Shown here: positions 1 through 64,000 of the stretch, piece after piece | Layout of the letters: each line of letters begins with the position of its first letter | How positions within the stretch are numbered: position 1 is the stretch's first letter | NCBI GenBank assembly: GCA_945877255.1 | Contig: CAMCRE010000002.1 | Location: 62,001 to 126,000 of the forward strand | Direction of reading: 5' to 3' | Origin: an uncultured Erysipelotrichaceae bacterium | Lineage (GTDB): Bacteria > Bacillota_I > Bacilli_A > Erysipelotrichales > Erysipelotrichaceae | DNA length: 64,000 nucleotides | Made by a program: the position numbers and the translations under genes | Notes under the pieces: generated by a model | The model's database searches: none | Seen by the model: the letters and a program-made list of their open reading frames with translations, nothing else | What the model was told of the DNA's origin: nothing

Positions 1-444
1 AACAAAAAAATTTATGCGATTCAAAATATTGAGAATGCGAGTGTTGCAGCATTAAATTCGTTATTGAAATTTTTAGAAGAGCCGGTATCGGACACGATTG
101 CTATTTTGACGTGTAAAAATAAAGAAAATGTCATACCCACAATTGTTTCTCGTACACAAGTCATTACTTTAAAACCAGAACAAAAAGTTTATAGTGATTT
201 AGCATTGCAGTTATATCATAAAGTAGAAGCAGTTGAAGATGTGGAGTTGCTTTTCTTATTGTTGCATCAAGAGGCAAAAAATTATCAGTATACGCATTAT
301 TTTGAAGTTTTTGATTTATTAAAAAATAATTTCAAAGATGATATGCATATATTGAGTGTAATTATTTCATATCAACATCAGTTTGAAAAGTCTTGTAATA
401 TTAATTTAGTGCTAGATCAAATGTTGTATTGTATTAAAAATTAA
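1..444 (+). CDS. holB: DNA polymerase III delta' subunit, 3' part
   Basis: The reading frame is open from the first base, so the start lies outside the window. The visible 147 codons contain the clamp-loader AAA+ signature NSLLKFLEEP (residues 19-28 of the visible part) followed by TIVSRTQVI, the Sensor-1/SRC-type motif in which an Arg (here SRT rather than the usual SRC) serves as the arginine-finger region. DnaX and HolB share these motifs; the short helical C-terminus with no long tail favours HolB (delta'). In the clamp loader, delta' is the rigid stator that helps open the beta clamp. A terminator-like hairpin follows, so dut is a separate transcription unit. HolB versus a short DnaX cannot be fully settled without the 5' half. 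Confidence 0.82.
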   Translation, partial: NKKIYAIQNIENASVAALNSLLKFLEEPVSDTIAILTCKNKENVIPTIVSRTQVITLKPEQKVYSDLALQLYHKVEAVEDVELLFLLLHQEAKNYQYTHYFEVFDLLKNNFKDDMHILSVIISYQHQFEKSCNINLVLDQMLYCIKN

Positions 445-459
445 ATATGTAGTAAAGAG

Positions 460-519
460 AGCATGTTCTAAAAAACTAGACATAATGTGTTTAGTTTTGG
501 GGACATGTTTTGATTTTTG
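460..519 (+). terminator. Terminator-like hairpin after holB
   Basis: An imperfect stem (left arm from about 460, right arm ending near 510, with several G-U pairs and one bulge) is followed by a T-rich stretch at 508-518. It lies between the holB stop and the dut promoter. Confidence 0.55.
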
Positions 520-539
520 CATAATTTTTTAATACACCA

Positions 540-569
540 TTGAAAAAACTATAATTGCTATGTTATAAT
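540..569 (+). promoter_or_regulatory. dut promoter with extended -10
   Basis: TTGAAA (540-545), 18 bp, then TATAAT (564-569) preceded by TG at 561-562, giving TGTTATAAT. A GAGGTGAATT ribosome site follows, directly before the ATG at 591. Confidence 0.75.
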
Positions 570-590
570 TAATGAGGAAAGAGGTGAATT

Positions 591-1019
591 ATGAAATTTA
601 CTTATACAGGAAAATTTGATGCTCCTAAAAAACAAAGTGAATTTGCAGCGGGAGTAGATTTATTTCACAATGGCGAACATGCTGTTGTATTACAAAAAGA
701 TGATACATATAAAATACCAACAGGCGTTTGTGTTGAAATTCCAGTTGGATATGTCGGATTATTAATCCAAAGAAGTAGTTTAGGATTTAAATATGATGCA
801 ATTTTATCAAATTGTGTTGGTGTAATCGATGCTGATTATCGAGGCGAAATTTTTGTGAAGATTAGAAATTTAAGTGAAAATACACTTGAAATTCAACCAG
901 GCGAAAGAATTTGTCAGTTAGTGGTTGTTCCAATTTATACTAATGAATGGGAAAGAGTAGAGCATCTTAGTGAAACAAAGCGTGGCGAAAAAGGTTTAGG
1001 TTCTACAGGAAGGAGATAA
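591..1019 (+). CDS. dut: dUTP diphosphatase (dUTPase), trimeric type
   Basis: The 142-residue protein has all five motifs of the homotrimeric dUTPase family in order: AAGVDLF (19-25), RSSLG (61-65), GVIDADYRGEI (77-87, with the conserved Asp and the Tyr that stacks on the base), GERICQLV (104-111) and the Gly-rich C-terminal RGEKGLGSTG (131-140) that closes over the active site. It hydrolyses dUTP to dUMP and PPi, keeping uracil out of DNA and feeding dTMP synthesis in the cytoplasm. Length is typical. The start has a strong SD (GAGGTG, spacing about 5) and an extended -10 promoter just upstream. The next gene begins 1 bp after its stop, so the two are co-transcribed. Confidence 0.95.
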   Translation: MKFTYTGKFDAPKKQSEFAAGVDLFHNGEHAVVLQKDDTYKIPTGVCVEIPVGYVGLLIQRSSLGFKYDAILSNCVGVIDADYRGEIFVKIRNLSENTLEIQPGERICQLVVVPIYTNEWERVEHLSETKRGEKGLGSTGRR

Positions 1020-1020
1020 C

Positions 1021-1557
1021 ATGAAAAATAAATTTAATTTTTCAAAAGGATTATTTCATAAAAATATTGCACATATTTACTGTATTTTAGCGATAGTCTT
1101 TTATTTTGTGGATGTTGTGTTATTAATATCAAGTAAAAAAATGGGGACATTACCATTATCTGTATTAGCGATACTTTTTGTTCCGCCAATTATCACAACG
1201 GTTATTAGTATTATTAAACTATTTTCTAAAAACGAAAAAATGTTTAAGTTATACACAATTTTTTCTATAAGTTATACAATAATCGCAATTATATTAATTG
1301 AATCTTATCGTGGATTTTTATCTAATGAGAATATTCGCGTGTTTTTTGAAAGTTATTCTACATTAGTGCTTTCTACAAAAAACGCATTGCCAGCTATTTC
1401 ATCTGTATTAGCTTTAGTTGTCATTTCTTCTGTTATTTCGATTATTATGTCGTTAATTGCATTATTTTTGGTGATGCGAAACGTTGTTTCTAAAAAAACA
1501 AGTGTTGAAATTTCTACTGATGTAACAGCGTTTTCTGAGGAGATTGAGCGTGAGTAA
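1021..1557 (+). CDS. Four-helix membrane protein of unknown function
   Basis: This 178-residue protein follows dut by one base, with its SD (AGGAGAT) inside the dut 3' end. Hydrophobic segments lie at about residues 17-37, 42-66, 76-97 and 118-152 (the last followed by VVSKKTS), consistent with four transmembrane helices and a short acidic cytoplasmic tail ending EEIERE. I see no catalytic motif and do not recognise a family. A hairpin with a T-run overlaps its stop codon, so the dut unit may partly end here. It may be a genus-specific protein co-expressed with dut by proximity alone. Confidence 0.7.
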   Translation: MKNKFNFSKGLFHKNIAHIYCILAIVFYFVDVVLLISSKKMGTLPLSVLAILFVPPIITTVISIIKLFSKNEKMFKLYTIFSISYTIIAIILIESYRGFLSNENIRVFFESYSTLVLSTKNALPAISSVLALVVISSVISIIMSLIALFLVMRNVVSKKTSVEISTDVTAFSEEIERE

Positions 1558-1568
1558 TCACGCTTTTT
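1548..1568 (+). terminator. Short intrinsic terminator overlapping a stop codon
   Basis: GCGTGA (1549-1554), a 4-nt loop, TCACGC (1559-1564) and T5. The TAA stop of the membrane protein (1555-1557) falls in the loop. The next gene starts only 5-9 bp further on. Confidence 0.6.
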
Positions 1569-1572
1569 GCTG

Positions 1573-2553
1573 ATGAAATATTTAAAAACAAAAAAGAAGA
1601 TAGGGGTATTTTCACCATCGTTACCGATTGGAAATTACTTTCCGAAGCGATTTGAAAGAGCGATTGCATTTTTAAAATCTCAAGGGTGTGAAGTTAAGCT
1701 AGGATGTTTATCATACAGTAAAAAATTATATGCTAGTGGTGCAATTAAAGAGCGTGCTGATGAATTTAATCAACTATTGTACGATAAAGATATTGATTGT
1801 ATTTTAGCAACAATTGGTGGTATGAATACGAATGCTATTTTACCATATATTGATTATGACTATTTAAAAAACAATCCTAAATTAATTGTTGGGTATTCTG
1901 ATGTTGCGTCATTATTAAGTGCAATTTATGCAAAAACCGGAATACATACAGTGTATGGTCCAACATTAATGAGTGCTTTTGGTGAAATTGGACCACTTGC
2001 AAACGTTAGTTTTAATTATTTTTCAAAGTTATTCATTGAGTATACTGAAATGCCACATAATATTCCCATGCCAAAAGCTTATACGGATGTGCATGTTGAT
2101 TGGGAGACACAAACAGAAATGAAACCATTATTTAGAAATGAATGGCATACTGTAAATGATGGTTGTGTAATAGGCAGGTGTTTAATTTTTAATTTAGGTA
2201 CAATAGCCTTTACTTATGGTAGTGATTATTTCCCGGAAATAAAAAAAGGAGATATTATTGTATTAGAGGATACAATGGATAATCCAATGCAAGTTGAACG
2301 TGCTTATGCACATTTAAAATTAGTGGGGATTTTAGATAAAGTTGGGGGAATTATTGTAGGTAAACATGCGTTATATGATGATTTAGGAATGGATGTACAA
2401 CCGTATAATATACTGCAACAATTTATTGAAAATAACATTCCTATTTTAGCACAGGTAGATATAGGACACACATTACCTGTGATGTCGCTTTCTAATGGAG
2501 CGACAATAAAACTAGATGCAACAAATAAAACAATAGAGGTGATACAGTTATGA
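1573..2553 (+). CDS. S66-family carboxypeptidase (LdcA/MccF type)
   Basis: A 326-residue serine peptidase of family S66. The nucleophile elbow GYSD is at residues 107-110 (Ser109), and the later LEDT and GHTLPV segments carry the expected Glu and His of the Ser-Glu-His triad; the core QVERAYAHLK...GGIIVGKH is typical. Family members are LD-carboxypeptidases that trim murein tetrapeptides in the cytoplasm, or MccF-like enzymes that destroy microcin C-type peptide-adenylates; the sequence alone does not decide. I chose ATG 1573; a TTG at 1567 is in frame. Neither has a clear SD, and a terminator hairpin sits immediately upstream. The stop overlaps the next start (ATGA), so it is coupled to the phosphatase gene. 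Confidence 0.85.
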   Translation: MKYLKTKKKIGVFSPSLPIGNYFPKRFERAIAFLKSQGCEVKLGCLSYSKKLYASGAIKERADEFNQLLYDKDIDCILATIGGMNTNAILPYIDYDYLKNNPKLIVGYSDVASLLSAIYAKTGIHTVYGPTLMSAFGEIGPLANVSFNYFSKLFIEYTEMPHNIPMPKAYTDVHVDWETQTEMKPLFRNEWHTVNDGCVIGRCLIFNLGTIAFTYGSDYFPEIKKGDIIVLEDTMDNPMQVERAYAHLKLVGILDKVGGIIVGKHALYDDLGMDVQPYNILQQFIENNIPILAQVDIGHTLPVMSLSNGATIKLDATNKTIEVIQL

Positions 2554-3245
2554 TTCAATATGCATCGTTAGTAGGTAAAAAACATATTGCAAATGATAAA
2601 GTTTGCGAGGATTTTTGTAAAGTATTTAAAGTAAACCAATTCGGGATAGTTATTGTAGCTGATGGAATTGGTAGTAGCAAACATCCCGATATCGCTTCTT
2701 CTAAAGTTGTTCGTTTTTTTGAAGAAGTTTTACGTGTTACGCTGTTATCGGTTAATGAAAAAAATGAAGTAAAAAAATGCTTAGAAAATGCATTTGATGT
2801 CGTCCATCAAATGTTGGATGCGTATATTACAACGTATTTTAAAGATTTAGCACATATTAGTTTTGGTACGACTTTATCAATAGCTATTCATCATCCTGAG
2901 TATATTGTGTATGGTCATGTTGGTGATAGTGCGATTTTAAAAATTGTGGGTGAAAAATATGAATTCATCACTACGCAACAAAATACCGAAAAATTACATC
3001 AGACGTTTTCCTTTCTACGAGCAAAAGACAAATGGGAAATTGCGATTGTTGATGAAAAAACTGATGGAATTATTGGTGTAACAGATGGCATGATTGATAT
3101 TATTTATCGTAATAATTTAATTGACAAACATTTAATTGATGCTTGTTTATCAAATAATCTTGCTTTACAGTTACATTTCATTCGTGCATTAAATTTATCT
3201 GATGATGATTTATCGTTAGCTTATTATAAAACCAGTTCAAATTAG
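2550..3245 (+). CDS. PP2C-like Ser/Thr protein phosphatase
   Basis: The 231-residue protein carries the metal-binding and core motifs of the PP2C fold: ADGIG (37-41), GTT (106-108), GHVGDS (122-127) and TDG (178-180). These Asp residues bind the Mn/Mg pair used to hydrolyse phosphoserine and phosphothreonine. It lacks the extra domains of SpoIIE/RsbU types and is close to the stand-alone PP2C_2 group. No PknB-type kinase is adjacent, so its partner is not visible here. ATG 2550 overlaps the stop of the S66 peptidase, with a good SD (AGAGGTGAT) inside that gene. Its own stop overlaps the stop of the convergent comFC. Confidence 0.85.
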   Translation: MIQYASLVGKKHIANDKVCEDFCKVFKVNQFGIVIVADGIGSSKHPDIASSKVVRFFEEVLRVTLLSVNEKNEVKKCLENAFDVVHQMLDAYITTYFKDLAHISFGTTLSIAIHHPEYIVYGHVGDSAILKIVGEKYEFITTQQNTEKLHQTFSFLRAKDKWEIAIVDEKTDGIIGVTDGMIDIIYRNNLIDKHLIDACLSNNLALQLHFIRALNLSDDDLSLAYYKTSSN

Positions 3246-3256
3246 AACTGGTTTTT
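3228..3256. terminator. Bidirectional terminator shared by convergent genes
   Basis: A perfect 11-bp stem (AAAACCAGTTC / GAACTGGTTTT), a 6-nt loop and a U-run on each strand. The stop codons of the phosphatase (3243-3245) and of comFC (3242-3244 on the minus strand) lie in or next to the loop. Confidence 0.88.
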
Positions 3257-3826
3257 GTGATCTTTATGCAGCGATAATACAACTATAATAACAGTGCAAT
3301 TGTGTTGGTTGAGCAGATCAACACAATGTTTTAATGTATTTCCACTCGTTACAACATCATCAAAAAAAATAGCTTTTTGGGGTAAAGTTGTCGTTTTTAA
3401 TTGGATGATATTTTTTATTTTATGTCTGTTTTGACTATTTTGAAGTGATTGTTTGTAGTGTTTTGTTTTTTGAAAAACATCTAAAACTTCAAAATCTTTT
3501 AGTAGATATTTTAACGGATGAAAATTTTTCCTGTTGCTTGGTGGAATGATAATAGGCAAACGATATTTTTTTAGTTGTTTGTGTAATTGCGGTTGAAATA
3601 GCTTAATTAAGTATGTGTCTTTATTTTCTTTATATTGGAATAGTATTTTTTCAAAAAAGTCATTATATTCAAACAATACAAAAGCTTGATGTGATCCTAT
3701 TTGATATGTTTTGTGTAGTTGTTTTAGTTGGTTATTGCAAATTTCACACAATAGTTGTTGGTTTAATACATAGTTTAAAATTCCGCTTGGCTTAATTTTT
3801 TCAAAGCAGTAAACACAGTTATACAT
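3242..3826 (-). CDS. comFC: ComFC-like phosphoribosyltransferase-fold competence protein
   Basis: The 194-residue protein begins with a zinc ribbon (CVYC at 4-7, CEIC at 27-30) and ends with a type I phosphoribosyltransferase motif, FFDDVVTSGNTL, in which the two Asp residues and the TSG loop bind PRPP. This is the ComFC/GntX layout. ComFC works with the ComFA helicase in import of transforming single-stranded DNA. comFA lies directly upstream and the two overlap by 8 bp, the classic comF pairing. The length is somewhat below the usual ~230 residues. The gene ends in a bidirectional terminator. Confidence 0.88.
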   Translation of the reverse strand: MYNCVYCFEKIKPSGILNYVLNQQLLCEICNNQLKQLHKTYQIGSHQAFVLFEYNDFFEKILFQYKENKDTYLIKLFQPQLHKQLKKYRLPIIIPPSNRKNFHPLKYLLKDFEVLDVFQKTKHYKQSLQNSQNRHKIKNIIQLKTTTLPQKAIFFDDVVTSGNTLKHCVDLLNQHNCTVIIVVLSLHKDHKNQF

Positions 3827-4946
3827 TACATGCCTCCAGTTGTTTTATGCAATCTGTGATTTTACGCATTTTCTTAGATGATAAAAAATAAATAGGTGCA
3901 TGGTATGACATAATGTTACGATCCACTCTCCCAGCAATTTGAATTAGATTTGCGGTTTCAAATATAAAATGATTACTATGTAGTACCATAACCGTTGCGT
4001 CGGGTATTGTAATACCTCTTTCTAGTATTGTTGTAGTAAAAATAATTTTATTAGTTTGTGCTTGTAAATCTGAAAGCAAGGTATCTTTATTGTCTGATTG
4101 ACTTGTAAATTTAAAAACATTGAAAAATATACCGAATAGTTTACTGTATTTTTCGCATAATGAAATTGTGGGGACGAAGATAAGTTTTGTTAGGTGATGA
4201 TATTTTATAATAAAAAATAGTGTAAATATTAGTTGTAGTATAGTTGGCATATAGTATATTTTTGGAATTGGAATTTTACGGTTATGGTATCGTTTATTTA
4301 GATGAAACACTTTAAAGTTTTCGTTTAAGAGTTTACTTTGTATTTCATCATTAATTGTGGCACTCATCCATATTTTTTTAGCACTACAACAGTTATTTGC
4401 TATGAATTGTAACGTTTTATTATTTTTGAATGGGAAAGCATCTACTTCATCGATAATTAGCAAATCAAATGCTTGGTGATAGCGATGTAATTGATGTGTT
4501 GTGCAAATTACAAGTGGGGCTTTAGTTTTTCTAGTGTGTCCTTCACATACACATGCAATATCTAAGTTATAAAATATTTTTTTAATTCTTTCATACAACT
4601 CTAGTACAACTTGTCTTCTAGGTATAGCGATGCACACCGTTTTTTCTTTGTTGATATAATACTCAATAATCGGTAATAATATTTCTGTTTTTCCTGCTCC
4701 GCATACTGCTTTGATAAAGCAGTGATGGTGTTGGATATTTTTAAGAACGGACTGTGATAGTTGTTTTTGTTCTGGTGTTAGTTCATACGGTAATTTCATT
4801 TTTATTTTTGATTGATTTTTAGGTAGAAGACATTTTTTAGGTTTTTCATTGATATTGATACGTGAAAAAACAACGCATCTTCTACAATATGTGCCGTATT
4901 CATCGGTATGAAAATAATTAGTTTCATTACATCTTAGACATTTCAT
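3819..4946 (-). CDS. comFA: ComFA-like DNA translocase for transformation
   Basis: A 375-residue DEAD-like ATPase. An N-terminal four-Cys zinc site (CLRC 3-6, CRRC 21-24) precedes Walker A (CGAGKTE, 82-88), Walker B as DEVD (166-169), the SAT motif (MSAT, 194-197) and the C-terminal QIAGRVDR motif VI. This matches ComFA, the cytoplasmic motor that drives single-stranded DNA uptake. It is shorter than the ~460 residues of Bacillus ComFA. I chose ATG 4946 because GAGG lies 6 nt upstream; an in-frame ATG at 4958 is part of that SD. It overlaps comFC. The operon implies natural competence, although the com pilus genes are not in the window. Confidence 0.88.
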   Translation of the reverse strand: MKCLRCNETNYFHTDEYGTYCRRCVVFSRININEKPKKCLLPKNQSKIKMKLPYELTPEQKQLSQSVLKNIQHHHCFIKAVCGAGKTEILLPIIEYYINKEKTVCIAIPRRQVVLELYERIKKIFYNLDIACVCEGHTRKTKAPLVICTTHQLHRYHQAFDLLIIDEVDAFPFKNNKTLQFIANNCCSAKKIWMSATINDEIQSKLLNENFKVFHLNKRYHNRKIPIPKIYYMPTILQLIFTLFFIIKYHHLTKLIFVPTISLCEKYSKLFGIFFNVFKFTSQSDNKDTLLSDLQAQTNKIIFTTTILERGITIPDATVMVLHSNHFIFETANLIQIAGRVDRNIMSYHAPIYFLSSKKMRKITDCIKQLEACNV

Positions 4947-5095
4947 AAACCACCTCATTTATAGTAGTGGATTATTTGTGAGATTCCTAAAGAAGATGTT
5001 TGGATTGATGAAGACAAAATAGTTGTGGCTATTATCCATCACAACAATTAGATAAATTATGATAATGAATTAAAATTTTAATGTGATTTTAATAT

Positions 5096-5132
5096 AAAAA
5101 CTAAAAGCATCGAACGATACTTTTAGTTTTTA
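5096..5132. terminator. Strong hairpin after the leftward polysaccharide operon
   Basis: A stem AAAAACTAAAAG / CTTTTAGTTTTT encloses a smaller stem-loop around 5109-5119. The flanking T-run on the minus strand makes it a terminator for the polymerase gene that ends at 5137. Confidence 0.8.
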
Positions 5133-5136
5133 AAAT

Positions 5137-6549
5137 TTATTCAGATGTTTTATTGTCTGGAGAATGGTATAGACATCCAGCAATTAAAGGTACTGCTATA
5201 ATATATACTGCTTCAATTCTAAGTGTACTATTATATAAATACAGTAGCGGAATGCATGCAATCAAAGTAAACGAAAACACAGATATAAAATGATGCTTGA
5301 TGAGAGCATATAAATTTTTAATGATAACGGCAAAAATAGAGGCGTATAAAGTCATTCCCACAATGCCGTGTTCGATATACATCCACGCTGACGAATACCA
5401 GAAATATAAAGTGTGTTTAAGTTTATGATAAAATGGACTCGTTAGTATGTCAAAACTAGATGAATACTCTGCATTTCCTATACCAATACCAAACAATACT
5501 TTTGTAATGTCATTTTTGAAAATTTTATTTGTAATGTGACTGAAAAAATTACTTCTTCCGATTGTTAATGATCTTTTTCCTAGCCCGTCAGCACTTTTGC
5601 TTCTTTCAACAATGCTATTGAGATCAAAAAAATCGGAAAATTGTGGGAAAATATATGTGAATATCGGAATAAAAAGAACTAAAATTAGAGCAGACGATAA
5701 TGCTACAATAAGAAATCTTTTATAATATTCAAAATTTTTTCTTGTTAATATTAGAGTTATAAGTAATATAATTAGAATATAAAAAATTTCAAAAAATAAA
5801 AATTTCAATTCTGCAATAACCGTTAATCCAATAATATATACTAATGATACTAGAAGAATAAAGGAATTAGTTTTATGGTAAATGTATCTTGTTAGTGTGT
5901 ATACTGTGAAAACAATTAAAAATGCATGTAGATATACATTAGCGATTCCTTGCTGTGTTCCAAAAATACCACCTATAAAATCACTTTTTAGTCCACTTAT
6001 AAACTGGAGAATGGCTAATATACCACACGTCCACACAAAAATAATACCTGTTTGTTTGTAGTTGTTTATATTGTCTTTAGAAATAAATAATAATGATGCT
6101 ATTATAAACATAATAAGTCGCCCAACATTTCTTATCGACCAAATTATTAATATTGGATTAAACTGGTAAAAAAAGTTAGTAATTACACCTATTAAAGCAA
6201 ATACAGAGAATAAAATTAATATTTGATATATTAAAGGATGGATACTTGGTTTACCTTTGTCCCATAATATTTTTTTAAAAAAATGAATAACTATTAATAA
6301 CAAAATAATATCTGTTAAATACGAAACTTTAGCAGGCAACAACTTCAAAGAAACATAGTGCTGATATTGTAAAACAAATAGTATTTGTAGAAATATTAGT
6401 TTTTCAGGTTTAGTAAAATAAATACACAATAAACCTAGTATACTTGCTAAAAACAAGAAAGATATAATTTTGTGTGGTATAAACCATGAAATAACCATTA
6501 GTGTAGAGAAGTATATTGCCAATATAGTTTCATTTAATAATTTATTCAT
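5137..6549 (-). CDS. Wzy-like polysaccharide polymerase / O-antigen ligase-type membrane protein
   Basis: A 470-residue very hydrophobic protein with roughly 10-12 predicted membrane helices and one larger extracellular loop (about residues 305-380, containing IVERSKSADGLGKRSLTIGR and the Gly-rich GIGIGNAEYSSS). That layout is typical of Wzy polymerases and WaaL ligases, which join lipid-linked repeat units on the outer face of the membrane. It is last in a leftward operon of glycosyltransferases. I chose ATG 6549 because GGAGG lies just upstream, within the end of the GT2 gene; the ATG at 6561 overlaps that SD. The family is recognised by topology rather than by a diagnostic motif. Confidence 0.72.
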   Translation of the reverse strand: MNKLLNETILAIYFSTLMVISWFIPHKIISFLFLASILGLLCIYFTKPEKLIFLQILFVLQYQHYVSLKLLPAKVSYLTDIILLLIVIHFFKKILWDKGKPSIHPLIYQILILFSVFALIGVITNFFYQFNPILIIWSIRNVGRLIMFIIASLLFISKDNINNYKQTGIIFVWTCGILAILQFISGLKSDFIGGIFGTQQGIANVYLHAFLIVFTVYTLTRYIYHKTNSFILLVSLVYIIGLTVIAELKFLFFEIFYILIILLITLILTRKNFEYYKRFLIVALSSALILVLFIPIFTYIFPQFSDFFDLNSIVERSKSADGLGKRSLTIGRSNFFSHITNKIFKNDITKVLFGIGIGNAEYSSSFDILTSPFYHKLKHTLYFWYSSAWMYIEHGIVGMTLYASIFAVIIKNLYALIKHHFISVFSFTLIACIPLLYLYNSTLRIEAVYIIAVPLIAGCLYHSPDNKTSE

Positions 6550-6551
6550 TT

Positions 6552-7535
6552 TTACCTCCATTTTTTATTTTTAAGTTTAATCAATATACTTAAAATTCCG
6601 AATTTGTACATAATATATTTTAATGCATTTGATGTATAGGAAACATATTGTTTCTTATTAAAATCAGCTTTTTTTTCAATCATTTTAATGTCTTGTTTCA
6701 ATATATATGTATGTTGTTTAACAGCTGAGTTTTTGTCTAATTTATATAATTCAGATAATGCAAATATTAGAGCGTCCATAAAATAATAATTAATTACCGA
6801 ATAATCAATATTCCAATTATTTTGTGTATATATTTTGAAAATGTTACGGTTAATTTCATGGTATACAGCAATATCATTCATAGAAATACGTTTTGTTAGT
6901 GAATTTTCATTTGATAAATAGTAGTAGTAATATGTAGCATCAAACCATAAATTTGATGATGTGCTAGGTAAAATGCGATATATTACATCTAAATCTTCAA
7001 ATACTTGTCCAACAGGGAATGTGATATCGTTTTCCAAAAACAGTTGCTTTTTATATATTTTACCAGCGTTAAATCCTAAAAATTTTTTATTTAAGAAATA
7101 CTCAATCGTATTTTCTTTTGACAGTTTTAAAGGTTTTGTTTGTTTGTTTTTTATTTCAAATGTACGCTTATTTGTGGTTTCAACACCAAAAAATACGATA
7201 TCGTATTCTGATGATTGTAGATATGGCAATATGTTATTGTAAAGTTGGTTATCTAAAATATCATCTGCATCTAAAAACATAATGTATTTACCGTTTGCCT
7301 TAGATAGCCCTAAATTTCGTGCTGAAGAAACACCACCATTTTTTTGTTGAAATAGTTTGATATTTTGATATTGCTCCACATATTGTTTTGCTATTTTAGC
7401 AGAATTGTCTTTACTGCCATCATCAATTAAAACTATTTCAATGTCGTTTTTTGTATATTTTGATATTGCTGAATCTAATGCATCCGCTAAAAATGATTCG
7501 GCATTATAAAATGGAATAATTATACTTAATAACAT
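6552..7535 (-). CDS. GT2 family glycosyltransferase
   Basis: A 327-residue GT-A-fold transferase. It begins SIIIPFYNAESFL, has VLIDDGSKDNS (nucleotide-binding Asp pair, around 36-46), NGGVSSARNLG, and the DXD-type FLDADD around 91-96 that coordinates the metal-bound nucleotide-sugar. The C-terminal half is variable and helical, without a membrane anchor. It would add one sugar to the lipid-linked repeat at the inner membrane face. The SD (GGGAG) precedes ATG 7535. It lies between a GT4 and the polymerase in the leftward operon. Donor and acceptor cannot be read from sequence. Confidence 0.88.
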   Translation of the reverse strand: MLLSIIIPFYNAESFLADALDSAISKYTKNDIEIVLIDDGSKDNSAKIAKQYVEQYQNIKLFQQKNGGVSSARNLGLSKANGKYIMFLDADDILDNQLYNNILPYLQSSEYDIVFFGVETTNKRTFEIKNKQTKPLKLSKENTIEYFLNKKFLGFNAGKIYKKQLFLENDITFPVGQVFEDLDVIYRILPSTSSNLWFDATYYYYYLSNENSLTKRISMNDIAVYHEINRNIFKIYTQNNWNIDYSVINYYFMDALIFALSELYKLDKNSAVKQHTYILKQDIKMIEKKADFNKKQYVSYTSNALKYIMYKFGILSILIKLKNKKWR

Positions 7536-7565
7536 ATATAAAATCTCCCTTATAAATTTAACAAT

Positions 7566-8735
7566 TTATTTTTTTGAGTGAATTACATCATCGTATAACT
7601 TAGAAAAATTGGCGATGTAACTTTCTAAAGAAAATAATGTTTTTTGTCTGTTTTCAGAATTTTTACCGAATTGTTTTTTCATAGCATCATTTTCTAGCAA
7701 TTCATTAATTGCATGCGTCAATAATTCTGGCGAATTAGGTTTAACTAATAGTCCGTTAACATTAGATTCAACCATCTCGCACACACCACCATGCTTATAT
7801 GCAACAATAGGTTTTCCACAAGCCATTGCTTCTAGGACAACGGTTGGTAATGGATCAGGATTTGTGCTTGGCAATACAAATACATCAAACAAATTATATA
7901 ATTCTGTAGTATTACTGTAATAGTCAATGCGATGGATTTGTGATGCAAATGGAAGAGCAGCGATTGCGGTGTCAAGTTCAGAGACACGCCATTCTTCACC
8001 AGCAAAAGCACTACCAGCCATTACAGCAACAACATTTTTGTTAGATGATAAAATAGGTGTAACAGCGTTTAAAAAGTCTCCTTGACCTTTCCATGCGTTT
8101 ACTCTTCCTACCATACCGATAACATATGTTGCTTCAGAAATATTAAATTTTTCATAAAGAGGATTAGTATCTATTTGACGATATATTTCATTATCAACGC
8201 CATTATAAATAACATCAACTTGTGAATTTTTAATAAAACGTGATTTTTTAATATGATTTGCAACAGCTTGCGAAACTGTAATAATTTTATTTGCATAGCG
8301 TCCCATTAAAAAATTAATAATATTTGATATTATTTTAGGTTTGACGATAATTTCATGCACATGCCAAATAAGTGGTTTGTTTATTTTTTTACTTACATAA
8401 ATACCTTCTAATACAGCTGTAGTATTATTGTGGATAATGTCAATATGATTGTTTTTGGCATAAGATGTTATTAATTTTGAGTACTTAACATAGTCGTTTA
8501 TATATGAAAAGATACCTTTTATATTAAAATGTTTGCGTCTTAAAATAGGGTAAGGTAAAACTTCAACACAAATATTATGAAGTTTTAGTTGCTCGACTAA
8601 TGGTCCATCAGTTGGCAAAATTACATGCGGTTCATATTTTTCTTTATCTAATCGTCGGATTAAGTCAAGTAATACTTTATCCGCACCATACATTTCAGCA
8701 CCTGCATGTAAATATAATATTTTAGTTTTGGTCAT
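7566..8735 (-). CDS. GT4 family glycosyltransferase
   Basis: A 389-residue retaining GT-B enzyme. The N-terminal half starts KILYLHAGAEMYGADKVLLDL, a Gly-rich acceptor-side loop; the C-terminal half has GMVGRVNAWKGQGDFL and the diagnostic E-x7-E region FVLPSTNPDPLPTVVLEAMACGKPIVAYKHGG, which binds the donor nucleotide-sugar. It is a cytoplasmic enzyme of polysaccharide repeat-unit assembly. Its ATG abuts the stop of the upstream beta-rhamnosyltransferase-like gene, and a GGAG site lies in that gene's end. The specific linkage is unknown. Confidence 0.88.
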   Translation of the reverse strand: MTKTKILYLHAGAEMYGADKVLLDLIRRLDKEKYEPHVILPTDGPLVEQLKLHNICVEVLPYPILRRKHFNIKGIFSYINDYVKYSKLITSYAKNNHIDIIHNNTTAVLEGIYVSKKINKPLIWHVHEIIVKPKIISNIINFLMGRYANKIITVSQAVANHIKKSRFIKNSQVDVIYNGVDNEIYRQIDTNPLYEKFNISEATYVIGMVGRVNAWKGQGDFLNAVTPILSSNKNVVAVMAGSAFAGEEWRVSELDTAIAALPFASQIHRIDYYSNTTELYNLFDVFVLPSTNPDPLPTVVLEAMACGKPIVAYKHGGVCEMVESNVNGLLVKPNSPELLTHAINELLENDAMKKQFGKNSENRQKTLFSLESYIANFSKLYDDVIHSKK

Positions 8736-9923
8736 TTAGTTATCTCCTTGTTGTTTTTCAAGAAATATATTGTGATAGCATGCTATAATATGTTGCCAAC
8801 TAAACTGTTCTGACATTCGTGTTAATGCGATTTTTTGTAATTGCGATATTGTTGTATCATCTATTTTTTCAGTTTCATTTATAATTGTTGATAATGTGTT
8901 TTTTCCCCAATATAACGCACCGTTTTGACCAACTTCACGATTAAATCCCACGTCTAATAGTAGATTAATAGCTGTTGATGACAACGCTTCAAGTAAAGAC
9001 GGGTTTGTTCCACCAACTTCATGACCATGTAAATAAGCAAATGCTTGTTCACGTACATACCTTAATAAATCTTGTTGGTAAAGTGTCCCAACAAATTTTA
9101 TACGTTTATCACTGTCAAATGCAGTTCGTTCTTTTAGTTTTTGATAAAATTTGTTTTGTTCGACATTGGTAATAATTACCAAGTTCTTTTTAGTATCTGA
9201 TTGCATAAAACCTTTTATCATTGCTTCATAGTTGTTTTCAGGAACAAAACGACCAACAATTAAGTAATATTGTTTTTCTGTAATGGCATGTTTAGAAAAC
9301 CAATCACGAACAGCAGTATCATCTTTTGTTAAGTTTGATGGTTCGATATCTGTCCCATAAGCAATGTAAGTCGTTTTGGGTGTATAAGAAGAATATTCAT
9401 GCTGAATATATTTTTCAATTGTAATGCTATCACAAATTATTAAATCAGAATGTTTTATCATTAAACGCTCAGAAAATTTCCAGTATTTTCTAATAGGTGC
9501 TGCCCATTTTTCACGTAACCATTCATGCCCATCAGGATTAACGAATAGTCGACCGTTTATTGCTTTAATACGTTTTTTGTAATGTGCGATAAATGGTCCG
9601 ATTCGGCATGCCAACACATAAAAAATAGGGCGAACATCGTTGTTTTCTTTAGCCATTGTAATAGCTTTATTTAATGCTATTAAATCATATAATACAGCTT
9701 TCGCAGGTCCGATGTTAGGTACATCAACATTAAAACATGTAGCACCTTGATAATTAAAAATATCTTCTGTAATATTTGATTTTAAAGAATTTTCACGCAT
9801 ACACGCAACAACATAATGACAATTTTCATCTTGATGTCCAGCTGTTAGTTTGTCAACGAATGTTTCAAATCCACCATATTTTGCTGGTATACCTTTTGAA
9901 CCGATAATATATACTTTTTTCAT
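8736..9923 (-). CDS. GT4/DUF1972-type (rhamnosyl)transferase
   Basis: A 395-residue GT-B enzyme opening with KVYIIGSKGIPAKYGGFETFVDKL, the DUF1972 N-terminus seen in streptococcal Cps2T, a beta-1,4-rhamnosyltransferase acting on the first sugar of the lipid-linked unit. The central INGRLFVNPDGHEWLREKW segment and the C-terminal YLIVGRFVPENNYEAMI / HGHEVGGTNPSLLEAL segments also fit. This is probably the second or third enzyme of the pathway and would use the dTDP-rhamnose made by rmlACDB further right. It is the first gene of the leftward operon, with SD GGAG after an inverted repeat and a ~200-nt leader. The rhamnose specificity is inferred from family resemblance. Confidence 0.85.
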   Translation of the reverse strand: MKKVYIIGSKGIPAKYGGFETFVDKLTAGHQDENCHYVVACMRENSLKSNITEDIFNYQGATCFNVDVPNIGPAKAVLYDLIALNKAITMAKENNDVRPIFYVLACRIGPFIAHYKKRIKAINGRLFVNPDGHEWLREKWAAPIRKYWKFSERLMIKHSDLIICDSITIEKYIQHEYSSYTPKTTYIAYGTDIEPSNLTKDDTAVRDWFSKHAITEKQYYLIVGRFVPENNYEAMIKGFMQSDTKKNLVIITNVEQNKFYQKLKERTAFDSDKRIKFVGTLYQQDLLRYVREQAFAYLHGHEVGGTNPSLLEALSSTAINLLLDVGFNREVGQNGALYWGKNTLSTIINETEKIDDTTISQLQKIALTRMSEQFSWQHIIACYHNIFLEKQQGDN

Positions 9924-9940
9924 TTTATTTTTCTCCTTTC

Positions 9941-9959
9941 GTTGCTATTTTCTAGCAAC
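9941..9959 (-). promoter_or_regulatory. Inverted repeat in the leader of the leftward operon
   Basis: GTTGCTA and TAGCAAC are separated by 5 nt, ending about 6 nt before the SD of the GT4/DUF1972 gene. There is no U-run on the downstream side, so it is not an obvious terminator; it may affect translation or mRNA stability. Confidence 0.45.
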
Positions 9960-10132
9960 AGTTCGGGTTTAAACAGGTTAATCTCATTATTATTTAAATA
10001 GGTGTTTCAATTTTTAATACGCAATATAAAATTTTGTAGAATATGTGAATATCAATTATATGAAATTATTAATTAAATTTTGTGTGAAATATAGCTATTT
10101 AAAATGTTTGTAATCAGTTTAAAATCAAACGT

Positions 10133-10161
10133 ATTATACCATGTGACATTTTTTTTTTCAA
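10133..10161 (-). promoter_or_regulatory. Promoter of the leftward polysaccharide operon with an A10 tract in its spacing
   Basis: On the minus strand TTGAAA (10161-10156), 17 bp, TATAAT (10138-10133) with TGG before it (extended -10). The last three A of the -35 and the first seven bases of the spacer form one run of ten A. Confidence 0.75.
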
Positions 10162-10223
10162 TTATTTACAATTTAAGCTATTGGTTTTAAATTTAGCTTT
10201 AAGATGTATTTTTTGCCGTTTTA

Positions 10224-10232
10224 TGGTATAAT
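10224..10232 (+). promoter_or_regulatory. Extended -10 promoter of the rightward GT/NeuA operon
   Basis: TGGTATAAT, with no recognisable -35 at 16-18 bp. It lies 88 bp before the ATG at 10321. Confidence 0.6.
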
Positions 10233-10320
10233 AATTTGTATAGTGAAATAGTGTCTTTTAAACTATTTTTACATAAGTAAACATATAAAAATTAATTCAA
10301 TTAAAAAGAAGGATAAAAAA

Positions 10321-11292
10321 ATGAATAAATTAGTTAGTATAATTGTCCCAGTGTATAACATTGAAAGTTATATTGGTGCGTGTTTAGAAAGTTTGCAACA
10401 CCAAACATACCAAAATATAGAAGTGTTAATTATTGACGATGGTAGTCGCGACAATAGTAAAGAAATTTGTATTCCGTATACGCAAGATAAGCGTTTCCGT
10501 TATATATATAAAGAAAATGGTGGATTATCTGATGCCCGCAATGTAGGCGTTCAGCATGCACAAGGTGAATATATTGCTTTTGTGGATGGGGATGATACAG
10601 TAGAACCGCAATTTATTGAGAAATTAGTCTATTCAATAGAAAAAAATAACACGGATATTGCAATTTGTTCATTTTATATTACAAATTCAGCATATCAAGA
10701 CGAAAGTATTGTTTCTGTATGTGATGCAGATGGCATTGAGAATGGAAGAGAGTTATTAAAAAAAGTGTTTGATAAAGATGGGTATAAATTTGTTGTTGTA
10801 TGGAATAAATTATATCGTCGCAAAATATTTGATACGCTGACATTTGTTGTAGGTAAATTGCATGAAGACGAATATTTTAATTTTGAATTGTTGTATAATT
10901 TTACTTCAGTAAGTGTGGTTAGTGATCCGTTATATCATTATGTCCAACGCTCTGGGAGTATTGTTCATTCAGCGATGACTAAAAAACGCTTAGAGGACCA
11001 AAGGGGTTTTCTAAAAAGTAGAATAGCATTTTATGAAAAACACAATGAAAAAGAATTACTATATTTATCAAAGAAAACGTATAATGGTTGGTTGATATGT
11101 GCTATAGTTTACCATACTTCTTTGTTAAGTAAAAATGATCAGAAAGTGTATCAAAAAGAGTTTAGGAAATATGTGTTATTATTTACTTATAATCAAAACA
11201 TAATTCTAATTATCCGAAATGTTGTGGGCTACATATCATTAAAATTGTTACACATGGTGATAAAATTAAAGACGCTAATGATTGCAAAATAA
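10321..11292 (+). CDS. GT2 family glycosyltransferase, paralogue 1
   Basis: A 323-residue GT-A enzyme. It has the opening SIIVPVYNIESYI, VLIIDDGSRDNS (about 36-47), NGGLSDARNVGVQHA and the DXD equivalent FVDGDD (about 89-94). The later KLHEDE (about residues 180-185) is a conserved acidic motif in the acceptor domain of CpsI/CpsJ-like capsule transferases. The C-terminus has a short amphipathic stretch, perhaps membrane-associated. It is the first gene of the rightward block and is followed by a close paralogue; 413 bp of the two genes are identical while the ends differ (see repeat entries). Confidence 0.88.
   Translation: MNKLVSIIVPVYNIESYIGACLESLQHQTYQNIEVLIIDDGSRDNSKEICIPYTQDKRFRYIYKENGGLSDARNVGVQHAQGEYIAFVDGDDTVEPQFIEKLVYSIEKNNTDIAICSFYITNSAYQDESIVSVCDADGIENGRELLKKVFDKDGYKFVVVWNKLYRRKIFDTLTFVVGKLHEDEYFNFELLYNFTSVSVVSDPLYHYVQRSGSIVHSAMTKKRLEDQRGFLKSRIAFYEKHNEKELLYLSKKTYNGWLICAIVYHTSLLSKNDQKVYQKEFRKYVLLFTYNQNIILIIRNVVGYISLKLLHMVIKLKTLMIAK
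10375..10787 (+). repeat. Identical 413-bp tract, copy 1
   Basis: By direct comparison this stretch matches 11482-11894 at every base (offset 1107), covering the catalytic core of the GT2 genes. The bases on both sides immediately diverge. Confidence 0.93.
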
Positions 11293-11427
11293 TGTATATG
11301 CGTTTGTACTATTTCACTAATAATAGTAATGATTTATAGTAAAAATCACATCACAATTAATATTAGACATTGAATGAAACATGGAAATTGTTTGTACGAT
11401 TGATTCAATAAAAAGGAGAACAATAAA

Positions 11428-12375
11428 ATGGAGAAATTAGTAAGTGTGATCATAACGGTTTATAATATCGAGAATTATATAGGTGCGTGTTTAGAAAGTT
11501 TGCAACACCAAACATACCAAAATATAGAAGTGTTAATTATTGACGATGGTAGTCGCGACAATAGTAAAGAAATTTGTATTCCGTATACGCAAGATAAGCG
11601 TTTCCGTTATATATATAAAGAAAATGGTGGATTATCTGATGCCCGCAATGTAGGCGTTCAGCATGCACAAGGTGAATATATTGCTTTTGTGGATGGGGAT
11701 GATACAGTAGAACCGCAATTTATTGAGAAATTAGTCTATTCAATAGAAAAAAATAACACGGATATTGCAATTTGTTCATTTTATATTACAAATTCAGCAT
11801 ATCAAGACGAAAGTATTGTTTCTGTATGTGATGCAGATGGCATTGAGAATGGAAGAGAGTTATTAAAAAAAGTGTTTGATAAAGATGGGTATAAGTTTAT
11901 TATTGCGTGTAATAAATTATATCGTCGAAAAGTTTTTGACACAATGTCTTTTATTGTCGGTAAATTACATGAAGATGAAGATTTTAGTTTTGAGTCGTTA
12001 TATAATTTCCCATCAGTAAGTGTTGTTAAGGATCCGCTATATCACTATGTCCAACGCTCTGGAAGTATTGTTCATTCAGCGATGACTAAAAAACGCTTAG
12101 AGGACCAAAGGGATTTTCTAAAAAATAGAATATCGTTTTATGAAAAGCATAATGAAAAAGAGTTACTATATTTATCAAAGAAAACGTATAATGGTTGGAT
12201 AATGCGCGCCGTAATAAATCACAGAACTTTATTGAGTAAAGAAGATATACGAGAATATCAAACAGCGTTTAGAAAAAACGCACATTTCTTTGCCCACAAA
12301 TGTAATGTTAAACTGATTATACGAGATATTATCGGATACGTGTCATTGAAATTATTTAAGGTGATAGCGAAATGA
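11428..12375 (+). CDS. GT2 family glycosyltransferase, paralogue 2
   Basis: A 315-residue paralogue of the preceding gene, with the same VLIIDDGSRDNS, FVDGDD and KLHEDE motifs. The core is identical in DNA; the N-terminal 18 codons (MEKLVSVIITVYNIENYI against MNKLVSIIVPVYNIESYI) and the C-terminal third differ in many synonymous and non-synonymous positions. The C-terminal differences are where acceptor or donor choice would lie, so the two enzymes may add different sugars. It has its own SD (AGGAG) after a 135-bp gap. Its stop overlaps the next start (ATGA). Confidence 0.88.
   Translation: MEKLVSVIITVYNIENYIGACLESLQHQTYQNIEVLIIDDGSRDNSKEICIPYTQDKRFRYIYKENGGLSDARNVGVQHAQGEYIAFVDGDDTVEPQFIEKLVYSIEKNNTDIAICSFYITNSAYQDESIVSVCDADGIENGRELLKKVFDKDGYKFIIACNKLYRRKVFDTMSFIVGKLHEDEDFSFESLYNFPSVSVVKDPLYHYVQRSGSIVHSAMTKKRLEDQRDFLKNRISFYEKHNEKELLYLSKKTYNGWIMRAVINHRTLLSKEDIREYQTAFRKNAHFFAHKCNVKLIIRDIIGYVSLKLFKVIAK
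11482..11894 (+). repeat. Identical 413-bp tract, copy 2
   Basis: Partner of 10375-10787. A second near-identical patch of 67 bp with one mismatch links 10939-11005 to the matching place in this gene (around 12046-12112). Confidence 0.93.
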
Positions 12376-13313
12376 AAAAACTTTATGTCTGTCAAACAGT
12401 ATATCAGTTACTACTATCGTTGATTAAACGTGATAAAAATGATCACATCTTATTTTTAGGAAGTTGGATTTTACCACAGCAAGTAACAGAGCGATTGCAA
12501 AAACAACCAAATATTCGTATTGAATCGATTTATCAATATTGGATGAGAATGGTGGTTTTAAAAAAAGAACGTCTAGAAAAAATAATGTATTTTAAACAAT
12601 TTGATGAAATATACACGTATATGGATCATCGAGAAATCGGTGCCTTCCTCACAAAACACAAATTGAAATATCACTTACTTGAAGATGGATTAAATTTTTT
12701 CGGTCATCCGCCAATAAAGCAATCACCAATATATAAAAATCGATTAAAAGAAATGATCTATCGTACAGCTTATCCATTTGTGTTTCCACCAGGTAATAGT
12801 CCGATGTGTCAAACAATTGAAGTCAATGATTTAAGTGTAATAATAAAAGATTATTCGTACCAAGATAAATTTATTGAAGTTCCACGAACAACAATTTTAT
12901 CAACTGTTTCAAACGAGAAAAAAGAAATGTTACGAGAAATATTTCAACCATTACCAATTGAAGACAGTACAAAAAAGAAAGTGTTAATTTTAACACAACC
13001 GCTGTATATTAGTGAAAAAAGTATTCCAACGATGCAAACACAAAAGCAATATTACGCTTCAATTATATCTGAGTACATTGATACCCATGATGTGTATCTT
13101 AAAGTTCATCCACGAGATGAAGTTGACTATAGCGATATTGCACATATCCGGATATTAGAGTCTCATATTCCGATGGAGTTGTATGAGTTATTAGGTAGTG
13201 AAGTTGTATTTGATATTGTTGCAACACATTCTTCTTCAGCGATCGAACAAATAAAAAACGCTAAAGTGCGAAAATATTATAAAAATAAAATAATAGGGAA
13301 TAATAAGCAATGA
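12372..13313 (+). CDS. GT52-like (sialyltransferase-type) glycosyltransferase A
   Basis: The 313-residue protein shows the sparse motif set of the GT52/polysialyltransferase group: an N-terminal CQTVYQLLLSL, an acidic-Gly motif LLEDGLNFF (about 96-104), KVHPRDEVDY (HP motif, about 249-258) and THSSSAIEQ (about 285-293). In these families the Asp/Glu-Asp-Gly, the HP and the Ser pair bind CMP-sugar and support catalysis. A gene for CMP-nonulosonate synthesis lies two genes on, which fits. It overlaps its neighbours at both ends by 4 bp (ATGA), so it is translationally coupled. The sugar could be sialic acid or another nonulosonate. Confidence 0.75.
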   Translation: MKKLYVCQTVYQLLLSLIKRDKNDHILFLGSWILPQQVTERLQKQPNIRIESIYQYWMRMVVLKKERLEKIMYFKQFDEIYTYMDHREIGAFLTKHKLKYHLLEDGLNFFGHPPIKQSPIYKNRLKEMIYRTAYPFVFPPGNSPMCQTIEVNDLSVIIKDYSYQDKFIEVPRTTILSTVSNEKKEMLREIFQPLPIEDSTKKKVLILTQPLYISEKSIPTMQTQKQYYASIISEYIDTHDVYLKVHPRDEVDYSDIAHIRILESHIPMELYELLGSEVVFDIVATHSSSAIEQIKNAKVRKYYKNKIIGNNKQ

Positions 13314-14701
13314 AAAAAAACACATTACTTTCTTCAGGAGCGTTATACACACTAGGAAATATTCTTATTCAAGGATTAGCTTTTATAACACTTCCAATTT
13401 ATACACGTATTATTACTCCAGAAGTGTTTGGACAATTTAATTTATACTCATCTTGGGTAACGATGATAACGATTTTTATCGGGCTACAAACGATAGGGTC
13501 ATTAAGTATCGCAAAAGTTCGCTTCAATGACTATGACACATATGTAAATAATGCCTTAATTGTTTCTCATGTTGTAGCATTAAGTATTTTTCTATGTTTA
13601 TTTTTAGGGAAAGATATTATTGCACCACTTATGGGGATTCCTGCAAATTTAGTTGTTCTAGCAACGATACATAGCTACGTGAGTTTTATACTAGGTTTTA
13701 CAACAACATATTTTATTCAAATACAAAAAGTGTTATACAGTTTCCTTGTATCGTTGATCAACGCAATCATTACGGTTGCATTGTCATTGACACTCATCTC
13801 GTTAATGCAAGATGACTTAGCGGCACGTGTTTTTGGGGGTGTTATTCCTGGTGTTATATTTAGTATACTTGCGTTAATCTATTTACACAGCAAATCGTTT
13901 GTATTAAAAAAACAATACATTTTATTTGCGATAACAGTTTCTTCACCACTTATATTTCACCATTTAGGACACGCAATACTAAATCAATTCGATCGTATTA
14001 TGATTGGAAAAATGATGACAACAACAGATGTTGCAATGTATAGTTTTGGTTATTCTTTAGGAGCAGTTATTCAAATTGTGTTATTTAGTTTAAATACGAT
14101 TTGGGTACAATGGTCTTTCCAACAAAAGAAAAACAATTTACCAAATTTAAAAGAAATGACAAAAAAATATTTACTAATCAGTATATTTTTAACGTTAGGC
14201 TATTTAACGATTTATCCCGAAATTGCAACAATATTAGGAGGTGCAAAGTATCGTACAAGTATTGCATTTATACCAGCAATTATTTGTAGTTACTTTTTTG
14301 CATATTTATACACATTCCCAGTAAATGTCCAATTTTACCATGGTAATACATTTTTTATTCCAATTGGAACGTTATTATCAGGGGGAATAAACATTGTACT
14401 CAATTACTATGCGATTCCGATTTTAGGAATTAATGGTGCAGTAATAGCAACGATTTGTTCGTACATCATATTGCTAATACTACATCACATTATTTCACGC
14501 TATAAATACCAATATACCGATATGTCGGTAAAAGGTTATATTTTTTCAAGTGTAACAGTTCTTATCTATGCATGGATCATGAATCAATTTTCTTCTTCGT
14601 GGATAATGCGATGGCTAGTAGGTATATGTGTTATTGTAATGTATAGTGTATATTTTAAAGATGATATTAAACAATTTATCAAAAGCAGGAGGAACCAATG
14701 A
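13310..14701 (+). CDS. Wzx-type polysaccharide flippase 1
   Basis: A 463-residue protein with about 12-14 hydrophobic helices across its length, opening LLSSGALYTLGNILIQGLAFITLPIYTRIITPEVFGQFNLYSSW, the characteristic start of the MOP/PST flippase family. It should move the undecaprenyl-linked repeat unit across the membrane. It sits between GT52 and NeuA-like genes with ATGA overlaps on both sides, so it probably carries the unit made by this block. Two other flippases in the window (16845-18368 and 26751-28139) are only distantly similar. Confidence 0.88.
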   Translation: MKKNTLLSSGALYTLGNILIQGLAFITLPIYTRIITPEVFGQFNLYSSWVTMITIFIGLQTIGSLSIAKVRFNDYDTYVNNALIVSHVVALSIFLCLFLGKDIIAPLMGIPANLVVLATIHSYVSFILGFTTTYFIQIQKVLYSFLVSLINAIITVALSLTLISLMQDDLAARVFGGVIPGVIFSILALIYLHSKSFVLKKQYILFAITVSSPLIFHHLGHAILNQFDRIMIGKMMTTTDVAMYSFGYSLGAVIQIVLFSLNTIWVQWSFQQKKNNLPNLKEMTKKYLLISIFLTLGYLTIYPEIATILGGAKYRTSIAFIPAIICSYFFAYLYTFPVNVQFYHGNTFFIPIGTLLSGGINIVLNYYAIPILGINGAVIATICSYIILLILHHIISRYKYQYTDMSVKGYIFSSVTVLIYAWIMNQFSSSWIMRWLVGICVIVMYSVYFKDDIKQFIKSRRNQ

Positions 14702-15906
14702 AAAAACCTTATTGTATTATACCGGCACGTGCTAATTCAAAAGGACTTAAAAATAAAAATGTTTTATTTTTTGGTAATAAACCATTAATTTTACACACAG
14801 TAGATCAAGCAATCGAAAGTGGCTTGTTTGATTTAGAAGATATTATTGTGAGTAGTGATTCAGAAGAATACTTAAGAATATGTGATACAAGAGGTGTTAC
14901 AACATTAAAAAGACCTGATGAATTAGCAACGGACAAATCTTCATCTTATGATGTATTAGAGCATTTATTTAAAAGTTTAGATAATAGTAGACCGTTTGTG
15001 TTACTGCAAGTTACTTCGCCACTTAGAACGGCTAAAAATATTCAAGAAGCATATCAATTATTTAAAAAATGTGATTACCAAACAGTTGTGAGTATGAAAG
15101 ATGTCGGAGTGGATTTAAGAATTACAACACGTTTAGATGAAAACAACAAAATTATCGACGCTAAAATGTTAGACAAAGGCATACGTCGTCAAGATAGTGA
15201 TATTTATTATCGTCCAAATGGTGCCATTTATATTGATGTAATATCTAATTATTTAAAAACAGGTAGTTTTTTAACGCCAATTACGACGGCGTATATTATG
15301 GGAGAAAATAATTCGCTTGATATTGATGATCGTGATGATTTTGTGCTCGCAAGCATTTATAGTGATACTATCACAAAACAAAGTCAACCAAAATTCAATC
15401 AAGATCAATTTGTGTCGATGGTGATGAATACACCAGAAAAACAATTGTTTATTAGTGATTCACGATTAAAGAAAATAACACTTAATGATTATGGCACAAT
15501 TATTGCTAAACACATTACATTAAAAAACATATTTAATAATATTGATTTATTTAATAAAATTGATACGTTATTAATTGCAGTTAGTTTAAGTGAAATATAT
15601 CACTTTAATCAATTCAAAAATTATTTCACTAAAATAGCAAATTATTGCAGTCAACACAATAAAAAACTTAAAATACTTTTACCGATACCAGTATCTTTCA
15701 CAATAACGTTTGATATTAATGAAGTTAAACAACTCATTCAACTCACAAAACAATTATGTGAAAAACATGCTATTCAATATATTGATATAAGTAAAAATTT
15801 AATGGCTCATGATTATCTTGATTTTATTTATTCGATAGATGGTGTGCAATTTAATGACAAAGCATTTAAGAAAATTCAAAAAGAATTAAATCAAGTGGTA
15901 AAATAA
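14698..15906 (+). CDS. neuA: CMP-nonulosonate (sialic acid) synthetase with a C-terminal SGNH-like domain
   Basis: A 402-residue two-part protein. Residues 1-225 are a cytidylyltransferase: IPARANSKGLKNKN (8-21), VSSDSEEY, LLQVTSPLR, RPNGAIY and DIDDRDDF, the CMP-Neu5Ac synthetase set. Residues ~245-402 resemble the SGNH esterase half of bifunctional NeuA of group B Streptococcus: SDSRL near 253-257 for the GDSxx block (Ser255 kept) and DGVQFND near 381-387 for the DxxH block, where the catalytic His is replaced by Gln384. The domain is thus likely inactive as an O-acetylesterase. No neuB or neuC is in the window, so the substrate (Neu5Ac, legionaminate, pseudaminate) is not defined. Confidence 0.82.
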   Translation: MKKPYCIIPARANSKGLKNKNVLFFGNKPLILHTVDQAIESGLFDLEDIIVSSDSEEYLRICDTRGVTTLKRPDELATDKSSSYDVLEHLFKSLDNSRPFVLLQVTSPLRTAKNIQEAYQLFKKCDYQTVVSMKDVGVDLRITTRLDENNKIIDAKMLDKGIRRQDSDIYYRPNGAIYIDVISNYLKTGSFLTPITTAYIMGENNSLDIDDRDDFVLASIYSDTITKQSQPKFNQDQFVSMVMNTPEKQLFISDSRLKKITLNDYGTIIAKHITLKNIFNNIDLFNKIDTLLIAVSLSEIYHFNQFKNYFTKIANYCSQHNKKLKILLPIPVSFTITFDINEVKQLIQLTKQLCEKHAIQYIDISKNLMAHDYLDFIYSIDGVQFNDKAFKKIQKELNQVVK

Positions 15907-16814
15907 TGTTATTCGTTTGTAACACATTGTATCACACGTTAATTGCATTAATTTATCCGTGTCAAGAAAAACAGATGCTGTTGGATTCCCGTATACCAAA
16001 AGTAGCAATATTAAAAACCAATATAGAAAAATACATTGACAATATTACAGTAGATATTTTTGACGATACATCAATTTATAAAAAAGATGCCGATTTGATT
16101 TTTAATCGATATGATTTTGACATAAAAATATTAGATAATCATGATATTGTATTATTTAATGATTTGACTTATCTAGGTTTTTTATTAAACAAAAATAAAA
16201 TTAAATATCAACTATTTGAAGATGGTCTAAACTGTTTTCAAAGTAAATTAAAAAAACATATTAAACTAAAAACAAAAGTAAAATGTCGGATTTTAGGGAT
16301 ATCTAACAAAATGGGAATGAGTCGCTATTGTACAACTATTAGCATTAATGATAAAACAGGATTAGATAAAGATGTTCGTTTTCATAAATTTATTGAATTG
16401 AAAAAAAGTGTGTTATTTGGTAATGTTTCACTTGAATTAAAAGAAAAATTATTAAAAATATTTAATGTCCAAGCAGTTAAAATTCCTGAAAATAGTACAT
16501 TAATCTTAACACAACCGTTGTATAAAGATGGATTTTACACATCTTACCACCAACAAATTGCTTTTTATTCTGAAAAAGTTGAATATTATTTATCACAAAA
16601 TATGAGTGTATTTATAAAAGAACATCCAAGAGATACTATCGATTATAGCATACTCAACAACAAAGTCTATTTTCTAGATAAAAACGTACCAATGGAATTA
16701 CTCGATTTCGTGATTGACAACGCCTTTGATATAGGCTATACGCATTCATCTACTGCATTAGATGCATTATTTAAAGTAAACAAAAAAGAATATTTTATAA
16801 AAATAACTAAATAA
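15906..16814 (+). CDS. GT52-like (sialyltransferase-type) glycosyltransferase B
   Basis: The 302-residue protein is a diverged relative of the GT52-like gene at 12372. Shared landmarks are LFVCNTLYHTLIALI at the N-terminus, QLFEDGLNCF, ILTQPLYKDGF, IKEHPRDTIDYS and GYTHSSTALDAL. These match the acidic-Gly, HP and Ser motifs of CMP-sugar-using transferases. Together with the NeuA-like enzyme it suggests that two nonulosonate linkages, or a poly-nonulosonate, are made. It starts one base into the neuA stop (TAATG) and has no separate SD gap. A long bidirectional hairpin terminates the operon. Confidence 0.72.
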   Translation: MLFVCNTLYHTLIALIYPCQEKQMLLDSRIPKVAILKTNIEKYIDNITVDIFDDTSIYKKDADLIFNRYDFDIKILDNHDIVLFNDLTYLGFLLNKNKIKYQLFEDGLNCFQSKLKKHIKLKTKVKCRILGISNKMGMSRYCTTISINDKTGLDKDVRFHKFIELKKSVLFGNVSLELKEKLLKIFNVQAVKIPENSTLILTQPLYKDGFYTSYHQQIAFYSEKVEYYLSQNMSVFIKEHPRDTIDYSILNNKVYFLDKNVPMELLDFVIDNAFDIGYTHSSTALDALFKVNKKEYFIKITK

Positions 16815-16860
16815 AAAAAATAGAGATTAATAATTTCGATATTATCAATCTCTATTTTTT
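16813..16860. terminator. Bidirectional terminator between convergent operons
   Basis: A long stem AAAAATAGAGATT...AATCTCTATTTTT with a TTCG-type tetraloop and A/T runs on both sides. The stop codon of the leftward flippase (16845-16847) lies in the right arm. Confidence 0.88.
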
Positions 16861-18368
16861 ATTTTACTTTGAATTAACAATCGTAGCCATCGACACTCTG
16901 TGGTATTGAAGAAAGCCACTATAACAATTGTAAGGATCATAACGAAGCAAATTATCGCATAAATACACCAAGCAATTAAATTTGTGGGTGTAAATAAATT
17001 AATATAGTACAGGAAACACATTATACCCGCAAAAAACATCCAGTGAATAATATTTGTATAGTAATATTCACGAATAGAATGTTTAATCCCATGTTTAAAA
17101 ATAATATAAGGTTCAAACCATGTATTACATAAAATATTTGAAAAAATAGTACCTAAAATAATTCCGATAATACCTAATTGGAGTGGACCAGCTAGAATGT
17201 AGGAAATAACTAAGTTTGCGATTGCTTCAATGATTGGTTTATATCTAGATTGCCAAAATAAACCATATGCCGAATAAAAAACAAATCCGACATTGCGATA
17301 TGCTTGAACGAATAAATAAGTACTTAACACAAGTGAAAACAACTTAGATAATAAAAACTTTTCACCTAACCATATATTAATAAATGGGTTGATTAAAATA
17401 AATATTAAGGCAGATATAGTAGTAGAGATAACGAAGTTTAAAAAAGTGTATTTTTTAAATATGGTATATATTTTTTTGTTGTTTTCAGTATGAATTAGAT
17501 TTCCAACACTTGCAGTTTGTGATAATAAAATTTGTTCCATTAGACGCTTAAATGTCGATGTGATTAAAGTGTAGTTAGAAAAAAGTCCAACTGTAGTTAC
17601 ATTTACAAGAGAAGCTACTAATAAATTATCAGTACTGAACACAACCACGGAAGCTAAATTTCCAATAAAATTTCCCACCACATTTTTTTTAAGAACATCT
17701 TTTTCCTCTTTGGTAAGTGGATCAGCGGTGATGTTTTGTAGGTTATATTTTTTATCAGTAACGTATGCAATGATAATATTTGTGATAATCGTAGCAGAAA
17801 GTGTTGTAGCTAAATAAAATAAATACGACTTAAATATTATCATACCACTAATTTGAACAATAGCAGTAAAAATATAAATACATAATTCGATAATTGAAAT
17901 AATATATGTTTTTTGATTTGCGATTAATAAACTTCTTTTATAAGAAAAAAGCAAGTAACCCGTACAAGAATTAACAAGTATTAAAAAATAAGATAGCATT
18001 ATTTCTTGATTCAAATTAATCGAAATAAGATGTGGTAAAAAAGGTAATACCGCTATTCCGATCATCAATATTGCAACGGCAATGATTTTATATATTTTAC
18101 GATATAGTTGCATATATGCAACCGTTTTTTCACTGTTTTTTTGAGCAACGACTTTATATAGCGCAAATAAAATGGAAGAGCCAATCCCGAGTTCTGCGAT
18201 CGATAATATTCCAATGACGCTCATAAAAACGCTATCTAATCCTAAATAATATACTCCGATATATGAAATGAAAAACGTTCTAATAATAAATTGTAGTACT
18301 GTTTTAATTAGAAAACTAAAGAAAACAGAAAAAGAGTTATAAAGCGCATTTTTAAATCTATTTTGCAT
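16845..18368 (-). CDS. Wzx-type polysaccharide flippase 2
   Basis: A 507-residue membrane protein with about 12-14 helices, opening RFKNALYNSFSVFFSFLIKTVLQFIIRTFFISYIGVYYLGLDSVFMSVIGILSIAELGIGSS, typical of the streptococcal/lactobacillary branch of PST flippases. It overlaps the GT8 gene by 11 bp and both form a leftward unit behind the PhnA-like gene. Its presence beside its own glycosyltransferase, and its distance from the other two flippases, suggests a second glycan or replacement of a side branch. The stop codon is embedded in the shared terminator. Confidence 0.85.
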   Translation of the reverse strand: MQNRFKNALYNSFSVFFSFLIKTVLQFIIRTFFISYIGVYYLGLDSVFMSVIGILSIAELGIGSSILFALYKVVAQKNSEKTVAYMQLYRKIYKIIAVAILMIGIAVLPFLPHLISINLNQEIMLSYFLILVNSCTGYLLFSYKRSLLIANQKTYIISIIELCIYIFTAIVQISGMIIFKSYLFYLATTLSATIITNIIIAYVTDKKYNLQNITADPLTKEEKDVLKKNVVGNFIGNLASVVVFSTDNLLVASLVNVTTVGLFSNYTLITSTFKRLMEQILLSQTASVGNLIHTENNKKIYTIFKKYTFLNFVISTTISALIFILINPFINIWLGEKFLLSKLFSLVLSTYLFVQAYRNVGFVFYSAYGLFWQSRYKPIIEAIANLVISYILAGPLQLGIIGIILGTIFSNILCNTWFEPYIIFKHGIKHSIREYYYTNIIHWMFFAGIMCFLYYINLFTPTNLIAWCIYAIICFVMILTIVIVAFFNTTECRWLRLLIQSKIKNRD

Positions 18369-19188
18369 CTTTATTCCTCTTTTCTACCGACTGATACTTA
18401 AACCAGTAATCAGCAAACTTAACGTGGTATTGATTTTTTATAAATTCATCAAATGTTATTTTTTTCGTAATAAAACGATATATTCTTCTGAAAATATTAC
18501 CCGCAGTATTATTTGTCCAAGGTTTATATTGTGTAGTATAGTGCACAATTAAAGGCAGTCTAGTAGGTGTTCTGTATCGAACGTTATATTCAGCTTCGGC
18601 AGTTTGAAAATTATAGTAATCATCGATTTCTAACCATTGATTTTTGAATATTATATTTAAAACACTTTGATCGGCATCACGTAAAGTAATAGTTTTATCG
18701 TGATGAATGGCAAGTGCTTTTTCAAACACACAATTCGCTTTCCATTTAGCAACATCAATCAATAATACGCCGGCATTAAAAGCATACTCTTTACGCACTT
18801 CTGAAATACAATCTTTAACAGCTACCACGGGGTAATCTTGCATATTGATATTATATAAAGTAGTTAAATCATTTGTGGCGATTAAATCTGCATCTAAATA
18901 AAGAACTTTATCAACATCTAATATATTTGGGATTAAATAGCGATAAAACGTTGCAATAGTGATATGTGGATAAGTTGCAAAAGTTTTAAAATAACTATCC
19001 TCAATCTTTTTATCAACAATATTCCAATTAAAACTTTGAAGTTTATCGCTCATTGTATTAAACCAACTACTTGGAAAATCTGTATTAATTAAATAAAATG
19101 TTCCTGATGGCGTGTTAGAAATAATTGAATTAATTGTTACTTCTAAATAATTTCGATATCCGAAATCACAAGCTAATACGATATTCAT
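18358..19188 (-). CDS. GT8 family glycosyltransferase
   Basis: A 276-residue GT-A enzyme of family GT8. It has NIVLACDFGYRNYLEVTINSI at the start, FYRYLIPNIL then the metal-binding KVLYLDADLIATNDL (DXD, about 95-109), FNAGVLLIDVAKWK and DADQSVLNIIF, and a C-terminal VHYTTQYKPW with the conserved His. GT8 enzymes are retaining and transfer glucose or galactose, as in LOS and glycoprotein side chains. It starts 4 bp after the PhnA-like gene with only a weak SD, so translation is probably coupled. It overlaps the flippase downstream. Confidence 0.88.
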   Translation of the reverse strand: MNIVLACDFGYRNYLEVTINSIISNTPSGTFYLINTDFPSSWFNTMSDKLQSFNWNIVDKKIEDSYFKTFATYPHITIATFYRYLIPNILDVDKVLYLDADLIATNDLTTLYNINMQDYPVVAVKDCISEVRKEYAFNAGVLLIDVAKWKANCVFEKALAIHHDKTITLRDADQSVLNIIFKNQWLEIDDYYNFQTAEAEYNVRYRTPTRLPLIVHYTTQYKPWTNNTAGNIFRRIYRFITKKITFDEFIKNQYHVKFADYWFKYQSVEKRNKDAK

Positions 19189-19192
19189 ACCA

Positions 19193-19510
19193 TTATATTT
19201 TCTTAACGAATTCTGATTTTAGTTTCATTGCACCAAAACCATCAATTTTACAATCAATATTATGATCGCCTTCGACTAAGCGAATATTTTTAACTTTTGT
19301 TCCGATTTTTAAGGGTGTTGAACTTCCTTTAACTTTTAAATCTTTAATAATTGTAATGCTATCACCATCACTTAAAACATTTCCATAAGCATCTTTCACG
19401 ATTAATTTTTCTTCAACGGCATTTATTTCCCATTCGTATGCACATTCAGGACAAACATAAAAAATACCATCTTCATATACATACGCACAATTGCACTTCA
19501 AACAATTCAT
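19193..19510 (-). CDS. PhnA/YjdM-like zinc-ribbon protein
   Basis: The 105-residue protein has an N-terminal zinc ribbon (CLKC at 3-6, CPEC at 19-22) followed by a compact beta-barrel with [27 protein letters not shown], the hallmark of the YjdM/PhnA family, which was once tied to phosphonate use; the true role is unknown. Length is standard. It leads a leftward unit with a GT8 and a flippase, which is unusual company; it has its own extended -10 promoter and a perfect AGGAGG SD. Confidence 0.85.
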
Positions 19511-19529
19511 ATTAATACCTCCTAGGTAT

Positions 19530-19538
19530 ATTATAACA
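19530..19538 (-). promoter_or_regulatory. Extended -10 promoter of the PhnA-GT8-flippase unit
   Basis: TGTTATAAT on the minus strand, only a few bases before CCTAGGAGG, so the mRNA leader would be very short. Confidence 0.6.
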
Positions 19539-19614
19539 CGCTACAGAGATATAAAAAAATAAAACAATTAAAAAGCCGTGATTATTTTAGTTTTATGTAA
19601 AAAATTTTATTTTG

Positions 19615-19623
19615 TGGTATAAT
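19615..19623 (+). promoter_or_regulatory. Extended -10 promoter of the pgt-rml block
   Basis: TGGTATAAT with no clear -35, 22 bp before the ATG at 19645. It is the only promoter I see for the 12-kb run of genes to 31559. Confidence 0.6.
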
Positions 19624-19644
19624 GTATAGTGGATAGGTGAACAT

Positions 19645-20250
19645 ATGTATAAATTATTTATAAAAAGACTAATTGATGTCGTACTATCATTTATTGGGAT
19701 AATTGTTTTAGCTCCTATAATGGCGATAGTTGCATTGCTGATAAAAATTAAATTAGGTGGATCAGTTTTATTTACACAAAATCGACCTGGGAAAAATGGT
19801 AAAGTATTTAAAATGTATAAATTCAGAACAATGACAAATGCTACAGATGCTAATGGTAAACTATTACCAGATGAAGTACGATTAACACCGTTTGGAAAAA
19901 AATTACGCTCAACGAGTCTAGATGAATTACCAAGTTTAATTAATATTTTAAAAGGTGATATGAGTATCGTTGGACCACGACCATTGCTGGTGGAATATTT
20001 ACCGCTTTACAACAAAGAACAAGCCAGAAGACATGAAATGCGACCTGGATTAACAGGCTTAGCACAAGTGAATGGTCGTAATTTATTATCGTGGAATGAA
20101 CGGTTTAAGTTAGATGTTTATTATATAGAACATTGTAGTTTTATTTTAGATATTAAAATTTTTTTCAAAACGTTTTATAAAGTATTTAAAAAAGAAGGAA
20201 TTACTCAAAGTGAAACAACAGTTATGGAAGATTTTACAGGAGATAACTAA
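19645..20250 (+). CDS. Initiating phosphoglycosyltransferase (PglC/WcaJ C-domain type)
   Basis: A 201-residue monotopic phosphoglycosyltransferase. One N-terminal membrane segment (residues 5-36, with the kinking Pro24) is followed by FKMYKFRTM (55-63), the catalytic Asp-Glu dyad in SLDELPSL (Asp93-Glu94), GDMSIVGPRPLL and RPGLTGLAQVNGRN. It transfers a sugar-1-phosphate (often GalNAc, diNAcBac or Gal) to undecaprenyl phosphate and so starts the repeat unit. It is the small PglC form without the extra helices of WbaP/CpsE. It leads the rightward operon and is followed without gap by the decarboxylase gene. Confidence 0.9.
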   Translation: MYKLFIKRLIDVVLSFIGIIVLAPIMAIVALLIKIKLGGSVLFTQNRPGKNGKVFKMYKFRTMTNATDANGKLLPDEVRLTPFGKKLRSTSLDELPSLINILKGDMSIVGPRPLLVEYLPLYNKEQARRHEMRPGLTGLAQVNGRNLLSWNERFKLDVYYIEHCSFILDIKIFFKTFYKVFKKEGITQSETTVMEDFTGDN

Positions 20251-21402
20251 ATGGAAAAATTAATCACCCCTTGTTATATTTTAAACAAACATTTGTTAGA
20301 TGAAAATATAACATCAATGAAAAATGCCTTAAACGAACATTTTTCTAACTGGATTATCGGATACTCTTTTAAAACAAACTCGTTATTATATGTAATAGAC
20401 TACATGAAACATCAAAATTGCTACGCAGAAGTTGTATCGCACCAAGAATATGAATTAGCTAAACATATCGGATATAAAAATATTATTTATAACGGTCCGA
20501 TGAAATCACAAGAAACGTTTGTCGAAGCATTAAACAATAATGCTATCGTTAATATTGAAACACATCGTGAAATTGAATGGTTAAAAAATATTACAAAAAA
20601 TGTAGCAATAGGACTACGCATCAACTTTGATCTTGAAAAATATTGCCCTAATGAATCTGCATGTGGTACGGAAGGGGGAAGATTTGGTTTTTGTTTTGAG
20701 AATGGTGTTTTAGAACAAGTCATTGCTGAAATAAAAACAATGCCAAACGTTACAATTAAAGGCATTCATTTACACGTCAGCACAAAAACACGTAGTCTTA
20801 ATATTTATAAAGCTATCGCAAATGTTGCTAAGCAAGTTATTGAAAAATATAATTTGGATATTGATTATGTTGATGTTGGAGGCGGTTTTTTTGGTGGAAT
20901 GCCTGAAAAACCATCGTTCAACGAATACTTCCAAACGATTAAAACTATTTTAGGCGACAATTACACAATAATTGTTGAGCCGGGAGCATCGCTAATTGCT
21001 TCACCTTTTGATTATCTTGCATCTGTTATTGATGTTAAAGATACAACATATAATCGTTTTGTGGTGTTAGATGGTTCAAGAAATGACTTAGACCCCCAAT
21101 TTAAAAAATCAAGTTACTTATATGAACTTCACACTAAAAATGCCGATACAATATGCACACAAGTTGTTGCTGGTTACACATGTATGGAACACGACAGATT
21201 AATGACATTAAAAAATAATGTAGCATTACAATTAAACGATCGTGTGCTATTTAAAAAAGTTGGCTCATATACAATGTGTTTAGCACCAAATTTTATTAAA
21301 TATGCACCACTTGTGTATTTATATGAAGAAAACGAATATCGTATTATTAAAAAACAATGGGGAATAAATGAATATATTGCAGGAGCAAAGAAATATGAAT
21401 AA
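20251..21402 (+). CDS. PLP-dependent decarboxylase, alanine-racemase fold (LysA/NspC-like)
   Basis: A 383-residue fold-type III PLP enzyme. The Schiff-base Lys is in YSFKTN (Lys41); GIHLHVST, YVDVGGGFFGG and VEPGASLIA are the barrel His, the Gly-rich phosphate loop and the EPG motif (with Ala where LysA has Arg). The second-domain motif is AGYTCMEHDRL in place of GPICESxD, so the substrate is probably not diaminopimelate. It lies between a phosphoglycosyltransferase and an ATP-grasp ligase, implying that it makes an amine or amino acid used to decorate a sugar. It starts directly after the preceding stop and overlaps the ATP-grasp gene by 8 bp. Confidence 0.8.
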   Translation: MEKLITPCYILNKHLLDENITSMKNALNEHFSNWIIGYSFKTNSLLYVIDYMKHQNCYAEVVSHQEYELAKHIGYKNIIYNGPMKSQETFVEALNNNAIVNIETHREIEWLKNITKNVAIGLRINFDLEKYCPNESACGTEGGRFGFCFENGVLEQVIAEIKTMPNVTIKGIHLHVSTKTRSLNIYKAIANVAKQVIEKYNLDIDYVDVGGGFFGGMPEKPSFNEYFQTIKTILGDNYTIIVEPGASLIASPFDYLASVIDVKDTTYNRFVVLDGSRNDLDPQFKKSSYLYELHTKNADTICTQVVAGYTCMEHDRLMTLKNNVALQLNDRVLFKKVGSYTMCLAPNFIKYAPLVYLYEENEYRIIKKQWGINEYIAGAKKYE

Positions 21403-22357
21403 CATCTTAATATTATGTTCAGGAACAAGAGTGGAACTCGTTAAATATTTTAAAGAAACATTTAAAGGAAAAGGAAAAATTATTTGTTGCGACAACAGTC
21501 CGTATGCACCAACGCTATATGAAGCAGATAAAGGATATGTTGTAGGAAAAATTACTGATGATAATTATTTTAATCAATTATTAAATATTTGTGTTGATGA
21601 AAAAATTAAAGCGGTATTTTCCTTGATCGATCCAGAACTTTCACTATTAGCTAAAAACAGACAGTTATTTGAAAATAAAGGTATTAAAGTAATCGTGTCT
21701 GAAGAAAAAACAGTCGATTTATGTTTTGATAAATATGCAACGTCCCAACATTTGAAAAAAATAGGTTTACCATATATTAAATCATATGTATCTTCTCAAG
21801 CGGTAAAAGAAGCATTAAAAAACAATGAAATTAGTTTTCCGATATTTCAAAAGCCAAGAACAGGATCATGTAGTGTAGGAATTGAAAAAGTTAATACGTT
21901 AAATGATATTAAACAACATCCAGATATGCTCTACCAACAATTTATGAACGGGAAAGAATACGGTGTAGATGTTTTCATTGATTGGAACACAAAAAAAATC
22001 ACCGATATATTTATTAAAGAAAAATTACTCATGCGTGCAGGTGAAACCGATAAATCAATTTCTGTCATCAACAAACAACTAGAAAGTTATATTATTAAGT
22101 TTGTGGAAAGTTTAGATTTTATAGGTCAAATCGATATTGATGTATTTGAAGTTGATGGTGAATTTTATATATCAGAAATTAATCCACGATTTGGTGGCGG
22201 ATATTTACATGCGTATGCTTGTGGAATAAACTTCCCGCAAAGAATTTTAAATTGTTTAAACAAACAAGAAAACATTACAACAACATATGAGAAAGATATT
22301 GTTATGATGAAGCATTTAACGATAACCACAATAAAAAAAGGAGAATGTTATGAGTAA
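21395..22357 (+). CDS. ATP-grasp ligase (CarB-like)
   Basis: A 320-residue ATP-grasp protein. The N-terminal Rossmann-like part (ILILCSGTRVELVKYF, CCDNSPYAPTLYEADKGYVV) is followed by the ATP lid FQKPRTGSCSVGIEKV, the MNGKEYGVDVFID strand and the metal-binding INPRFGGGYLHAY. The family forms acyl-phosphate intermediates and joins a carboxylate to an amine. In sugar clusters such enzymes attach amino acids to amino-sugars. I chose ATG 21395 with AGGAG 9 nt upstream; the earlier in-frame start at 21368 lies deep in the decarboxylase gene. It overlaps the DegT gene by 8 bp. Confidence 0.82.
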   Translation: MNNILILCSGTRVELVKYFKETFKGKGKIICCDNSPYAPTLYEADKGYVVGKITDDNYFNQLLNICVDEKIKAVFSLIDPELSLLAKNRQLFENKGIKVIVSEEKTVDLCFDKYATSQHLKKIGLPYIKSYVSSQAVKEALKNNEISFPIFQKPRTGSCSVGIEKVNTLNDIKQHPDMLYQQFMNGKEYGVDVFIDWNTKKITDIFIKEKLLMRAGETDKSISVINKQLESYIIKFVESLDFIGQIDIDVFEVDGEFYISEINPRFGGGYLHAYACGINFPQRILNCLNKQENITTTYEKDIVMMKHLTITTIKKGECYE

Positions 22358-23489
22358 AGCGATATTACTAGCCTCACCACATATGGGTGGTGAAGAAATA
22401 AAGTTCGTGAATGAAGCTTTTGAAACGAATTGGATTGCACCACTAGGCAAAAATGTGGACGAATTTGAAAAAGACATTAAAAAATATTTGAATATTAAAG
22501 GAGCAGTTGCATTATCTAGTGGAACAGCAGCAATTCATTTAGGTTTAATTGCATTAGGTGTTAAAGAAAATGATATTGTTTTTTGCAGTGATATGACTTT
22601 TTCGGCTAGTGCTAATCCAATTATTTACCAAAAAGCTATCCCAGTATTCATTGATAGTGATTATGAAACATGGAATATGTCACCTATTGCCTTACGAAAA
22701 GCATTTGAAGATGCGAAAAAAAATAAACGCATGCCAAAATGTGTAATTGTCGTTGATTTATACGGTCAAAGTGCCAATTATAATGCAATTCGTGCAATTT
22801 GTGATGAATATAATACCCCAATTTTAGAAGACGCTGCCGAAGCACTAGGCGCAACATATAACGGCAAACATTGTGGTACGTTTGGCGATATTGCGATTTT
22901 ATCATTTAATGGTAATAAAATTATCACGACAAGTGGTGGTGGAATGCTCCTCACAAATGACGTTGAAGTTGAAAAAGAAATGCGTTTTTTATCAACACAA
23001 GCAAGAGAACCAGAATTGCATTATGAGCACAAAAAACTAGGGTTTAATTATCGTTTATCTAATATCTCAGCAGGAATTGGGCGTGGTCAAATGCTAGTGT
23101 TAGAGGAAAGAGTCAAACGCAAAAGAGAAATTTATAACATTTATAAACAACAACTAGCAGAATTACCATTATCAATGATGCCAGAAGCTGAAAATTGTTT
23201 TTCGACGTTTTGGTTAAGTTGCCTACTAATTAATAAAGAAAGTAATGTGTGTTATCTTGATATATTGAATGCTTTAAAGTTAGAAAATATTGAATCACGT
23301 CCGATTTGGAAACCAATGCACATGCAACCTTTCTTTAGTTCGTATGAATATTTTAGTCATGGAGATAGCAGTGTTTGCGAAGATATTTTTGCAAGAGGAT
23401 TGTGTTTGCCATCAGACACTAAAATGCGTGATGATGATGTATACCGTATATGTGAAATTATAAAAAAAGTATTTAAAGGAAAGGAATAA
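22350..23489 (+). CDS. DegT/DnrJ/EryC1 sugar aminotransferase
   Basis: A 379-residue PLP aminotransferase. It opens [27 protein letters not shown], has [12 protein letters not shown] (56-67), the Asp of [10 protein letters not shown] (159-168) and the Schiff-base Lys in [14 protein letters not shown] (Lys190). It resembles PglE, which converts a UDP-4-keto-6-deoxy sugar to the 4-amino sugar. No PglF-type dehydratase is in the window, so the keto-sugar may come from RmlB (dTDP-4-keto-6-deoxyglucose, made by the same operon) or from elsewhere. It follows the ATP-grasp gene with overlap and precedes rmlA by 1 bp. Confidence 0.88.
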
Positions 23490-23490
23490 T

Positions 23491-24369
23491 ATGAAAGGAA
23501 TAGTTTTAGCGGGTGGTAGTGGTTCACGTTTATATCCACTAACGAAAGTAACATCTAAACAGTTATTACCAATTTACGATAAACCGATGATTTATTATCC
23601 ATTATCAGTATTAATGATGGCAGGAATAAATGAAATATTAATTATTTCTACACCAGAAGATACACCAAGGTTTGAAAAATTATTAGGAGATGGCAGTCAT
23701 CTAGGAATTAAATTAGCTTATGCCGTACAAGAAAAACCAGAAGGATTAGCACAAGCGTTTATTATAGGTGAAGACTTTATTGGAAATGATGCTGTTGCAA
23801 TGGTTTTAGGTGATAACATATTCCATGGTCATGGACTAGAACAATTATTAATACATTCAGCTAATAAAAAAGAAGGAGCAACAGTATTTGGTTATTACGT
23901 TGATGATCCTGAAAGATTTGGTGTTGTGGAGTTTGATGAAAATAAAACAGCTATTTCCATTGAAGAAAAACCAGCGTTACCAAAATCTAATTATGCGGTA
24001 ACAGGGTTATATTTCTACGATAATAAAGTTGTGCAATACGCAAAAAATTTAAAACCAAGTAAAAGAAATGAATTAGAGATTACCGATTTAAATAGAATGT
24101 ATTTAGAGAATAATGCATTAGATGTTCAGATATTAAATCAAGGATATACATGGCTAGATACAGGCACACATGAATCTTTAGTAGAAGCAACGAATTTTGT
24201 GTATACGATAGAGAAACATCAAAATCGTAAAATTGCTTGTTTAGAAGAAATAGCATATTTAAAAGGTTGGATTGGAAAAGAAAGGTTACAAGTTATTTAC
24301 GAACAATATAAAAATAACCAGTATGGTAAATATTTATATGACATTATAAATAACAAGTATGTGAAATAA
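23491..24369 (+). CDS. rmlA: Glucose-1-phosphate thymidylyltransferase
   Basis: A 292-residue nucleotidyltransferase with [37 protein letters not shown] (3-39), [11 protein letters not shown]-type motif as [27 protein letters not shown] and LDTGTHESL. It makes dTDP-glucose from dTTP and glucose-1-P, the first step of dTDP-L-rhamnose synthesis. Length is normal. It leads the rmlACDB set; the next gene starts 1 bp after its stop. Confidence 0.96.
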
Positions 24370-24370
24370 T

Positions 24371-24913
24371 ATGAAAGTAATAAAAACAGAACTTGACGGT
24401 GTATATATTATAGAACCACGTTGTTTTGAAGATAATCGTGGTTGGTTTAGTGAAACGTATAATCAAGAAAAATTACAAGCAGAAGGAATAAACGCAAACT
24501 TTATTCAAGACAATCATTCACTTTCTAAAGAAGTGCATACACTACGTGGATTACATGCTCAAAAAGCACCATATGCACAAGCTAAATTAGTTCGTTGCAC
24601 ACGTGGTAAAATAATTGATGTTGCAGTAGATTTTAGAAAAGATAGCCCAAATTATTTAAAATGGATTAAAGTAGAATTGAGTGCTGAAAATAAACGACAA
24701 TTATTTATTCCACAAGGATTTTTACATGGTTTTTTAACGTTAGAAGAAAATAGTGAAGTGCAGTATAAAGTAGATAATGTGTATAATAAAGATAGTGAAA
24801 TTACGATTAAGTATGATGATGAACACATTAATATTTCCTGGGAAATAGCGTCAGTAATATTATCTGAAAAAGATCGTAATGGAATCTCTGTCAAACAATT
24901 TGAGGAGCAATAA
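24371..24913 (+). CDS. rmlC: dTDP-4-dehydrorhamnose 3,5-epimerase
   Basis: A 180-residue cupin of the RmlC family. Visible are the DNRGWFSETY, FIQDNHSLSKEVHTLRGLHAQ (catalytic His in RGLHAQ), VRCTRGKIIDVAVDFRKDSP and IPQGFLHGFLTLEENSEVQYKVDN segments. It epimerises C3 and C5 of dTDP-4-keto-6-deoxyglucose. It overlaps rmlD by one base (TAATG). Confidence 0.95.
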   Translation: MKVIKTELDGVYIIEPRCFEDNRGWFSETYNQEKLQAEGINANFIQDNHSLSKEVHTLRGLHAQKAPYAQAKLVRCTRGKIIDVAVDFRKDSPNYLKWIKVELSAENKRQLFIPQGFLHGFLTLEENSEVQYKVDNVYNKDSEITIKYDDEHINISWEIASVILSEKDRNGISVKQFEEQ

Positions 24914-25746
24914 TGAAAATATTAATAACAGGAGCGAATGGGCAATTAGGAAAAGAATTACAATTAAAACTTCAAAATGAAGATGTACATTTAATTGATC
25001 GTGATAATTTAGATATTTGCGATGAAGTTAAAATTAAAACGTATATTATTGATAATTGTTTTGATGTTGTTTTTCACTGTGCTGCATGGACGCAAGTAGA
25101 TTTAGCTGAAACTGAGCGTGAAAATTGTTATCGTGTTAATGTACTAGGAACAAAATATATTGCTGAAGCTTGTCAAACGATTAATGCTAAGTTAATATAT
25201 TTAAGTACGGATTATGTATTTGATGGAAAAGGCACACACTATAGAGAAGTTGAAGAAGTTTGCCGTCCTTTAAACTATTATGGGCAAACTAAATTTGAAG
25301 GTGAACATTTTGTCCAACAAATAGAAAAACACTTTATCGTAAGAATTTCATGGGTATTTGGTTTATATGGAAAAAATTTCGTGGAAACGATGTTGAAACT
25401 TGGAAGTGAAAGAAGTGAATTAAGTGTTGTAAATGATCAAATAGGCTCACCAACGTTTACGTTTGATTTAGCAGATTTATTAATTGCGATGTGTCATAGT
25501 GATAAATATGGTGTTTATCATGCAACTAATGAAGGAGAATGTAGTTGGTATGAATTTGCAAAATACATTTTTGAAGTCGCTAATATGGATGTGGTAGTAC
25601 ATCCTGTTTCTAGTGAGCAATTTAAAACAATAGCAGTTCGTCCTAAAAATTCACGTCTAAGTAAAACTAAGCTAATTAAAAATGGATTTAATTTATTGCC
25701 ACATTGGCAAGATGCAGTTAAAAGATATCTTGATTGGAGGAAATAA
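24913..25746 (+). CDS. rmlD: dTDP-4-dehydrorhamnose reductase
   Basis: A 277-residue short-chain reductase: ILITGANGQLGKELQ (3-17) for NAD(P)H, the HCAAWTQVDLAE segment, STDYVFDGKG and YGQTKFEGE with the catalytic Tyr-x3-Lys, and VNDQIGSPTFT. It reduces the 4-keto group to give dTDP-L-rhamnose. The order A-C-D-B differs from the common streptococcal rmlACBD. Confidence 0.95.
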   Translation: MKILITGANGQLGKELQLKLQNEDVHLIDRDNLDICDEVKIKTYIIDNCFDVVFHCAAWTQVDLAETERENCYRVNVLGTKYIAEACQTINAKLIYLSTDYVFDGKGTHYREVEEVCRPLNYYGQTKFEGEHFVQQIEKHFIVRISWVFGLYGKNFVETMLKLGSERSELSVVNDQIGSPTFTFDLADLLIAMCHSDKYGVYHATNEGECSWYEFAKYIFEVANMDVVVHPVSSEQFKTIAVRPKNSRLSKTKLIKNGFNLLPHWQDAVKRYLDWRK

Positions 25747-25747
25747 A

Positions 25748-26761
25748 ATGAAAATTTTAGTAACAGGTGGAGCTGGATTTATTGGTTCTAATTTTGTGTA
25801 TTACTTATTACAAAATTCTGAAGATGACGTTGTTTGTGTCGACGCATTAACGTATGCCGGTAATTTAAAGACGCTAGACAACGCTTTAAATCATCCACGT
25901 TTTAAATTTTATAAAGCAGATATTACGGATAAAGCAACAATGGAAAAAATATTCGCTGATGAAAAATTTGATGTAGTTGTAAATTTTGCGGCAGAATCAC
26001 ATGTTGATCGCTCAATTGTTAATCCAACTATTTTTCTTACAACGAATATTATCGGAACACAAATTTTAATGGACTTGAGTTTGAAATTTAATGTTAAGAG
26101 ATATCATCAAGTTTCTACAGATGAAGTTTATGGTGATTTACCACTTGAGAGAAAAGATTTATTTTTCACTGAAAATACACCATTACATACATCTAGTCCG
26201 TATTCTAGTTCAAAAGCAGGAGCTGATTTATTAGTTCAAGCATATTATCGTACATATGGTTTACCGATGACGATTTCTCGTTGTTCTAACAACTATGGAC
26301 CATACCATTTTCCTGAAAAATTAATTCCATTAATGATTAAAAACGCTTTGGAAAATAAAAAATTACCTGTTTATGGAAAAGGTGAAAACGTTCGTGATTG
26401 GTTACATGTTAGCGATCATTGCAAAGCGATTGATTTAATTATTCGAAAAGGACGTATTGGAGAAGTGTACAACGTTGGTGGTCATAACGAAAGATCGAAT
26501 ATCGAAGTTGTTAAGGCAATTTTAAAACATTTAGGAAAAAGTGAAGATTTAATCACTTACGTTGAAGATCGTAAAGGACATGACTTACGCTATGCCATCG
26601 ACCCAACAAAAATTCAAAGTGAATTAGGATGGAAACATACGTTTCAGTTTGAAGATGGACTAAAACAAACGATAGAGTGGTATTTAGATAATCAAGAGTG
26701 GGTAGAAAGTGTAACGAGTGGAGAATATCAACACTACTACGAACAACGCTATGGAAAATAG
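25748..26761 (+). CDS. rmlB: dTDP-glucose 4,6-dehydratase
   Basis: A 337-residue extended SDR: ILVTGGAGFIGSNFVYYLL (3-21), AAESHVDRS, STDEVYGDL, YSSSKAGADLLV (Tyr-x3-Lys) and NNYGPYHFPEKLIPLMI. It makes dTDP-4-keto-6-deoxyglucose, the branch-point for rhamnose and for 4-amino sugars. I chose ATG 25748 because GGAGG lies about 8 nt upstream and the NAD motif then starts at residue 3; the longer frame from 25682 overlaps rmlD. Confidence 0.96.
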   Translation: MKILVTGGAGFIGSNFVYYLLQNSEDDVVCVDALTYAGNLKTLDNALNHPRFKFYKADITDKATMEKIFADEKFDVVVNFAAESHVDRSIVNPTIFLTTNIIGTQILMDLSLKFNVKRYHQVSTDEVYGDLPLERKDLFFTENTPLHTSSPYSSSKAGADLLVQAYYRTYGLPMTISRCSNNYGPYHFPEKLIPLMIKNALENKKLPVYGKGENVRDWLHVSDHCKAIDLIIRKGRIGEVYNVGGHNERSNIEVVKAILKHLGKSEDLITYVEDRKGHDLRYAIDPTKIQSELGWKHTFQFEDGLKQTIEWYLDNQEWVESVTSGEYQHYYEQRYGK

Positions 26762-28139
26762 TAAAATTAAAACGAATTTATTTTATGCAATTGTTTCTCA
26801 ATTAGTAGTATTAGTGATTAGTATTACTACTTCTTTAGTGTTACCTAAAGTATTATCTATTGAATACTTTGGATACTGGCAACTATTTTTGTTTTATATT
26901 AGTTATATTGGTGTAACACATTTAGGTGTATTAGACGGAATTTATTTACGTTTAGGTGGTAAATTTCCAGAAGAAATTGATAAATCACTTTTCACCCAGC
27001 AATTTATTGTGTATGGACTTTATTTTGCTGTTGTTGGATTAGCTGTTTCGTTTTTATTTAATCAATCGCATTGGCAACTATTTATGATGGTTGGAATAAA
27101 TATTGTGATCGGAAATTTATTTTCATATATTGGATATGTCTTACAAGCAACGAACCAAATTAAATTATTTTCACAAGCTAATATTTTTGAAAAAATATTG
27201 TTTTTTGGAAGTTTAGTCATTTTCTTTGTTTTAGAAAAAAACAACTACTTAGATTACATTTATATATACACAATTTCTAGGTTAATTGCATTGTGCTACT
27301 TAGCAATTAAAACAAAACACTATTTCACATACACAAAAATTAAAATAGTGGTATTAAAAGAAATATATGAAAACTTATTAGCTGGATTTCCATTACTACT
27401 AGCGAATTTCTCTAGTATGTTGGTATTGGGGTTTGCAAGACTAATGGTAGAAAAAAACTGGGGAATAGCAACGTTTTCTAAAATTTCGTTCGCAATTTCA
27501 TTGACTAATTTATTGTTGTTGTTTGTTTCGCAAGTAAGTTTAGTGTTATTCCCAGCACTTAAAAGAGCGAATAAATCGCATCTAAATTTATTGTTTACGA
27601 AGTTAAATTATTTAATTTCGATGTGTATGTTATTTGGATTATTATTTTATCCGATTGTATTTTTTATTGTTGTAAATTGGTTACCAAAATATTACGATAG
27701 TTTATACTATCTTGCGTTACTATTGCCGATGTGTTTATATGAAGGAAAAATGCAAATGATTCATACAACGTATTTTAAAGCATTACGCAAAGAAAGAAGT
27801 TTATTAATGTTAAACTTTATTTCGGCGTTAATTAGTATTGTTGGTGTAATGTGTGCTATTCAGTTAAATAGCATTGATGGTGTTATTTATAGTGTTGTAG
27901 TAGCTGTTATTTTTAGAAGTTTTTTAGCTTACTTTATCATCGTTGATGCATTAGTGTTAAATGTTGAATTAAATGAATGGGTATCTTTAATTGTGATTTG
28001 GTTGTATGTTTTTTTAATTAATCAATTTAGTATGTTATCCGCAATGTTATTATATAGTTTTGTGTTAGTAGGATATATGTATATTACAAGAGATAAACTT
28101 AAACCAATAATACAAAGATTAAGGAGGAAATATGAATAA
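26751..28139 (+). CDS. Wzx-type polysaccharide flippase 3
   Basis: A membrane protein of 462 residues (from ATG 26751) with about 12-14 hydrophobic helices, opening KIKTNLFYAIVSQLVVLVISITTSLVLPKVLSIEYFGYWQLF, typical of the PST/MOP family. It is in the operon with the initiating phosphoglycosyltransferase and polymerase, so it should export the rhamnose-containing unit. The start is uncertain: ATG 26751 overlaps the rmlB stop by 11 bp and has no SD; a GTG at 26718 is in frame. Its stop overlaps the next gene, whose SD AGGAGG lies in its tail. Confidence 0.85.
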   Translation: MENSKIKTNLFYAIVSQLVVLVISITTSLVLPKVLSIEYFGYWQLFLFYISYIGVTHLGVLDGIYLRLGGKFPEEIDKSLFTQQFIVYGLYFAVVGLAVSFLFNQSHWQLFMMVGINIVIGNLFSYIGYVLQATNQIKLFSQANIFEKILFFGSLVIFFVLEKNNYLDYIYIYTISRLIALCYLAIKTKHYFTYTKIKIVVLKEIYENLLAGFPLLLANFSSMLVLGFARLMVEKNWGIATFSKISFAISLTNLLLLFVSQVSLVLFPALKRANKSHLNLLFTKLNYLISMCMLFGLLFYPIVFFIVVNWLPKYYDSLYYLALLLPMCLYEGKMQMIHTTYFKALRKERSLLMLNFISALISIVGVMCAIQLNSIDGVIYSVVVAVIFRSFLAYFIIVDALVLNVELNEWVSLIVIWLYVFLINQFSMLSAMLLYSFVLVGYMYITRDKLKPIIQRLRRKYE

Positions 28140-29031
28140 GTCGGTAGGAGCGGTTATTCTAAATTATAATGATTTTGATAACACTAAAAAGTGTATTGAG
28201 AATCTTCTTGCTACATCAATTGGAAAAATTGTTGTAGTGGATAATCAGTCTAGTGATGACAGTTTTTCTTCACTGCAACATTATAAAAGTGACAAAGTTT
28301 TAGTTGTACGATCCGATCGAAATGGTGGCTATGCTTATGGCAATAATTTTGGTGTAAAACATTTAATTTCAGAAGAAACGATAGAATATTTATTAATTTT
28401 AAATCCGGATGTTATGATTGATGAAAATGCTATTTTTGATTTAGTTTGTTATTTAAGAAAGCATGAAAAAGTTAAACTAGTTAGTAATTTATGTATAGAT
28501 ACTGGCTGTGATAAAACAGTTCAAGCATGGAAGCTATTTGATTTTAAAGCTTCTTTGATGAGTATGTTAATTACAACGAGAAAATTATTTTTACCACGTT
28601 TAGTTGAGTATACACCAGAGCAGTTATCGCAATCTGAATTAATTGTGGATACTTTATCTGGACCATGTTTACTTTTTGAAAAAAAAGCATTTTTAGAGAT
28701 GGGAATGTTTGATGAATCGGTGTTCTTATTTTGTGAGGAAAATATGACGGCACATCGTCTTAAAAAATCAAATTATCAGTCAGCATTAATTAATACTTCA
28801 AAATATTATCATCAACATTCAGCAACGATTATGAAAACTTTAAAATCTGAGAAAAAGAAATCAATTATTATGAATGTATCGCGAGATATATTTATGGAAA
28901 AATATATTCAACCTAAAGGTATTAAAAAATTACTTTATTTAAGTTTTAAAGTATTAAGAAAATTAGATAATATTATTGCGTTTACGCATTATTATCGTGT
29001 AGAAAGAAGACAGAAAAATGAAAAAAATTAG
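28132..29031 (+). CDS. GT2 family glycosyltransferase (WbbL/rhamnosyltransferase-like)
   Basis: A 299-residue GT-A enzyme with AVILNYNDFDNTKKCIENL, VVVDNQSSDDS, NGGYAYGNNFGVKHL and LILNPDVMID, the DXD-equivalent NPD seen in WbbL/RgpF-like dTDP-rhamnosyltransferases. It carries SGPCLLFEKKAFLEMGMFDESVFLFCEE, the acceptor-domain motif of this subgroup. Its location right after the rmlACDB genes supports dTDP-rhamnose as the donor, but that is inference. It overlaps the following gene by 14 bp. Confidence 0.87.
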   Translation: MNKSVGAVILNYNDFDNTKKCIENLLATSIGKIVVVDNQSSDDSFSSLQHYKSDKVLVVRSDRNGGYAYGNNFGVKHLISEETIEYLLILNPDVMIDENAIFDLVCYLRKHEKVKLVSNLCIDTGCDKTVQAWKLFDFKASLMSMLITTRKLFLPRLVEYTPEQLSQSELIVDTLSGPCLLFEKKAFLEMGMFDESVFLFCEENMTAHRLKKSNYQSALINTSKYYHQHSATIMKTLKSEKKKSIIMNVSRDIFMEKYIQPKGIKKLLYLSFKVLRKLDNIIAFTHYYRVERRQKNEKN

Positions 29032-30778
29032 TCAGTTAGTAAAAATGTTGCCGTTATTGTTTATTACATTAATCTTATTTATTAGTAAAGTAGATAGTGT
29101 ATTAATGCGCTTTGGTATCTCTAAATTAGTATTAATTTGTGGATTATTTGTGGTATTAGTAGTCTGTGTTGGTATTGATTATAAAAAAATAGTTTTTACT
29201 AAAAAAATTTATTATATTGGAATTTTATTACTGTATTTTTTATTTCAATTTATTATTTCAGGTGGGTATAATAATGGTTTAGCTAATTATATTACATTAG
29301 CTAATGCATTATTATTGTTTGTGTATTTTGATATTAATAAAGCTTTTATTAATCAGTATATTCATTATTTTTTCATTGGCTGGTTAATGATACTTTGTGT
29401 CCAAACGCTATTGATTACACGTATTGTTGATGGGGAAGTATTAGGTCATTTTGCAAGAAAAAATTTATATTTATTACCAATTGGTGGCAGTAATTATATA
29501 GCAGCGATTATTGTATTACTAGTTTGTATCGTTACATACTTAAAACAAAAGTTTCATCCAATGTTATATATGTTTGTGCAAATTATGGCTTGTATGAGTG
29601 TATATTTCTTAAGATCGAGAGCATCTTTAATTGTTTTAGCGACGTTTTATTTTATTTATTTTGTAGTTAATAAATTACATATTAATAAAGCTAAAGCTAA
29701 AAAAATATTGAAATTTAGTGCATTGAGTGTTGCGATAATTATTCCATTAGTACTTTTCGTAGCATATATTAGAAGTGGTGGTGATTATCAAAATCATTCT
29801 AACTTTTTAGATAAAATTTCTACAGGTAGATTTCAAATTTATGTTCAGAATATGAAACACATTTTTTCTAATGTACAATATATCTTATTTGGATATGGAT
29901 TTAGATATGGAGCTGTAGCGAGTACATTACCGCACGATATCATCCAAACAGTAGTAATTTATGGTGGTTTTGTTGCTTTAGTGGTACATGGTTTTATTTT
30001 TGTGAAGTTTAAAAAGTTGTTGCTAAATAGCATTCATAAAAAAATGATTACAATATTTGTGGCGATAATATTGTTTCAGGGACTGTTTGAACCGACGTTA
30101 TATTCACATTATTATGATATATTTGTAGTGGTGATTTTGGCGTATTTAATGCAAGATGTTAATGATGTTGTGCAATTTTCGTTTAAGAAATCGAAAATAC
30201 TAATAGCATTGTTAGTGGTTGTGTTAAGTGGTAGTTGGTTGTATTTTAAAAAAGAATCTAATGTGTATCAATTTAATATTACTTATCAAGTTGAGATGAA
30301 TTTAAAAGATCATTATAATGAATTAGTTGAAAAACATCCGCAAATCAAAATTGATGAAACTGAATTTGTGGTCGCAAATATTGGTGAAAGAAGCACGATT
30401 AATGCATTAATTATTTCAGACTTAAAACAAAATGATCATGTAAAACAGTTATCACAATCAGCATTAGATAAAATAACGATTTTACCACAAGTTGGTGATA
30501 TTGTAGATTCAGAAAAATTAGTTGTGAGCATTCGTGAAGATGCACAACATCAACGTAATAAAATAGAAAGTTACATTAATGATATTAATAGCTATTTAGC
30601 ACAACGTCAAGATTTTGTTGTGTCAAAACAGCGTTTTAGAATAAAAAATTATCGTATATCAGAATTACAATATTATCACACTCATTTAGATATTTCATTA
30701 TATGAAATGATGATTTCTTGTTTATTTGGGGGTGTTGTTGCGTTCTATTTAATGTCGGGAGGTAAGAAGCATGAATGA
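29018..30778 (+). CDS. Wzy-like polymerase with a PCP-like C-terminal domain
   Basis: A 586-residue membrane protein in two parts. Residues 1-~380 hold about ten helices and a loop with YIRSGGDYQNHSNFLDKISTGRFQIYVQNMKHIF and a GYGFRYG segment, the O-antigen polymerase/ligase layout. The rest has a helix (about 394-412), a ~150-residue charged extracytoplasmic stretch with a helical segment (DAQHQRNKIESYINDINSYLAQ), and a final helix (about 562-582). Helix-domain-helix is the topology of polysaccharide co-polymerases (Wzz/CpsC), which set chain length. No separate CpsC/Wzz is in the window. Polymerase function is likely; the co-polymerase reading is inference. It overlaps the last GT2 by 8 bp. 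Confidence 0.72.
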   Translation: MKKISQLVKMLPLLFITLILFISKVDSVLMRFGISKLVLICGLFVVLVVCVGIDYKKIVFTKKIYYIGILLLYFLFQFIISGGYNNGLANYITLANALLLFVYFDINKAFINQYIHYFFIGWLMILCVQTLLITRIVDGEVLGHFARKNLYLLPIGGSNYIAAIIVLLVCIVTYLKQKFHPMLYMFVQIMACMSVYFLRSRASLIVLATFYFIYFVVNKLHINKAKAKKILKFSALSVAIIIPLVLFVAYIRSGGDYQNHSNFLDKISTGRFQIYVQNMKHIFSNVQYILFGYGFRYGAVASTLPHDIIQTVVIYGGFVALVVHGFIFVKFKKLLLNSIHKKMITIFVAIILFQGLFEPTLYSHYYDIFVVVILAYLMQDVNDVVQFSFKKSKILIALLVVVLSGSWLYFKKESNVYQFNITYQVEMNLKDHYNELVEKHPQIKIDETEFVVANIGERSTINALIISDLKQNDHVKQLSQSALDKITILPQVGDIVDSEKLVVSIREDAQHQRNKIESYINDINSYLAQRQDFVVSKQRFRIKNYRISELQYYHTHLDISLYEMMISCLFGGVVAFYLMSGGKKHE

Positions 30779-31559
30779 TTTAACAGTATTAGTTGCAGCA
30801 GTGAATAAAACTGTTGATTTATTCACGCAAATGAACATTACCACACCGTGTATAGTCGCTAACCAGTCTGTTAGTGAAGGTAAATTCGTTATAGGAGATA
30901 AAGTATTCATTTCACTAAATGAAAGAGGAGTCGGATTAAATCGTAATACTGCTTTAAATCGTTGTACGACTAAATATGCGGTATTAGCTGATGATGATCA
31001 AGTGTTTGTAGATCAATATGATTCGATTATTATTGATAGTTTTGCGAAATATCCCGATGCTGATGTTTTAATTTTTAATATTGATGATCCTAGTTGTTCT
31101 AGATACATTATTAAAGAAAATCATAAAATTAGTTGGTTAAATTTTGCACGTTATGGTGCGGTACGCATTGCGTTTAAAACAGAAAGTATTCATCGTAAAA
31201 ATATTCATTTTCATCAGTTTTTTGGTGGTGGTGCAAAGTTTTCACACGGTGAAGATTCAATATTCTTAGCGGATTGTTTGCGTAATAAGTTAAAAATATA
31301 TGGAATTAATCAAACGATTGCACGTTTAAATGAAGATGATAGTTCTAGTTGGTTTACTGGTTATAATGAAAAATATTTTTATGATAAAGGTATTTTAGGT
31401 TACTGTATGTTTAAAAAATTTGCGTATTTATTTTGCGTGCAAGATGCGATTCGCAATTATCGAAAATATCAGAGTGAAATATCGTTACTAAAAAGAATAA
31501 CTTTGGCGTTTAATGGCATAAAAGCTATTAAAACAGGAAATTATAAAACAGCATGGTAA
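30771..31559 (+). CDS. GT2-like glycosyltransferase, last gene of the cluster
   Basis: A 262-residue GT-A protein: LTVLVAAVNKTVDLFTQMNI, IGDKVFISLNERGVGLNRNTALNRCTTKYAVLADDDQVF with the ADDD metal site (about 73-77), and HGEDSIFLADCL in the acceptor part. The compressed N-terminus and the GLNRNTAL motif place it in a GT2 branch common in streptococcal capsule and teichoic acid loci. Its start overlaps the polymerase gene and it is followed by a terminator, ending the operon. Confidence 0.8.
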   Translation: MNDLTVLVAAVNKTVDLFTQMNITTPCIVANQSVSEGKFVIGDKVFISLNERGVGLNRNTALNRCTTKYAVLADDDQVFVDQYDSIIIDSFAKYPDADVLIFNIDDPSCSRYIIKENHKISWLNFARYGAVRIAFKTESIHRKNIHFHQFFGGGAKFSHGEDSIFLADCLRNKLKIYGINQTIARLNEDDSSSWFTGYNEKYFYDKGILGYCMFKKFAYLFCVQDAIRNYRKYQSEISLLKRITLAFNGIKAIKTGNYKTAW

Positions 31560-31564
31560 TAAAA

Positions 31565-31588
31565 TAGTCCAGAAATCTCTGGACTTTT
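31565..31588 (+). terminator. Terminator of the pgt-rml operon
   Basis: AGTCCAGA (31566-31573), a 4-nt loop, TCTGGACT (31578-31585) then TTT. Confidence 0.82.
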
Positions 31589-31671
31589 AAATTATTACAT
31601 GCTGTTTTATTTTGATGTGAATTAATTATTACGCATCGTATTTTGTGCATCTAAATAATGTAGTTTAGATA

Positions 31672-31878
31672 TTATGCAGTTTTTTCACTTTCTTTTTCAT
31701 CTTTAAATAAATGTTTAATTATTTCATAAATCCACCAAATTACTAGTAGTGTAGCTGCTAAATACATTTCAAGTAATACAGGTGATGTAACTTGACCAAC
31801 CTCGAATTTTAAAATATTTAAAATCATTAGAAAAATAATTGTTGTACTTAATAAAAAGCAGTGACTATTTCTTTTCAT
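31672..31878 (-). CDS. Small two-helix membrane protein
   Basis: A 68-residue protein with two hydrophobic stretches (about 7-26 and 33-56) and a charged cytoplasmic tail ending KDEKESEKTA. It has a perfect AGGAGG site 6 nt before the ATG and a promoter about 125 bp upstream, with a short leader ORF between. The family is unknown to me; small membrane proteins of this kind are often regulators or stress proteins. It is transcribed away from the GH31 gene. Confidence 0.68.
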   Translation of the reverse strand: MKRNSHCFLLSTTIIFLMILNILKFEVGQVTSPVLLEMYLAATLLVIWWIYEIIKHLFKDEKESEKTA

Positions 31879-31931
31879 GTTATCCTCCTAAAATTAAATT
31901 ATAAAAAATAAGCATATATTAAATTAACCGC

Positions 31932-31967
31932 CTAATCTCCGTTTTTATACCTTGAAATATAAATCAT
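31932..31967 (-). CDS. Possible leader peptide (11 codons)
   Basis: On the minus strand AAAGGAG is followed 8 nt later by ATG opening MIYISRYKNGD and a stop. A second ATG 4 nt earlier opens an 8-codon frame ending at 31945. Both lie in the leader of the small membrane protein. The SD is good, but no conserved amino-acid run is visible, so translation-based control is only a possibility. Confidence 0.3.
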   Translation of the reverse strand: MIYISRYKNGD

Positions 31968-32002
31968 ACATATTTCTCCTTTCATGTTTATTGGTTGATT
32001 TC

Positions 32003-32031
32003 ATTTTAACACAAGTTTTAATATATTTGAA
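32003..32031 (-). promoter_or_regulatory. Promoter of the small membrane protein gene
   Basis: On the minus strand TTCAAA, 17 bp, TAAAAT preceded by TGT (extended -10). Confidence 0.5.
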
Positions 32032-32183
32032 CGATATAAACGAAAAATACAATAAAAATATTAAAATATACAATATATTTCAAATTGTTTTATAAAAGAT
32101 AAGCAAAGTAATAGAATAAGAGGATAAAAATATTGTGAAATGCAATTTTTTCATAAATTTATACTTTTATAAAACAAATTTAC

Positions 32184-32199
32184 AAAAAAAAAAAAAAAA
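32184..32199 (+). repeat. A16 homopolymer upstream of the GH31 promoter
   Basis: Sixteen consecutive A, the longest homopolymer I saw in the window. It ends 13 bp before the proposed -35 (32213). Confidence 0.95.
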
Positions 32200-32212
32200 G
32201 TTGAAACCGGTA

Positions 32213-32241
32213 TTGCTATTTTCGATTTTATAGTATATAAT
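32213..32241 (+). promoter_or_regulatory. GH31 promoter
   Basis: TTGCTA, 17 bp, TATAAT. The A16 tract lies at about -49 to -64 relative to the expected start, the UP-element position. SD is GAAAGGGG before ATG 32269. Confidence 0.65.
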
Positions 32242-32268
32242 GTTGGCGATGAAAGGGGTTAAAAAGAT

Positions 32269-35200
32269 ATGAGAACCAAAAAAATAGTTGCATTAACATT
32301 ATGTGCAGGTATATTAATGGCAAATACACCACACATTAAAGTAAAAGCAAATGCAGAAAATAAAATTACTTCTGTTTTGAATGAAAATAATAAAGTTGTA
32401 TTTTCTTTTTCTGACAACAGTAAAATGCAAATCAATTTTTTACGTGATGACATGTTTAGGGTACAAAAAGTAGACGCAAATGGACAGTTCGTTGAAAAAA
32501 TTGCACCACCATCATCACACAATAACGCATTTATTACTGTAAAAAATGATGCTGAGTTTGGAGGAAGTCAATACACTTATAATGAGACTGAAACAGCGGT
32601 AACGCTAACTAACTCGCACATAAAAATGATTGTTGATAAAGTGAAAGGGACAATCAAACTAACAAAAACTGATGGAACAATAATATTTGAAGAAGAAAGT
32701 ACGATTCAGTTATCTGAAACAACTTCATTCCAAACTTTAAAAACGAATGCAAGTGAATATTTCTTTGGAGGTGGAACACAAAATGGTCGTTTCTCACACA
32801 AAGGTAACCGTATAGCAATCGTCAACACAAATAATTGGACAGATGGTGGCGTAGCTTCACCTAATCCATTTTACTGGTCAACTAAAGGATATGGAATGGT
32901 GCGTAATTCTTATGCACCAGGATATTATGATTTCGCTAAAGAAAATGCGTCTAACGTTATTAACCATCACAACGATAAAAGATTTGACGCATACTACTTC
33001 GTTGGAGAAACACCAAAAAACTTAATTAATGATTATGTTGATTTAACAGGAAAACCGATTCAAATTCCTGATTACACATATTATTTAAGTCATTTAAACT
33101 GTTATAACCGTGATTACTGGGCAGAAACAGGAAACACAAATGATCGTTTAATTGATGGAAAATACTACAAAGAATATAGTCCTAGTTTATTAGGAAGTGG
33201 GAATGCACCTGCTAATGCAGTTAAAGAAAGTTTAATGCCACAAGGTGGAAACGATACGTTTACTGCCAAAAAACAAATTGACATTCACGTAGAAAAAGAT
33301 ATGCCGTTAGGTTGGTTTTTACCAAATGATGGGTATGGTTGTGGATTTGGGCAAGATACAACAAGTTTAGATAATAATATTCAAAATTTAAAAGCGTTCG
33401 TTGATTATGCGAACACTAAAGGAGTTGTAACTGGGCTTTGGACACAAAGTGATTTAACACCTAAAGGATCTAATCCAATATTACAACGTGATTTCGATAA
33501 AGAAGTGAATATAGCTGGCGTTCGCTCATTAAAAACAGACGTTGCATGGGTAGGACACGGCTATACATTCGGATTAAACGGTTTAGAGTTAGCTTCACGT
33601 GTATTAGATAAAGCTAATGAAAAACACAATGTAGTTACATTAGACGGTTGGGCAGGAACACAACGTTATGGTGGAATATGGTCGGGAGACCAATCAGGTG
33701 GAAACTGGGAGTACATTCGCTTCCACATCCCAACATATATTGGAACAGGATTATCAGGACAACCACACATCGGTAGTGACGTAGATGGTATTTTCGGTGG
33801 TAGAAATCCAATCGTCAATGTGCGTGATTTCCAATTTAAATCGTTCTCTGGTTATATGCTAGATATGGATGGTTGGGGAACTTCACAAAAAAACCCATGG
33901 GAATTTGGGGGTAAATATACTGATATTAATCGTGCGTATTTAAAATTAAAAGCACAACTATTACCATATATTGCAACTGAAGCACAACATGCACATGAAA
34001 CAGGAACACCTATTTTACGTGCTATGATGTTAGAATATCCAAATGAATATACATATGGAAAAGCAACACAATATCAATATTTATGGGGAAGTAATTTCTT
34101 AGTTGCACCTATTTATCAAAACACTGCAATGCAAGATAATGGTAATGATATTCGTAATGAAATTTATTTACCTAATAATAATGATGGTACACCAATTATT
34201 TGGATTGATTACTTAACAGGTCAACAATATCGTGGTGGAAATGTTATTAATAATTTTGATGCACCATTATATAAAATGCCTATTTTCGTAAAAAATGGAT
34301 CAATTATTCCAATGTATTCAGAAAATAATAACCCTTCACCAAAAACAACAACGAATCCAAAAGGATTAGACCGTTCATTACGTATTGTGGAATTTTATCC
34401 AGATAAAGCAAGTGAATATACACAATATGAAGATGATGGAAGAACAAAAAATGGTGCGAGTATTTCAACACGATTCACATCTAATGTAAATGGAGAAACA
34501 GCAGTATTAACTGCACATCGTGCTACAAGTAAGCAAGATGTTAGTCGTTTAGCAATTAATAAAGCAAGTGAATTTGTGGTAAATGTTTCAAAAGCACCAA
34601 CAAATGTAACATTAAAATTAAATGATGTTGTACAAACACTACAAAAAGTTGATACAAAAGAAGCGTACGATAATGCAACAGGAAATGTTTATTATTACGA
34701 TGAATCACCAGAAACATTCGTTACAAAATACGCCCAAACTGCTGATATTAAAATGTTGAATATTCAAACAACACCTAAATTGTTTGTGAAATCAACAAAT
34801 AAAATTAATGTTTTAGAAAACAAATTAGAAGTAACAGTAGAAGGATTTGAAAATGCACAAGTTTTATCTAAAGATGAACTTAATGCCAACTTATCTATCC
34901 CAACAAATGTGGCAAATAATACAACAGTAACAACCTCCAAACAAATTGGTGTTAGTTGGAATGCAGTAGATAATGCTACAAGTTATGACGTTGAAGCTGA
35001 TGGTATAATTTTCAAAAATATCACAGAACCAAACTTTGTGCATGGCGGATTATTATTCTCTACACCACACACATATCGTGCTCGTGCTGTAAATAACGAC
35101 GGTTATTCTAATTGGAGTGACGCTGTTCAAATTAGTACATTAGATGATCCATACCGCAATGTGCCAGAAGGATATACGATTACAGCAAACGTTGATGCAC

Positions 35201-38200
35201 AAGCTGGATCAGGCATTGAAAAATTGTACGATCGTGATTTAGGAACACAATGGCATACTAATTGGAATAAACCAGGACAATTTAATGAACTAATTGTTAA
35301 CTTGAATGGTTCTTATGATATGGATAAATTTGAGTATGTGCCACGACCAGACGCAGGAAATGGAACAATGATGCGTGGTAAAGTATTAGTGAGTCGTGAT
35401 GGTGTACACTACAAAGAAGTAGGAACGTTTGATTGGGAAAGAAGTGCAACGACTAAAACATTTAAATTCCCAGAAAATATAGGACGCTTCTCATACATTA
35501 AACTATCTGAAATTGCAGCGTTAGGAGGATTTGGGGCAGGGCAAGAGTTTGTACCGTATGCTAAAGATCCGAAACGACCATTTATGACATTTGATTATAA
35601 TGCAGATAAAACAATTAATGATGGTGAAACAACATTCTTGAGTAATTATGCTGGATTAAGTACACATCAAAACGATAATGATTGGGGTTATGTTGAAATT
35701 GCAGATGTTAACTATAATGGGTGGATTGATGCAACGGATATTTCAGCGATAACTAGAATGTTAGACGGTGGGGTAACATATACACCTGGACAACATGCAA
35801 AAGGAAAAATTAAAGTTATTGCTGATAAAACAACAGCAAGTGCTAATGATAAAGTAACATTCAGAGTATATGCAATTGGATTTGAAAACGTGAATGCAAT
35901 TAGTGCGGTTTTACCAATAGATGATCAAAAATATGAGAATGTAGTGATTACACCTTCTTTCAAAACGATTGAAATGTCTAATTACTCATTAGTAAGAAAA
36001 CACAGTAATAACCAAGTAACTGCTAACGTGTTGTTAGCTAATACAGGTGGTAAAGTATTGTTTAATGGCGATGGTTTAATTGCAACAATTACAGCACAAG
36101 CTAAAAAAGATATTACGGTTAATGAAACATTATCGCATGCAATGGTTACTAATAAAAGTTTAGTAGATGATAATGCGTTCTTTGTGGATGACACGTTAAC
36201 AGAACCAACAGTTAGTGAAGGGAAATTACCTGCTAACACTATTACATCGCTTTTAGCAAGAAATGCACATTTAGGAGATTGGTCAGATCCTACTCCACTA
36301 TTCCAAGACGGATATAGACAATTATATGATGGTAATGTAGATACGGCTTCAGAATTTAAATGGTACTTAAATGCTAATTCATTTGGTCCAGAAGTAGTTG
36401 TTCCGACAGATTTAAAATTCAACTTAAATCAACCACGAGAAATTACACGTTTTAGAGTTGTGAATAGAACAAACCTGAATGGAAATGGAACAGTCACATC
36501 AATTAAAGCAAGTTATGTAGATGTAGATGGCGTTGAACACGAAATAGCTACATATCCAGATAAACGTGCAGCATATGATTTTGTTTTACCTGAAAACACA
36601 ACAGTACAAGCGATCATTGTAACACCGTTGACATCACAAGGAAACGCTGCAGGAATTGCACAAGGCAACCCAACAAACCGTATGTTGACACTACAAGAAG
36701 TGGAACTATATGGCAGACCAACAACTGCGGATGCGATTGCATTTGTAGAACCGAAATTACGATTATTTAAAGATGAGTTAGCGACATATTCTGCAACTGT
36801 TACACCAAGTAATGCAGTCGCTAAATTATATACAATTACATCAGAAAATCCAGACATTATTCAAATTGAAAGATTCGTTAATAATGGAAAATATGATTTC
36901 TTAGCGATTGCTAAAGCAAGTGGAACTGCTAAATTAATTGCAACATTAAATTCAGATCCAACAGTGAAAGCAGAAATAAATGTGGAAGTAGATGGTTCGT
37001 TAAACTTAGAAGAACATGATCTTTATAAAGAACACGTATTAGAACACTTGCAAGATGAAACAATTTATGACGAAAACTACATTAAAGAATTACGTGAATT
37101 ATTGCGTTCATTAGATGAAACACAGTATGCAACTCAAGATGATGTTGATAAAGCAGCATATCAATTAGCGATGAAAATGGGACAAGCGGTGTATCGAGGT
37201 AATAAAGAATCTAAAGAAAGTACGAGTCCAATTAGTGGTGCATTAACTGCGACACAATCTTCTTATGCAGAATATGAAAATGATTTAGGAAATAATGTAT
37301 TAGATAATAATCCAGATACGATTTGGCACTCTAACTACGGCGGAGCACATCCATTACCACAATATGTCGAAGTAGACTTACAAAAAGTGTACAACTTATC
37401 ACAAATTGGTCATTTACCACGTCAAAGTAATGGCAATGGTCATATTACACAATATCGTGTTGCAGTAAGTGTTGATGGCGTAAACTACGTTCCAGTGAGT
37501 GCAGGTTACATTGAAAACAATGGTGCAACAATTACAAACGCTAACGAAGAATACAGAATTAAGTTTAATCCTGTACAAGCACGTTATGTGCGATTTATTG
37601 CTGAGAAAACATTAGGTTCAGGTGGAAGAGAAAATAACCGTTATGCTTCTATAGCAGAATTGAAATTCTATGAATATGAACCAGCACAAACATTAAGAGC
37701 AGTAGATCAAGAAGGAAATACACATCCACATATTACTGTAACTGCTGATGAATACACAATACCTGTTTCACAACAGTTAGAGTTCGTTGGAGAAGAAAAA
37801 GGAAATAGCACTATTGAAGGAAATGATGCAGTTGTGTATGACTTATTCTTCCGAAACACACAAACAAAAGAAAAAGCAGATGTCATTACAACAGATGAAG
37901 TTGTAACTGTTAAATTGCCAGTTGATCCACAAAAAACATTAAAAGGTGTTTACTATGTTGAAAATGGTCAGTTAACAGAAGAAAAAGAGTTAGTGAATTA
38001 TAAAGCTGGGGATTCTTATGTCATATTTAAAACTAGCCACTTCAGTACATATGCTGTTGTATATGAAAAAGAGCTAGATGTTGTTAAATTTGAAGAAACA
38101 AAAACACAATTTACGCAAATTAACGAATCATTATATACTGAAGATAGTGTTAATACAGTAAAAGCGAAAATTGCAGAAATTGAAACAGCATTAGCTGAAA

Positions 38201-38436
38201 AACAAATTACACAAGAAACATTAAATACACAAGTAGAAGTGTTAATTGAATTAATTAAAGCAATGAAATTAAAACAACCAGTTGCTGACAATATTAAGCG
38301 TGTAGATGAAACTTCATCAAACGTTAATACACAAGACACAGTACAAACTAATGATACTGCGCATCCATTATGGTATGCTACAGCATTAATTGTTGCTGGA
38401 TTAGTGTTATTGCGTTTAAGAAAAAACGATAAATAA
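32269..38436 (+). CDS. Secreted multimodular GH31 glycoside hydrolase
   Basis: A 2055-residue cell-surface protein. A signal peptide (1-~27) is followed by a GH31 N-domain and barrel with the nucleophile in LKTDVAWVG (Asp424) and acid/base in WSGDQSGGNW (Asp474), then the usual GH31 beta-domains to ~780. Then come FN3 (about 876-960), a discoidin/CBM32-type domain (963-1104), a dockerin-like pair of EF-hand loops (DYNADKTINDGE and DVNYNGWIDATD, 1105-1170), a cohesin-like domain (1178-1314), a second discoidin-like domain (1323-1484), a Big-like domain (1485-1574), a helical segment, a third discoidin domain (1650-1804) and a C-terminal helix with RLRKNDK. The DQSGG motif and layout recall GH31 alpha-N-acetylgalactosaminidases such as E. 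faecalis Nag31A; substrate specificity is inference. No LPxTG precedes the last helix. Confidence 0.88.
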   Translation: MRTKKIVALTLCAGILMANTPHIKVKANAENKITSVLNENNKVVFSFSDNSKMQINFLRDDMFRVQKVDANGQFVEKIAPPSSHNNAFITVKNDAEFGGSQYTYNETETAVTLTNSHIKMIVDKVKGTIKLTKTDGTIIFEEESTIQLSETTSFQTLKTNASEYFFGGGTQNGRFSHKGNRIAIVNTNNWTDGGVASPNPFYWSTKGYGMVRNSYAPGYYDFAKENASNVINHHNDKRFDAYYFVGETPKNLINDYVDLTGKPIQIPDYTYYLSHLNCYNRDYWAETGNTNDRLIDGKYYKEYSPSLLGSGNAPANAVKESLMPQGGNDTFTAKKQIDIHVEKDMPLGWFLPNDGYGCGFGQDTTSLDNNIQNLKAFVDYANTKGVVTGLWTQSDLTPKGSNPILQRDFDKEVNIAGVRSLKTDVAWVGHGYTFGLNGLELASRVLDKANEKHNVVTLDGWAGTQRYGGIWSGDQSGGNWEYIRFHIPTYIGTGLSGQPHIGSDVDGIFGGRNPIVNVRDFQFKSFSGYMLDMDGWGTSQKNPWEFGGKYTDINRAYLKLKAQLLPYIATEAQHAHETGTPILRAMMLEYPNEYTYGKATQYQYLWGSNFLVAPIYQNTAMQDNGNDIRNEIYLPNNNDGTPIIWIDYLTGQQYRGGNVINNFDAPLYKMPIFVKNGSIIPMYSENNNPSPKTTTNPKGLDRSLRIVEFYPDKASEYTQYEDDGRTKNGASISTRFTSNVNGETAVLTAHRATSKQDVSRLAINKASEFVVNVSKAPTNVTLKLNDVVQTLQKVDTKEAYDNATGNVYYYDESPETFVTKYAQTADIKMLNIQTTPKLFVKSTNKINVLENKLEVTVEGFENAQVLSKDELNANLSIPTNVANNTTVTTSKQIGVSWNAVDNATSYDVEADGIIFKNITEPNFVHGGLLFSTPHTYRARAVNNDGYSNWSDAVQISTLDDPYRNVPEGYTITANVDAQAGSGIEKLYDRDLGTQWHTNWNKPGQFNELIVNLNGSYDMDKFEYVPRPDAGNGTMMRGKVLVSRDGVHYKEVGTFDWERSATTKTFKFPENIGRFSYIKLSEIAALGGFGAGQEFVPYAKDPKRPFMTFDYNADKTINDGETTFLSNYAGLSTHQNDNDWGYVEIADVNYNGWIDATDISAITRMLDGGVTYTPGQHAKGKIKVIADKTTASANDKVTFRVYAIGFENVNAISAVLPIDDQKYENVVITPSFKTIEMSNYSLVRKHSNNQVTANVLLANTGGKVLFNGDGLIATITAQAKKDITVNETLSHAMVTNKSLVDDNAFFVDDTLTEPTVSEGKLPANTITSLLARNAHLGDWSDPTPLFQDGYRQLYDGNVDTASEFKWYLNANSFGPEVVVPTDLKFNLNQPREITRFRVVNRTNLNGNGTVTSIKASYVDVDGVEHEIATYPDKRAAYDFVLPENTTVQAIIVTPLTSQGNAAGIAQGNPTNRMLTLQEVELYGRPTTADAIAFVEPKLRLFKDELATYSATVTPSNAVAKLYTITSENPDIIQIERFVNNGKYDFLAIAKASGTAKLIATLNSDPTVKAEINVEVDGSLNLEEHDLYKEHVLEHLQDETIYDENYIKELRELLRSLDETQYATQDDVDKAAYQLAMKMGQAVYRGNKESKESTSPISGALTATQSSYAEYENDLGNNVLDNNPDTIWHSNYGGAHPLPQYVEVDLQKVYNLSQIGHLPRQSNGNGHITQYRVAVSVDGVNYVPVSAGYIENNGATITNANEEYRIKFNPVQARYVRFIAEKTLGSGGRENNRYASIAELKFYEYEPAQTLRAVDQEGNTHPHITVTADEYTIPVSQQLEFVGEEKGNSTIEGNDAVVYDLFFRNTQTKEKADVITTDEVVTVKLPVDPQKTLKGVYYVENGQLTEEKELVNYKAGDSYVIFKTSHFSTYAVVYEKELDVVKFEETKTQFTQINESLYTEDSVNTVKAKIAEIETALAEKQITQETLNTQVEVLIELIKAMKLKQPVADNIKRVDETSSNVNTQDTVQTNDTAHPLWYATALIVAGLVLLRLRKNDK

Positions 38437-38482
38437 AAAAACATGTTCCTCACTAGATAATTTCTAGTAAGGAACATGTTTC
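38436..38482. terminator. Bidirectional terminator after GH31 and the methyltransferase
   Basis: A long stem AAACATGTTCCT...AGGAACATGTTT with an inner ACTAGA/TCTAGT stem, flanked by A-rich and T-rich runs. Confidence 0.85.
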
Positions 38483-39073
38483 TTATTTACTACATTTAAT
38501 AATCCAAAAACCTTTAGACTGTGTTATTTTTTCTACACGATTAAAAATTGTGGATAAGTAGTTTAATGCAGAATTAGCACCGTGTTGTTTACGCATAACA
38601 ATCCAAAGCTCCCCAGCATCATTTAAAAATTGATGTGATTCTGAAAAAATATGATAAATCGTTTTTTTTCCACATCTTATAGGTGGATTGCATGCAATAA
38701 GATCATATTTTTTGTGAACGTTTTGGAATGCGTCAGAAACAAATGCGTTAGCGATAACGTTATTTAATTTTATGTTTTCTTGTGTTAGTTGTACTGCTTT
38801 TTCGTTAATATCAATCATATCAACGGGTGAATTAGTTATCTTACTAAAAACGATACCAATAAATCCATATCCACAACCAACATCTAATAAATTCGTTTTA
38901 GTAGTATTTTCTAAAATTGTATTAAGTAGTAATTGACTCCCAAAATCTATTCCATCTTTTGAAAATACGCCACTGTTTGAAATAAATTTAAATTGATTAT
39001 TAGAAAAGCGAAAAGATAATTCTTTTCGCTTTTCTTTCAAGTCATCACTATTTATGAAATAATGATGTTGCAT
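38483..39073 (-). CDS. Class I SAM methyltransferase (YbxB/RsmC-like)
   Basis: A 196-residue Rossmann methyltransferase: LLDVGCGYGFIGIVF (motif I, SAM binding), MIDINEKAVQLTQENIKLN, and the catalytic ACNPPIRCGKK (NPPxR, as in RsmC/RsmD N2-guanine enzymes). In Bacillus the orthologue ybxB sits directly after rplL, as here, supporting an rRNA guanine methyltransferase role. The ATG is 2 bp after the rplL stop with no separate SD, so translation is probably coupled. The gene ends at a bidirectional terminator, so rpoB does not follow. Confidence 0.88.
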   Translation of the reverse strand: MQHHYFINSDDLKEKRKELSFRFSNNQFKFISNSGVFSKDGIDFGSQLLLNTILENTTKTNLLDVGCGYGFIGIVFSKITNSPVDMIDINEKAVQLTQENIKLNNVIANAFVSDAFQNVHKKYDLIACNPPIRCGKKTIYHIFSESHQFLNDAGELWIVMRKQHGANSALNYLSTIFNRVEKITQSKGFWIIKCSK

Positions 39074-39075
39074 GA

Positions 39076-39444
39076 TTATTTAACGTCTACTGTAGCTCCA
39101 GCTTCAACTAATTTAGCTTTAATTGCTTCAGCTTCTTCAACTGAAATGTTTGCTTTAATTACTGAAGGTGTGTTATCAACTAAGTCTTTAGCTTCTTTTA
39201 ATCCTAATCCTGTAATTTCACGAACTACTTTAATTACTGGGATTTTAGCTCCACCATCGCTTGTTAAAGTAACTGTTACTTCAACTGGTCCAGCTGGTGC
39301 AGCGTCAGCTACTGCAGCTACTGCTACTGGTGCAGCTGCTGTTACACCGAATTCTTCTTCAATTGCTTTTACTAATTCATTTAATTCTAAAATCGTCATT
39401 TCTTTTAAAGACGCAATTACATCTTGTGTGTTTAATTTTGCCAT
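39076..39444 (-). CDS. rplL: Ribosomal protein L7/L12
   Basis: A 122-residue protein with the N-terminal dimerisation helix ([31 protein letters not shown]), the Ala-rich hinge ([17 protein letters not shown]) and the C-terminal factor-binding domain ending [15 protein letters not shown]-like, as [15 protein letters not shown]7/L12 forms the ribosomal stalk that recruits GTPase factors. It follows rplJ by 12 bp with SD AGGAGG and precedes the ybxB-like gene. Confidence 0.97.
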
Positions 39445-39456
39445 TTTATTTTCCTC

Positions 39457-39954
39457 CTATTGATTTTCTTCTTTTTGATCTGCTACTGCTTTAACAGCAC
39501 ATGCAAAACTACGTACTGGTGATTGTAAGCAACTTAATAACATAGATAACATACCTTCTTTGTTTGGTAATGCAGATAATTCTTTAATTGTTTCTACGCC
39601 TACTACTTTACCTTCAACCACACCTGCTTTTAAAACTAATTTTTCATGAGTTTTTGCGAATTTAGCTAATACTCTTGATGGTGCTACTGCATCTTCACTG
39701 AATGCAATTGCGTTTGGTCCAACAAGTGATTCATTTAATTCTGAAAGTCCTAATTCTTCACAAGCTCTACGAGCTAAAGTGTTTTTGTAAATTTTAAAGT
39801 CTACTCCGTTTGCACGTAATTCTCTACGTAATTCAGTAATTTCAGCTACTGATAATCCACGGTATTCTACAACAACACTTGATTGTGCATTTTGGAACTT
39901 CCCAGCAATTTCACTCACTAATTCTGTTTTAGCATCGATAATTGTTTGGTTCAT
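39457..39954 (-). CDS. rplJ: Ribosomal protein L10
   Basis: A 165-residue L10: IIDAKTELVSEIAGKFQNAQSSVVVEYRGLSVAEITELRRELRANGVDFKIYKNTLARRA is the globular RNA-binding part; the C-terminal helix SPVRSFACAVKAVADQKEENQ binds L7/L12 dimers. I chose ATG 39954, which has AGGAGGTG 5 nt upstream; an in-frame start at 39981 lies before that SD. The leader has an L10-type structure and an attenuator. The usual upstream partners rplK and rplA are missing here. Confidence 0.95.
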   Translation of the reverse strand: MNQTIIDAKTELVSEIAGKFQNAQSSVVVEYRGLSVAEITELRRELRANGVDFKIYKNTLARRACEELGLSELNESLVGPNAIAFSEDAVAPSRVLAKFAKTHEKLVLKAGVVEGKVVGVETIKELSALPNKEGMLSMLLSCLQSPVRSFACAVKAVADQKEENQ

Positions 39955-39995
39955 ATCGCACCTCCTTGTTTGTCGTAACAATAGTCAAATTGATA

Positions 39996-40020
39996 AATAA
40001 AAACACCCAAAAGGGTGTGA
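39996..40020 (-). terminator. Attenuator in the rplJ leader
   Basis: On the minus strand ACACCC, a TTTT loop, GGGTGT and TTTTATT, just downstream of the L10-leader fold and before the rplJ SD. Confidence 0.8.
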
Positions 40021-40027
40021 TTAAAAA

Positions 40028-40090
40028 GCTATCACAACCTCGGTAACATTATTAAGCACTTGCCGTTACTGTCTTTGGCTATTGAATACC
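40028..40090 (-). ncRNA. L10 leader (ribosomal-protein autoregulatory RNA)
   Basis: The minus strand carries the L10-leader landmarks: an AAAGACAGUAACGG-like segment, a GUGCUUAAU element, and GUUACCGAGGUUGUGAU closing the stem. L10 bound as the L10(L12)4 complex represses its own operon by this fold; the adjacent terminator suggests attenuation. Exact boundaries need a covariance model. Confidence 0.75.
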
Positions 40091-40095
40091 ATACT

Positions 40096-40124
40096 ATTTT
40101 AACATTGTATCGTGTTAAAATCAA
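40096..40124 (-). promoter_or_regulatory. rplJ promoter
   Basis: On the minus strand TTGATT (40124-40119), 17 bp, TAAAAT (40101-40096), with TGT before it. It lies just after the stop of the upstream glycosyltransferase. Confidence 0.72.
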
Positions 40125-40129
40125 CTATT

Positions 40130-41272
40130 TTATCTTGTTGTTTCTGCTTTTTCCCAAAAAGGTTTTGTTTTTTTAGTAATAATGTTATATACACCATGTA
40201 TTTGTGCAATGATTGTAATTGTGTAGTAATAAATCAATTTAAGTATTTTGTTGTTGGATTTTAAAATGTGGTGTACGATTGCTAATAAGTAAAATAAACA
40301 ATGCAACACCAACAACCATAAATAAAATGTTTTTGTGGATAGAAGGGCATTACTAATCAATGCTATAATATGGAAAAACCATAAACTATATCTTAAACTA
40401 CGATGACCGAAATAGAAATATGTAAACCAACGATATTTAAATACATTAAATATTTTGATTGTGGGGATAATATCGAATAAAATACTACGGTTCATTCTTA
40501 CTTTTCTTTTATATTCATCTTGATAAGATTCACCTGCTTTTTCAAAGCATTGAGCATGACTATTATTAATACATCTTTTATTTTGTAATCCAAATAATAA
40601 TGGAAAGGCACTATCGTGTGATTTGATTAACTCTACTTCAACATAATCTTTTTTACGCATTGCATATAATGCACCGTTTCCTGCTGTAATTGTTTGGATG
40701 CGTGATTCAATGTCTCTAATTTTTAATTCAGTATTCCAATATGTTGCTTCGCTATCGCTTACGTTGGATTGTAGTTCGTTTTTGTATATTAAATTACCAC
40801 AAACATATACAATGTTTTCATTTGTGAAGGAAGACATTAAATGTTTAATTGCATCTTGATGTAATATGGCATTAGCATCGGTGAAAACGATATATTCGCT
40901 GTCAATAATTTTCACCGCTTCATTTTGCGCGTTTGTTTTTCCTTTGCGTTGCTTGACTTCATACAATTTAATGTGTGCATGCTTTTTTGTATATTGTGTG
41001 ACAATTTCATTTGTCGCATCTGTTGAGTTATCAGACGATACTAAAATTTGCAATTTATCCGCAGGGTAGTTAATCATCAATAAGTTGTCTAGTTTACTTT
41101 TAATTACTTTTTCTTCATTATGTGCAACAACTAATATTGTGACAGTTGGTTGATGTGAAAAATCTATTTCATTTTTTGTTGTTTTGATTTTACCAAGTAA
41201 CAAGATTGAAATATTATACCCAATCATTGCCCAAAAAATTAAGAAGATGCTTATCCAAAATATTATTTCCAT
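40130..41272 (-). CDS. Membrane-bound processive-type GT2 glycosyltransferase
   Basis: A 380-residue protein with an N-terminal helix (about 4-27), a GT-A domain (TVTILVVAHNEEKVIKSKLDNLL, VSSDNSTDATNE, FTDANAIL with the DXD-equivalent, GNGALYAMRK) and three or so C-terminal helices (about 275-355). The layout resembles IcaA/BcsA-like processive synthases; the expected QxxRW box appears only as a weak KRKVRMNRS, so it may be a non-processive relative. It has its own TGTTATAAT promoter and AGGAGG SD. It is divergent from the UDP-sugar dehydrogenase gene, and a pairing in one exopolysaccharide pathway is possible. Confidence 0.8.
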   Translation of the reverse strand: MEIIFWISIFLIFWAMIGYNISILLLGKIKTTKNEIDFSHQPTVTILVVAHNEEKVIKSKLDNLLMINYPADKLQILVSSDNSTDATNEIVTQYTKKHAHIKLYEVKQRKGKTNAQNEAVKIIDSEYIVFTDANAILHQDAIKHLMSSFTNENIVYVCGNLIYKNELQSNVSDSEATYWNTELKIRDIESRIQTITAGNGALYAMRKKDYVEVELIKSHDSAFPLLFGLQNKRCINNSHAQCFEKAGESYQDEYKRKVRMNRSILFDIIPTIKIFNVFKYRWFTYFYFGHRSLRYSLWFFHIIALISNALLSTKTFYLWLLVLHCLFYLLAIVHHILKSNNKILKLIYYYTITIIAQIHGVYNIITKKTKPFWEKAETTR

Positions 41273-41289
41273 AAATTTACCTCCTTTTT

Positions 41290-41298
41290 ATTATAACA
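41290..41298 (-). promoter_or_regulatory. Extended -10 promoter of the processive GT2 gene
   Basis: TGTTATAAT on the minus strand, with AGGAGG 4 nt downstream, so the leader is very short. Confidence 0.6.
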
Positions 41299-41362
41299 CA
41301 AATAGGCGGCAGATAATATTAGTTTATTAAAGAGGTTAGTTTTTTACTATTACTTTTATAAA

Positions 41363-41371
41363 TGGTATAAT
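41363..41371 (+). promoter_or_regulatory. Extended -10 promoter of ugd
   Basis: TGGTATAAT, 19 bp before the ATG; SD GAGGTG. Confidence 0.65.
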
Positions 41372-41389
41372 GTATTGTGAGGTGAATAT

Positions 41390-42556
41390 ATGAAAATTAC
41401 AGTGGTAGGAATTGGATATGTGGGTTTAGCTAATGCGGTTTTATTGGCACAAAATAATGAAGTGATTGCATTAGATATTAATGAGCATATTGTGGAATTA
41501 ATCAATAATAAACAATCACACATTAAAGATCAGGAAATTAGTGATTTCTTACTAAACAAACAATTAAATTTAAATGCAACAACAGATAAAGCAGTAGCAT
41601 ATAAAGATTGTGATTATATTGTGGTTGCGACGCCAACGGATTATGACACGGAAACACATTATTTTAACACATCTAGCATTGAAAGTGTGTTAGATGAAAT
41701 TCATGGTAATGTGCATTGTCCGGTTATTATTAAGTCAACAATTCCGATGGGATATTGCGATTCATTAAAATTGCGTTATCCTAAATTACACATTATTTTT
41801 TCTCCTGAATTTTTGCGTGAAGGGAAAGCACTTTACGACAATTTATATCCATCACGAATTATAATGGGAGAAGATAGTGCGGAAAGTCGCATCTTTGCAC
41901 AGTTACTTGTGGAAGGTGCATTAAAGCAAGATATCCCGATTCTGTATATGAACGCAAATGAAGCAGAAGCAGTTAAACTTTTTTCAAATACATATTTAGC
42001 TTTAAGAGTAGCGTATTTTAATGAATTAGATGCTTATGCTGAAACACATCATCTAGATATTCAAAAAATTCTTGAAGGTGTTGGATTAGATCCAAGAATT
42101 GGCACACATTACAACAATCCGTCTTTTGGGTATGGTGGATATTGTTTACCGAAAGATACGAAACAATTACTAGCGAATTATAAAGATATTCCGAATGAAA
42201 TTATTAAAGCAATCGTTAATGCTAATGATACACGAAAACAGTTTATTGCTAATCAAATATTAAGTAAAAATCCAACTAAAATAGGTATTTATCGCTTAAC
42301 AATGAAAGTTGACTCAGATAATTTTAGAGCTTCTTCTATTCAAGGTGTTATTCAACACTTAGTGGCAGCAAATAAAGAAGTTGTCATTTATGAACCTAGT
42401 TTATCATCAACATTATTTGAGAACTTAGAAGTAATTAATGATCTTGCAACGTTTAAAAAAAGTTGTGATATTATTGTCGCTAATCGTATGAATGAGGAAT
42501 TGAATGATGTGATTGATAAAGTGTATACGCGTGATATTTTTAGCAAAGACATGTAA
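41390..42556 (+). CDS. ugd: UDP-glucose 6-dehydrogenase family enzyme
   Basis: A 388-residue NAD-dependent nucleotide-sugar dehydrogenase: KITVVGIGYVGLANAVLLAQ (2-21), VVATPTDYD, IIKSTIPMGY, FSPEFLREGKALYDN (catalytic Glu/Lys region) and the thioester Cys in GYGGYCLPKDTKQL (Cys252). At 388 residues it matches the short UDP-glucose dehydrogenases of streptococci, which make UDP-glucuronate for capsule or hyaluronan. A UDP-ManNAc dehydrogenase is less likely but not excluded. It is a single gene on its own promoter, divergent from a membrane GT2. Confidence 0.9.
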   Translation: MKITVVGIGYVGLANAVLLAQNNEVIALDINEHIVELINNKQSHIKDQEISDFLLNKQLNLNATTDKAVAYKDCDYIVVATPTDYDTETHYFNTSSIESVLDEIHGNVHCPVIIKSTIPMGYCDSLKLRYPKLHIIFSPEFLREGKALYDNLYPSRIIMGEDSAESRIFAQLLVEGALKQDIPILYMNANEAEAVKLFSNTYLALRVAYFNELDAYAETHHLDIQKILEGVGLDPRIGTHYNNPSFGYGGYCLPKDTKQLLANYKDIPNEIIKAIVNANDTRKQFIANQILSKNPTKIGIYRLTMKVDSDNFRASSIQGVIQHLVAANKEVVIYEPSLSSTLFENLEVINDLATFKKSCDIIVANRMNEELNDVIDKVYTRDIFSKDM

Positions 42557-42630
42557 TAGTAATGTGTTTTTGCTTTAAATTTTTAATTAAATAGTGTAAA
42601 ATATATGAGGAAAGATACAAGGAGGAAAAT

Positions 42631-43497
42631 ATGGCATTAGTATCAGCAAAAGAAATGTTGAATAAAGCGCGTGATGGACATTACGCAGTTGGAGCTATCA
42701 ACATCAACAATTTAGAGTGGACAAAAGCAATTTTAGAAACTGCACAAGCAGAAAATTCACCAATTATGTTAGGTGTTTCTGAAGGAGCAGTTAAATATAT
42801 GGGTGGTTTCCATGTAGTAACAGACATGGTTAAAGCAGTAGTTAAAGATTTAGGTATTACTGTGCCAGTGGCATTGCACTTAGACCACGGAAGTTTTGAA
42901 GGATGTAAAAAAGCTATTGCAGCTGGATTTACATCAGTAATGTTTGACGGTAGTCATTCACCATTAGAAGAAAACTTAGCACAAACAAGAGAAATTGTAG
43001 CATTAGCACATGCAAATGGTGTATCTGTTGAAGCTGAAGTAGGAACAATTGGTGGAGAAGAAGATGGTGTTGTTGGAACAGGAGAATTAGCTGATCCACA
43101 AGAATGTAAATTATTATCAGAAACAGGAATTGATTTCTTAGCTGCTGGTATTGGAAACATTCACGGTAAATATCCAGAAAATTGGGCTGGTTTAAGCTTC
43201 GATCGTTTAGAAGAAGTGAAAGAAGCTGCTAATGGTTTACCATTAGTATTACACGGTGGAAGTGGTATTCCAGAAGACCAAATTAAAAAAGCTATTAACT
43301 TAGGGGTAGCTAAAATTAACGTGAATACAGAATTACAATTAGCGTTTGCAGCAGCTACAAGAAAATACATTGAAGAAGGTAAAGACTTAGAAGGTAAAGG
43401 ATTTGACCCTCGTAAATTATTAAACCCAGGATTCAAAGCAATGCAAGAAACTGTTAAAGAAAAAATTGCAATGTTTGGATCTGCAAATAAAGCTTAA
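42631..43497 (+). CDS. fbaA: Class II fructose-1,6-bisphosphate aldolase
   Basis: A 288-residue zinc aldolase: HLDHGSFEGC with metal-binding His, GEVGTIGGEEDGVVG-like EAEVGTIGGEEDGVVG, GNIHGKY (His), LVLHGGSGIP (His, phosphate) and KINVNTELQLAF. It cleaves fructose-1,6-bisphosphate in glycolysis. Strong SD (GGAGG) and more biased codon use than its neighbours fit high expression. The gene has its own terminator. Confidence 0.97.
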   Translation: MALVSAKEMLNKARDGHYAVGAININNLEWTKAILETAQAENSPIMLGVSEGAVKYMGGFHVVTDMVKAVVKDLGITVPVALHLDHGSFEGCKKAIAAGFTSVMFDGSHSPLEENLAQTREIVALAHANGVSVEAEVGTIGGEEDGVVGTGELADPQECKLLSETGIDFLAAGIGNIHGKYPENWAGLSFDRLEEVKEAANGLPLVLHGGSGIPEDQIKKAINLGVAKINVNTELQLAFAAATRKYIEEGKDLEGKGFDPRKLLNPGFKAMQETVKEKIAMFGSANKA

Positions 43498-43512
43498 TAA
43501 AAGATTATATTG

Positions 43513-43550
43513 GCATCACAACTAGTTTTTAGGTGTGGTGTTTTTTTTTA
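43513..43550 (+). terminator. fbaA terminator
   Basis: CATCACA (43514-43520) pairs with TGTGGTG (43534-43540) and is followed by nine T. Confidence 0.8.
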
Positions 43551-43648
43551 ATATCATTTGTTTGATTATAAAACACATGCAAATAGAAAACGTATACATA
43601 CAATAATGTACGTAATTATTAAAGTGATAAAAGCAACAATATTTTGAC

Positions 43649-43677
43649 TTCAAAAAAGAAATAAAGTATGTTATAAT
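43649..43677 (+). promoter_or_regulatory. ptsI promoter
   Basis: TTCAAA (43649-43654), 17 bp, TATAAT (43672-43677) preceded by TGT. Confidence 0.6.
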
Positions 43678-43704
43678 AAGATTGTAAACCTAAGGAGGAT
43701 AATT

Positions 43705-45411
43705 ATGTTAAAAGGTATTGCGGCGAGTAGCGGAATTGTTATTGCAAAGGCGTACAAATTCGAAGCATTAAAAATGGAAATTGTGAAGAAGGAAGCGAAT
43801 GCAGAAGAGGAATTAGTAAAATTAAATAATGCAGTAGCAAAAACAATAGCTGATATCGAATTAATTAAAGAAAAAGCAGTAGGTAAACTGCATGAAGAAG
43901 AGCTTGCAATTTTTGATGCACATTTAATGGTTGCGCAAGATCCAGAATTAATTTCAAGTGTAGAAAACACAATTAAAGCAGAAAATGTGAATGCTGAATA
44001 TGCAGTAGATCAAGTTGCAAATATGTTCATTGGTATTTTTGAATCAATGGAAGATGAATATATGAGAGGAAGAGCAGCGGACATCAAAGACGTAACTGTT
44101 CGTTTAAAAGCCAATATTTTAGGATTAGTTATTCCAAATTTAGGAACAATTAATGAAGAAGTGATTGTTGTAGCAGAAGATTTAACACCAAGTGATACAG
44201 CACAATTAAACAAACAATTTACAAAAGGATTTGTGACTGCAATTGGAGGAAGAACATCACACTCTGCAATTATGGCAAGAAGTTTAGAAATACCTGCAGT
44301 TGTTGGATGTAGTGAAGTGTTAGAAAAAGTAAATCATAACGACACATTAATTTTAGATGCAGTTAGTGGTGAAGTGATTATTAATCCAACGAACGACCAA
44401 ATTGTAGAGTACACTGAAAAAGCTGAGAAATTTTTATTAGAAAAAGAAGCGTTAAAAGTATTAAAAGATGCTGAATCTATTACAACAGATGGACATCATG
44501 TTGAATTAGCTGGAAATATTGGAACACCAAAAGATGTTGATGGTGTATTAACGAATGGTGGAGAAGGTGTAGGATTGTACCGCAGTGAGTTTTTATACAT
44601 GGACGCTAATGAATTACCAAGTGAAAACGAACAATTTGAAGCATATAAAACTGTTTTAGAAAGTATGAATGGTAAACGTGTTGTTGTACGTACACTAGAT
44701 ATTGGTGGCGATAAAGAATTACCTTACTTAAAATTCCCAAAAGAAATGAACCCATTCTTAGGATATCGTGCAATTCGTTTATGTTTAGATCGTACAGATA
44801 TTTTTAGAACACAGTTAAGAGCATTAATTCGTTCAAGTGCATTCGGTAAATTAGCGATTATGTTCCCGATGATTGCAACACTTGATGAGTTTAGAAAAGC
44901 AAAAGCAATATTTGAAGAAGAAAAACAAAACTTAATTAACGAAGGTGTTGCAGTAAGTGATAGTATTGAGGTTGGAATGATGGTTGAGATTCCAGCAGCA
45001 GCAATCTTAGCGGATCAATTTGCGAAAGAAGCTGATTTTGTTTCTATTGGAACGAATGACTTAATTCAATATTCAATGGCAGCAGATAGAATGAGTGAGA
45101 ATGTAGCATACTTATATCAACCGTTTAATCCATCTTTATTACGTTTAATTAAAGCAACAATTGATGGTGCACATTCACAAGGTAAATGGGCAGGAATGTG
45201 TGGAGAAATGGCTGGAGAACCTTTAGCTATCCCATTATTATTAGGACTTGGATTAGATGAGTTTTCAATGAGTGCTTCATCAATTTTAAAAGCACGTCAA
45301 ATTGTAAGATCATTAAGTTTTGCTGAGATGAAAGAGATGGCAAATGAAGCGCTAAATTGCTCAACAAGTGAAGAAGTATTAAGTTTAATTCAATCAAAAG
45401 TTAAAATTTAA
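43705..45411 (+). CDS. ptsI: PTS enzyme I (phosphoenolpyruvate-protein phosphotransferase)
   Basis: A 568-residue enzyme [18 protein letters not shown] at the N-terminus, the phosphorylated His in [13 protein letters not shown] (His186), [14 protein letters not shown], and the PEP-domain motifs [10 protein letters not shown] and [14 protein letters not shown] with the acid Cys in [12 protein letters not shown]. It takes phosphate from PEP to HPr for sugar uptake. Length is typical. It has its own promoter, SD (AGGAGG) and terminator; ptsH, usually just upstream, is not here. Confidence 0.97.
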
Positions 45412-45414
45412 TAT

Positions 45415-45452
45415 AAAAAAGGATAAAGCGTTTATAAAACTTTATCCTTTTA
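45415..45452 (+). terminator. ptsI terminator
   Basis: AAAAAAGGATAAAG / CTTTATCCTTTT with an 11-nt loop, T-rich downstream; 20 bp before addB. Confidence 0.82.
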
Positions 45453-45471
45453 TTAATATAAAGGAGATATT

Positions 45472-47916
45472 ATGGAAATTATACTTGTTCCTGAAATGTG
45501 TGTAAATGATGTGAAAAAACGATTATTGTCAGAAGCAGAAATTATTTTTAATGTGGATATCTTAACAATTCCGCAATATTTTGAAAAGTATCATCATATT
45601 GAAATAGATTCTGAATATGAACTACATTTTAAGATTTATGAAAAATTAAAAACACTACCAAAAAATAAATTTAAACCATTAATTAACCAATATGATTTTG
45701 TGGAGCAAGTAGTGCGTGTGCATCATCATATTATGCGTTATCACTTAAATGTTTCAAATATTGAAGATAAGCATGTGCGTGAATTATTTGAGCATCTTTC
45801 CAACATTGATACAACTGAATACCGAATTGCGAAAAAAGTAGCAGAAATTGCATCTTTTGATGTTACAATATATGAAGGTAATTACAGTTACAATTATCAA
45901 AAAATAATAGATAAAATGGTAGCAAAAAACGCTCGACTTTATTCAACGACAAAGCAAGCAAAAACGAGGTTAATTCCTGCTAAAACGATAGTAGATGAAT
46001 TACAATATGTAGCCGAGCAATTATTAAATAAAGATATTAATGCTACGCAAATTTTATATACCGATGATAGTTATGTTCCTTATATTCAAAACACATTACA
46101 ACGTTACCAAATACCGTATTACTTTAAATCAAACGTTAATAAAGACAATATTCAAAAATTATGGGTTAAAGCATTACAATATTATAAAAAAGAAGTAGAT
46201 GTTTATACACTATTTGTTGCGTATAATTTATTGAATTTACCGTCACAAACAATTAGTGAATTGAAACAATATTATAACTTTTTTGCCACTTTTGACAGTA
46301 TCGGTCACCTTGAAAACATTGCGTATCATGAATTGTTGTCGGATCATTTTGATTCACATCATCCGCATAAAGTATATGATTTAGGTGTTTCAAATGAAGT
46401 GTTGGATAATATGAAATTACTTGCAAATAATTTAAAACCAATTGTTGCTATGATAAATGAAAAGGCGGAAGAGTTATTAAAGAAAAATTTAGAAGAATAT
46501 GTGATTGAAATATATAACTTAACCGCATTACAAGCAACAAATGCCGTTCCAACACAAGTTAAAATAAAAAAATGTGTCGAACAATCATATAAATACTTAA
46601 ATGATGAATATGCAATTGATTGTTTAATCAGATGGATTGACGCAATACAAACAAAATCACTTAGTGAACAAGGTGTTGCAATAGCGAAACTAGGTTCGAC
46701 ATATTACAATAAAAATTATGTTTATGTTGTAGGTTGTGATAATAAACGTTTTAATGTGAATGTTGCAATTGATGGTATTTTTAATGAAGCGATGAATACG
46801 ATGTGGAAAAATTTAAAAGATAACCCGTCTAAACATGAAAGACATACACATCAAATAGCATGTGCATTGAAATGTTTTGAAGAAAACCGCACTTATTTAT
46901 TTTCCAAACTTGATATTGATGGTAAAGAACAATTTGTTAGTGGGGAGTTGACAATGCCGATGGAAGATTATTATTTCAATGAAACTTCTATTATTAATTA
47001 TGAGCGAAACTATCAAATTAGTTCAACAACTAGCCAAAAGCTATTTTTGAAAGAAGGTAAATTTAATACGAGTGTTTCAAAAATTGAACTATTTAACAAC
47101 TCACCATTAGAATATTATTTACGTTATGGTTTAAATATCCCCCCAACAAAAAATTTTGAAATGGATGGTTTAGTTTTAGGACGATTATATCATTATTTAT
47201 TGGAAAAATATACAACGTTGTATGGGAAAAAATATGCAGTGGAAGCATTAAAAGTAGTAAAACAAGATGTAGATTACTTCTTTGATGTTTACAGTAAAAT
47301 TTATTTAGCAACTTATCATGAAAAAATCAAACATGAAAAACATAAAATTATAAAAACGTTAACTAATTCGCTGTATCGTTTATCACAAATAGAAGAAGAA
47401 AATACATTTATACCTATAGCGTATGAAACAACGTACAAAATTGAGTTACCTGGTGAATATCCGATTGTCATTTCTGGTCGTATTGATCGTATTGATCAAT
47501 GTGACAATTTATTAAAAGTTATTGATTATAAAAGTAGTGACACAAAAGTCGATTTAAAAAAACTTGCTAATGGGACACAATTGCAATTGCCGACATACAT
47601 ATTAGCAGCAATAAAATTGTATGAAAATCACAGTATTTATTCGGCGAATTATATATCGATAAAAAATAAAGGAGATTTAGTGTTGGATGGTTATTGTTTT
47701 GCGAAACAATTAAATATTACTGAAAAATATATTAACTCACGTACCAAACAACCAACATTTAACGAATTAGTAACACAAACTATACAAAAATATCACGATA
47801 CTGTTAATGCAATATTAGCAGGAAAAATAAATCATGTCGTTAATGGTGATTATCGATATGATAGCCTAGAAAAACAATTTGGCACGCATAAAAAAAACGA
47901 GGTGGATGATGAATAA
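45472..47916 (+). CDS. addB: AddB/RexB-like subunit of the double-strand break repair helicase-nuclease
   Basis: An 814-residue protein. The N-terminal 600 residues have a degenerate helicase fold with no Walker A. The C-terminal part holds the FNNSPLEYYLRYGL segment and a RecB-type PD-(D/E)xK nuclease: GRIDRIDQ (about 669) and VIDYKSS (about 682-688) with the Asp and Lys. The Cys residues of the Fe-S cluster of Bacillus AddB are not seen (Asn where the Cys precedes SPLEYY), as in the RexB branch. AddB is usually ~1160 residues, so this is a shortened form. It overlaps addA, whose SD lies at its 3' end. Confidence 0.85.
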   Translation: MEIILVPEMCVNDVKKRLLSEAEIIFNVDILTIPQYFEKYHHIEIDSEYELHFKIYEKLKTLPKNKFKPLINQYDFVEQVVRVHHHIMRYHLNVSNIEDKHVRELFEHLSNIDTTEYRIAKKVAEIASFDVTIYEGNYSYNYQKIIDKMVAKNARLYSTTKQAKTRLIPAKTIVDELQYVAEQLLNKDINATQILYTDDSYVPYIQNTLQRYQIPYYFKSNVNKDNIQKLWVKALQYYKKEVDVYTLFVAYNLLNLPSQTISELKQYYNFFATFDSIGHLENIAYHELLSDHFDSHHPHKVYDLGVSNEVLDNMKLLANNLKPIVAMINEKAEELLKKNLEEYVIEIYNLTALQATNAVPTQVKIKKCVEQSYKYLNDEYAIDCLIRWIDAIQTKSLSEQGVAIAKLGSTYYNKNYVYVVGCDNKRFNVNVAIDGIFNEAMNTMWKNLKDNPSKHERHTHQIACALKCFEENRTYLFSKLDIDGKEQFVSGELTMPMEDYYFNETSIINYERNYQISSTTSQKLFLKEGKFNTSVSKIELFNNSPLEYYLRYGLNIPPTKNFEMDGLVLGRLYHYLLEKYTTLYGKKYAVEALKVVKQDVDYFFDVYSKIYLATYHEKIKHEKHKIIKTLTNSLYRLSQIEEENTFIPIAYETTYKIELPGEYPIVISGRIDRIDQCDNLLKVIDYKSSDTKVDLKKLANGTQLQLPTYILAAIKLYENHSIYSANYISIKNKGDLVLDGYCFAKQLNITEKYINSRTKQPTFNELVTQTIQKYHDTVNAILAGKINHVVNGDYRYDSLEKQFGTHKKNEVDDE

Positions 47917-50900
47917 CCAATTACAATTACGTCAAAAAATATTAACGATTGCATTATCCGATAAACAGCTTGAAGCTGCAACAATTGCCGGTGCAAGTGT
48001 TTTAGTTTCTGCTAGCGCTGGAAGTGGAAAAACAAGTGTACTTGCAACAAGAGTTGTATCAAAAATATTATTAAAACAATCGTCTATTAAAAACATTTTA
48101 GCATTAACGTTTACGAATGCTGCCGCAAATGAAATGAAAGTGCGTATCCAAAAAATGCTTCAAAGTCAAAAGCAATGGGAAGTGCCAAGTGATGAAGCTA
48201 TTTTAAAGCATGTACATGGCGATACAACTAAAAGTGTAGAATTGAAAAAAATATATCAATTACTACAACCATTGAATATTACAGATCTTGCGTATATTGA
48301 AAATGAATTAAGTGAAGTTCAACAAGCGGATATCACAACAATAGATGCTTTTGCTAGATCGATATTAGAACGTTTTTACTCAGTTTTAGAAAATTTTGAT
48401 TTTTCTAGAATGAACAATATGATAACAAAACATCAAAAAGAAATGATTTTAAATAAAAGTATTAAAGAAGCAATCTATGAATTAGTAGATAATCAGTATA
48501 TAAGTCATTACAGTGGTTTAGCAAAAACACTACAGTATGTCATTCCAAAAACATTAGATTATGAAGATCCAGTGTTAAAAATAGCGGAATTTCAGCACAA
48601 ACAAAATGGTAGTGATGAAATTAATCAAGTGTTACTAAATAAACTCGCCGTTTATCGATCAGAGATTTATAAATTATTGAAATATGTAGATTTTACATTA
48701 AAAGGTATTAGAAACAAAGATAAAAAAGAAGCGTATTATAATTTTTTAATTTCAATTATGCATGACTTTACACCAGAAAATTTCATGCAACAAAAACCTT
48801 TTAAGTTTTCAAGTAATTATAAAAAACTAGATGACGTTATTTCTAAAGCATATGAATTATGTGAAATTATCACTAATAATAAAAAAGCAGATAGTATATT
48901 ATATGAATTATTAAAAAACGCATATACTAAATATGATACATTAAAAAAACAAGAAAAATTAATTGAGTTTTCAGACATTACACGTTATGCTGTCCAAATT
49001 CTACAACAAAATGAAAATATTAGAAAGCAATATCAAGAACATTTTAATGAAATTCTTGTTGATGAATTTCAAGATACAAATGAAATACAAGATTCATTGA
49101 TACGTCTAATTTCAAAAAACAACAGCAATATATTTAGAGTAGGTGATGTTAAACAATCTATTTACGGATTTAGATCGGCAAAACCTCAAATGATGGAAAA
49201 TTATTACCGCCAATTTGAAAATAGTGATGCAGGAATAAATGTTGTTTTAGAAACGAATTATCGCTCACAAGCAACAATTATTGAATTTAATAACGCTTTG
49301 TTTCAAAAATTAATGAATGTCGAACATTATCCTACAATGTTCGATATGGAAAAAGATTATGCAAAAGCTGTGAAATATGACAAACTTCATTCTGTTGTTT
49401 ATCATGAAATAGATGATATTAAAAAACTCAGCATGTATGATTATATCGCGAGTGAGATTAGTAAAAATGCCAATGGAAATTACAATCAATATGCAATACT
49501 TCTTAGAAATAACAGTGCAGTAAAAGATGTATTACAGGCGTTACGTGCTAAAAATGTTCCGTGTTATGGTATAGAAGATATTAATTTATACGATTGTGAG
49601 TTTATCCAATTATTAATTAATGTTTTGAAGTTACGCACCAACAAAAATGATAAAATGGCGTTTAGTAGTGTCTATACAAGTGTACTATTTCAAAATACGC
49701 TGGAACAGCTATCCAAAGTCCACTTAAATGAATTGCCAATAGATGAAAACTACCAAAGTTTAATGACAACACTCCAAAATAAAAATAACGTCCATGATAT
49801 TATTCAAACGTTATTAAATCATCGTGTAGCGAATCAATACATTTACGAGCATTACTTAGATAAAACATCACAACTTGCAATAAACTACTTGCAAGCACAG
49901 TTAAGAACAGAATCAATCGAAAATATCGAACAAGCTTTAGAGTGGTTGCAACAACTAAAAAATAGTGAATTTCAGCTTCCGTGTATTGTGGATAGTAATG
50001 ACAACGTTGTTAAAGTAATGACGATACATAAATCAAAAGGATTAGAATTTGAAGTTGTGTACTTGCCGATAACAGATGAAGCACCCAAAAGTGATAATGT
50101 GTCATGTGTTTTAAATGATGATCTAGGCGTAGCGTTTTATCATCAGGAAAGCGATGATAAAAAAGCAACACGCTACACAGAAGCGGTAAAGATCCAAAAT
50201 CAATATAATAATGTAAGTGAAAGTTTAAGAGTACTTTATGTCGCAACAACACGTGCCAAAACTAAATTGCATTTCGTAAGTAAGAAAATAAAGAATACGC
50301 CAGAATTAGATATTCATTTACTAGAGAGTGGCAAAAAGTTTCCGTCGTATATATTAGCTAATCAATTGACATTAATGCATCAAACGATAAAAAACATACC
50401 GTTACTACAAATAAACGAAGTGGATAGTAACACTTACACACCAATTTCAATAGAAGTGATGAATCAAGAACTAAACTATCGAGCAGCTAAACGATTTGAA
50501 AAAACAGTTACAACAACTAATAATTATAGTGCACATACTATCAATACTGTTCCGCCACTACAAACACAAGAACATTATCAAAGAGGAACAACATTGCATC
50601 AACTTATTGAATATCATGGCAAAAATCAAACGGAACCAATAAAAAATCAAACAGTGTTGAATTTGTATAACAACGATCAATTCAAAAAATGTTTAACAGA
50701 AGAACATTATTTTGAGATGCCGTTTATTATGAAACAACAAGATGATATAATTAGTGGATATATTGACTTTGTATCAATTGGTGAATGTGTGACGATTATT
50801 GATTTTAAAACCGATCAATTTAGTGATTATGACACGAAGGAAATGATTACGGAACAAGAACTTAAAAATAGATATGCTATACAACTTAACTTATACCAAA

Positions 50901-50986
50901 AAGTATTACAAAAAAAATATAGCGATAAAGAAATTGTTTGTTTTATTTATTCTACAACATTAAATAGCATGATTAAAGTTGAGTAG
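47909..50986 (+). CDS. addA: ATP-dependent helicase/nuclease subunit A (AddA/RexA)
   Basis: A 1025-residue UvrD-like helicase: Walker A SASAGSGKTS (residues ~36-45), TLTFTNAAANEMK-like LALTFTNAAANEMK, DEFQDTNEIQD (Walker B), NYRS, VMTIHKSKGLEFEVVYLP and LYVATTRAKTKL, then a C-terminal PD-(D/E)xK nuclease with GYIDFVS and IIDFKTD (about 945-980) and a QRGTTLHQLIEY His. It unwinds and resects broken DNA for RecA. I favour ATG 47909 over 47906 because GAGG then lies 6 nt away. Length is below the usual 1230, as for addB. Confidence 0.93.
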   Translation: MNNQLQLRQKILTIALSDKQLEAATIAGASVLVSASAGSGKTSVLATRVVSKILLKQSSIKNILALTFTNAAANEMKVRIQKMLQSQKQWEVPSDEAILKHVHGDTTKSVELKKIYQLLQPLNITDLAYIENELSEVQQADITTIDAFARSILERFYSVLENFDFSRMNNMITKHQKEMILNKSIKEAIYELVDNQYISHYSGLAKTLQYVIPKTLDYEDPVLKIAEFQHKQNGSDEINQVLLNKLAVYRSEIYKLLKYVDFTLKGIRNKDKKEAYYNFLISIMHDFTPENFMQQKPFKFSSNYKKLDDVISKAYELCEIITNNKKADSILYELLKNAYTKYDTLKKQEKLIEFSDITRYAVQILQQNENIRKQYQEHFNEILVDEFQDTNEIQDSLIRLISKNNSNIFRVGDVKQSIYGFRSAKPQMMENYYRQFENSDAGINVVLETNYRSQATIIEFNNALFQKLMNVEHYPTMFDMEKDYAKAVKYDKLHSVVYHEIDDIKKLSMYDYIASEISKNANGNYNQYAILLRNNSAVKDVLQALRAKNVPCYGIEDINLYDCEFIQLLINVLKLRTNKNDKMAFSSVYTSVLFQNTLEQLSKVHLNELPIDENYQSLMTTLQNKNNVHDIIQTLLNHRVANQYIYEHYLDKTSQLAINYLQAQLRTESIENIEQALEWLQQLKNSEFQLPCIVDSNDNVVKVMTIHKSKGLEFEVVYLPITDEAPKSDNVSCVLNDDLGVAFYHQESDDKKATRYTEAVKIQNQYNNVSESLRVLYVATTRAKTKLHFVSKKIKNTPELDIHLLESGKKFPSYILANQLTLMHQTIKNIPLLQINEVDSNTYTPISIEVMNQELNYRAAKRFEKTVTTTNNYSAHTINTVPPLQTQEHYQRGTTLHQLIEYHGKNQTEPIKNQTVLNLYNNDQFKKCLTEEHYFEMPFIMKQQDDIISGYIDFVSIGECVTIIDFKTDQFSDYDTKEMITEQELKNRYAIQLNLYQKVLQKKYSDKEIVCFIYSTTLNSMIKVE

Positions 50987-50995
50987 CTGATATTT

Positions 50996-51024
50996 TTGAC
51001 AGTACGTGCAATTTATGATAGAAT
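50996..51024 (+). promoter_or_regulatory. Near-consensus promoter of rpmG-secE-nusG
   Basis: TTGACA, 17 bp, TAGAAT, with TGA before the -10; 23 bp on is the rpmG start. Confidence 0.82.
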
Positions 51025-51047
51025 AAACAAAGAAACGGGGTGTTAGA

Positions 51048-51197
51048 ATGCAAGAAAAAATCATATTAACGTGTCCTAATTGTTTGTCGAGAAATTATAC
51101 GACTAAAAAAAATAAAAAAACGCATACGGCAAGATTAGAACTAAAAAAATATTGCAAAAAGTGTGAACAACACACCCTACATAAAGAGACGAGGTAA
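51048..51197 (+). CDS. rpmG: Ribosomal protein L33
   Basis: A 49-residue protein with the L33 layout: [16 protein letters not shown], then [23 protein letters not shown]. The two CxxC pairs (CPNC at 9-12, CKKC at 36-39) form a zinc site, so this is the zinc-type L33. Start ATG 51048 follows an SD (GGGGTG). It is in its usual place before secE and nusG. It lies in a short gap between addA and secE and is easily missed. Confidence 0.93.
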
Positions 51198-51201
51198 TAA
51201 A

Positions 51202-51405
51202 ATGAAAAAAACTGTAAAAAAAGAAAAACTAAGATGGTTTAAACTTAGTGGAATATTAGAAGAAATCAGAAGAATTAGATGGCCAAAACCATTAGAAGTT
51301 GCACAGAAAACAGCAGTAGTATTAATGTTTACAACAATATTTGCTTTATTCTTTGCACTAACGAATGTTGTATTAGCACAATTTACGAAATTATTGATTA
51401 AGTAG
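51202..51405 (+). CDS. secE: Preprotein translocase subunit SecE
   Basis: A 67-residue single-helix protein: a basic N-terminus, the conserved amphipathic WFKLSGILEEIRRIRWPKPLEVAQKTAVV (KIxWP-like RIRWP) and one membrane helix (about 40-62). SecE clamps the SecY halves together. I chose ATG 51202, after SD GAGG near 51191; the longer frame from 51163 overlaps rpmG out of frame. Confidence 0.92.
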   Translation: MKKTVKKEKLRWFKLSGILEEIRRIRWPKPLEVAQKTAVVLMFTTIFALFFALTNVVLAQFTKLLIK

Positions 51406-51412
51406 GTATAAT

Positions 51413-52024
51413 ATGTTGGATAAAATTAAACCAGATTGGTATGTTGTTAATACGTATGCTGGGCATGAAAATAAAGTTAAAGAAAACTTACATCGTCGTG
51501 TAGAAACTATGGGGCTACAAGATATTTTATTTGATATTGTAGTAGCGGAACGTGTTGTCGTAGAAAAAGTTGCTGTAAAATCTCGTAAGAAAAAAACAGA
51601 TAGCTTATTAGGACAAGAAAAAGTTGAATACGTATTAAAAGAAAAAGTTAAAAATTTATATCCTGGATATTTATTTGTGCATATGAAAATGACAGATGAA
51701 TCATGGTATATTGTGCGTAACACACCAGGAGTAACAGGGTTTATTGGATCGAGTGGTGGTGGTGCTAAGCCGTTCCCAGTAGAAGAAAGTGAAATTCAAA
51801 GCATTTTAGCAAAAATTAGAGAAAATGAAAGAGAAGTTGCTAAAAACTATGAAGTTAAAGATTTAGTAATGATTCTAGATGGACCATTTAAAGGGAAAGT
51901 TGGAGAAGTTGTTGCATTAGATGAAGAAAAACAAGTTGCAAAAGTAAATATTGTGATTTTTGGTCGTGAAACACCAACAGATATTCCGTTTGAAGAATTG
52001 AAATTAGCAAGTGAAGTAGAGTAG
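51413..52024 (+). CDS. nusG: Transcription elongation factor NusG
   Basis: A 203-residue NusG. The NGN domain starts DWYVVNTYAGHENKVKENLHRRVETMG and contains PGYLFVHMKMTDESWYIVRNTPGVTGFIG; the KOW domain is VKDLVMILDGPFKGKVGEVV. Between them, before the PGYLFV strand, lies an insert of roughly 25 residues (KSRKKKTDSLLGQEKVEYVLKE region, about 62-86) relative to the ~177-residue Bacillus protein. The short charged insert would sit on the NGN surface. It is followed by a terminator, whereas rplK and rplA normally come next. Confidence 0.95.
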   Translation: MLDKIKPDWYVVNTYAGHENKVKENLHRRVETMGLQDILFDIVVAERVVVEKVAVKSRKKKTDSLLGQEKVEYVLKEKVKNLYPGYLFVHMKMTDESWYIVRNTPGVTGFIGSSGGGAKPFPVEESEIQSILAKIRENEREVAKNYEVKDLVMILDGPFKGKVGEVVALDEEKQVAKVNIVIFGRETPTDIPFEELKLASEVE

Positions 52025-52051
52025 AAGTTATAGTTGTATAACTTCTTTTTT
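52024..52051 (+). terminator. nusG terminator
   Basis: GAAGTTATA, GTTG loop, TATAACTTC then six T. Confidence 0.88.
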
Positions 52052-52065
52052 CAAAAGGAGGCTTT

Positions 52066-53307
52066 ATGAAAGAAATTAAATGTCCGCATTGTGATAGTGT
52101 CTTTAAAGTCGATAACACTAATTATTTAGAAATTGTTGGTCAAATCCGTAATAAAGAGTTTGATGAAGAACTAGAAAAAAGATTGCGTGATTTTCATTTA
52201 CATCATGAACAAGCACTAGCGTTTGAAAAAGAAAAAATTGCTAATGTATATGAAAAAGCTGTTGATGAGAAAAATTCGAAGATTACGCAACTACAAAATG
52301 ATTTAAACAATATAGCGTTGAAACAAGAATTATTAATATCAAAAACGAATGAAAACTATGCAAGTAAAATAAAGCAATTAGAAAATGAAATAATGGAATT
52401 GCGTCACGAAAAAAAAGAGTTATCTTTAAAACATGAAAATGAACTTACTGTGTTAGAAAATACGAAAGAACATGAAAAAAAATTGTTGCAGGAAAAACAT
52501 GAACAAGAAATACGTGAAAAAGAAGAAGCTATTGCGTATCACAAAGACTTGAAAGTTAAATTATCCACGAAAATGGTTGGTGAAACATTAGAAAAACATT
52601 GCGAAATTGAATTTAATAAGCTTAGGATGGTTGCATTTCCAAATGCGATATTTGAAAAAGATAACGATATTAGCGGAGGTAGTAAAGGCGATTACATTTT
52701 TAGAGATTTTGATGAAGAAGGCAATGAGATAGTTTCGATTATGTTTGAAATGAAAAATGAAGTTGAAACAACAGCAACAAAACAAAAAAATGAACACTTT
52801 TTTACAAAGTTAGATAAAGATCGTGATGCTAAGAAATGTGAGTATGCCGTATTAGTGTCATTGTTAGAACAAGATAATGAATTATACAATCAAGGTATCG
52901 TTGATGTGTCTTATGCGTATAAAAAAATGTATGTTGTTCGTCCGCAGTTTTTTATTCCGATTATTTCGTTATTAAAAAATGCGTCTTTGAATACGTTGGA
53001 GTATAAAAAAGAATTAAAAGTTATACAAGAACAAAATATTGATATTGCAAACTTTGAAAAAGATTTACATGATTTCAAAGATAAGTTTTCAAAAAACTAT
53101 GAATTAGCGAGCAAAAAATTTAAAACGGCAATTGATGAAATAGATAAAACAATTGCACATCTACAAAAAACAAAAGAAGCGTTGCTATCGTCTGACAACA
53201 ATTTAAGATTAGCTAATAATAAAGCAGAAGAGCTAACTATTAAAAAATTAGTTCGGAAAAATCCTACGATGAAAGCAAAGTTTGATGCACTAAAAAAAGA
53301 TGAATAA
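52066..53307 (+). CDS. DUF2130 coiled-coil protein
   Basis: A 413-residue protein. A short N-terminal zinc-like motif (KCPHCDSVF, 4-12) is followed by a long charged coiled coil (about 30-165), then the globular DUF2130 domain ([58 protein letters not shown], about 165-320) and another helical region. The GDYIF...FEMKNE pair with an Asp and an E-x-K resembles a restriction-like nuclease core; that is inference. Function is not established. SD GGAGG precedes ATG 52066, after the nusG terminator. Confidence 0.75.
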
Positions 53308-53378
53308 CCAAAATGAAAAAATTTTCATTATAAATTTCAAAAAAATATGAAAAAATAAGCATTTAATGATTAAAACAG

Positions 53379-53408
53379 TTGCAATGCACATTTAGTATAG
53401 TGTATAAT
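53379..53408 (+). promoter_or_regulatory. opp operon promoter
   Basis: TTGCAA, 18 bp, TATAAT. An imperfect inverted repeat (ATGCACATT at 53384-53392, AATGTGTGCAT at 53406-53416) flanks the spacer and -10, a possible operator. Confidence 0.6.
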
Positions 53409-53443
53409 GTGTGCATATCATAAATATGATAGGAGGAAAAAAT

Positions 53444-55261
53444 ATGAATAAAAGCTTGAAAAAAGTACTTTTAGGTTCTTTAGTAGCTGCTACAGTATTA
53501 ACTGCTTGTGGAACTAAAGCAAATAAAGAGTTAGTAGTAGATACGATAGAATTTAGTGGTGACTTCTTTACATCACAATTCAGCAGCTCATCTTATGATA
53601 TGGATGTTGTTCACTTAATATCTGGTACAGGAACAATCGCTCAAACATCAGCAGGTAAATTAGTTGTAAACAAAGGTATCGTTGAGAATGACAAAGTTGA
53701 ACTTGTTGATGATGCAGACGGCAACAAAGTTGTAACTTGGAAAATCCGTAAAGACTTAAAATGGAGTACAGGAAAACCAATTACTGCAAAAGATTTTGCG
53801 TTTAGTTTGTTATTCCAAAACTCTAAAGAGTGGAAAGCTGCTGGAGCTTCTGTTAGTCCATCAGAAGAAATTATTGGATTAGTAGATTACTCAAATGGAA
53901 AAGCAGATGCAATCAAAGGAGTTAAACTTGTTGATGATCACACAATTTCATTAACAATTGATAAATCTAAATATCCTTATTTCTATGAATATTCATACTA
54001 TGGTATTGATGCGTTGTCATTAGAAGATATTGGTGAAGGATTGAAAGTAGAATCAGGTGACTTCGGGGTTAAATTAGTAGGAGATGTTGCTGCCGCAGCA
54101 AAAGCAATTAAAGCTAAACAAGTAGATTCTAGAAAACCAACTTCAACATATGGAAAATATGTAATTGACAAGACAAGTGAAACAGAAGTTGTATTTAAAT
54201 TAAACCCTAACTATGTAGGAAACTATGAAGGTGTTAAGCCTACAATTCCAACAATCGTATTAAAAGCAAACAAAAACGAAGAATTACGTTTCCAACGTTT
54301 AAGCCAAGGGGAAGTTGACTATGTGCCATCATTTATTGATGCTAAACAAGTTGCAGAAGCTAAAAAATCTCCAGATAAATTTACATTACATGCATTACCA
54401 CGTAATGGATATGGAGTATTAAACTTCGCAAACGAGTTTGGACCTACTAAAGATGTACATGTTCGTCGTGGAATTGCACACTTAACAAACAGAAGTAAAG
54501 TTATTGCAGATGTATTCGGTGGAGATGGAATTGCGACACACGGTGAATATGCGATTGCACAATGGATGGTAAAAGAAAAAGAAGCAGAGCTTAATGAAAA
54601 ATTAAACAAATATAGCTTTGACGTTGCATTAGCAAATAAAGAATTCGATCAATCAGAATACCGTTTTGAAGCAGATGGTGTAACACCATTTGATGTTTCA
54701 AAAGCGTCAGAAACTTACTTACGTCACAACTCTAAAAAAGAGCCATTAGCAGTTCACCATGTTGGAGGAAGTCAAACAGTTCTTCAATCAATTGAATCTG
54801 GATACAAAGAAAATGCTGCTAAAGTTGGGATGAAATATACAAATGCATTAATAGATTTCAAAGAGTTATTAAAACTAAGAGATTTAACGGCAGCAAATGA
54901 TCCAAAACAAAGCGCTCATATGTTTACATTGGCTAATGGTTTCACAGGTTCAGTGTTTGATCCATATATTTCTTCAATTCACTCAAGAAATATTGGTGAT
55001 CCACTAAGAAACGGAATGCGTGTTAAAGATGCTCAAATCGACAAATTAGCTGAAGAATTAAGAGCAATTGCTCCACAAGATACAGCTGCATTTGCGAATA
55101 AATGGTTAGAATACCAAGTAAGATATAATGAAATTTTACCAGCATTACCATTATACTCTAACTACACATTCGATGCGTTCTCAAATGCGAAAGTTAAAGA
55201 GTCAGGTGCTACAGCAATTAGAAGCTGGTCACAAACAATCGAATACATGAAGTTAAAATAA
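53444..55261 (+). CDS. oppA: Oligopeptide ABC transporter substrate-binding lipoprotein
   Basis: A 605-residue SBP family 5 lipoprotein. The signal sequence LKKVLLGSLVAATVLTACG has a lipobox LTAC with the lipid-bearing Cys at residue 22. Family features are VTWKIRKDLKWSTGKPITAKDFAFSLLF and the C-terminal HMFTLANGFTGSVFDPYISS. It captures peptides outside the membrane and delivers them to OppBC. I chose ATG 53444 after AGGAGGAAAAA; an upstream in-frame start (53411) would put the signal peptide too far in. Length is slightly above the usual ~540. A hairpin separates it from oppB. Confidence 0.92.
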   Translation: MNKSLKKVLLGSLVAATVLTACGTKANKELVVDTIEFSGDFFTSQFSSSSYDMDVVHLISGTGTIAQTSAGKLVVNKGIVENDKVELVDDADGNKVVTWKIRKDLKWSTGKPITAKDFAFSLLFQNSKEWKAAGASVSPSEEIIGLVDYSNGKADAIKGVKLVDDHTISLTIDKSKYPYFYEYSYYGIDALSLEDIGEGLKVESGDFGVKLVGDVAAAAKAIKAKQVDSRKPTSTYGKYVIDKTSETEVVFKLNPNYVGNYEGVKPTIPTIVLKANKNEELRFQRLSQGEVDYVPSFIDAKQVAEAKKSPDKFTLHALPRNGYGVLNFANEFGPTKDVHVRRGIAHLTNRSKVIADVFGGDGIATHGEYAIAQWMVKEKEAELNEKLNKYSFDVALANKEFDQSEYRFEADGVTPFDVSKASETYLRHNSKKEPLAVHHVGGSQTVLQSIESGYKENAAKVGMKYTNALIDFKELLKLRDLTAANDPKQSAHMFTLANGFTGSVFDPYISSIHSRNIGDPLRNGMRVKDAQIDKLAEELRAIAPQDTAAFANKWLEYQVRYNEILPALPLYSNYTFDAFSNAKVKESGATAIRSWSQTIEYMKLK

Positions 55262-55268
55262 TAACACG

Positions 55269-55299
55269 AAGAGGATAGTATATTATGTACTATCTTCTT
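55269..55299 (+). terminator. Intercistronic hairpin between oppA and oppB
   Basis: A 12-bp stem with one G-U pair (AAGAGGATAGTA / TACTATCTTCTT), 7-nt loop and only a short T-rich tail. It may stabilise oppA mRNA and reduce read-through, giving more binding protein than permease. Confidence 0.6.
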
Positions 55300-55318
55300 A
55301 TTGACGAAAGGGGATAGT

Positions 55319-56290
55319 ATGTTTAAGTATATTATTAAAAGAATTTTTACGCTAATACCGGTGTTCTTTGCGATGTCTATCATTATTTTTGGTATTTCAC
55401 AAATGACACCAGGAAATATGGTGGACATTAAATTAGCACAAAATGCTAGCTTAAAACAAGCCGACAGAGAGATTATGCGTATCGCATTAACTAAAAAATA
55501 TGGATTGGATAAACCTATTCATGAGCGTTATGTAATTTGGTTAAAAAACACGTTTACTGGGGATCTAGGTGAAACAGTAGACGGAAAACCAGTTACACAA
55601 GCTTTAGCAGAGCCAATGAAAAATACGATTATTTTAAATCTTTTTGTGATCTTAATTTCGTTAACGATTTCTATTATCGTGGGAATTAAGTCGGCTGTGA
55701 AAAAAGGGAAGCTCTATGATCGATTCTGGCAAGTATTCTCGTTAGTTGGAACAAGTATGCCAACGTTCTTTATCGGTATTATTTTAATTTTCATTGTAGC
55801 AATCAATTTAAAATTATTACCAACAGGTGGAATGCCTTCAGTAAGATTAGAAGGTTTATCTTATTTTGTTGAGTTGTTACGTCATATGATTTTACCAATT
55901 ATTACATTAACGATTGGTAGTTTAGCGGGAACAGTGCGTTACGTTAGAAATGCCATGGTAGATGCATTAAATCAAGATTACATTAGAACAGCACGTTCAA
56001 AAGGATTATCTGAAAAAGTAGTAGTTTATTCGCATGCGTTTAAAAACGCTTTAATTCCAGTTGTAACTATTGTAATCGGATCAATTGGTGGATTATTTGC
56101 GGGTTCATCTATTACAGAAACAGTATTTAGTTGGAATGGATTAGGTTCAAGACTAGTATCCGCAATTAATGCACGTGATTGGGGAATTGTAATGGCAGTT
56201 AATTTATTTACTGCTGCAATTTACTTATTAACGAATTTTATCACGGATATCGCTTATGCACTAGTTGATCCGCGTGTAAAATTATCTTAA
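55319..56290 (+). CDS. oppB: Peptide ABC transporter permease, OppB type
   Basis: A 323-residue permease with six helices. It opens MFKYIIKRIFTLIPVFFAMSIIIFGI and has the PGN segment after the first helix and the EAA-loop YIRTARSKGLSEKVVVYSHAFKNALIPV (coupling helix for the ATPase), ending DIAYALVDPRVKLS. Start ATG 55319 follows AAAGGGG by about 5 nt. It lacks any large extracellular insert, in contrast to OppC. Confidence 0.93.
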   Translation: MFKYIIKRIFTLIPVFFAMSIIIFGISQMTPGNMVDIKLAQNASLKQADREIMRIALTKKYGLDKPIHERYVIWLKNTFTGDLGETVDGKPVTQALAEPMKNTIILNLFVILISLTISIIVGIKSAVKKGKLYDRFWQVFSLVGTSMPTFFIGIILIFIVAINLKLLPTGGMPSVRLEGLSYFVELLRHMILPIITLTIGSLAGTVRYVRNAMVDALNQDYIRTARSKGLSEKVVVYSHAFKNALIPVVTIVIGSIGGLFAGSSITETVFSWNGLGSRLVSAINARDWGIVMAVNLFTAAIYLLTNFITDIAYALVDPRVKLS

Positions 56291-56306
56291 GAAAGGAGAA
56301 TAATGA

Positions 56307-58100
56307 ATGAAAAAGAAAACGATTTTTGGGAAGTTATTCTCTAAAAAAGAAGTAGTAATTAAAGAAGTTGATAACAGTAAAATAATTACTCCAGGACAAG
56401 CTGTTTTCAACAATTTCAAATCTAATAAATTAGCTGTTACTGGACTATTCATGTTTATTTTAGTTGTGGCTACAGTGTTTATTGGGTCGGCATTGCTTAA
56501 ATTTGATGAAAACTACGTTCAAACAACGTTACAAAATATTGCACCAGGTGCAAATTATTTAAAAGCACCAGCTTCATTAAACGGTAACGTTAAAAAAATT
56601 GTATCGGGAACATCGTTTAGTTATGCAATTGATAAGTCTAATAAATTGCATTACTGGGGAGTAGATGTTGATGGTGCATTGAAAGTACCTGAAAAATTAA
56701 AAAGTAAATCATTTAGTGATATCGCTGTAAGTGATAATCACGTTGTTGCTGTTGATAGTAATGGTGAATTACATCTGTGGGGAAATAACAGTGGTCGCCA
56801 ATTAGAACTTGATGAAGTTACAGAAAGAAAAGTATCAACAGGGCAAGTTAAAAAAGTAATTGCAGGTCGATTATATTCTGGTGTGGTAATGGAAAACAAA
56901 CAAATTCACGTTTGGGGGACAAACTCATTAGAACAAATCGCACTTAAAACAGACTGGAAAACACGTGTTGTAGATGCAGTTGCATTACCAGAAAACATTA
57001 TTTTACTTTTAGATGATGGTAGTGTTAAAGTAACAGGTATCAACATTTTAAGTTCAAGTTTACCAGAATCACTTGCTAACGGAGAGAAAAAAGTTGTTAA
57101 AATTGCGGGGGCGTACTTAAATGGTCTTGCATTAACAGCAGATAATGAATTAATTTCGTGGGGTGGAAGTCATCGTGGTTTAGAAATCACAAAACAATAC
57201 GATAAAAAAATTAAAGATATTGTAGGAGGTTATGCTGTATTCCATATATTATTTGAAGATGGTACAGTAGAAACATTAGGGACAACAGCTGTATACGGTG
57301 AACAATTATCTGTAAAAGAAAACGTTGATACAATATATGCTGGTTATTTCCAAAATTATGCAGTTATGAAAGATAATACAATCAAACCTTGGGGATTAAA
57401 AGGATTTCTACTAGGGAGTGATGAATTTGGGCGTGATGTATTTGTGAGGTTAGTACACGGTGGAAAAACATCATTACTTGTAGGAATTGTGGCGGTATTA
57501 ATTTCAACGTTTATCGGATTATTAATTGGAACAATTGCTGGGTTCGTCGGTGGAGTAGTAGATAATGTCTTAATGCGTTTTTCTGAAATTGTTACTTCTA
57601 TTCCGTTCTTACCATTATTAATTACATTATCATCAATTATAGGAACGAGACTAACACAAAATCAACGTATGTACTTAGTAATGGTTATTATTGGGGTATT
57701 AAGTTGGGTAGGATTAGCACGTTTAGTTCGTGGTCAAATTTTAGTCGAAAGAGAAAAAGATTTCGTGTTAGCAGCACGTGCATTAGGAATTCGTCAATAT
57801 AAAATTATTTTAAAACATATTTTACCAAGTGTATTAAGTATTGCGATTGTGAATATGTCGTTAAGCTACGGGGGAATGATGTTAACAGAAGCAGGACTGT
57901 CATTCTTAGGATTTGGGGTTATGCCACCAACACCTACATGGGGTAACATGTTGAATGGTGCACAAAAAGCCGAAGTAATTCAATTCTACTGGTGGAGATG
58001 GGTATTCCCAGCATTAGCAGTATTTATTACAGTATTAGCAGTAAACTTAGCTGGAGATGGTATTAGAGATGCCGTTGATCCAAAAGCAAATGAGAAATAG
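56307..58100 (+). CDS. oppC: Peptide ABC transporter permease, OppC type, with an RCC1-like beta-propeller insert
   Basis: A 597-residue permease, about twice the usual ~300. Residues 1-85 are the OppC N-terminus with helix 1 (about 42-66); residues ~362-597 resume with the family motif LLGSDEFGRDVFVRL (369-383), four or five helices, the EAA loop DFVLAARALGIRQYKIILKHILPS and the GDGIRDAVDPK end. Between them (about 95-362) are seven repeats of ~38 residues, each ending in a W-G or related turn (LHYWG, LHLWG, IHVWG, LISWG, IKPWG), the RCC1/BLIP-II pattern of a seven-bladed propeller. It lies in the first extracytoplasmic loop, facing OppA. The join to the GSDEFGRD motif is direct. It is in frame and undisrupted. 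Confidence 0.92.
   Translation: MKKKTIFGKLFSKKEVVIKEVDNSKIITPGQAVFNNFKSNKLAVTGLFMFILVVATVFIGSALLKFDENYVQTTLQNIAPGANYLKAPASLNGNVKKIVSGTSFSYAIDKSNKLHYWGVDVDGALKVPEKLKSKSFSDIAVSDNHVVAVDSNGELHLWGNNSGRQLELDEVTERKVSTGQVKKVIAGRLYSGVVMENKQIHVWGTNSLEQIALKTDWKTRVVDAVALPENIILLLDDGSVKVTGINILSSSLPESLANGEKKVVKIAGAYLNGLALTADNELISWGGSHRGLEITKQYDKKIKDIVGGYAVFHILFEDGTVETLGTTAVYGEQLSVKENVDTIYAGYFQNYAVMKDNTIKPWGLKGFLLGSDEFGRDVFVRLVHGGKTSLLVGIVAVLISTFIGLLIGTIAGFVGGVVDNVLMRFSEIVTSIPFLPLLITLSSIIGTRLTQNQRMYLVMVIIGVLSWVGLARLVRGQILVEREKDFVLAARALGIRQYKIILKHILPSVLSIAIVNMSLSYGGMMLTEAGLSFLGFGVMPPTPTWGNMLNGAQKAEVIQFYWWRWVFPALAVFITVLAVNLAGDGIRDAVDPKANEK
56589..57392 (+). other. RCC1-like seven-repeat propeller domain inside oppC
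   Basis: Repeat starts are at about residues 95 (VKKIVSG), 135 (SDIAVSD), 180 (VKKVIAG), 220 (VDAVALP), 260 (VVKIAGA), 300 (IKDIVGG) and 340 (DTIYAGY). Repeats 4 and 6 have the W-G turn degraded to VTG and TLG. The last repeat ends in WGLKGFLLG, running into the permease. Confidence 0.82.
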
Positions 58101-58109
58101 GAGGTATTT

Positions 58110-59051
58110 ATGAGTAAGTTAGTTGAAATTAAAAATTTACACACATACTTCGAAACGAAACGTGGTTTAGTTAAAGCTGTTCGTGGCGTAAGTTTCTCAA
58201 TTGAAGCAGGAAAAACATTAGGGGTAGTTGGTGAATCTGGTTCAGGAAAATCACAAACTGCAATGTCAATACTACAATTATTTGAGTCTAATCAAAAAGT
58301 TTACGATGGAGAAATTATTTTTGAAGGAAAAGACTTAACGAAATTAAGTGAAGTTGAATTAAGAAAAATTAGAGGAAATGATATTTCAGTTATTTTCCAA
58401 GAACCAATGACTTCATTAAACCCAGTATTTAAAATCAGCAAACAAATTGCTGAAGTATTAATGCTACACCAAGGGTTATCTGAAAAAGATGCTGAAGAAA
58501 AAGCGTTAGAAATGCTTAAATTAGTTAGAATTTCTAACCCAGAAAAAATATTACATTCTTATCCATTCCAATTATCAGGTGGTATGCGTCAACGTGTTAT
58601 GATTGCGATGGCGTTAGCTTGTAAACCTAAATTGTTAATTGCGGATGAGCCGACAACTGCACTTGATGTAACGATTCAAGCTCAAATTTTAAAATTAATG
58701 AATGAATTGAAAGATGAAATGGGAACATCAATTATGTTTATTACGCACGATTTAGGGGTAATTAATCAAATGGCAGATGATATTGTTGTAATGTATAAAG
58801 GTCAAGTATTAGAAAAAGCACCAAGAGAATTAATATTTGAAAACAACAAATATTTACATCCATATACATTTGAATTGTTAAAAGCGATTCCTAGAATTTC
58901 CACAAAGAAAAATCCAGCTAAAGATATTTTAGATCATGATCCATTAGTATTGCCAGAAGGTTATACATATGATGAAGTGGATGGTGTAGAAAGTGAATTA
59001 ATTGAAATTGAACCAAATCACTTTGTAAGATGCTATAAGAAAGGAGTTTAA
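58110..59051 (+). CDS. oppD: Peptide ABC transporter ATPase, OppD type
   Basis: A 313-residue ABC ATPase: Walker [11 protein letters not shown] (about 39-48), Q-loop [12 protein letters not shown], signature [15 protein letters not shown], Walker [13 protein letters not shown] and H-loop FITHDLGV, then an oligopeptide-permease C-terminal domain ending in [13 protein letters not shown]. It pairs with OppF below the OppBC permease. It follows oppC by 9 bp with SD GGAGG, and its length is normal. Confidence 0.95.
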
Positions 59052-59052
59052 A

Positions 59053-60351
59053 ATGAGTAAATTATTGATTAAAACTGAAGATTTAAAACAATATTTCGTA
59101 ATCGATAAAAAAGGGAAATTAATTAAAACTCCTGTTTATTTAAAAGCAAACAATGGAATTAATTTAGAAATATATGAAAATGAAACGTTTGGATTAGTAG
59201 GTGAATCTGGGTGTGGAAAATCTACATTAGGAAGAGTGATTTTGCAATTGTATCCACAGGAGCGTGGAAATACGATTTATTATGGTAGAACGGTGTTTGA
59301 ATTAAATCCTAAATACTTAAAAAAATATTTAGATAATGCTTTTGAAATTTATGCGAGAGTAGAAGCAGAAATTCAAAAAGCTATCAATAAAAATAGCCAG
59401 TCTTTATTAGATAAAGCACATCGTGAATATCGTGCAGTCGCAAGAATTGCAGGTGCCTTATTATTACATCCAAATAAAGAACAAGCTAAAGCTGCGTTAA
59501 AAGAAGAATATCATGCAGGTATTTCAAATGATTTAGTAGCACTTGAAAAAGCACAAGCAATAGTTAAAAAATTAGAATCTGATGTAGCTAATCACGAAAA
59601 ATTTGCAGAATTAAATAGTTTTAAAGATTATGGTGTGGATTTAACGCTACTCACAAAAGAAGAAATGCGTCAATTGAGAAGAGACTTACAAATTATTTTC
59701 CAAGATCCATATTCTTCTTTAGATCCTAAAATGACAGTAGGTCAAATTATTTCAGAAGCTTTAGTTGAACACGGTTTATTTAAAGATAAATCAAAAGAAT
59801 TAGAAGAGTATGTTTTAGAAACAATGGAAAAATGTGGTTTAGATCGTAGTTTTATTCACCGTTATCCACATCAATTTTCTGGTGGGCAACGCCAAAGAAT
59901 TGGAATTGCGAGAGCATTAGCTTTAAAACCAAAGTTTATTGTGTGTGATGAAAGTGTTTCGGCATTAGACGTATCTATTCAAGCTCAAATTTTAAAATTA
60001 TTACAAGAACTTAAAGAAAAAGAAAAATTGACTTATTTATTTATTTCACATGATTTAAGTGTTATTAATAATATTTGTGATCGTGTAGGTGTAATGTATT
60101 TTGGTAATATGGTGGAATTAGCAGAAAGTGATGATATATTTGACAATCCTGTGCATCCATATACTAAAATGTTGTTGAGTGCAATACCTTCTATGGATGA
60201 AAGAAAAGAAGTGTCGATTGCTGTATTTGATTCTACATATTCTATTGAAAATGCAGATCGTAGTAAAGATACAATTTGCGGGGATGAAATACAATTAGTA
60301 CGTAAACCAATGAAAGAAGTTGAACCTAATCACTTCGTTGCTGAATTTTAA
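59053..60351 (+). CDS. oppF: Peptide ABC transporter ATPase, OppF type, with a helical insert
   Basis: A 432-residue ATPase against ~310 in the family. Walker [10 protein letters not shown] (50-58) is followed, after RGNTIYYG, by about 120 mainly helical, charged residues (about 80-200, with [19 protein letters not shown] and [24 protein letters not shown]) before [26 protein letters not shown] (Q-loop Gln217). The signature [15 protein letters not shown] (~276), Walker [13 protein letters not shown] and H-loop FISHDLSV are intact, so it should be active. It follows oppD by 1 bp; its TAATG overlaps the next small gene. Confidence 0.94.
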
Positions 60352-60518
60352 TGAAAAAATGGTTTAAAAAAGAACAACCTGAATTAAAAGAGCTAAACGA
60401 TAAAACTGAAAAAGGTGATACGACAGCAATGATTATTGCTGCAATGTTTACGTTAGTTTTACCGGTTGCAACAATATTATTACTTGCATTTGGTATAGTG
60501 TTCTTAATATTCAAATAA
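60351..60518 (+). CDS. Small membrane protein at the end of the opp operon
   Basis: A 55-residue frame starting in the oppF stop (TAATG) and running to 60518. It opens [19 protein letters not shown], a charged cytoplasmic segment, then a hydrophobic stretch (about 26-54) and a Lys end. A hairpin follows. The TAATG coupling and the shape (charged tail, one helix or a helical hairpin) suggest a real translated protein, possibly associated with the transporter; I know no homologue. Counts in this area were cross-checked against the opposite-strand translation, and the end could be off by one base. Confidence 0.62.
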   Translation: MKKWFKKEQPELKELNDKTEKGDTTAMIIAAMFTLVLPVATILLLAFGIVFLIFK

Positions 60519-60543
60519 AAGCTATGAATCATAGCTTTTATTT
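60516..60543 (+). terminator. opp operon terminator
   Basis: AAAAGCTATG, a short loop, CATAGCTTTT followed by A and T-rich sequence. Confidence 0.75.
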
Positions 60544-60560
60544 ACTTTTAGGAGGTGAAT

Positions 60561-61907
60561 ATGCGTAAAAATTTTATTGTTCAGTTTTTTAAAATATTAT
60601 TTCCAGTTATGTTACAATCAATTGCTTCAACTGCAATTAATTTGGTAGATAATGTGATGGTGGGACAATTAGGGAATACTGCAATTTCAGCAGTGGTTAC
60701 TTCTAATCGTTATTTAATGATGTTTAATTTTGCGTTGTGGGGAATAATGGGGGCAAGTAACATTTATATTGCACAATATTACGGTAGTGGCAATAAAAAT
60801 GCAATGCAACAATCGTTTCGTATTTCTGTTTTAACATCACTATTTGTTGTGGTGCCGGTTATTACAATAACGATATTATTTCCGGGAAATATTGGCTATT
60901 TTTTTGTGAAAGATAAATTAGTAGTATCGGAAATGGTAAAATATTTAGCAGTTATGAGTATTGGATATATCCCGTTTGTAATTTCACAAAATATTTCTTC
61001 GGCAATGCGTGCAGTAGGGAATATTAAAATTCCTGTCATCGCAACAATTTCTGGTGTAATTACAAATACCGTGTTAAATTATTGTTTAATTTTTGGGAAT
61101 TTCGGTTTTCCGCAAATGGCATTATCTGGTGCTGCGTTAGCAACCGTTATTTCTCGTTTTGTGGAGTTTATCATAGTGTACAGTTTTTATTTTAAAAAAA
61201 TGCCTTTTTATTCTAAAATAAAAGACTTCACAAAAATTGAATTTTTCCGTTTAAAAATGATCGTGAAAAAATCTATTCCGTTAACGATTAATGAATTGGC
61301 TTATGGTGCAGGTTTAGCAATGTTATTAAAAATATATGCAACAAGAGGTGTAACAGCGTTAACTGCATATGGTATTGCGGCTAATTCATCTGATTTATTT
61401 TATTCATCTTTTCAAGGTTTAATGACGACTATCACAATATTAGTCGGACATAAATTAGGAGAAAACAACTTATCAGAAGCAAAGGAAAATGCGTATACAA
61501 TATTGAAATTATCGTTTGGGATAGGAATATTATTTTCGATAGTTTTAGCGATTGTTGCACCTGTTTTTCCTGCGATATTTAATATGTCTAGTGCAGTAAC
61601 AAGTGATGCATTATCACTTGCTACAAAAATGTTATACATTGTAGCATTTGCATTATCTGCACAATACACATACGTTGCAGGGTATATGATTCTTCGAATA
61701 GGTGGAGATATGCGTTCAACATTATTGTTAGATTCAGGATATATGTGGTGCGTCAACATTTTAATTTTATTCATTTTAAGTACAACCACAAATTTAAATG
61801 TTTTGGTATTAATGTTTATTGGACATTTTACTGATGTTGTGAAAATGTTGATTGCGATATATTTTGTGAGGAAAGAAAAATGGCTCGTTAATTTATCTAT
61901 AAATTGA
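60561..61907 (+). CDS. MATE family efflux transporter
   Basis: A 448-residue membrane protein with 12 hydrophobic helices in two similar halves: FPVMLQSIASTAINLVDNVMVGQLGNTAISAV opens the first, and KSIPLTINELAYGAGLAMLLKIYATRGVTALTAYGIA the second, the MATE pattern. It exports drugs or metabolites using a Na+ or H+ gradient; the substrate is unknown. I chose ATG 60561 with GGAGGTG 4-5 nt upstream; an in-frame GTG at 60555 is part of that SD. Confidence 0.9.
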   Translation: MRKNFIVQFFKILFPVMLQSIASTAINLVDNVMVGQLGNTAISAVVTSNRYLMMFNFALWGIMGASNIYIAQYYGSGNKNAMQQSFRISVLTSLFVVVPVITITILFPGNIGYFFVKDKLVVSEMVKYLAVMSIGYIPFVISQNISSAMRAVGNIKIPVIATISGVITNTVLNYCLIFGNFGFPQMALSGAALATVISRFVEFIIVYSFYFKKMPFYSKIKDFTKIEFFRLKMIVKKSIPLTINELAYGAGLAMLLKIYATRGVTALTAYGIAANSSDLFYSSFQGLMTTITILVGHKLGENNLSEAKENAYTILKLSFGIGILFSIVLAIVAPVFPAIFNMSSAVTSDALSLATKMLYIVAFALSAQYTYVAGYMILRIGGDMRSTLLLDSGYMWCVNILILFILSTTTNLNVLVLMFIGHFTDVVKMLIAIYFVRKEKWLVNLSIN

Positions 61908-61952
61908 TTAAATGCGCTAAATTTCGGTATAAATAAAAAATTTTAGGAGTAT

Positions 61953-61981
61953 CTTTATTTTATTAGTACAATAAAATAAAG
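61953..61981 (+). promoter_or_regulatory. Perfect inverted repeat abutting an SD
   Basis: CTTTATTTTATT (61953-61964), 5-nt loop, AATAAAATAAAG (61970-61981). The right arm runs into the SD AAAGGAG of the next gene. It could be an operator or a weak SD-masking hairpin. Confidence 0.5.
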
Positions 61982-61989
61982 GAGTCCAT

Positions 61990-62274
61990 ATGAATTTTAG
62001 AGAAATGGAAAATTTATTACAATACATATTTTTGCGTTATAAAGTAACTAAACCTAGCTACATTCAAGAATGCGAAGCATACTATTGTGATGAGATAAAA
62101 AAACTTGTTGAAAACACGATAAAATTGTTGGATAAAGAAGAAAAAAGAATCATTGAAAAAGACTTTATTGAAAACGAAAATAATTGGTGGAATGATTATT
62201 ATTCAAGAGCAACATATTATCGCTTAAAGAAAGCATGCATGAAAAAATTCATTCGATTAATTAATGGACAATAA
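61990..62274 (+). CDS. Small protein, possible sigma-region-4-like DNA-binding fold
   Basis: A 94-residue protein with a good SD (AAAGGAG) and its own terminator. It has a helical N-terminus and a C-terminal half with KLLDKEEKRIIEKDFIENENNWWNDYYSRATYYRLKKACMKKFI, which looks like the helix-turn-helix of sigma region 4 or phage ArpU-type regulators (LDxxE start, then SRATYYRLKKA as recognition helix). It also recalls a small protein family of mollicutes. Function is unknown and the HTH reading is inference. Confidence 0.6.
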   Translation: MNFREMENLLQYIFLRYKVTKPSYIQECEAYYCDEIKKLVENTIKLLDKEEKRIIEKDFIENENNWWNDYYSRATYYRLKKACMKKFIRLINGQ

Positions 62275-62278
62275 TCGT

Positions 62279-62308
62279 TAAAACTTGTGTTAAATACAAG
62301 TTTTTTTT
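62279..62308 (+). terminator. Terminator after the 94-residue protein gene
   Basis: AAACTTGT (62281-62288), 7-nt loop, ACAAGTTT and a run of T. Confidence 0.85.
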
Positions 62309-62321
62309 ATGGGTAATATGG

Positions 62322-62351
62322 TTGAGAGGCAGTCGGTTTTTTTGTTATAAT
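62322..62351 (+). promoter_or_regulatory. suf operon promoter
   Basis: TTGAGA (62322-62327), 18 bp, TATAAT (62346-62351) preceded by TGT (extended -10). Confidence 0.72.
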
Positions 62352-62371
62352 AAACGAAAGGAAGGAATTTT

Positions 62372-63178
62372 ATGAGCAAATTAGTAATAAAAGATTTACA
62401 TGTTAGTATTGATGGCAAAGCAATACTAAAAGGATTAAATTTAGAAGTAAATAAAGGAGAAGTACATGCCTTAATGGGACCTAATGGTAACGGGAAGTCG
62501 ACGTTATTAGCAGCAATTATGGGAAACCCACGTTTCGAGGTTACAAGTGGCAGTATTACATTAGATGGTGAAGATGTATTAGAAATGGAAGTTAATGAAA
62601 GAAGTCGTGCGGGTTTATTTTTAGGTATGCAATATCCATTAGAAGTACCTGGTGTTGTTAATGCTGATTTTTTAAAAGCGGCAATTAATGCTCGTCGAGA
62701 AAAAGCTATTCCATTGTTTGAATTTATTAAGAAAATGGAAAAAAATGTAGCAACGTTACATATGAAATCAGATTTAGCACATCGTTTTTTAAATGATGGT
62801 TTTTCTGGTGGAGAGAAAAAAAGAAATGAAATATTGCAAATGTTGATGCTGGATCCAAGCATTGTAATGTTAGATGAAATTGATTCAGGATTAGATGTCG
62901 ATGCAATCAAAATTGTTGCGAATGCAGTGAACGAAAAAATTGCTGAAGCGAGCACAGGATTTATTGTTGTATCACATTATGAGCGTTTCCTGCAATTCAT
63001 TAAACCAACGCATACACATGTTGTTTTAGATGGAAAAGTCGTATTAAGTGGTGGAATTGAACTAGTAAACAAAATTGATACAGAAGGATATGATTGGATT
63101 GTAGAAGCGTATGGTGCAACGATTGCAACGGTTGAAAAACCAAAAGTAACAGCATTAGGAAGTTGTGGAGTGAAATAA
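62372..63178 (+). CDS. sufC: Fe-S cluster assembly ATPase SufC
   Basis: A 268-residue ABC-type ATPase: LVIKDLHVSIDGKAILKGLNLEVNKGEVHALMGPNGNGKSTLLAAIMG (Walker A ~36-43), the SufC-specific FLGMQYPLEVPGV, signature FSGGEKKRNEILQ, Walker B IVMLDEIDSGLDVDA and H-loop VVSHYERFL. It drives the SufBCD scaffold. It leads a sufCDS order typical of Firmicutes, with SD AAAGGAAGG. Confidence 0.97.
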   Translation: MSKLVIKDLHVSIDGKAILKGLNLEVNKGEVHALMGPNGNGKSTLLAAIMGNPRFEVTSGSITLDGEDVLEMEVNERSRAGLFLGMQYPLEVPGVVNADFLKAAINARREKAIPLFEFIKKMEKNVATLHMKSDLAHRFLNDGFSGGEKKRNEILQMLMLDPSIVMLDEIDSGLDVDAIKIVANAVNEKIAEASTGFIVVSHYERFLQFIKPTHTHVVLDGKVVLSGGIELVNKIDTEGYDWIVEAYGATIATVEKPKVTALGSCGVK

Positions 63179-63182
63179 CGAT

Positions 63183-63941
63183 ATGAATACGATTCATATT
63201 TCAAAAAATCAATGTGTTGTAGTTGAAGGGACACAGCAATTACATATTACAGTAGAAGGATGTGTTGATTTAAAACTACATTATAAAAATACTCAAAATA
63301 TCGAATTGTTTATTGAAGTATTACCGCATGCGGTATTAAATGTATTGCATTTTTATGAAACGGCATTGATAAACGAAATACAACAGTACAATATTGGACA
63401 AAGTAGTGAAGTAAAAATTGCGTATGCGCATTTAAATGATATTGAAGGGACACAAAATATTGATATTAAATTAGTGGGAGAACATTCAAAAGTAGAAATT
63501 GCGAGTGGAATTATCGCAAGTAATACATTAGATATTACTATGAATGTTGAACATCATGCTAAACATAGTTACGCTAATATGGAACATTATGCGGTAGTAA
63601 GTGATAATGCTAAGTTTAAACTTTATGCTGTTGGTAAAATTTGTGAGAAAATGTCTGGCTCACAAGCACATCAAACGACTCGTGTTTTAACGATGGCAAA
63701 AAATCATCACTGTGAAGTAACACCCGTATTAATTATAGATGAAAATGATGTCGCTGCTTCACATGCTAATAGTATTGGACAACCGGATGATTTACAACTT
63801 TACTACTTACAATCAAGAGGGCTAACAATTCAACAAGCATTGAATTTAATCGCAAATGGTTATTTAGAGCCGATGCTACTTTTATTAGAAAATACAACGT
63901 TATTTGAACCATTAAAATTGATCATTGAACAGAGGAATTAA
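63183..63941 (+). CDS. sufD: Fe-S cluster assembly protein SufD
   Basis: A 252-residue SufB/SufD-family beta-helix protein. The family core is seen in GSQAHQTTRVLTMAKNHHCEVTPVLIIDENDVAASHANSIGQPDDLQLYYLQSRGL, where HANSIGQ is the hallmark (commonly HGATVG). It is short for SufD (about 430 residues in Bacillus), missing most of the N-terminal helical part. It works with SufB and SufC as scaffold. It lies 4 bp after sufC with a weak SD; it is named by order and motif. Confidence 0.88.
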   Translation: MNTIHISKNQCVVVEGTQQLHITVEGCVDLKLHYKNTQNIELFIEVLPHAVLNVLHFYETALINEIQQYNIGQSSEVKIAYAHLNDIEGTQNIDIKLVGEHSKVEIASGIIASNTLDITMNVEHHAKHSYANMEHYAVVSDNAKFKLYAVGKICEKMSGSQAHQTTRVLTMAKNHHCEVTPVLIIDENDVAASHANSIGQPDDLQLYYLQSRGLTIQQALNLIANGYLEPMLLLLENTTLFEPLKLIIEQRN

Positions 63942-63942
63942 T

Positions 63943-64000
63943 ATGAACATTAAAAAAGTAAGAGAAGATTTTTCAATATTTAAATATCATCAAAATCTGA
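63943..64000 (+). CDS. sufS: Cysteine desulfurase SufS, 5' part
   Basis: Starts 1 bp after the sufD stop, with AGAGG upstream, and runs off the window after 19 codons (MNIKKVREDFSIFKYHQNL). The N-terminal VREDF-x-IFK pattern matches the start of SufS, and the operon order sufC-sufD-sufS supports it. The active site is not in view. Confidence 0.72.
   Translation, partial: MNIKKVREDFSIFKYHQNL

Follow-up and report, generated by a model that had tools for sequence, protein, structure and literature searches.

The window analysed here is a stretch of 64,000 nucleotides from an uncultured Erysipelotrichaceae bacterium. It contains a series of five genes for a putative peptide importer:

53444–55261 (+): oppA, substrate-binding lipoprotein with a signal peptide ending LTAC-G (SBP_bac_5, 8.6e-35; signal sequence)
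55319–56290 (+): oppB, ordinary second permease subunit (BPD_transp_1, 8.1e-39; sequence)
56307–58100 (+): oppC, 597 aa, with an inserted propeller of predicted RCC1/BLIP-II type (open reading frame list, Pfam, AlphaFold2)
58110–59051 (+): oppD, ATPase (Pfam)
59053–60351 (+): oppF, ATPase with a 115-residue insert (59305–59649) between the Walker A region and the Q-loop (Pfam; sequence)

The preliminary description of this DNA had proposed a full oppABCDF operon with a clean oppC frame, and this is what is found: the series oppA-B-C-D-F is unbroken and on one strand, and the oppC frame starts with ATG, has the ribosome-binding site 'aaaggag' just upstream and runs uninterrupted to its stop. 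The genome from which the window comes has 1.26 Mb and is 98% complete. A search of it with the full-length protein found no other OppC, and the OppB and OppC of the window have the two best scores among the PF00528 matches of that genome. The propeller-bearing pump is the only peptide-importing Opp-type pair detected there. A comparison of the window with a library of defence systems gave no match.

A propeller within the OppC permease

By its defining domains and its predicted fold, the 597-aa protein is assigned to OppC, and its role in peptide transport is predicted. Pfam places OppC_N at residues 28–79 (3.7e-7; 30.4 bits against a curated cut-off of 23.9) and BPD_transp_1 at residues 404–594 (1.1e-29; 103.9 bits against 26.4), and the GTDxxGRD-type motif is present as GSDEFGRD at residues 370–377. 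The protein also matches RCC1_2 (54.5 bits; cut-off 22), RCC1 (21.9 bits; cut-off 21.7) and the RCC1-like WD40_RLD (residues 89–289, 2.6e-24), the last with 86.7 bits, which is below its curated cut-off of 150. Thus the RCC1 and BPD_transp_1 profiles, which had been named at the outset as the ones to search with, both score above their curated cut-offs. The best NCBIfam model is Opp4C (NF045476; 3e-93), with 312.1 bits in two pieces; the equivalog cut-off of 350 is missed because the insert splits the match, and the protein is therefore a variant rather than a standard Opp4C. The importer as a whole appears to be Opp4-like and of the oligopeptide ABC type. The parts of the protein are as follows:

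56427–56495 (+): transmembrane helix 1 (TM1), residues 41–63 (model helix; hydropathy peak)
56535–56588 (+): entry stem N77-P80-G81 and 'xxPxxL' linker, residues 77–94 (conservation; alignment to unfused OppCs)
56589–56660 (+): blade 1, residues 95–118 (model strands)
56712–56783 (+): blade 2, residues 136–159 (model strands)
56847–56918 (+): blade 3, residues 181–204 (model strands)
56967–57038 (+): blade 4, residues 221–244, the most diverged blade (model; blade comparison)
57093–57164 (+): blade 5, residues 263–286 (model strands)
57210–57281 (+): blade 6, residues 302–325 (model strands)
57324–57395 (+): blade 7, residues 340–363, with the family signature F348-Q-N-Y351 (conservation in 67 proteins)
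57390–57437 (+): exit junction WG-x-x-G-[FY]-x-[LF]-G-[ST]-D-x-x-GRD, residues 362–377 (RCC1 turn into OppC GTDxxGRD)
57402–58091 (+): OppC transmembrane domain, residues 366–595, with the coupling (EAA-type) helix near 468–495 (BPD_transp_1, 1.1e-29; fold matches E. coli 8z21_B and M. tuberculosis OppC)

Seven repeats of about 38 residues with W-G turns had been described in the insert, between residues 95 and 362. The number of repeats stands, as do the limits (95–363 in the model). The spacing and the turns need correction: blade starts are 38–45 residues apart, and the W-G turn is present in blades 1, 2, 3, 5 and 7 but absent from blade 4 (T-G) and blade 6 (L-G). When placed in register, the seven 24-residue cores have a mean pairwise BLOSUM62 score of +22.4, as against −22.8 ± 2.4 for residue shuffles.

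Structure prediction of the protein alone leads to the same picture. The first AlphaFold2 model, based on an alignment of 67 fused proteins, has seven three-stranded blades at residues 95–363 with a local pLDDT of mostly 85–95; over its full length, the mean pLDDT is 86.6 and the pTM 0.82. A second model, based on a Clostridia-only alignment headed by another fused protein (L083), has the same seven units, with BLIP-II as its top match. The pTM of 0.82 fits a fixed arrangement of the propeller and the transmembrane domain, though that of the second model is 0.71. A Foldseek search of the PDB put BLIP-II (1jtd_B) first, with an E-value of 9e-17 and a TM-score of around 0.82–0.83 by its length over 283 columns, followed by E. 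coli OppC (8z21_B, E 1.5e-15), M. tuberculosis OppC, UVR8 and RCC1. With both alignments, the seven units are predicted to close as a BLIP-II-like ring, and neither a failure to close nor a cytoplasmic placement was seen. Sequence and predicted fold thus agree on an insert of the RCC1/BLIP-II type, predicted to be a closed ring of seven blades.

The site of insertion can be read from the unfused relatives, which are around 300–340 aa long and have a short loop where the propeller would be, in keeping with the earlier statement that an ordinary OppC has around 300 residues and a short loop here. After TM1, these relatives have 'N-x-x-(A/P)-P-S-x-H-W-LGTDxxGRD', whereas the fused proteins have 'N-x-x-P-G ... 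propeller ... WG-x-x-G-[FY]-x-[LF]-GTDxxGRD'; the propeller thus stands in place of a few residues between TM1 and TM2. The entry stem, which aligns with the N-x-x-P-S ahead of LGTD in unfused OppCs, is well conserved in the fused proteins (P80 in 67/67, N77 in 60/67 and G81 in 53/67), and in the exit junction W362, G363, G366, G370, D372, G375 and R376 are each present in all 67. In the first model, DSSP bridges at 81 and 367/371 indicate that the two ends of the propeller probably adjoin, as expected of a ring inserted into a loop, and the entry and exit strands probably meet at a narrow neck. The RCC1 motif ends in 'WGxNxxGQLG', and one may speculate that the exit junction was born where this motif met 'LGTD'.

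As for the side of the membrane, residues 1–40 contain 9 K/R and 3 D/E, so that the N-terminus is positive and, by inference, cytoplasmic. DppC has six transmembrane helices, with a cytoplasmic coupling helix between TM4 and TM5 (PMC12136057). The homologous topology, together with the positive N-terminal residues, would place the TM1-TM2 loop and its propeller outside the membrane; the extracellular position proposed in the preliminary description is therefore the one expected from the six-helix topology of OppC/DppC.

Distribution and history of the fused gene

A scan of one genome per species (84,980 species), in which the first part of the exit junction served as the pattern, resulted in 326 stretches, 301 of which encode a relative of the propeller and junction. 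Among the best 80 of these 301 relatives, all 80 carry the propeller and the transmembrane domain in one frame, the frames ranging from 552 aa (L047, cut by the end of its contig) to 670 aa. The carriers include cultured Anaerococcus, Erysipelothrix tonsillarum, E. inopinata, E. urinaevulpis and Dielma fastidiosa, as well as many Clostridia metagenome-assembled genomes, and in an evenly drawn sample a strong match (E <= 1e-30) was found in 16 of 392 genomes of the phylum. The fused oppC is accompanied by oppA, oppB, oppD and oppF in nearly all of those of the 80 loci that have enough flank; in Erysipelothrix, the order of oppD and oppF is swapped.

All seven blades are present in each of the 67 aligned fused proteins. 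Six blades have their closing glycine in every protein, and blade 4 has it in 61 of the 67. The signature of blade 7 (Y351 in 97% of the proteins, N350 in 79%) is almost never seen at the equivalent positions of other blades. A blade is 38–46% identical to its own counterpart in other proteins and only 19–33% identical to other blades, which argues for an old ring and against recent amplification. In a tree of the transmembrane domain built without the propeller, one change, with a branch support of 94, separates 50 fused from 17 unfused rows. This fits a single origin of the propeller fusion, although all the unfused rows belong to the order of the window and a broader sample might require further changes. 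On the evidence of these sequences, the propeller-bearing OppC is an old type of permease, present in hundreds of Bacillota genomes beyond that of the window.

Several related arrangements were encountered. Three fused OppCs have open frames of 789, 760 and 1149 aa (L128, L129 and L130) with a further insert inside the propeller, which in L130 is rich in coiled-coil-like sequence. In other OppCs, of 528 and 583 aa (L015 and L016; also L155 and L156), there is an unrelated insert of about 200–260 aa with no Pfam match; this insert, too, lies between TM1 and GTDxxGRD, and the slot has thus been filled at least twice. In G019, G025, G030, G031 and G033, open frames that match permeases weakly and are about 500 aa long adjoin OppC; they are possibly OppBs with an insert. 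Three proteins of about 600 aa in the same family (L134, L138 and L139) have an N-terminal helix-turn-helix, one transmembrane helix, outer RCC1-type repeats and further repeats, and resemble membrane sensors. Finally, the 115-residue insert of the window's OppF is probably helical, and the OppF open frame is of about 450–630 aa in most fused operons. This insert was considered as a co-marker of the propeller and rejected, because two unfused operons (L153 and L154; OppF of 505 and 509 aa) carry it as well, so that it is not specific to propeller operons.

Possible roles of the propeller

RCC1-type propellers, above all BLIP-II, are protein binders. The position of the propeller, by itself, favours as the leading explanation a rigid wall or platform that would position OppA and help to close the outward-facing cavity, a proposal to be given somewhat less than an even chance. 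In the DppABCDF importer of E. coli, the scoop between TM1 and TM2 of DppB enters the DppA cleft and contributes to sealing the cavity that faces outwards (PMC12136057). The window's OppB has a TM1-TM2 region that aligns with this scoop region, and the propeller loop of OppC is its pseudo-symmetric counterpart. In the maltose importer, MalF-P2 is a large extracytoplasmic domain of one permease subunit, which contacts and holds MalE (PMC3150292 and works cited there). The propeller might similarly stand at the docking face for OppA, on the side formed by OppC and across from the OppB scoop. There it would hold OppA in place, much as MalF-P2 does with MalE, and help to seal the cavity during peptide handover.

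In favour of such a platform, the invariant P80 and exit junction in the 67 proteins indicate a conserved position; the retention of the opp neighbours and of all seven blades, the differences between blades and the single origin on the tree also count for it. In seven loci, mostly of Anaerococcus (L037, L045, L051, L055, L061, L064 and L065), one fused permease has two or three OppA genes as neighbours, and these loci are counted on the same side. Against it, the blade surfaces show little conservation, most of the invariant residues look structural, and the window's OppA, which is of ordinary size, has no evident extra domain.

Two indirect tests, one of distance co-variation and one of the lipid anchor with its control, gave no specific support for an OppA platform. 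The distances of the propeller and OppA co-vary with a raw correlation of 0.82 and a partial correlation of 0.21 ± 0.08; that of the cytoplasmic OppD is 0.30–0.32 and exceeds that of OppA, so the co-variation is no evidence of contact. In the second case, the signal peptide is ordinary and cleavable in some 11–12 of 77 OppAs from fused operons, as if the propeller were to retain a free, anchorless OppA. This idea was dropped because, in the control, a lipobox is likewise missing from nearly all the other SBP_bac_5 and SBP_bac_1 proteins read from the same genomes. In one Clostridia lineage (L069, L072, L075, L081, L096 and L101; genomes G555–G560), most of the ABC substrate-binding proteins examined have cleavable signal peptides rather than lipoboxes.

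The weak conservation of the blade surfaces can be read differently. Since RCC1-type propellers bind very diverse partners, and the blade surfaces are free to vary between family members, the propeller could be the receptor for another extracellular partner and so bring the importer to the site of peptide release. Candidates would be a regulatory protein, a protease on the cell surface or a polymer of the cell wall. The same fold also occurs in the helix-turn-helix protein that resembles a membrane sensor. However, no recurring partner gene was found beyond the opp genes in neighbourhoods searched for opp homologues only, and the invariant stem sets the propeller beside the OppA site, which makes this receptor rather unlikely.

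Propellers often bind ligands at their central pore, and the carrier here is a peptide importer, the one Opp-type pair found in the window's genome. The propeller might therefore be a peptide binder in its own right and act as an additional substrate site or as a selectivity filter above the channel. Such binding is improbable in view of the conservation pattern: no conserved polar set that spans the blades stood out, and positions outside the structural core are variable. A purely structural or protective decoration, which would take no direct part in transport but stabilise the OppBC heterodimer or shield the site within the cell-wall space, is to be judged just as sceptically. The slot does tolerate extra material, as in the 528- and 583-aa OppCs with their unrelated insert and in the 760–1149-aa frames with further inserts in the propeller; on the other hand, all seven blades have long been retained, with blade-specific signatures such as the FQNY of blade 7. 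Lastly, an artefact, with two genes joined through a frame error or a chimeric assembly, is refuted by independent genomes with the same fusion, which occurs in every one of the 80 loci read (the best 80 of 301), isolates included, and in the complete chromosome of E. inopinata (L102).

In the usual picture, type I ABC importers depend on short loops together with a separate binding protein. A broader proposal, which is tentative and less likely than not, is that of an undescribed, widespread class of peptide importer, in which a protein-binding propeller fixed in the permease selects or holds the binding proteins or recruits a surface partner by means of an evolvable surface. In Bacillota associated with humans and animals, a whole family has a stable propeller built into one permease subunit and has kept it over a long divergence. 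This provides a natural case for the question of how cells that lack an outer membrane choose and retain their binding proteins; moreover, the propeller is a domain that could be expressed alone for binding tests.

Relation to known transporters and propellers

The preliminary description knew of no transporter of this design, and no description of an RCC1-type permease was found in the openly licensed literature. Automatic annotation may well list the combination of OppC with an RCC1 domain.

The solved OppC and DppC structures (E. coli 8z21 and 8z1v; M. tuberculosis 8j5q) share with the window's protein the OppC_N helix, GTDxxGRD, BPD_transp_1 and the opp operon, with a fold match over about 225 residues at 32–40% identity. 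They are, however, of around 290–300 aa, and the window's OppC has some 270 residues more, the propeller, between TM1 and GTDxxGRD. BLIP-II and the RCC1-like propellers (1jtd, 3qi0, UVR8 and RCC1) likewise have seven RCC1-type blades with W-G turns, but BLIP-II is a free, secreted inhibitor, whereas the ring of the window is inserted in the loop of a membrane permease.

MalF-P2 is not a propeller of the RCC1 type, and both the loop that holds it and the importer family are different. The likeness to it is one of analogy, not homology. In MalFGK2-E, it is a large extracytoplasmic loop domain (residues 91–271) that contacts the binding protein (PMC3150292). The DppB scoop is also an extracytoplasmic element between TM1 and TM2 at the face of the binding protein (PMC12136057); it differs in being a helical hairpin of about 30 residues in the B subunit, and the window's OppB keeps the corresponding region.
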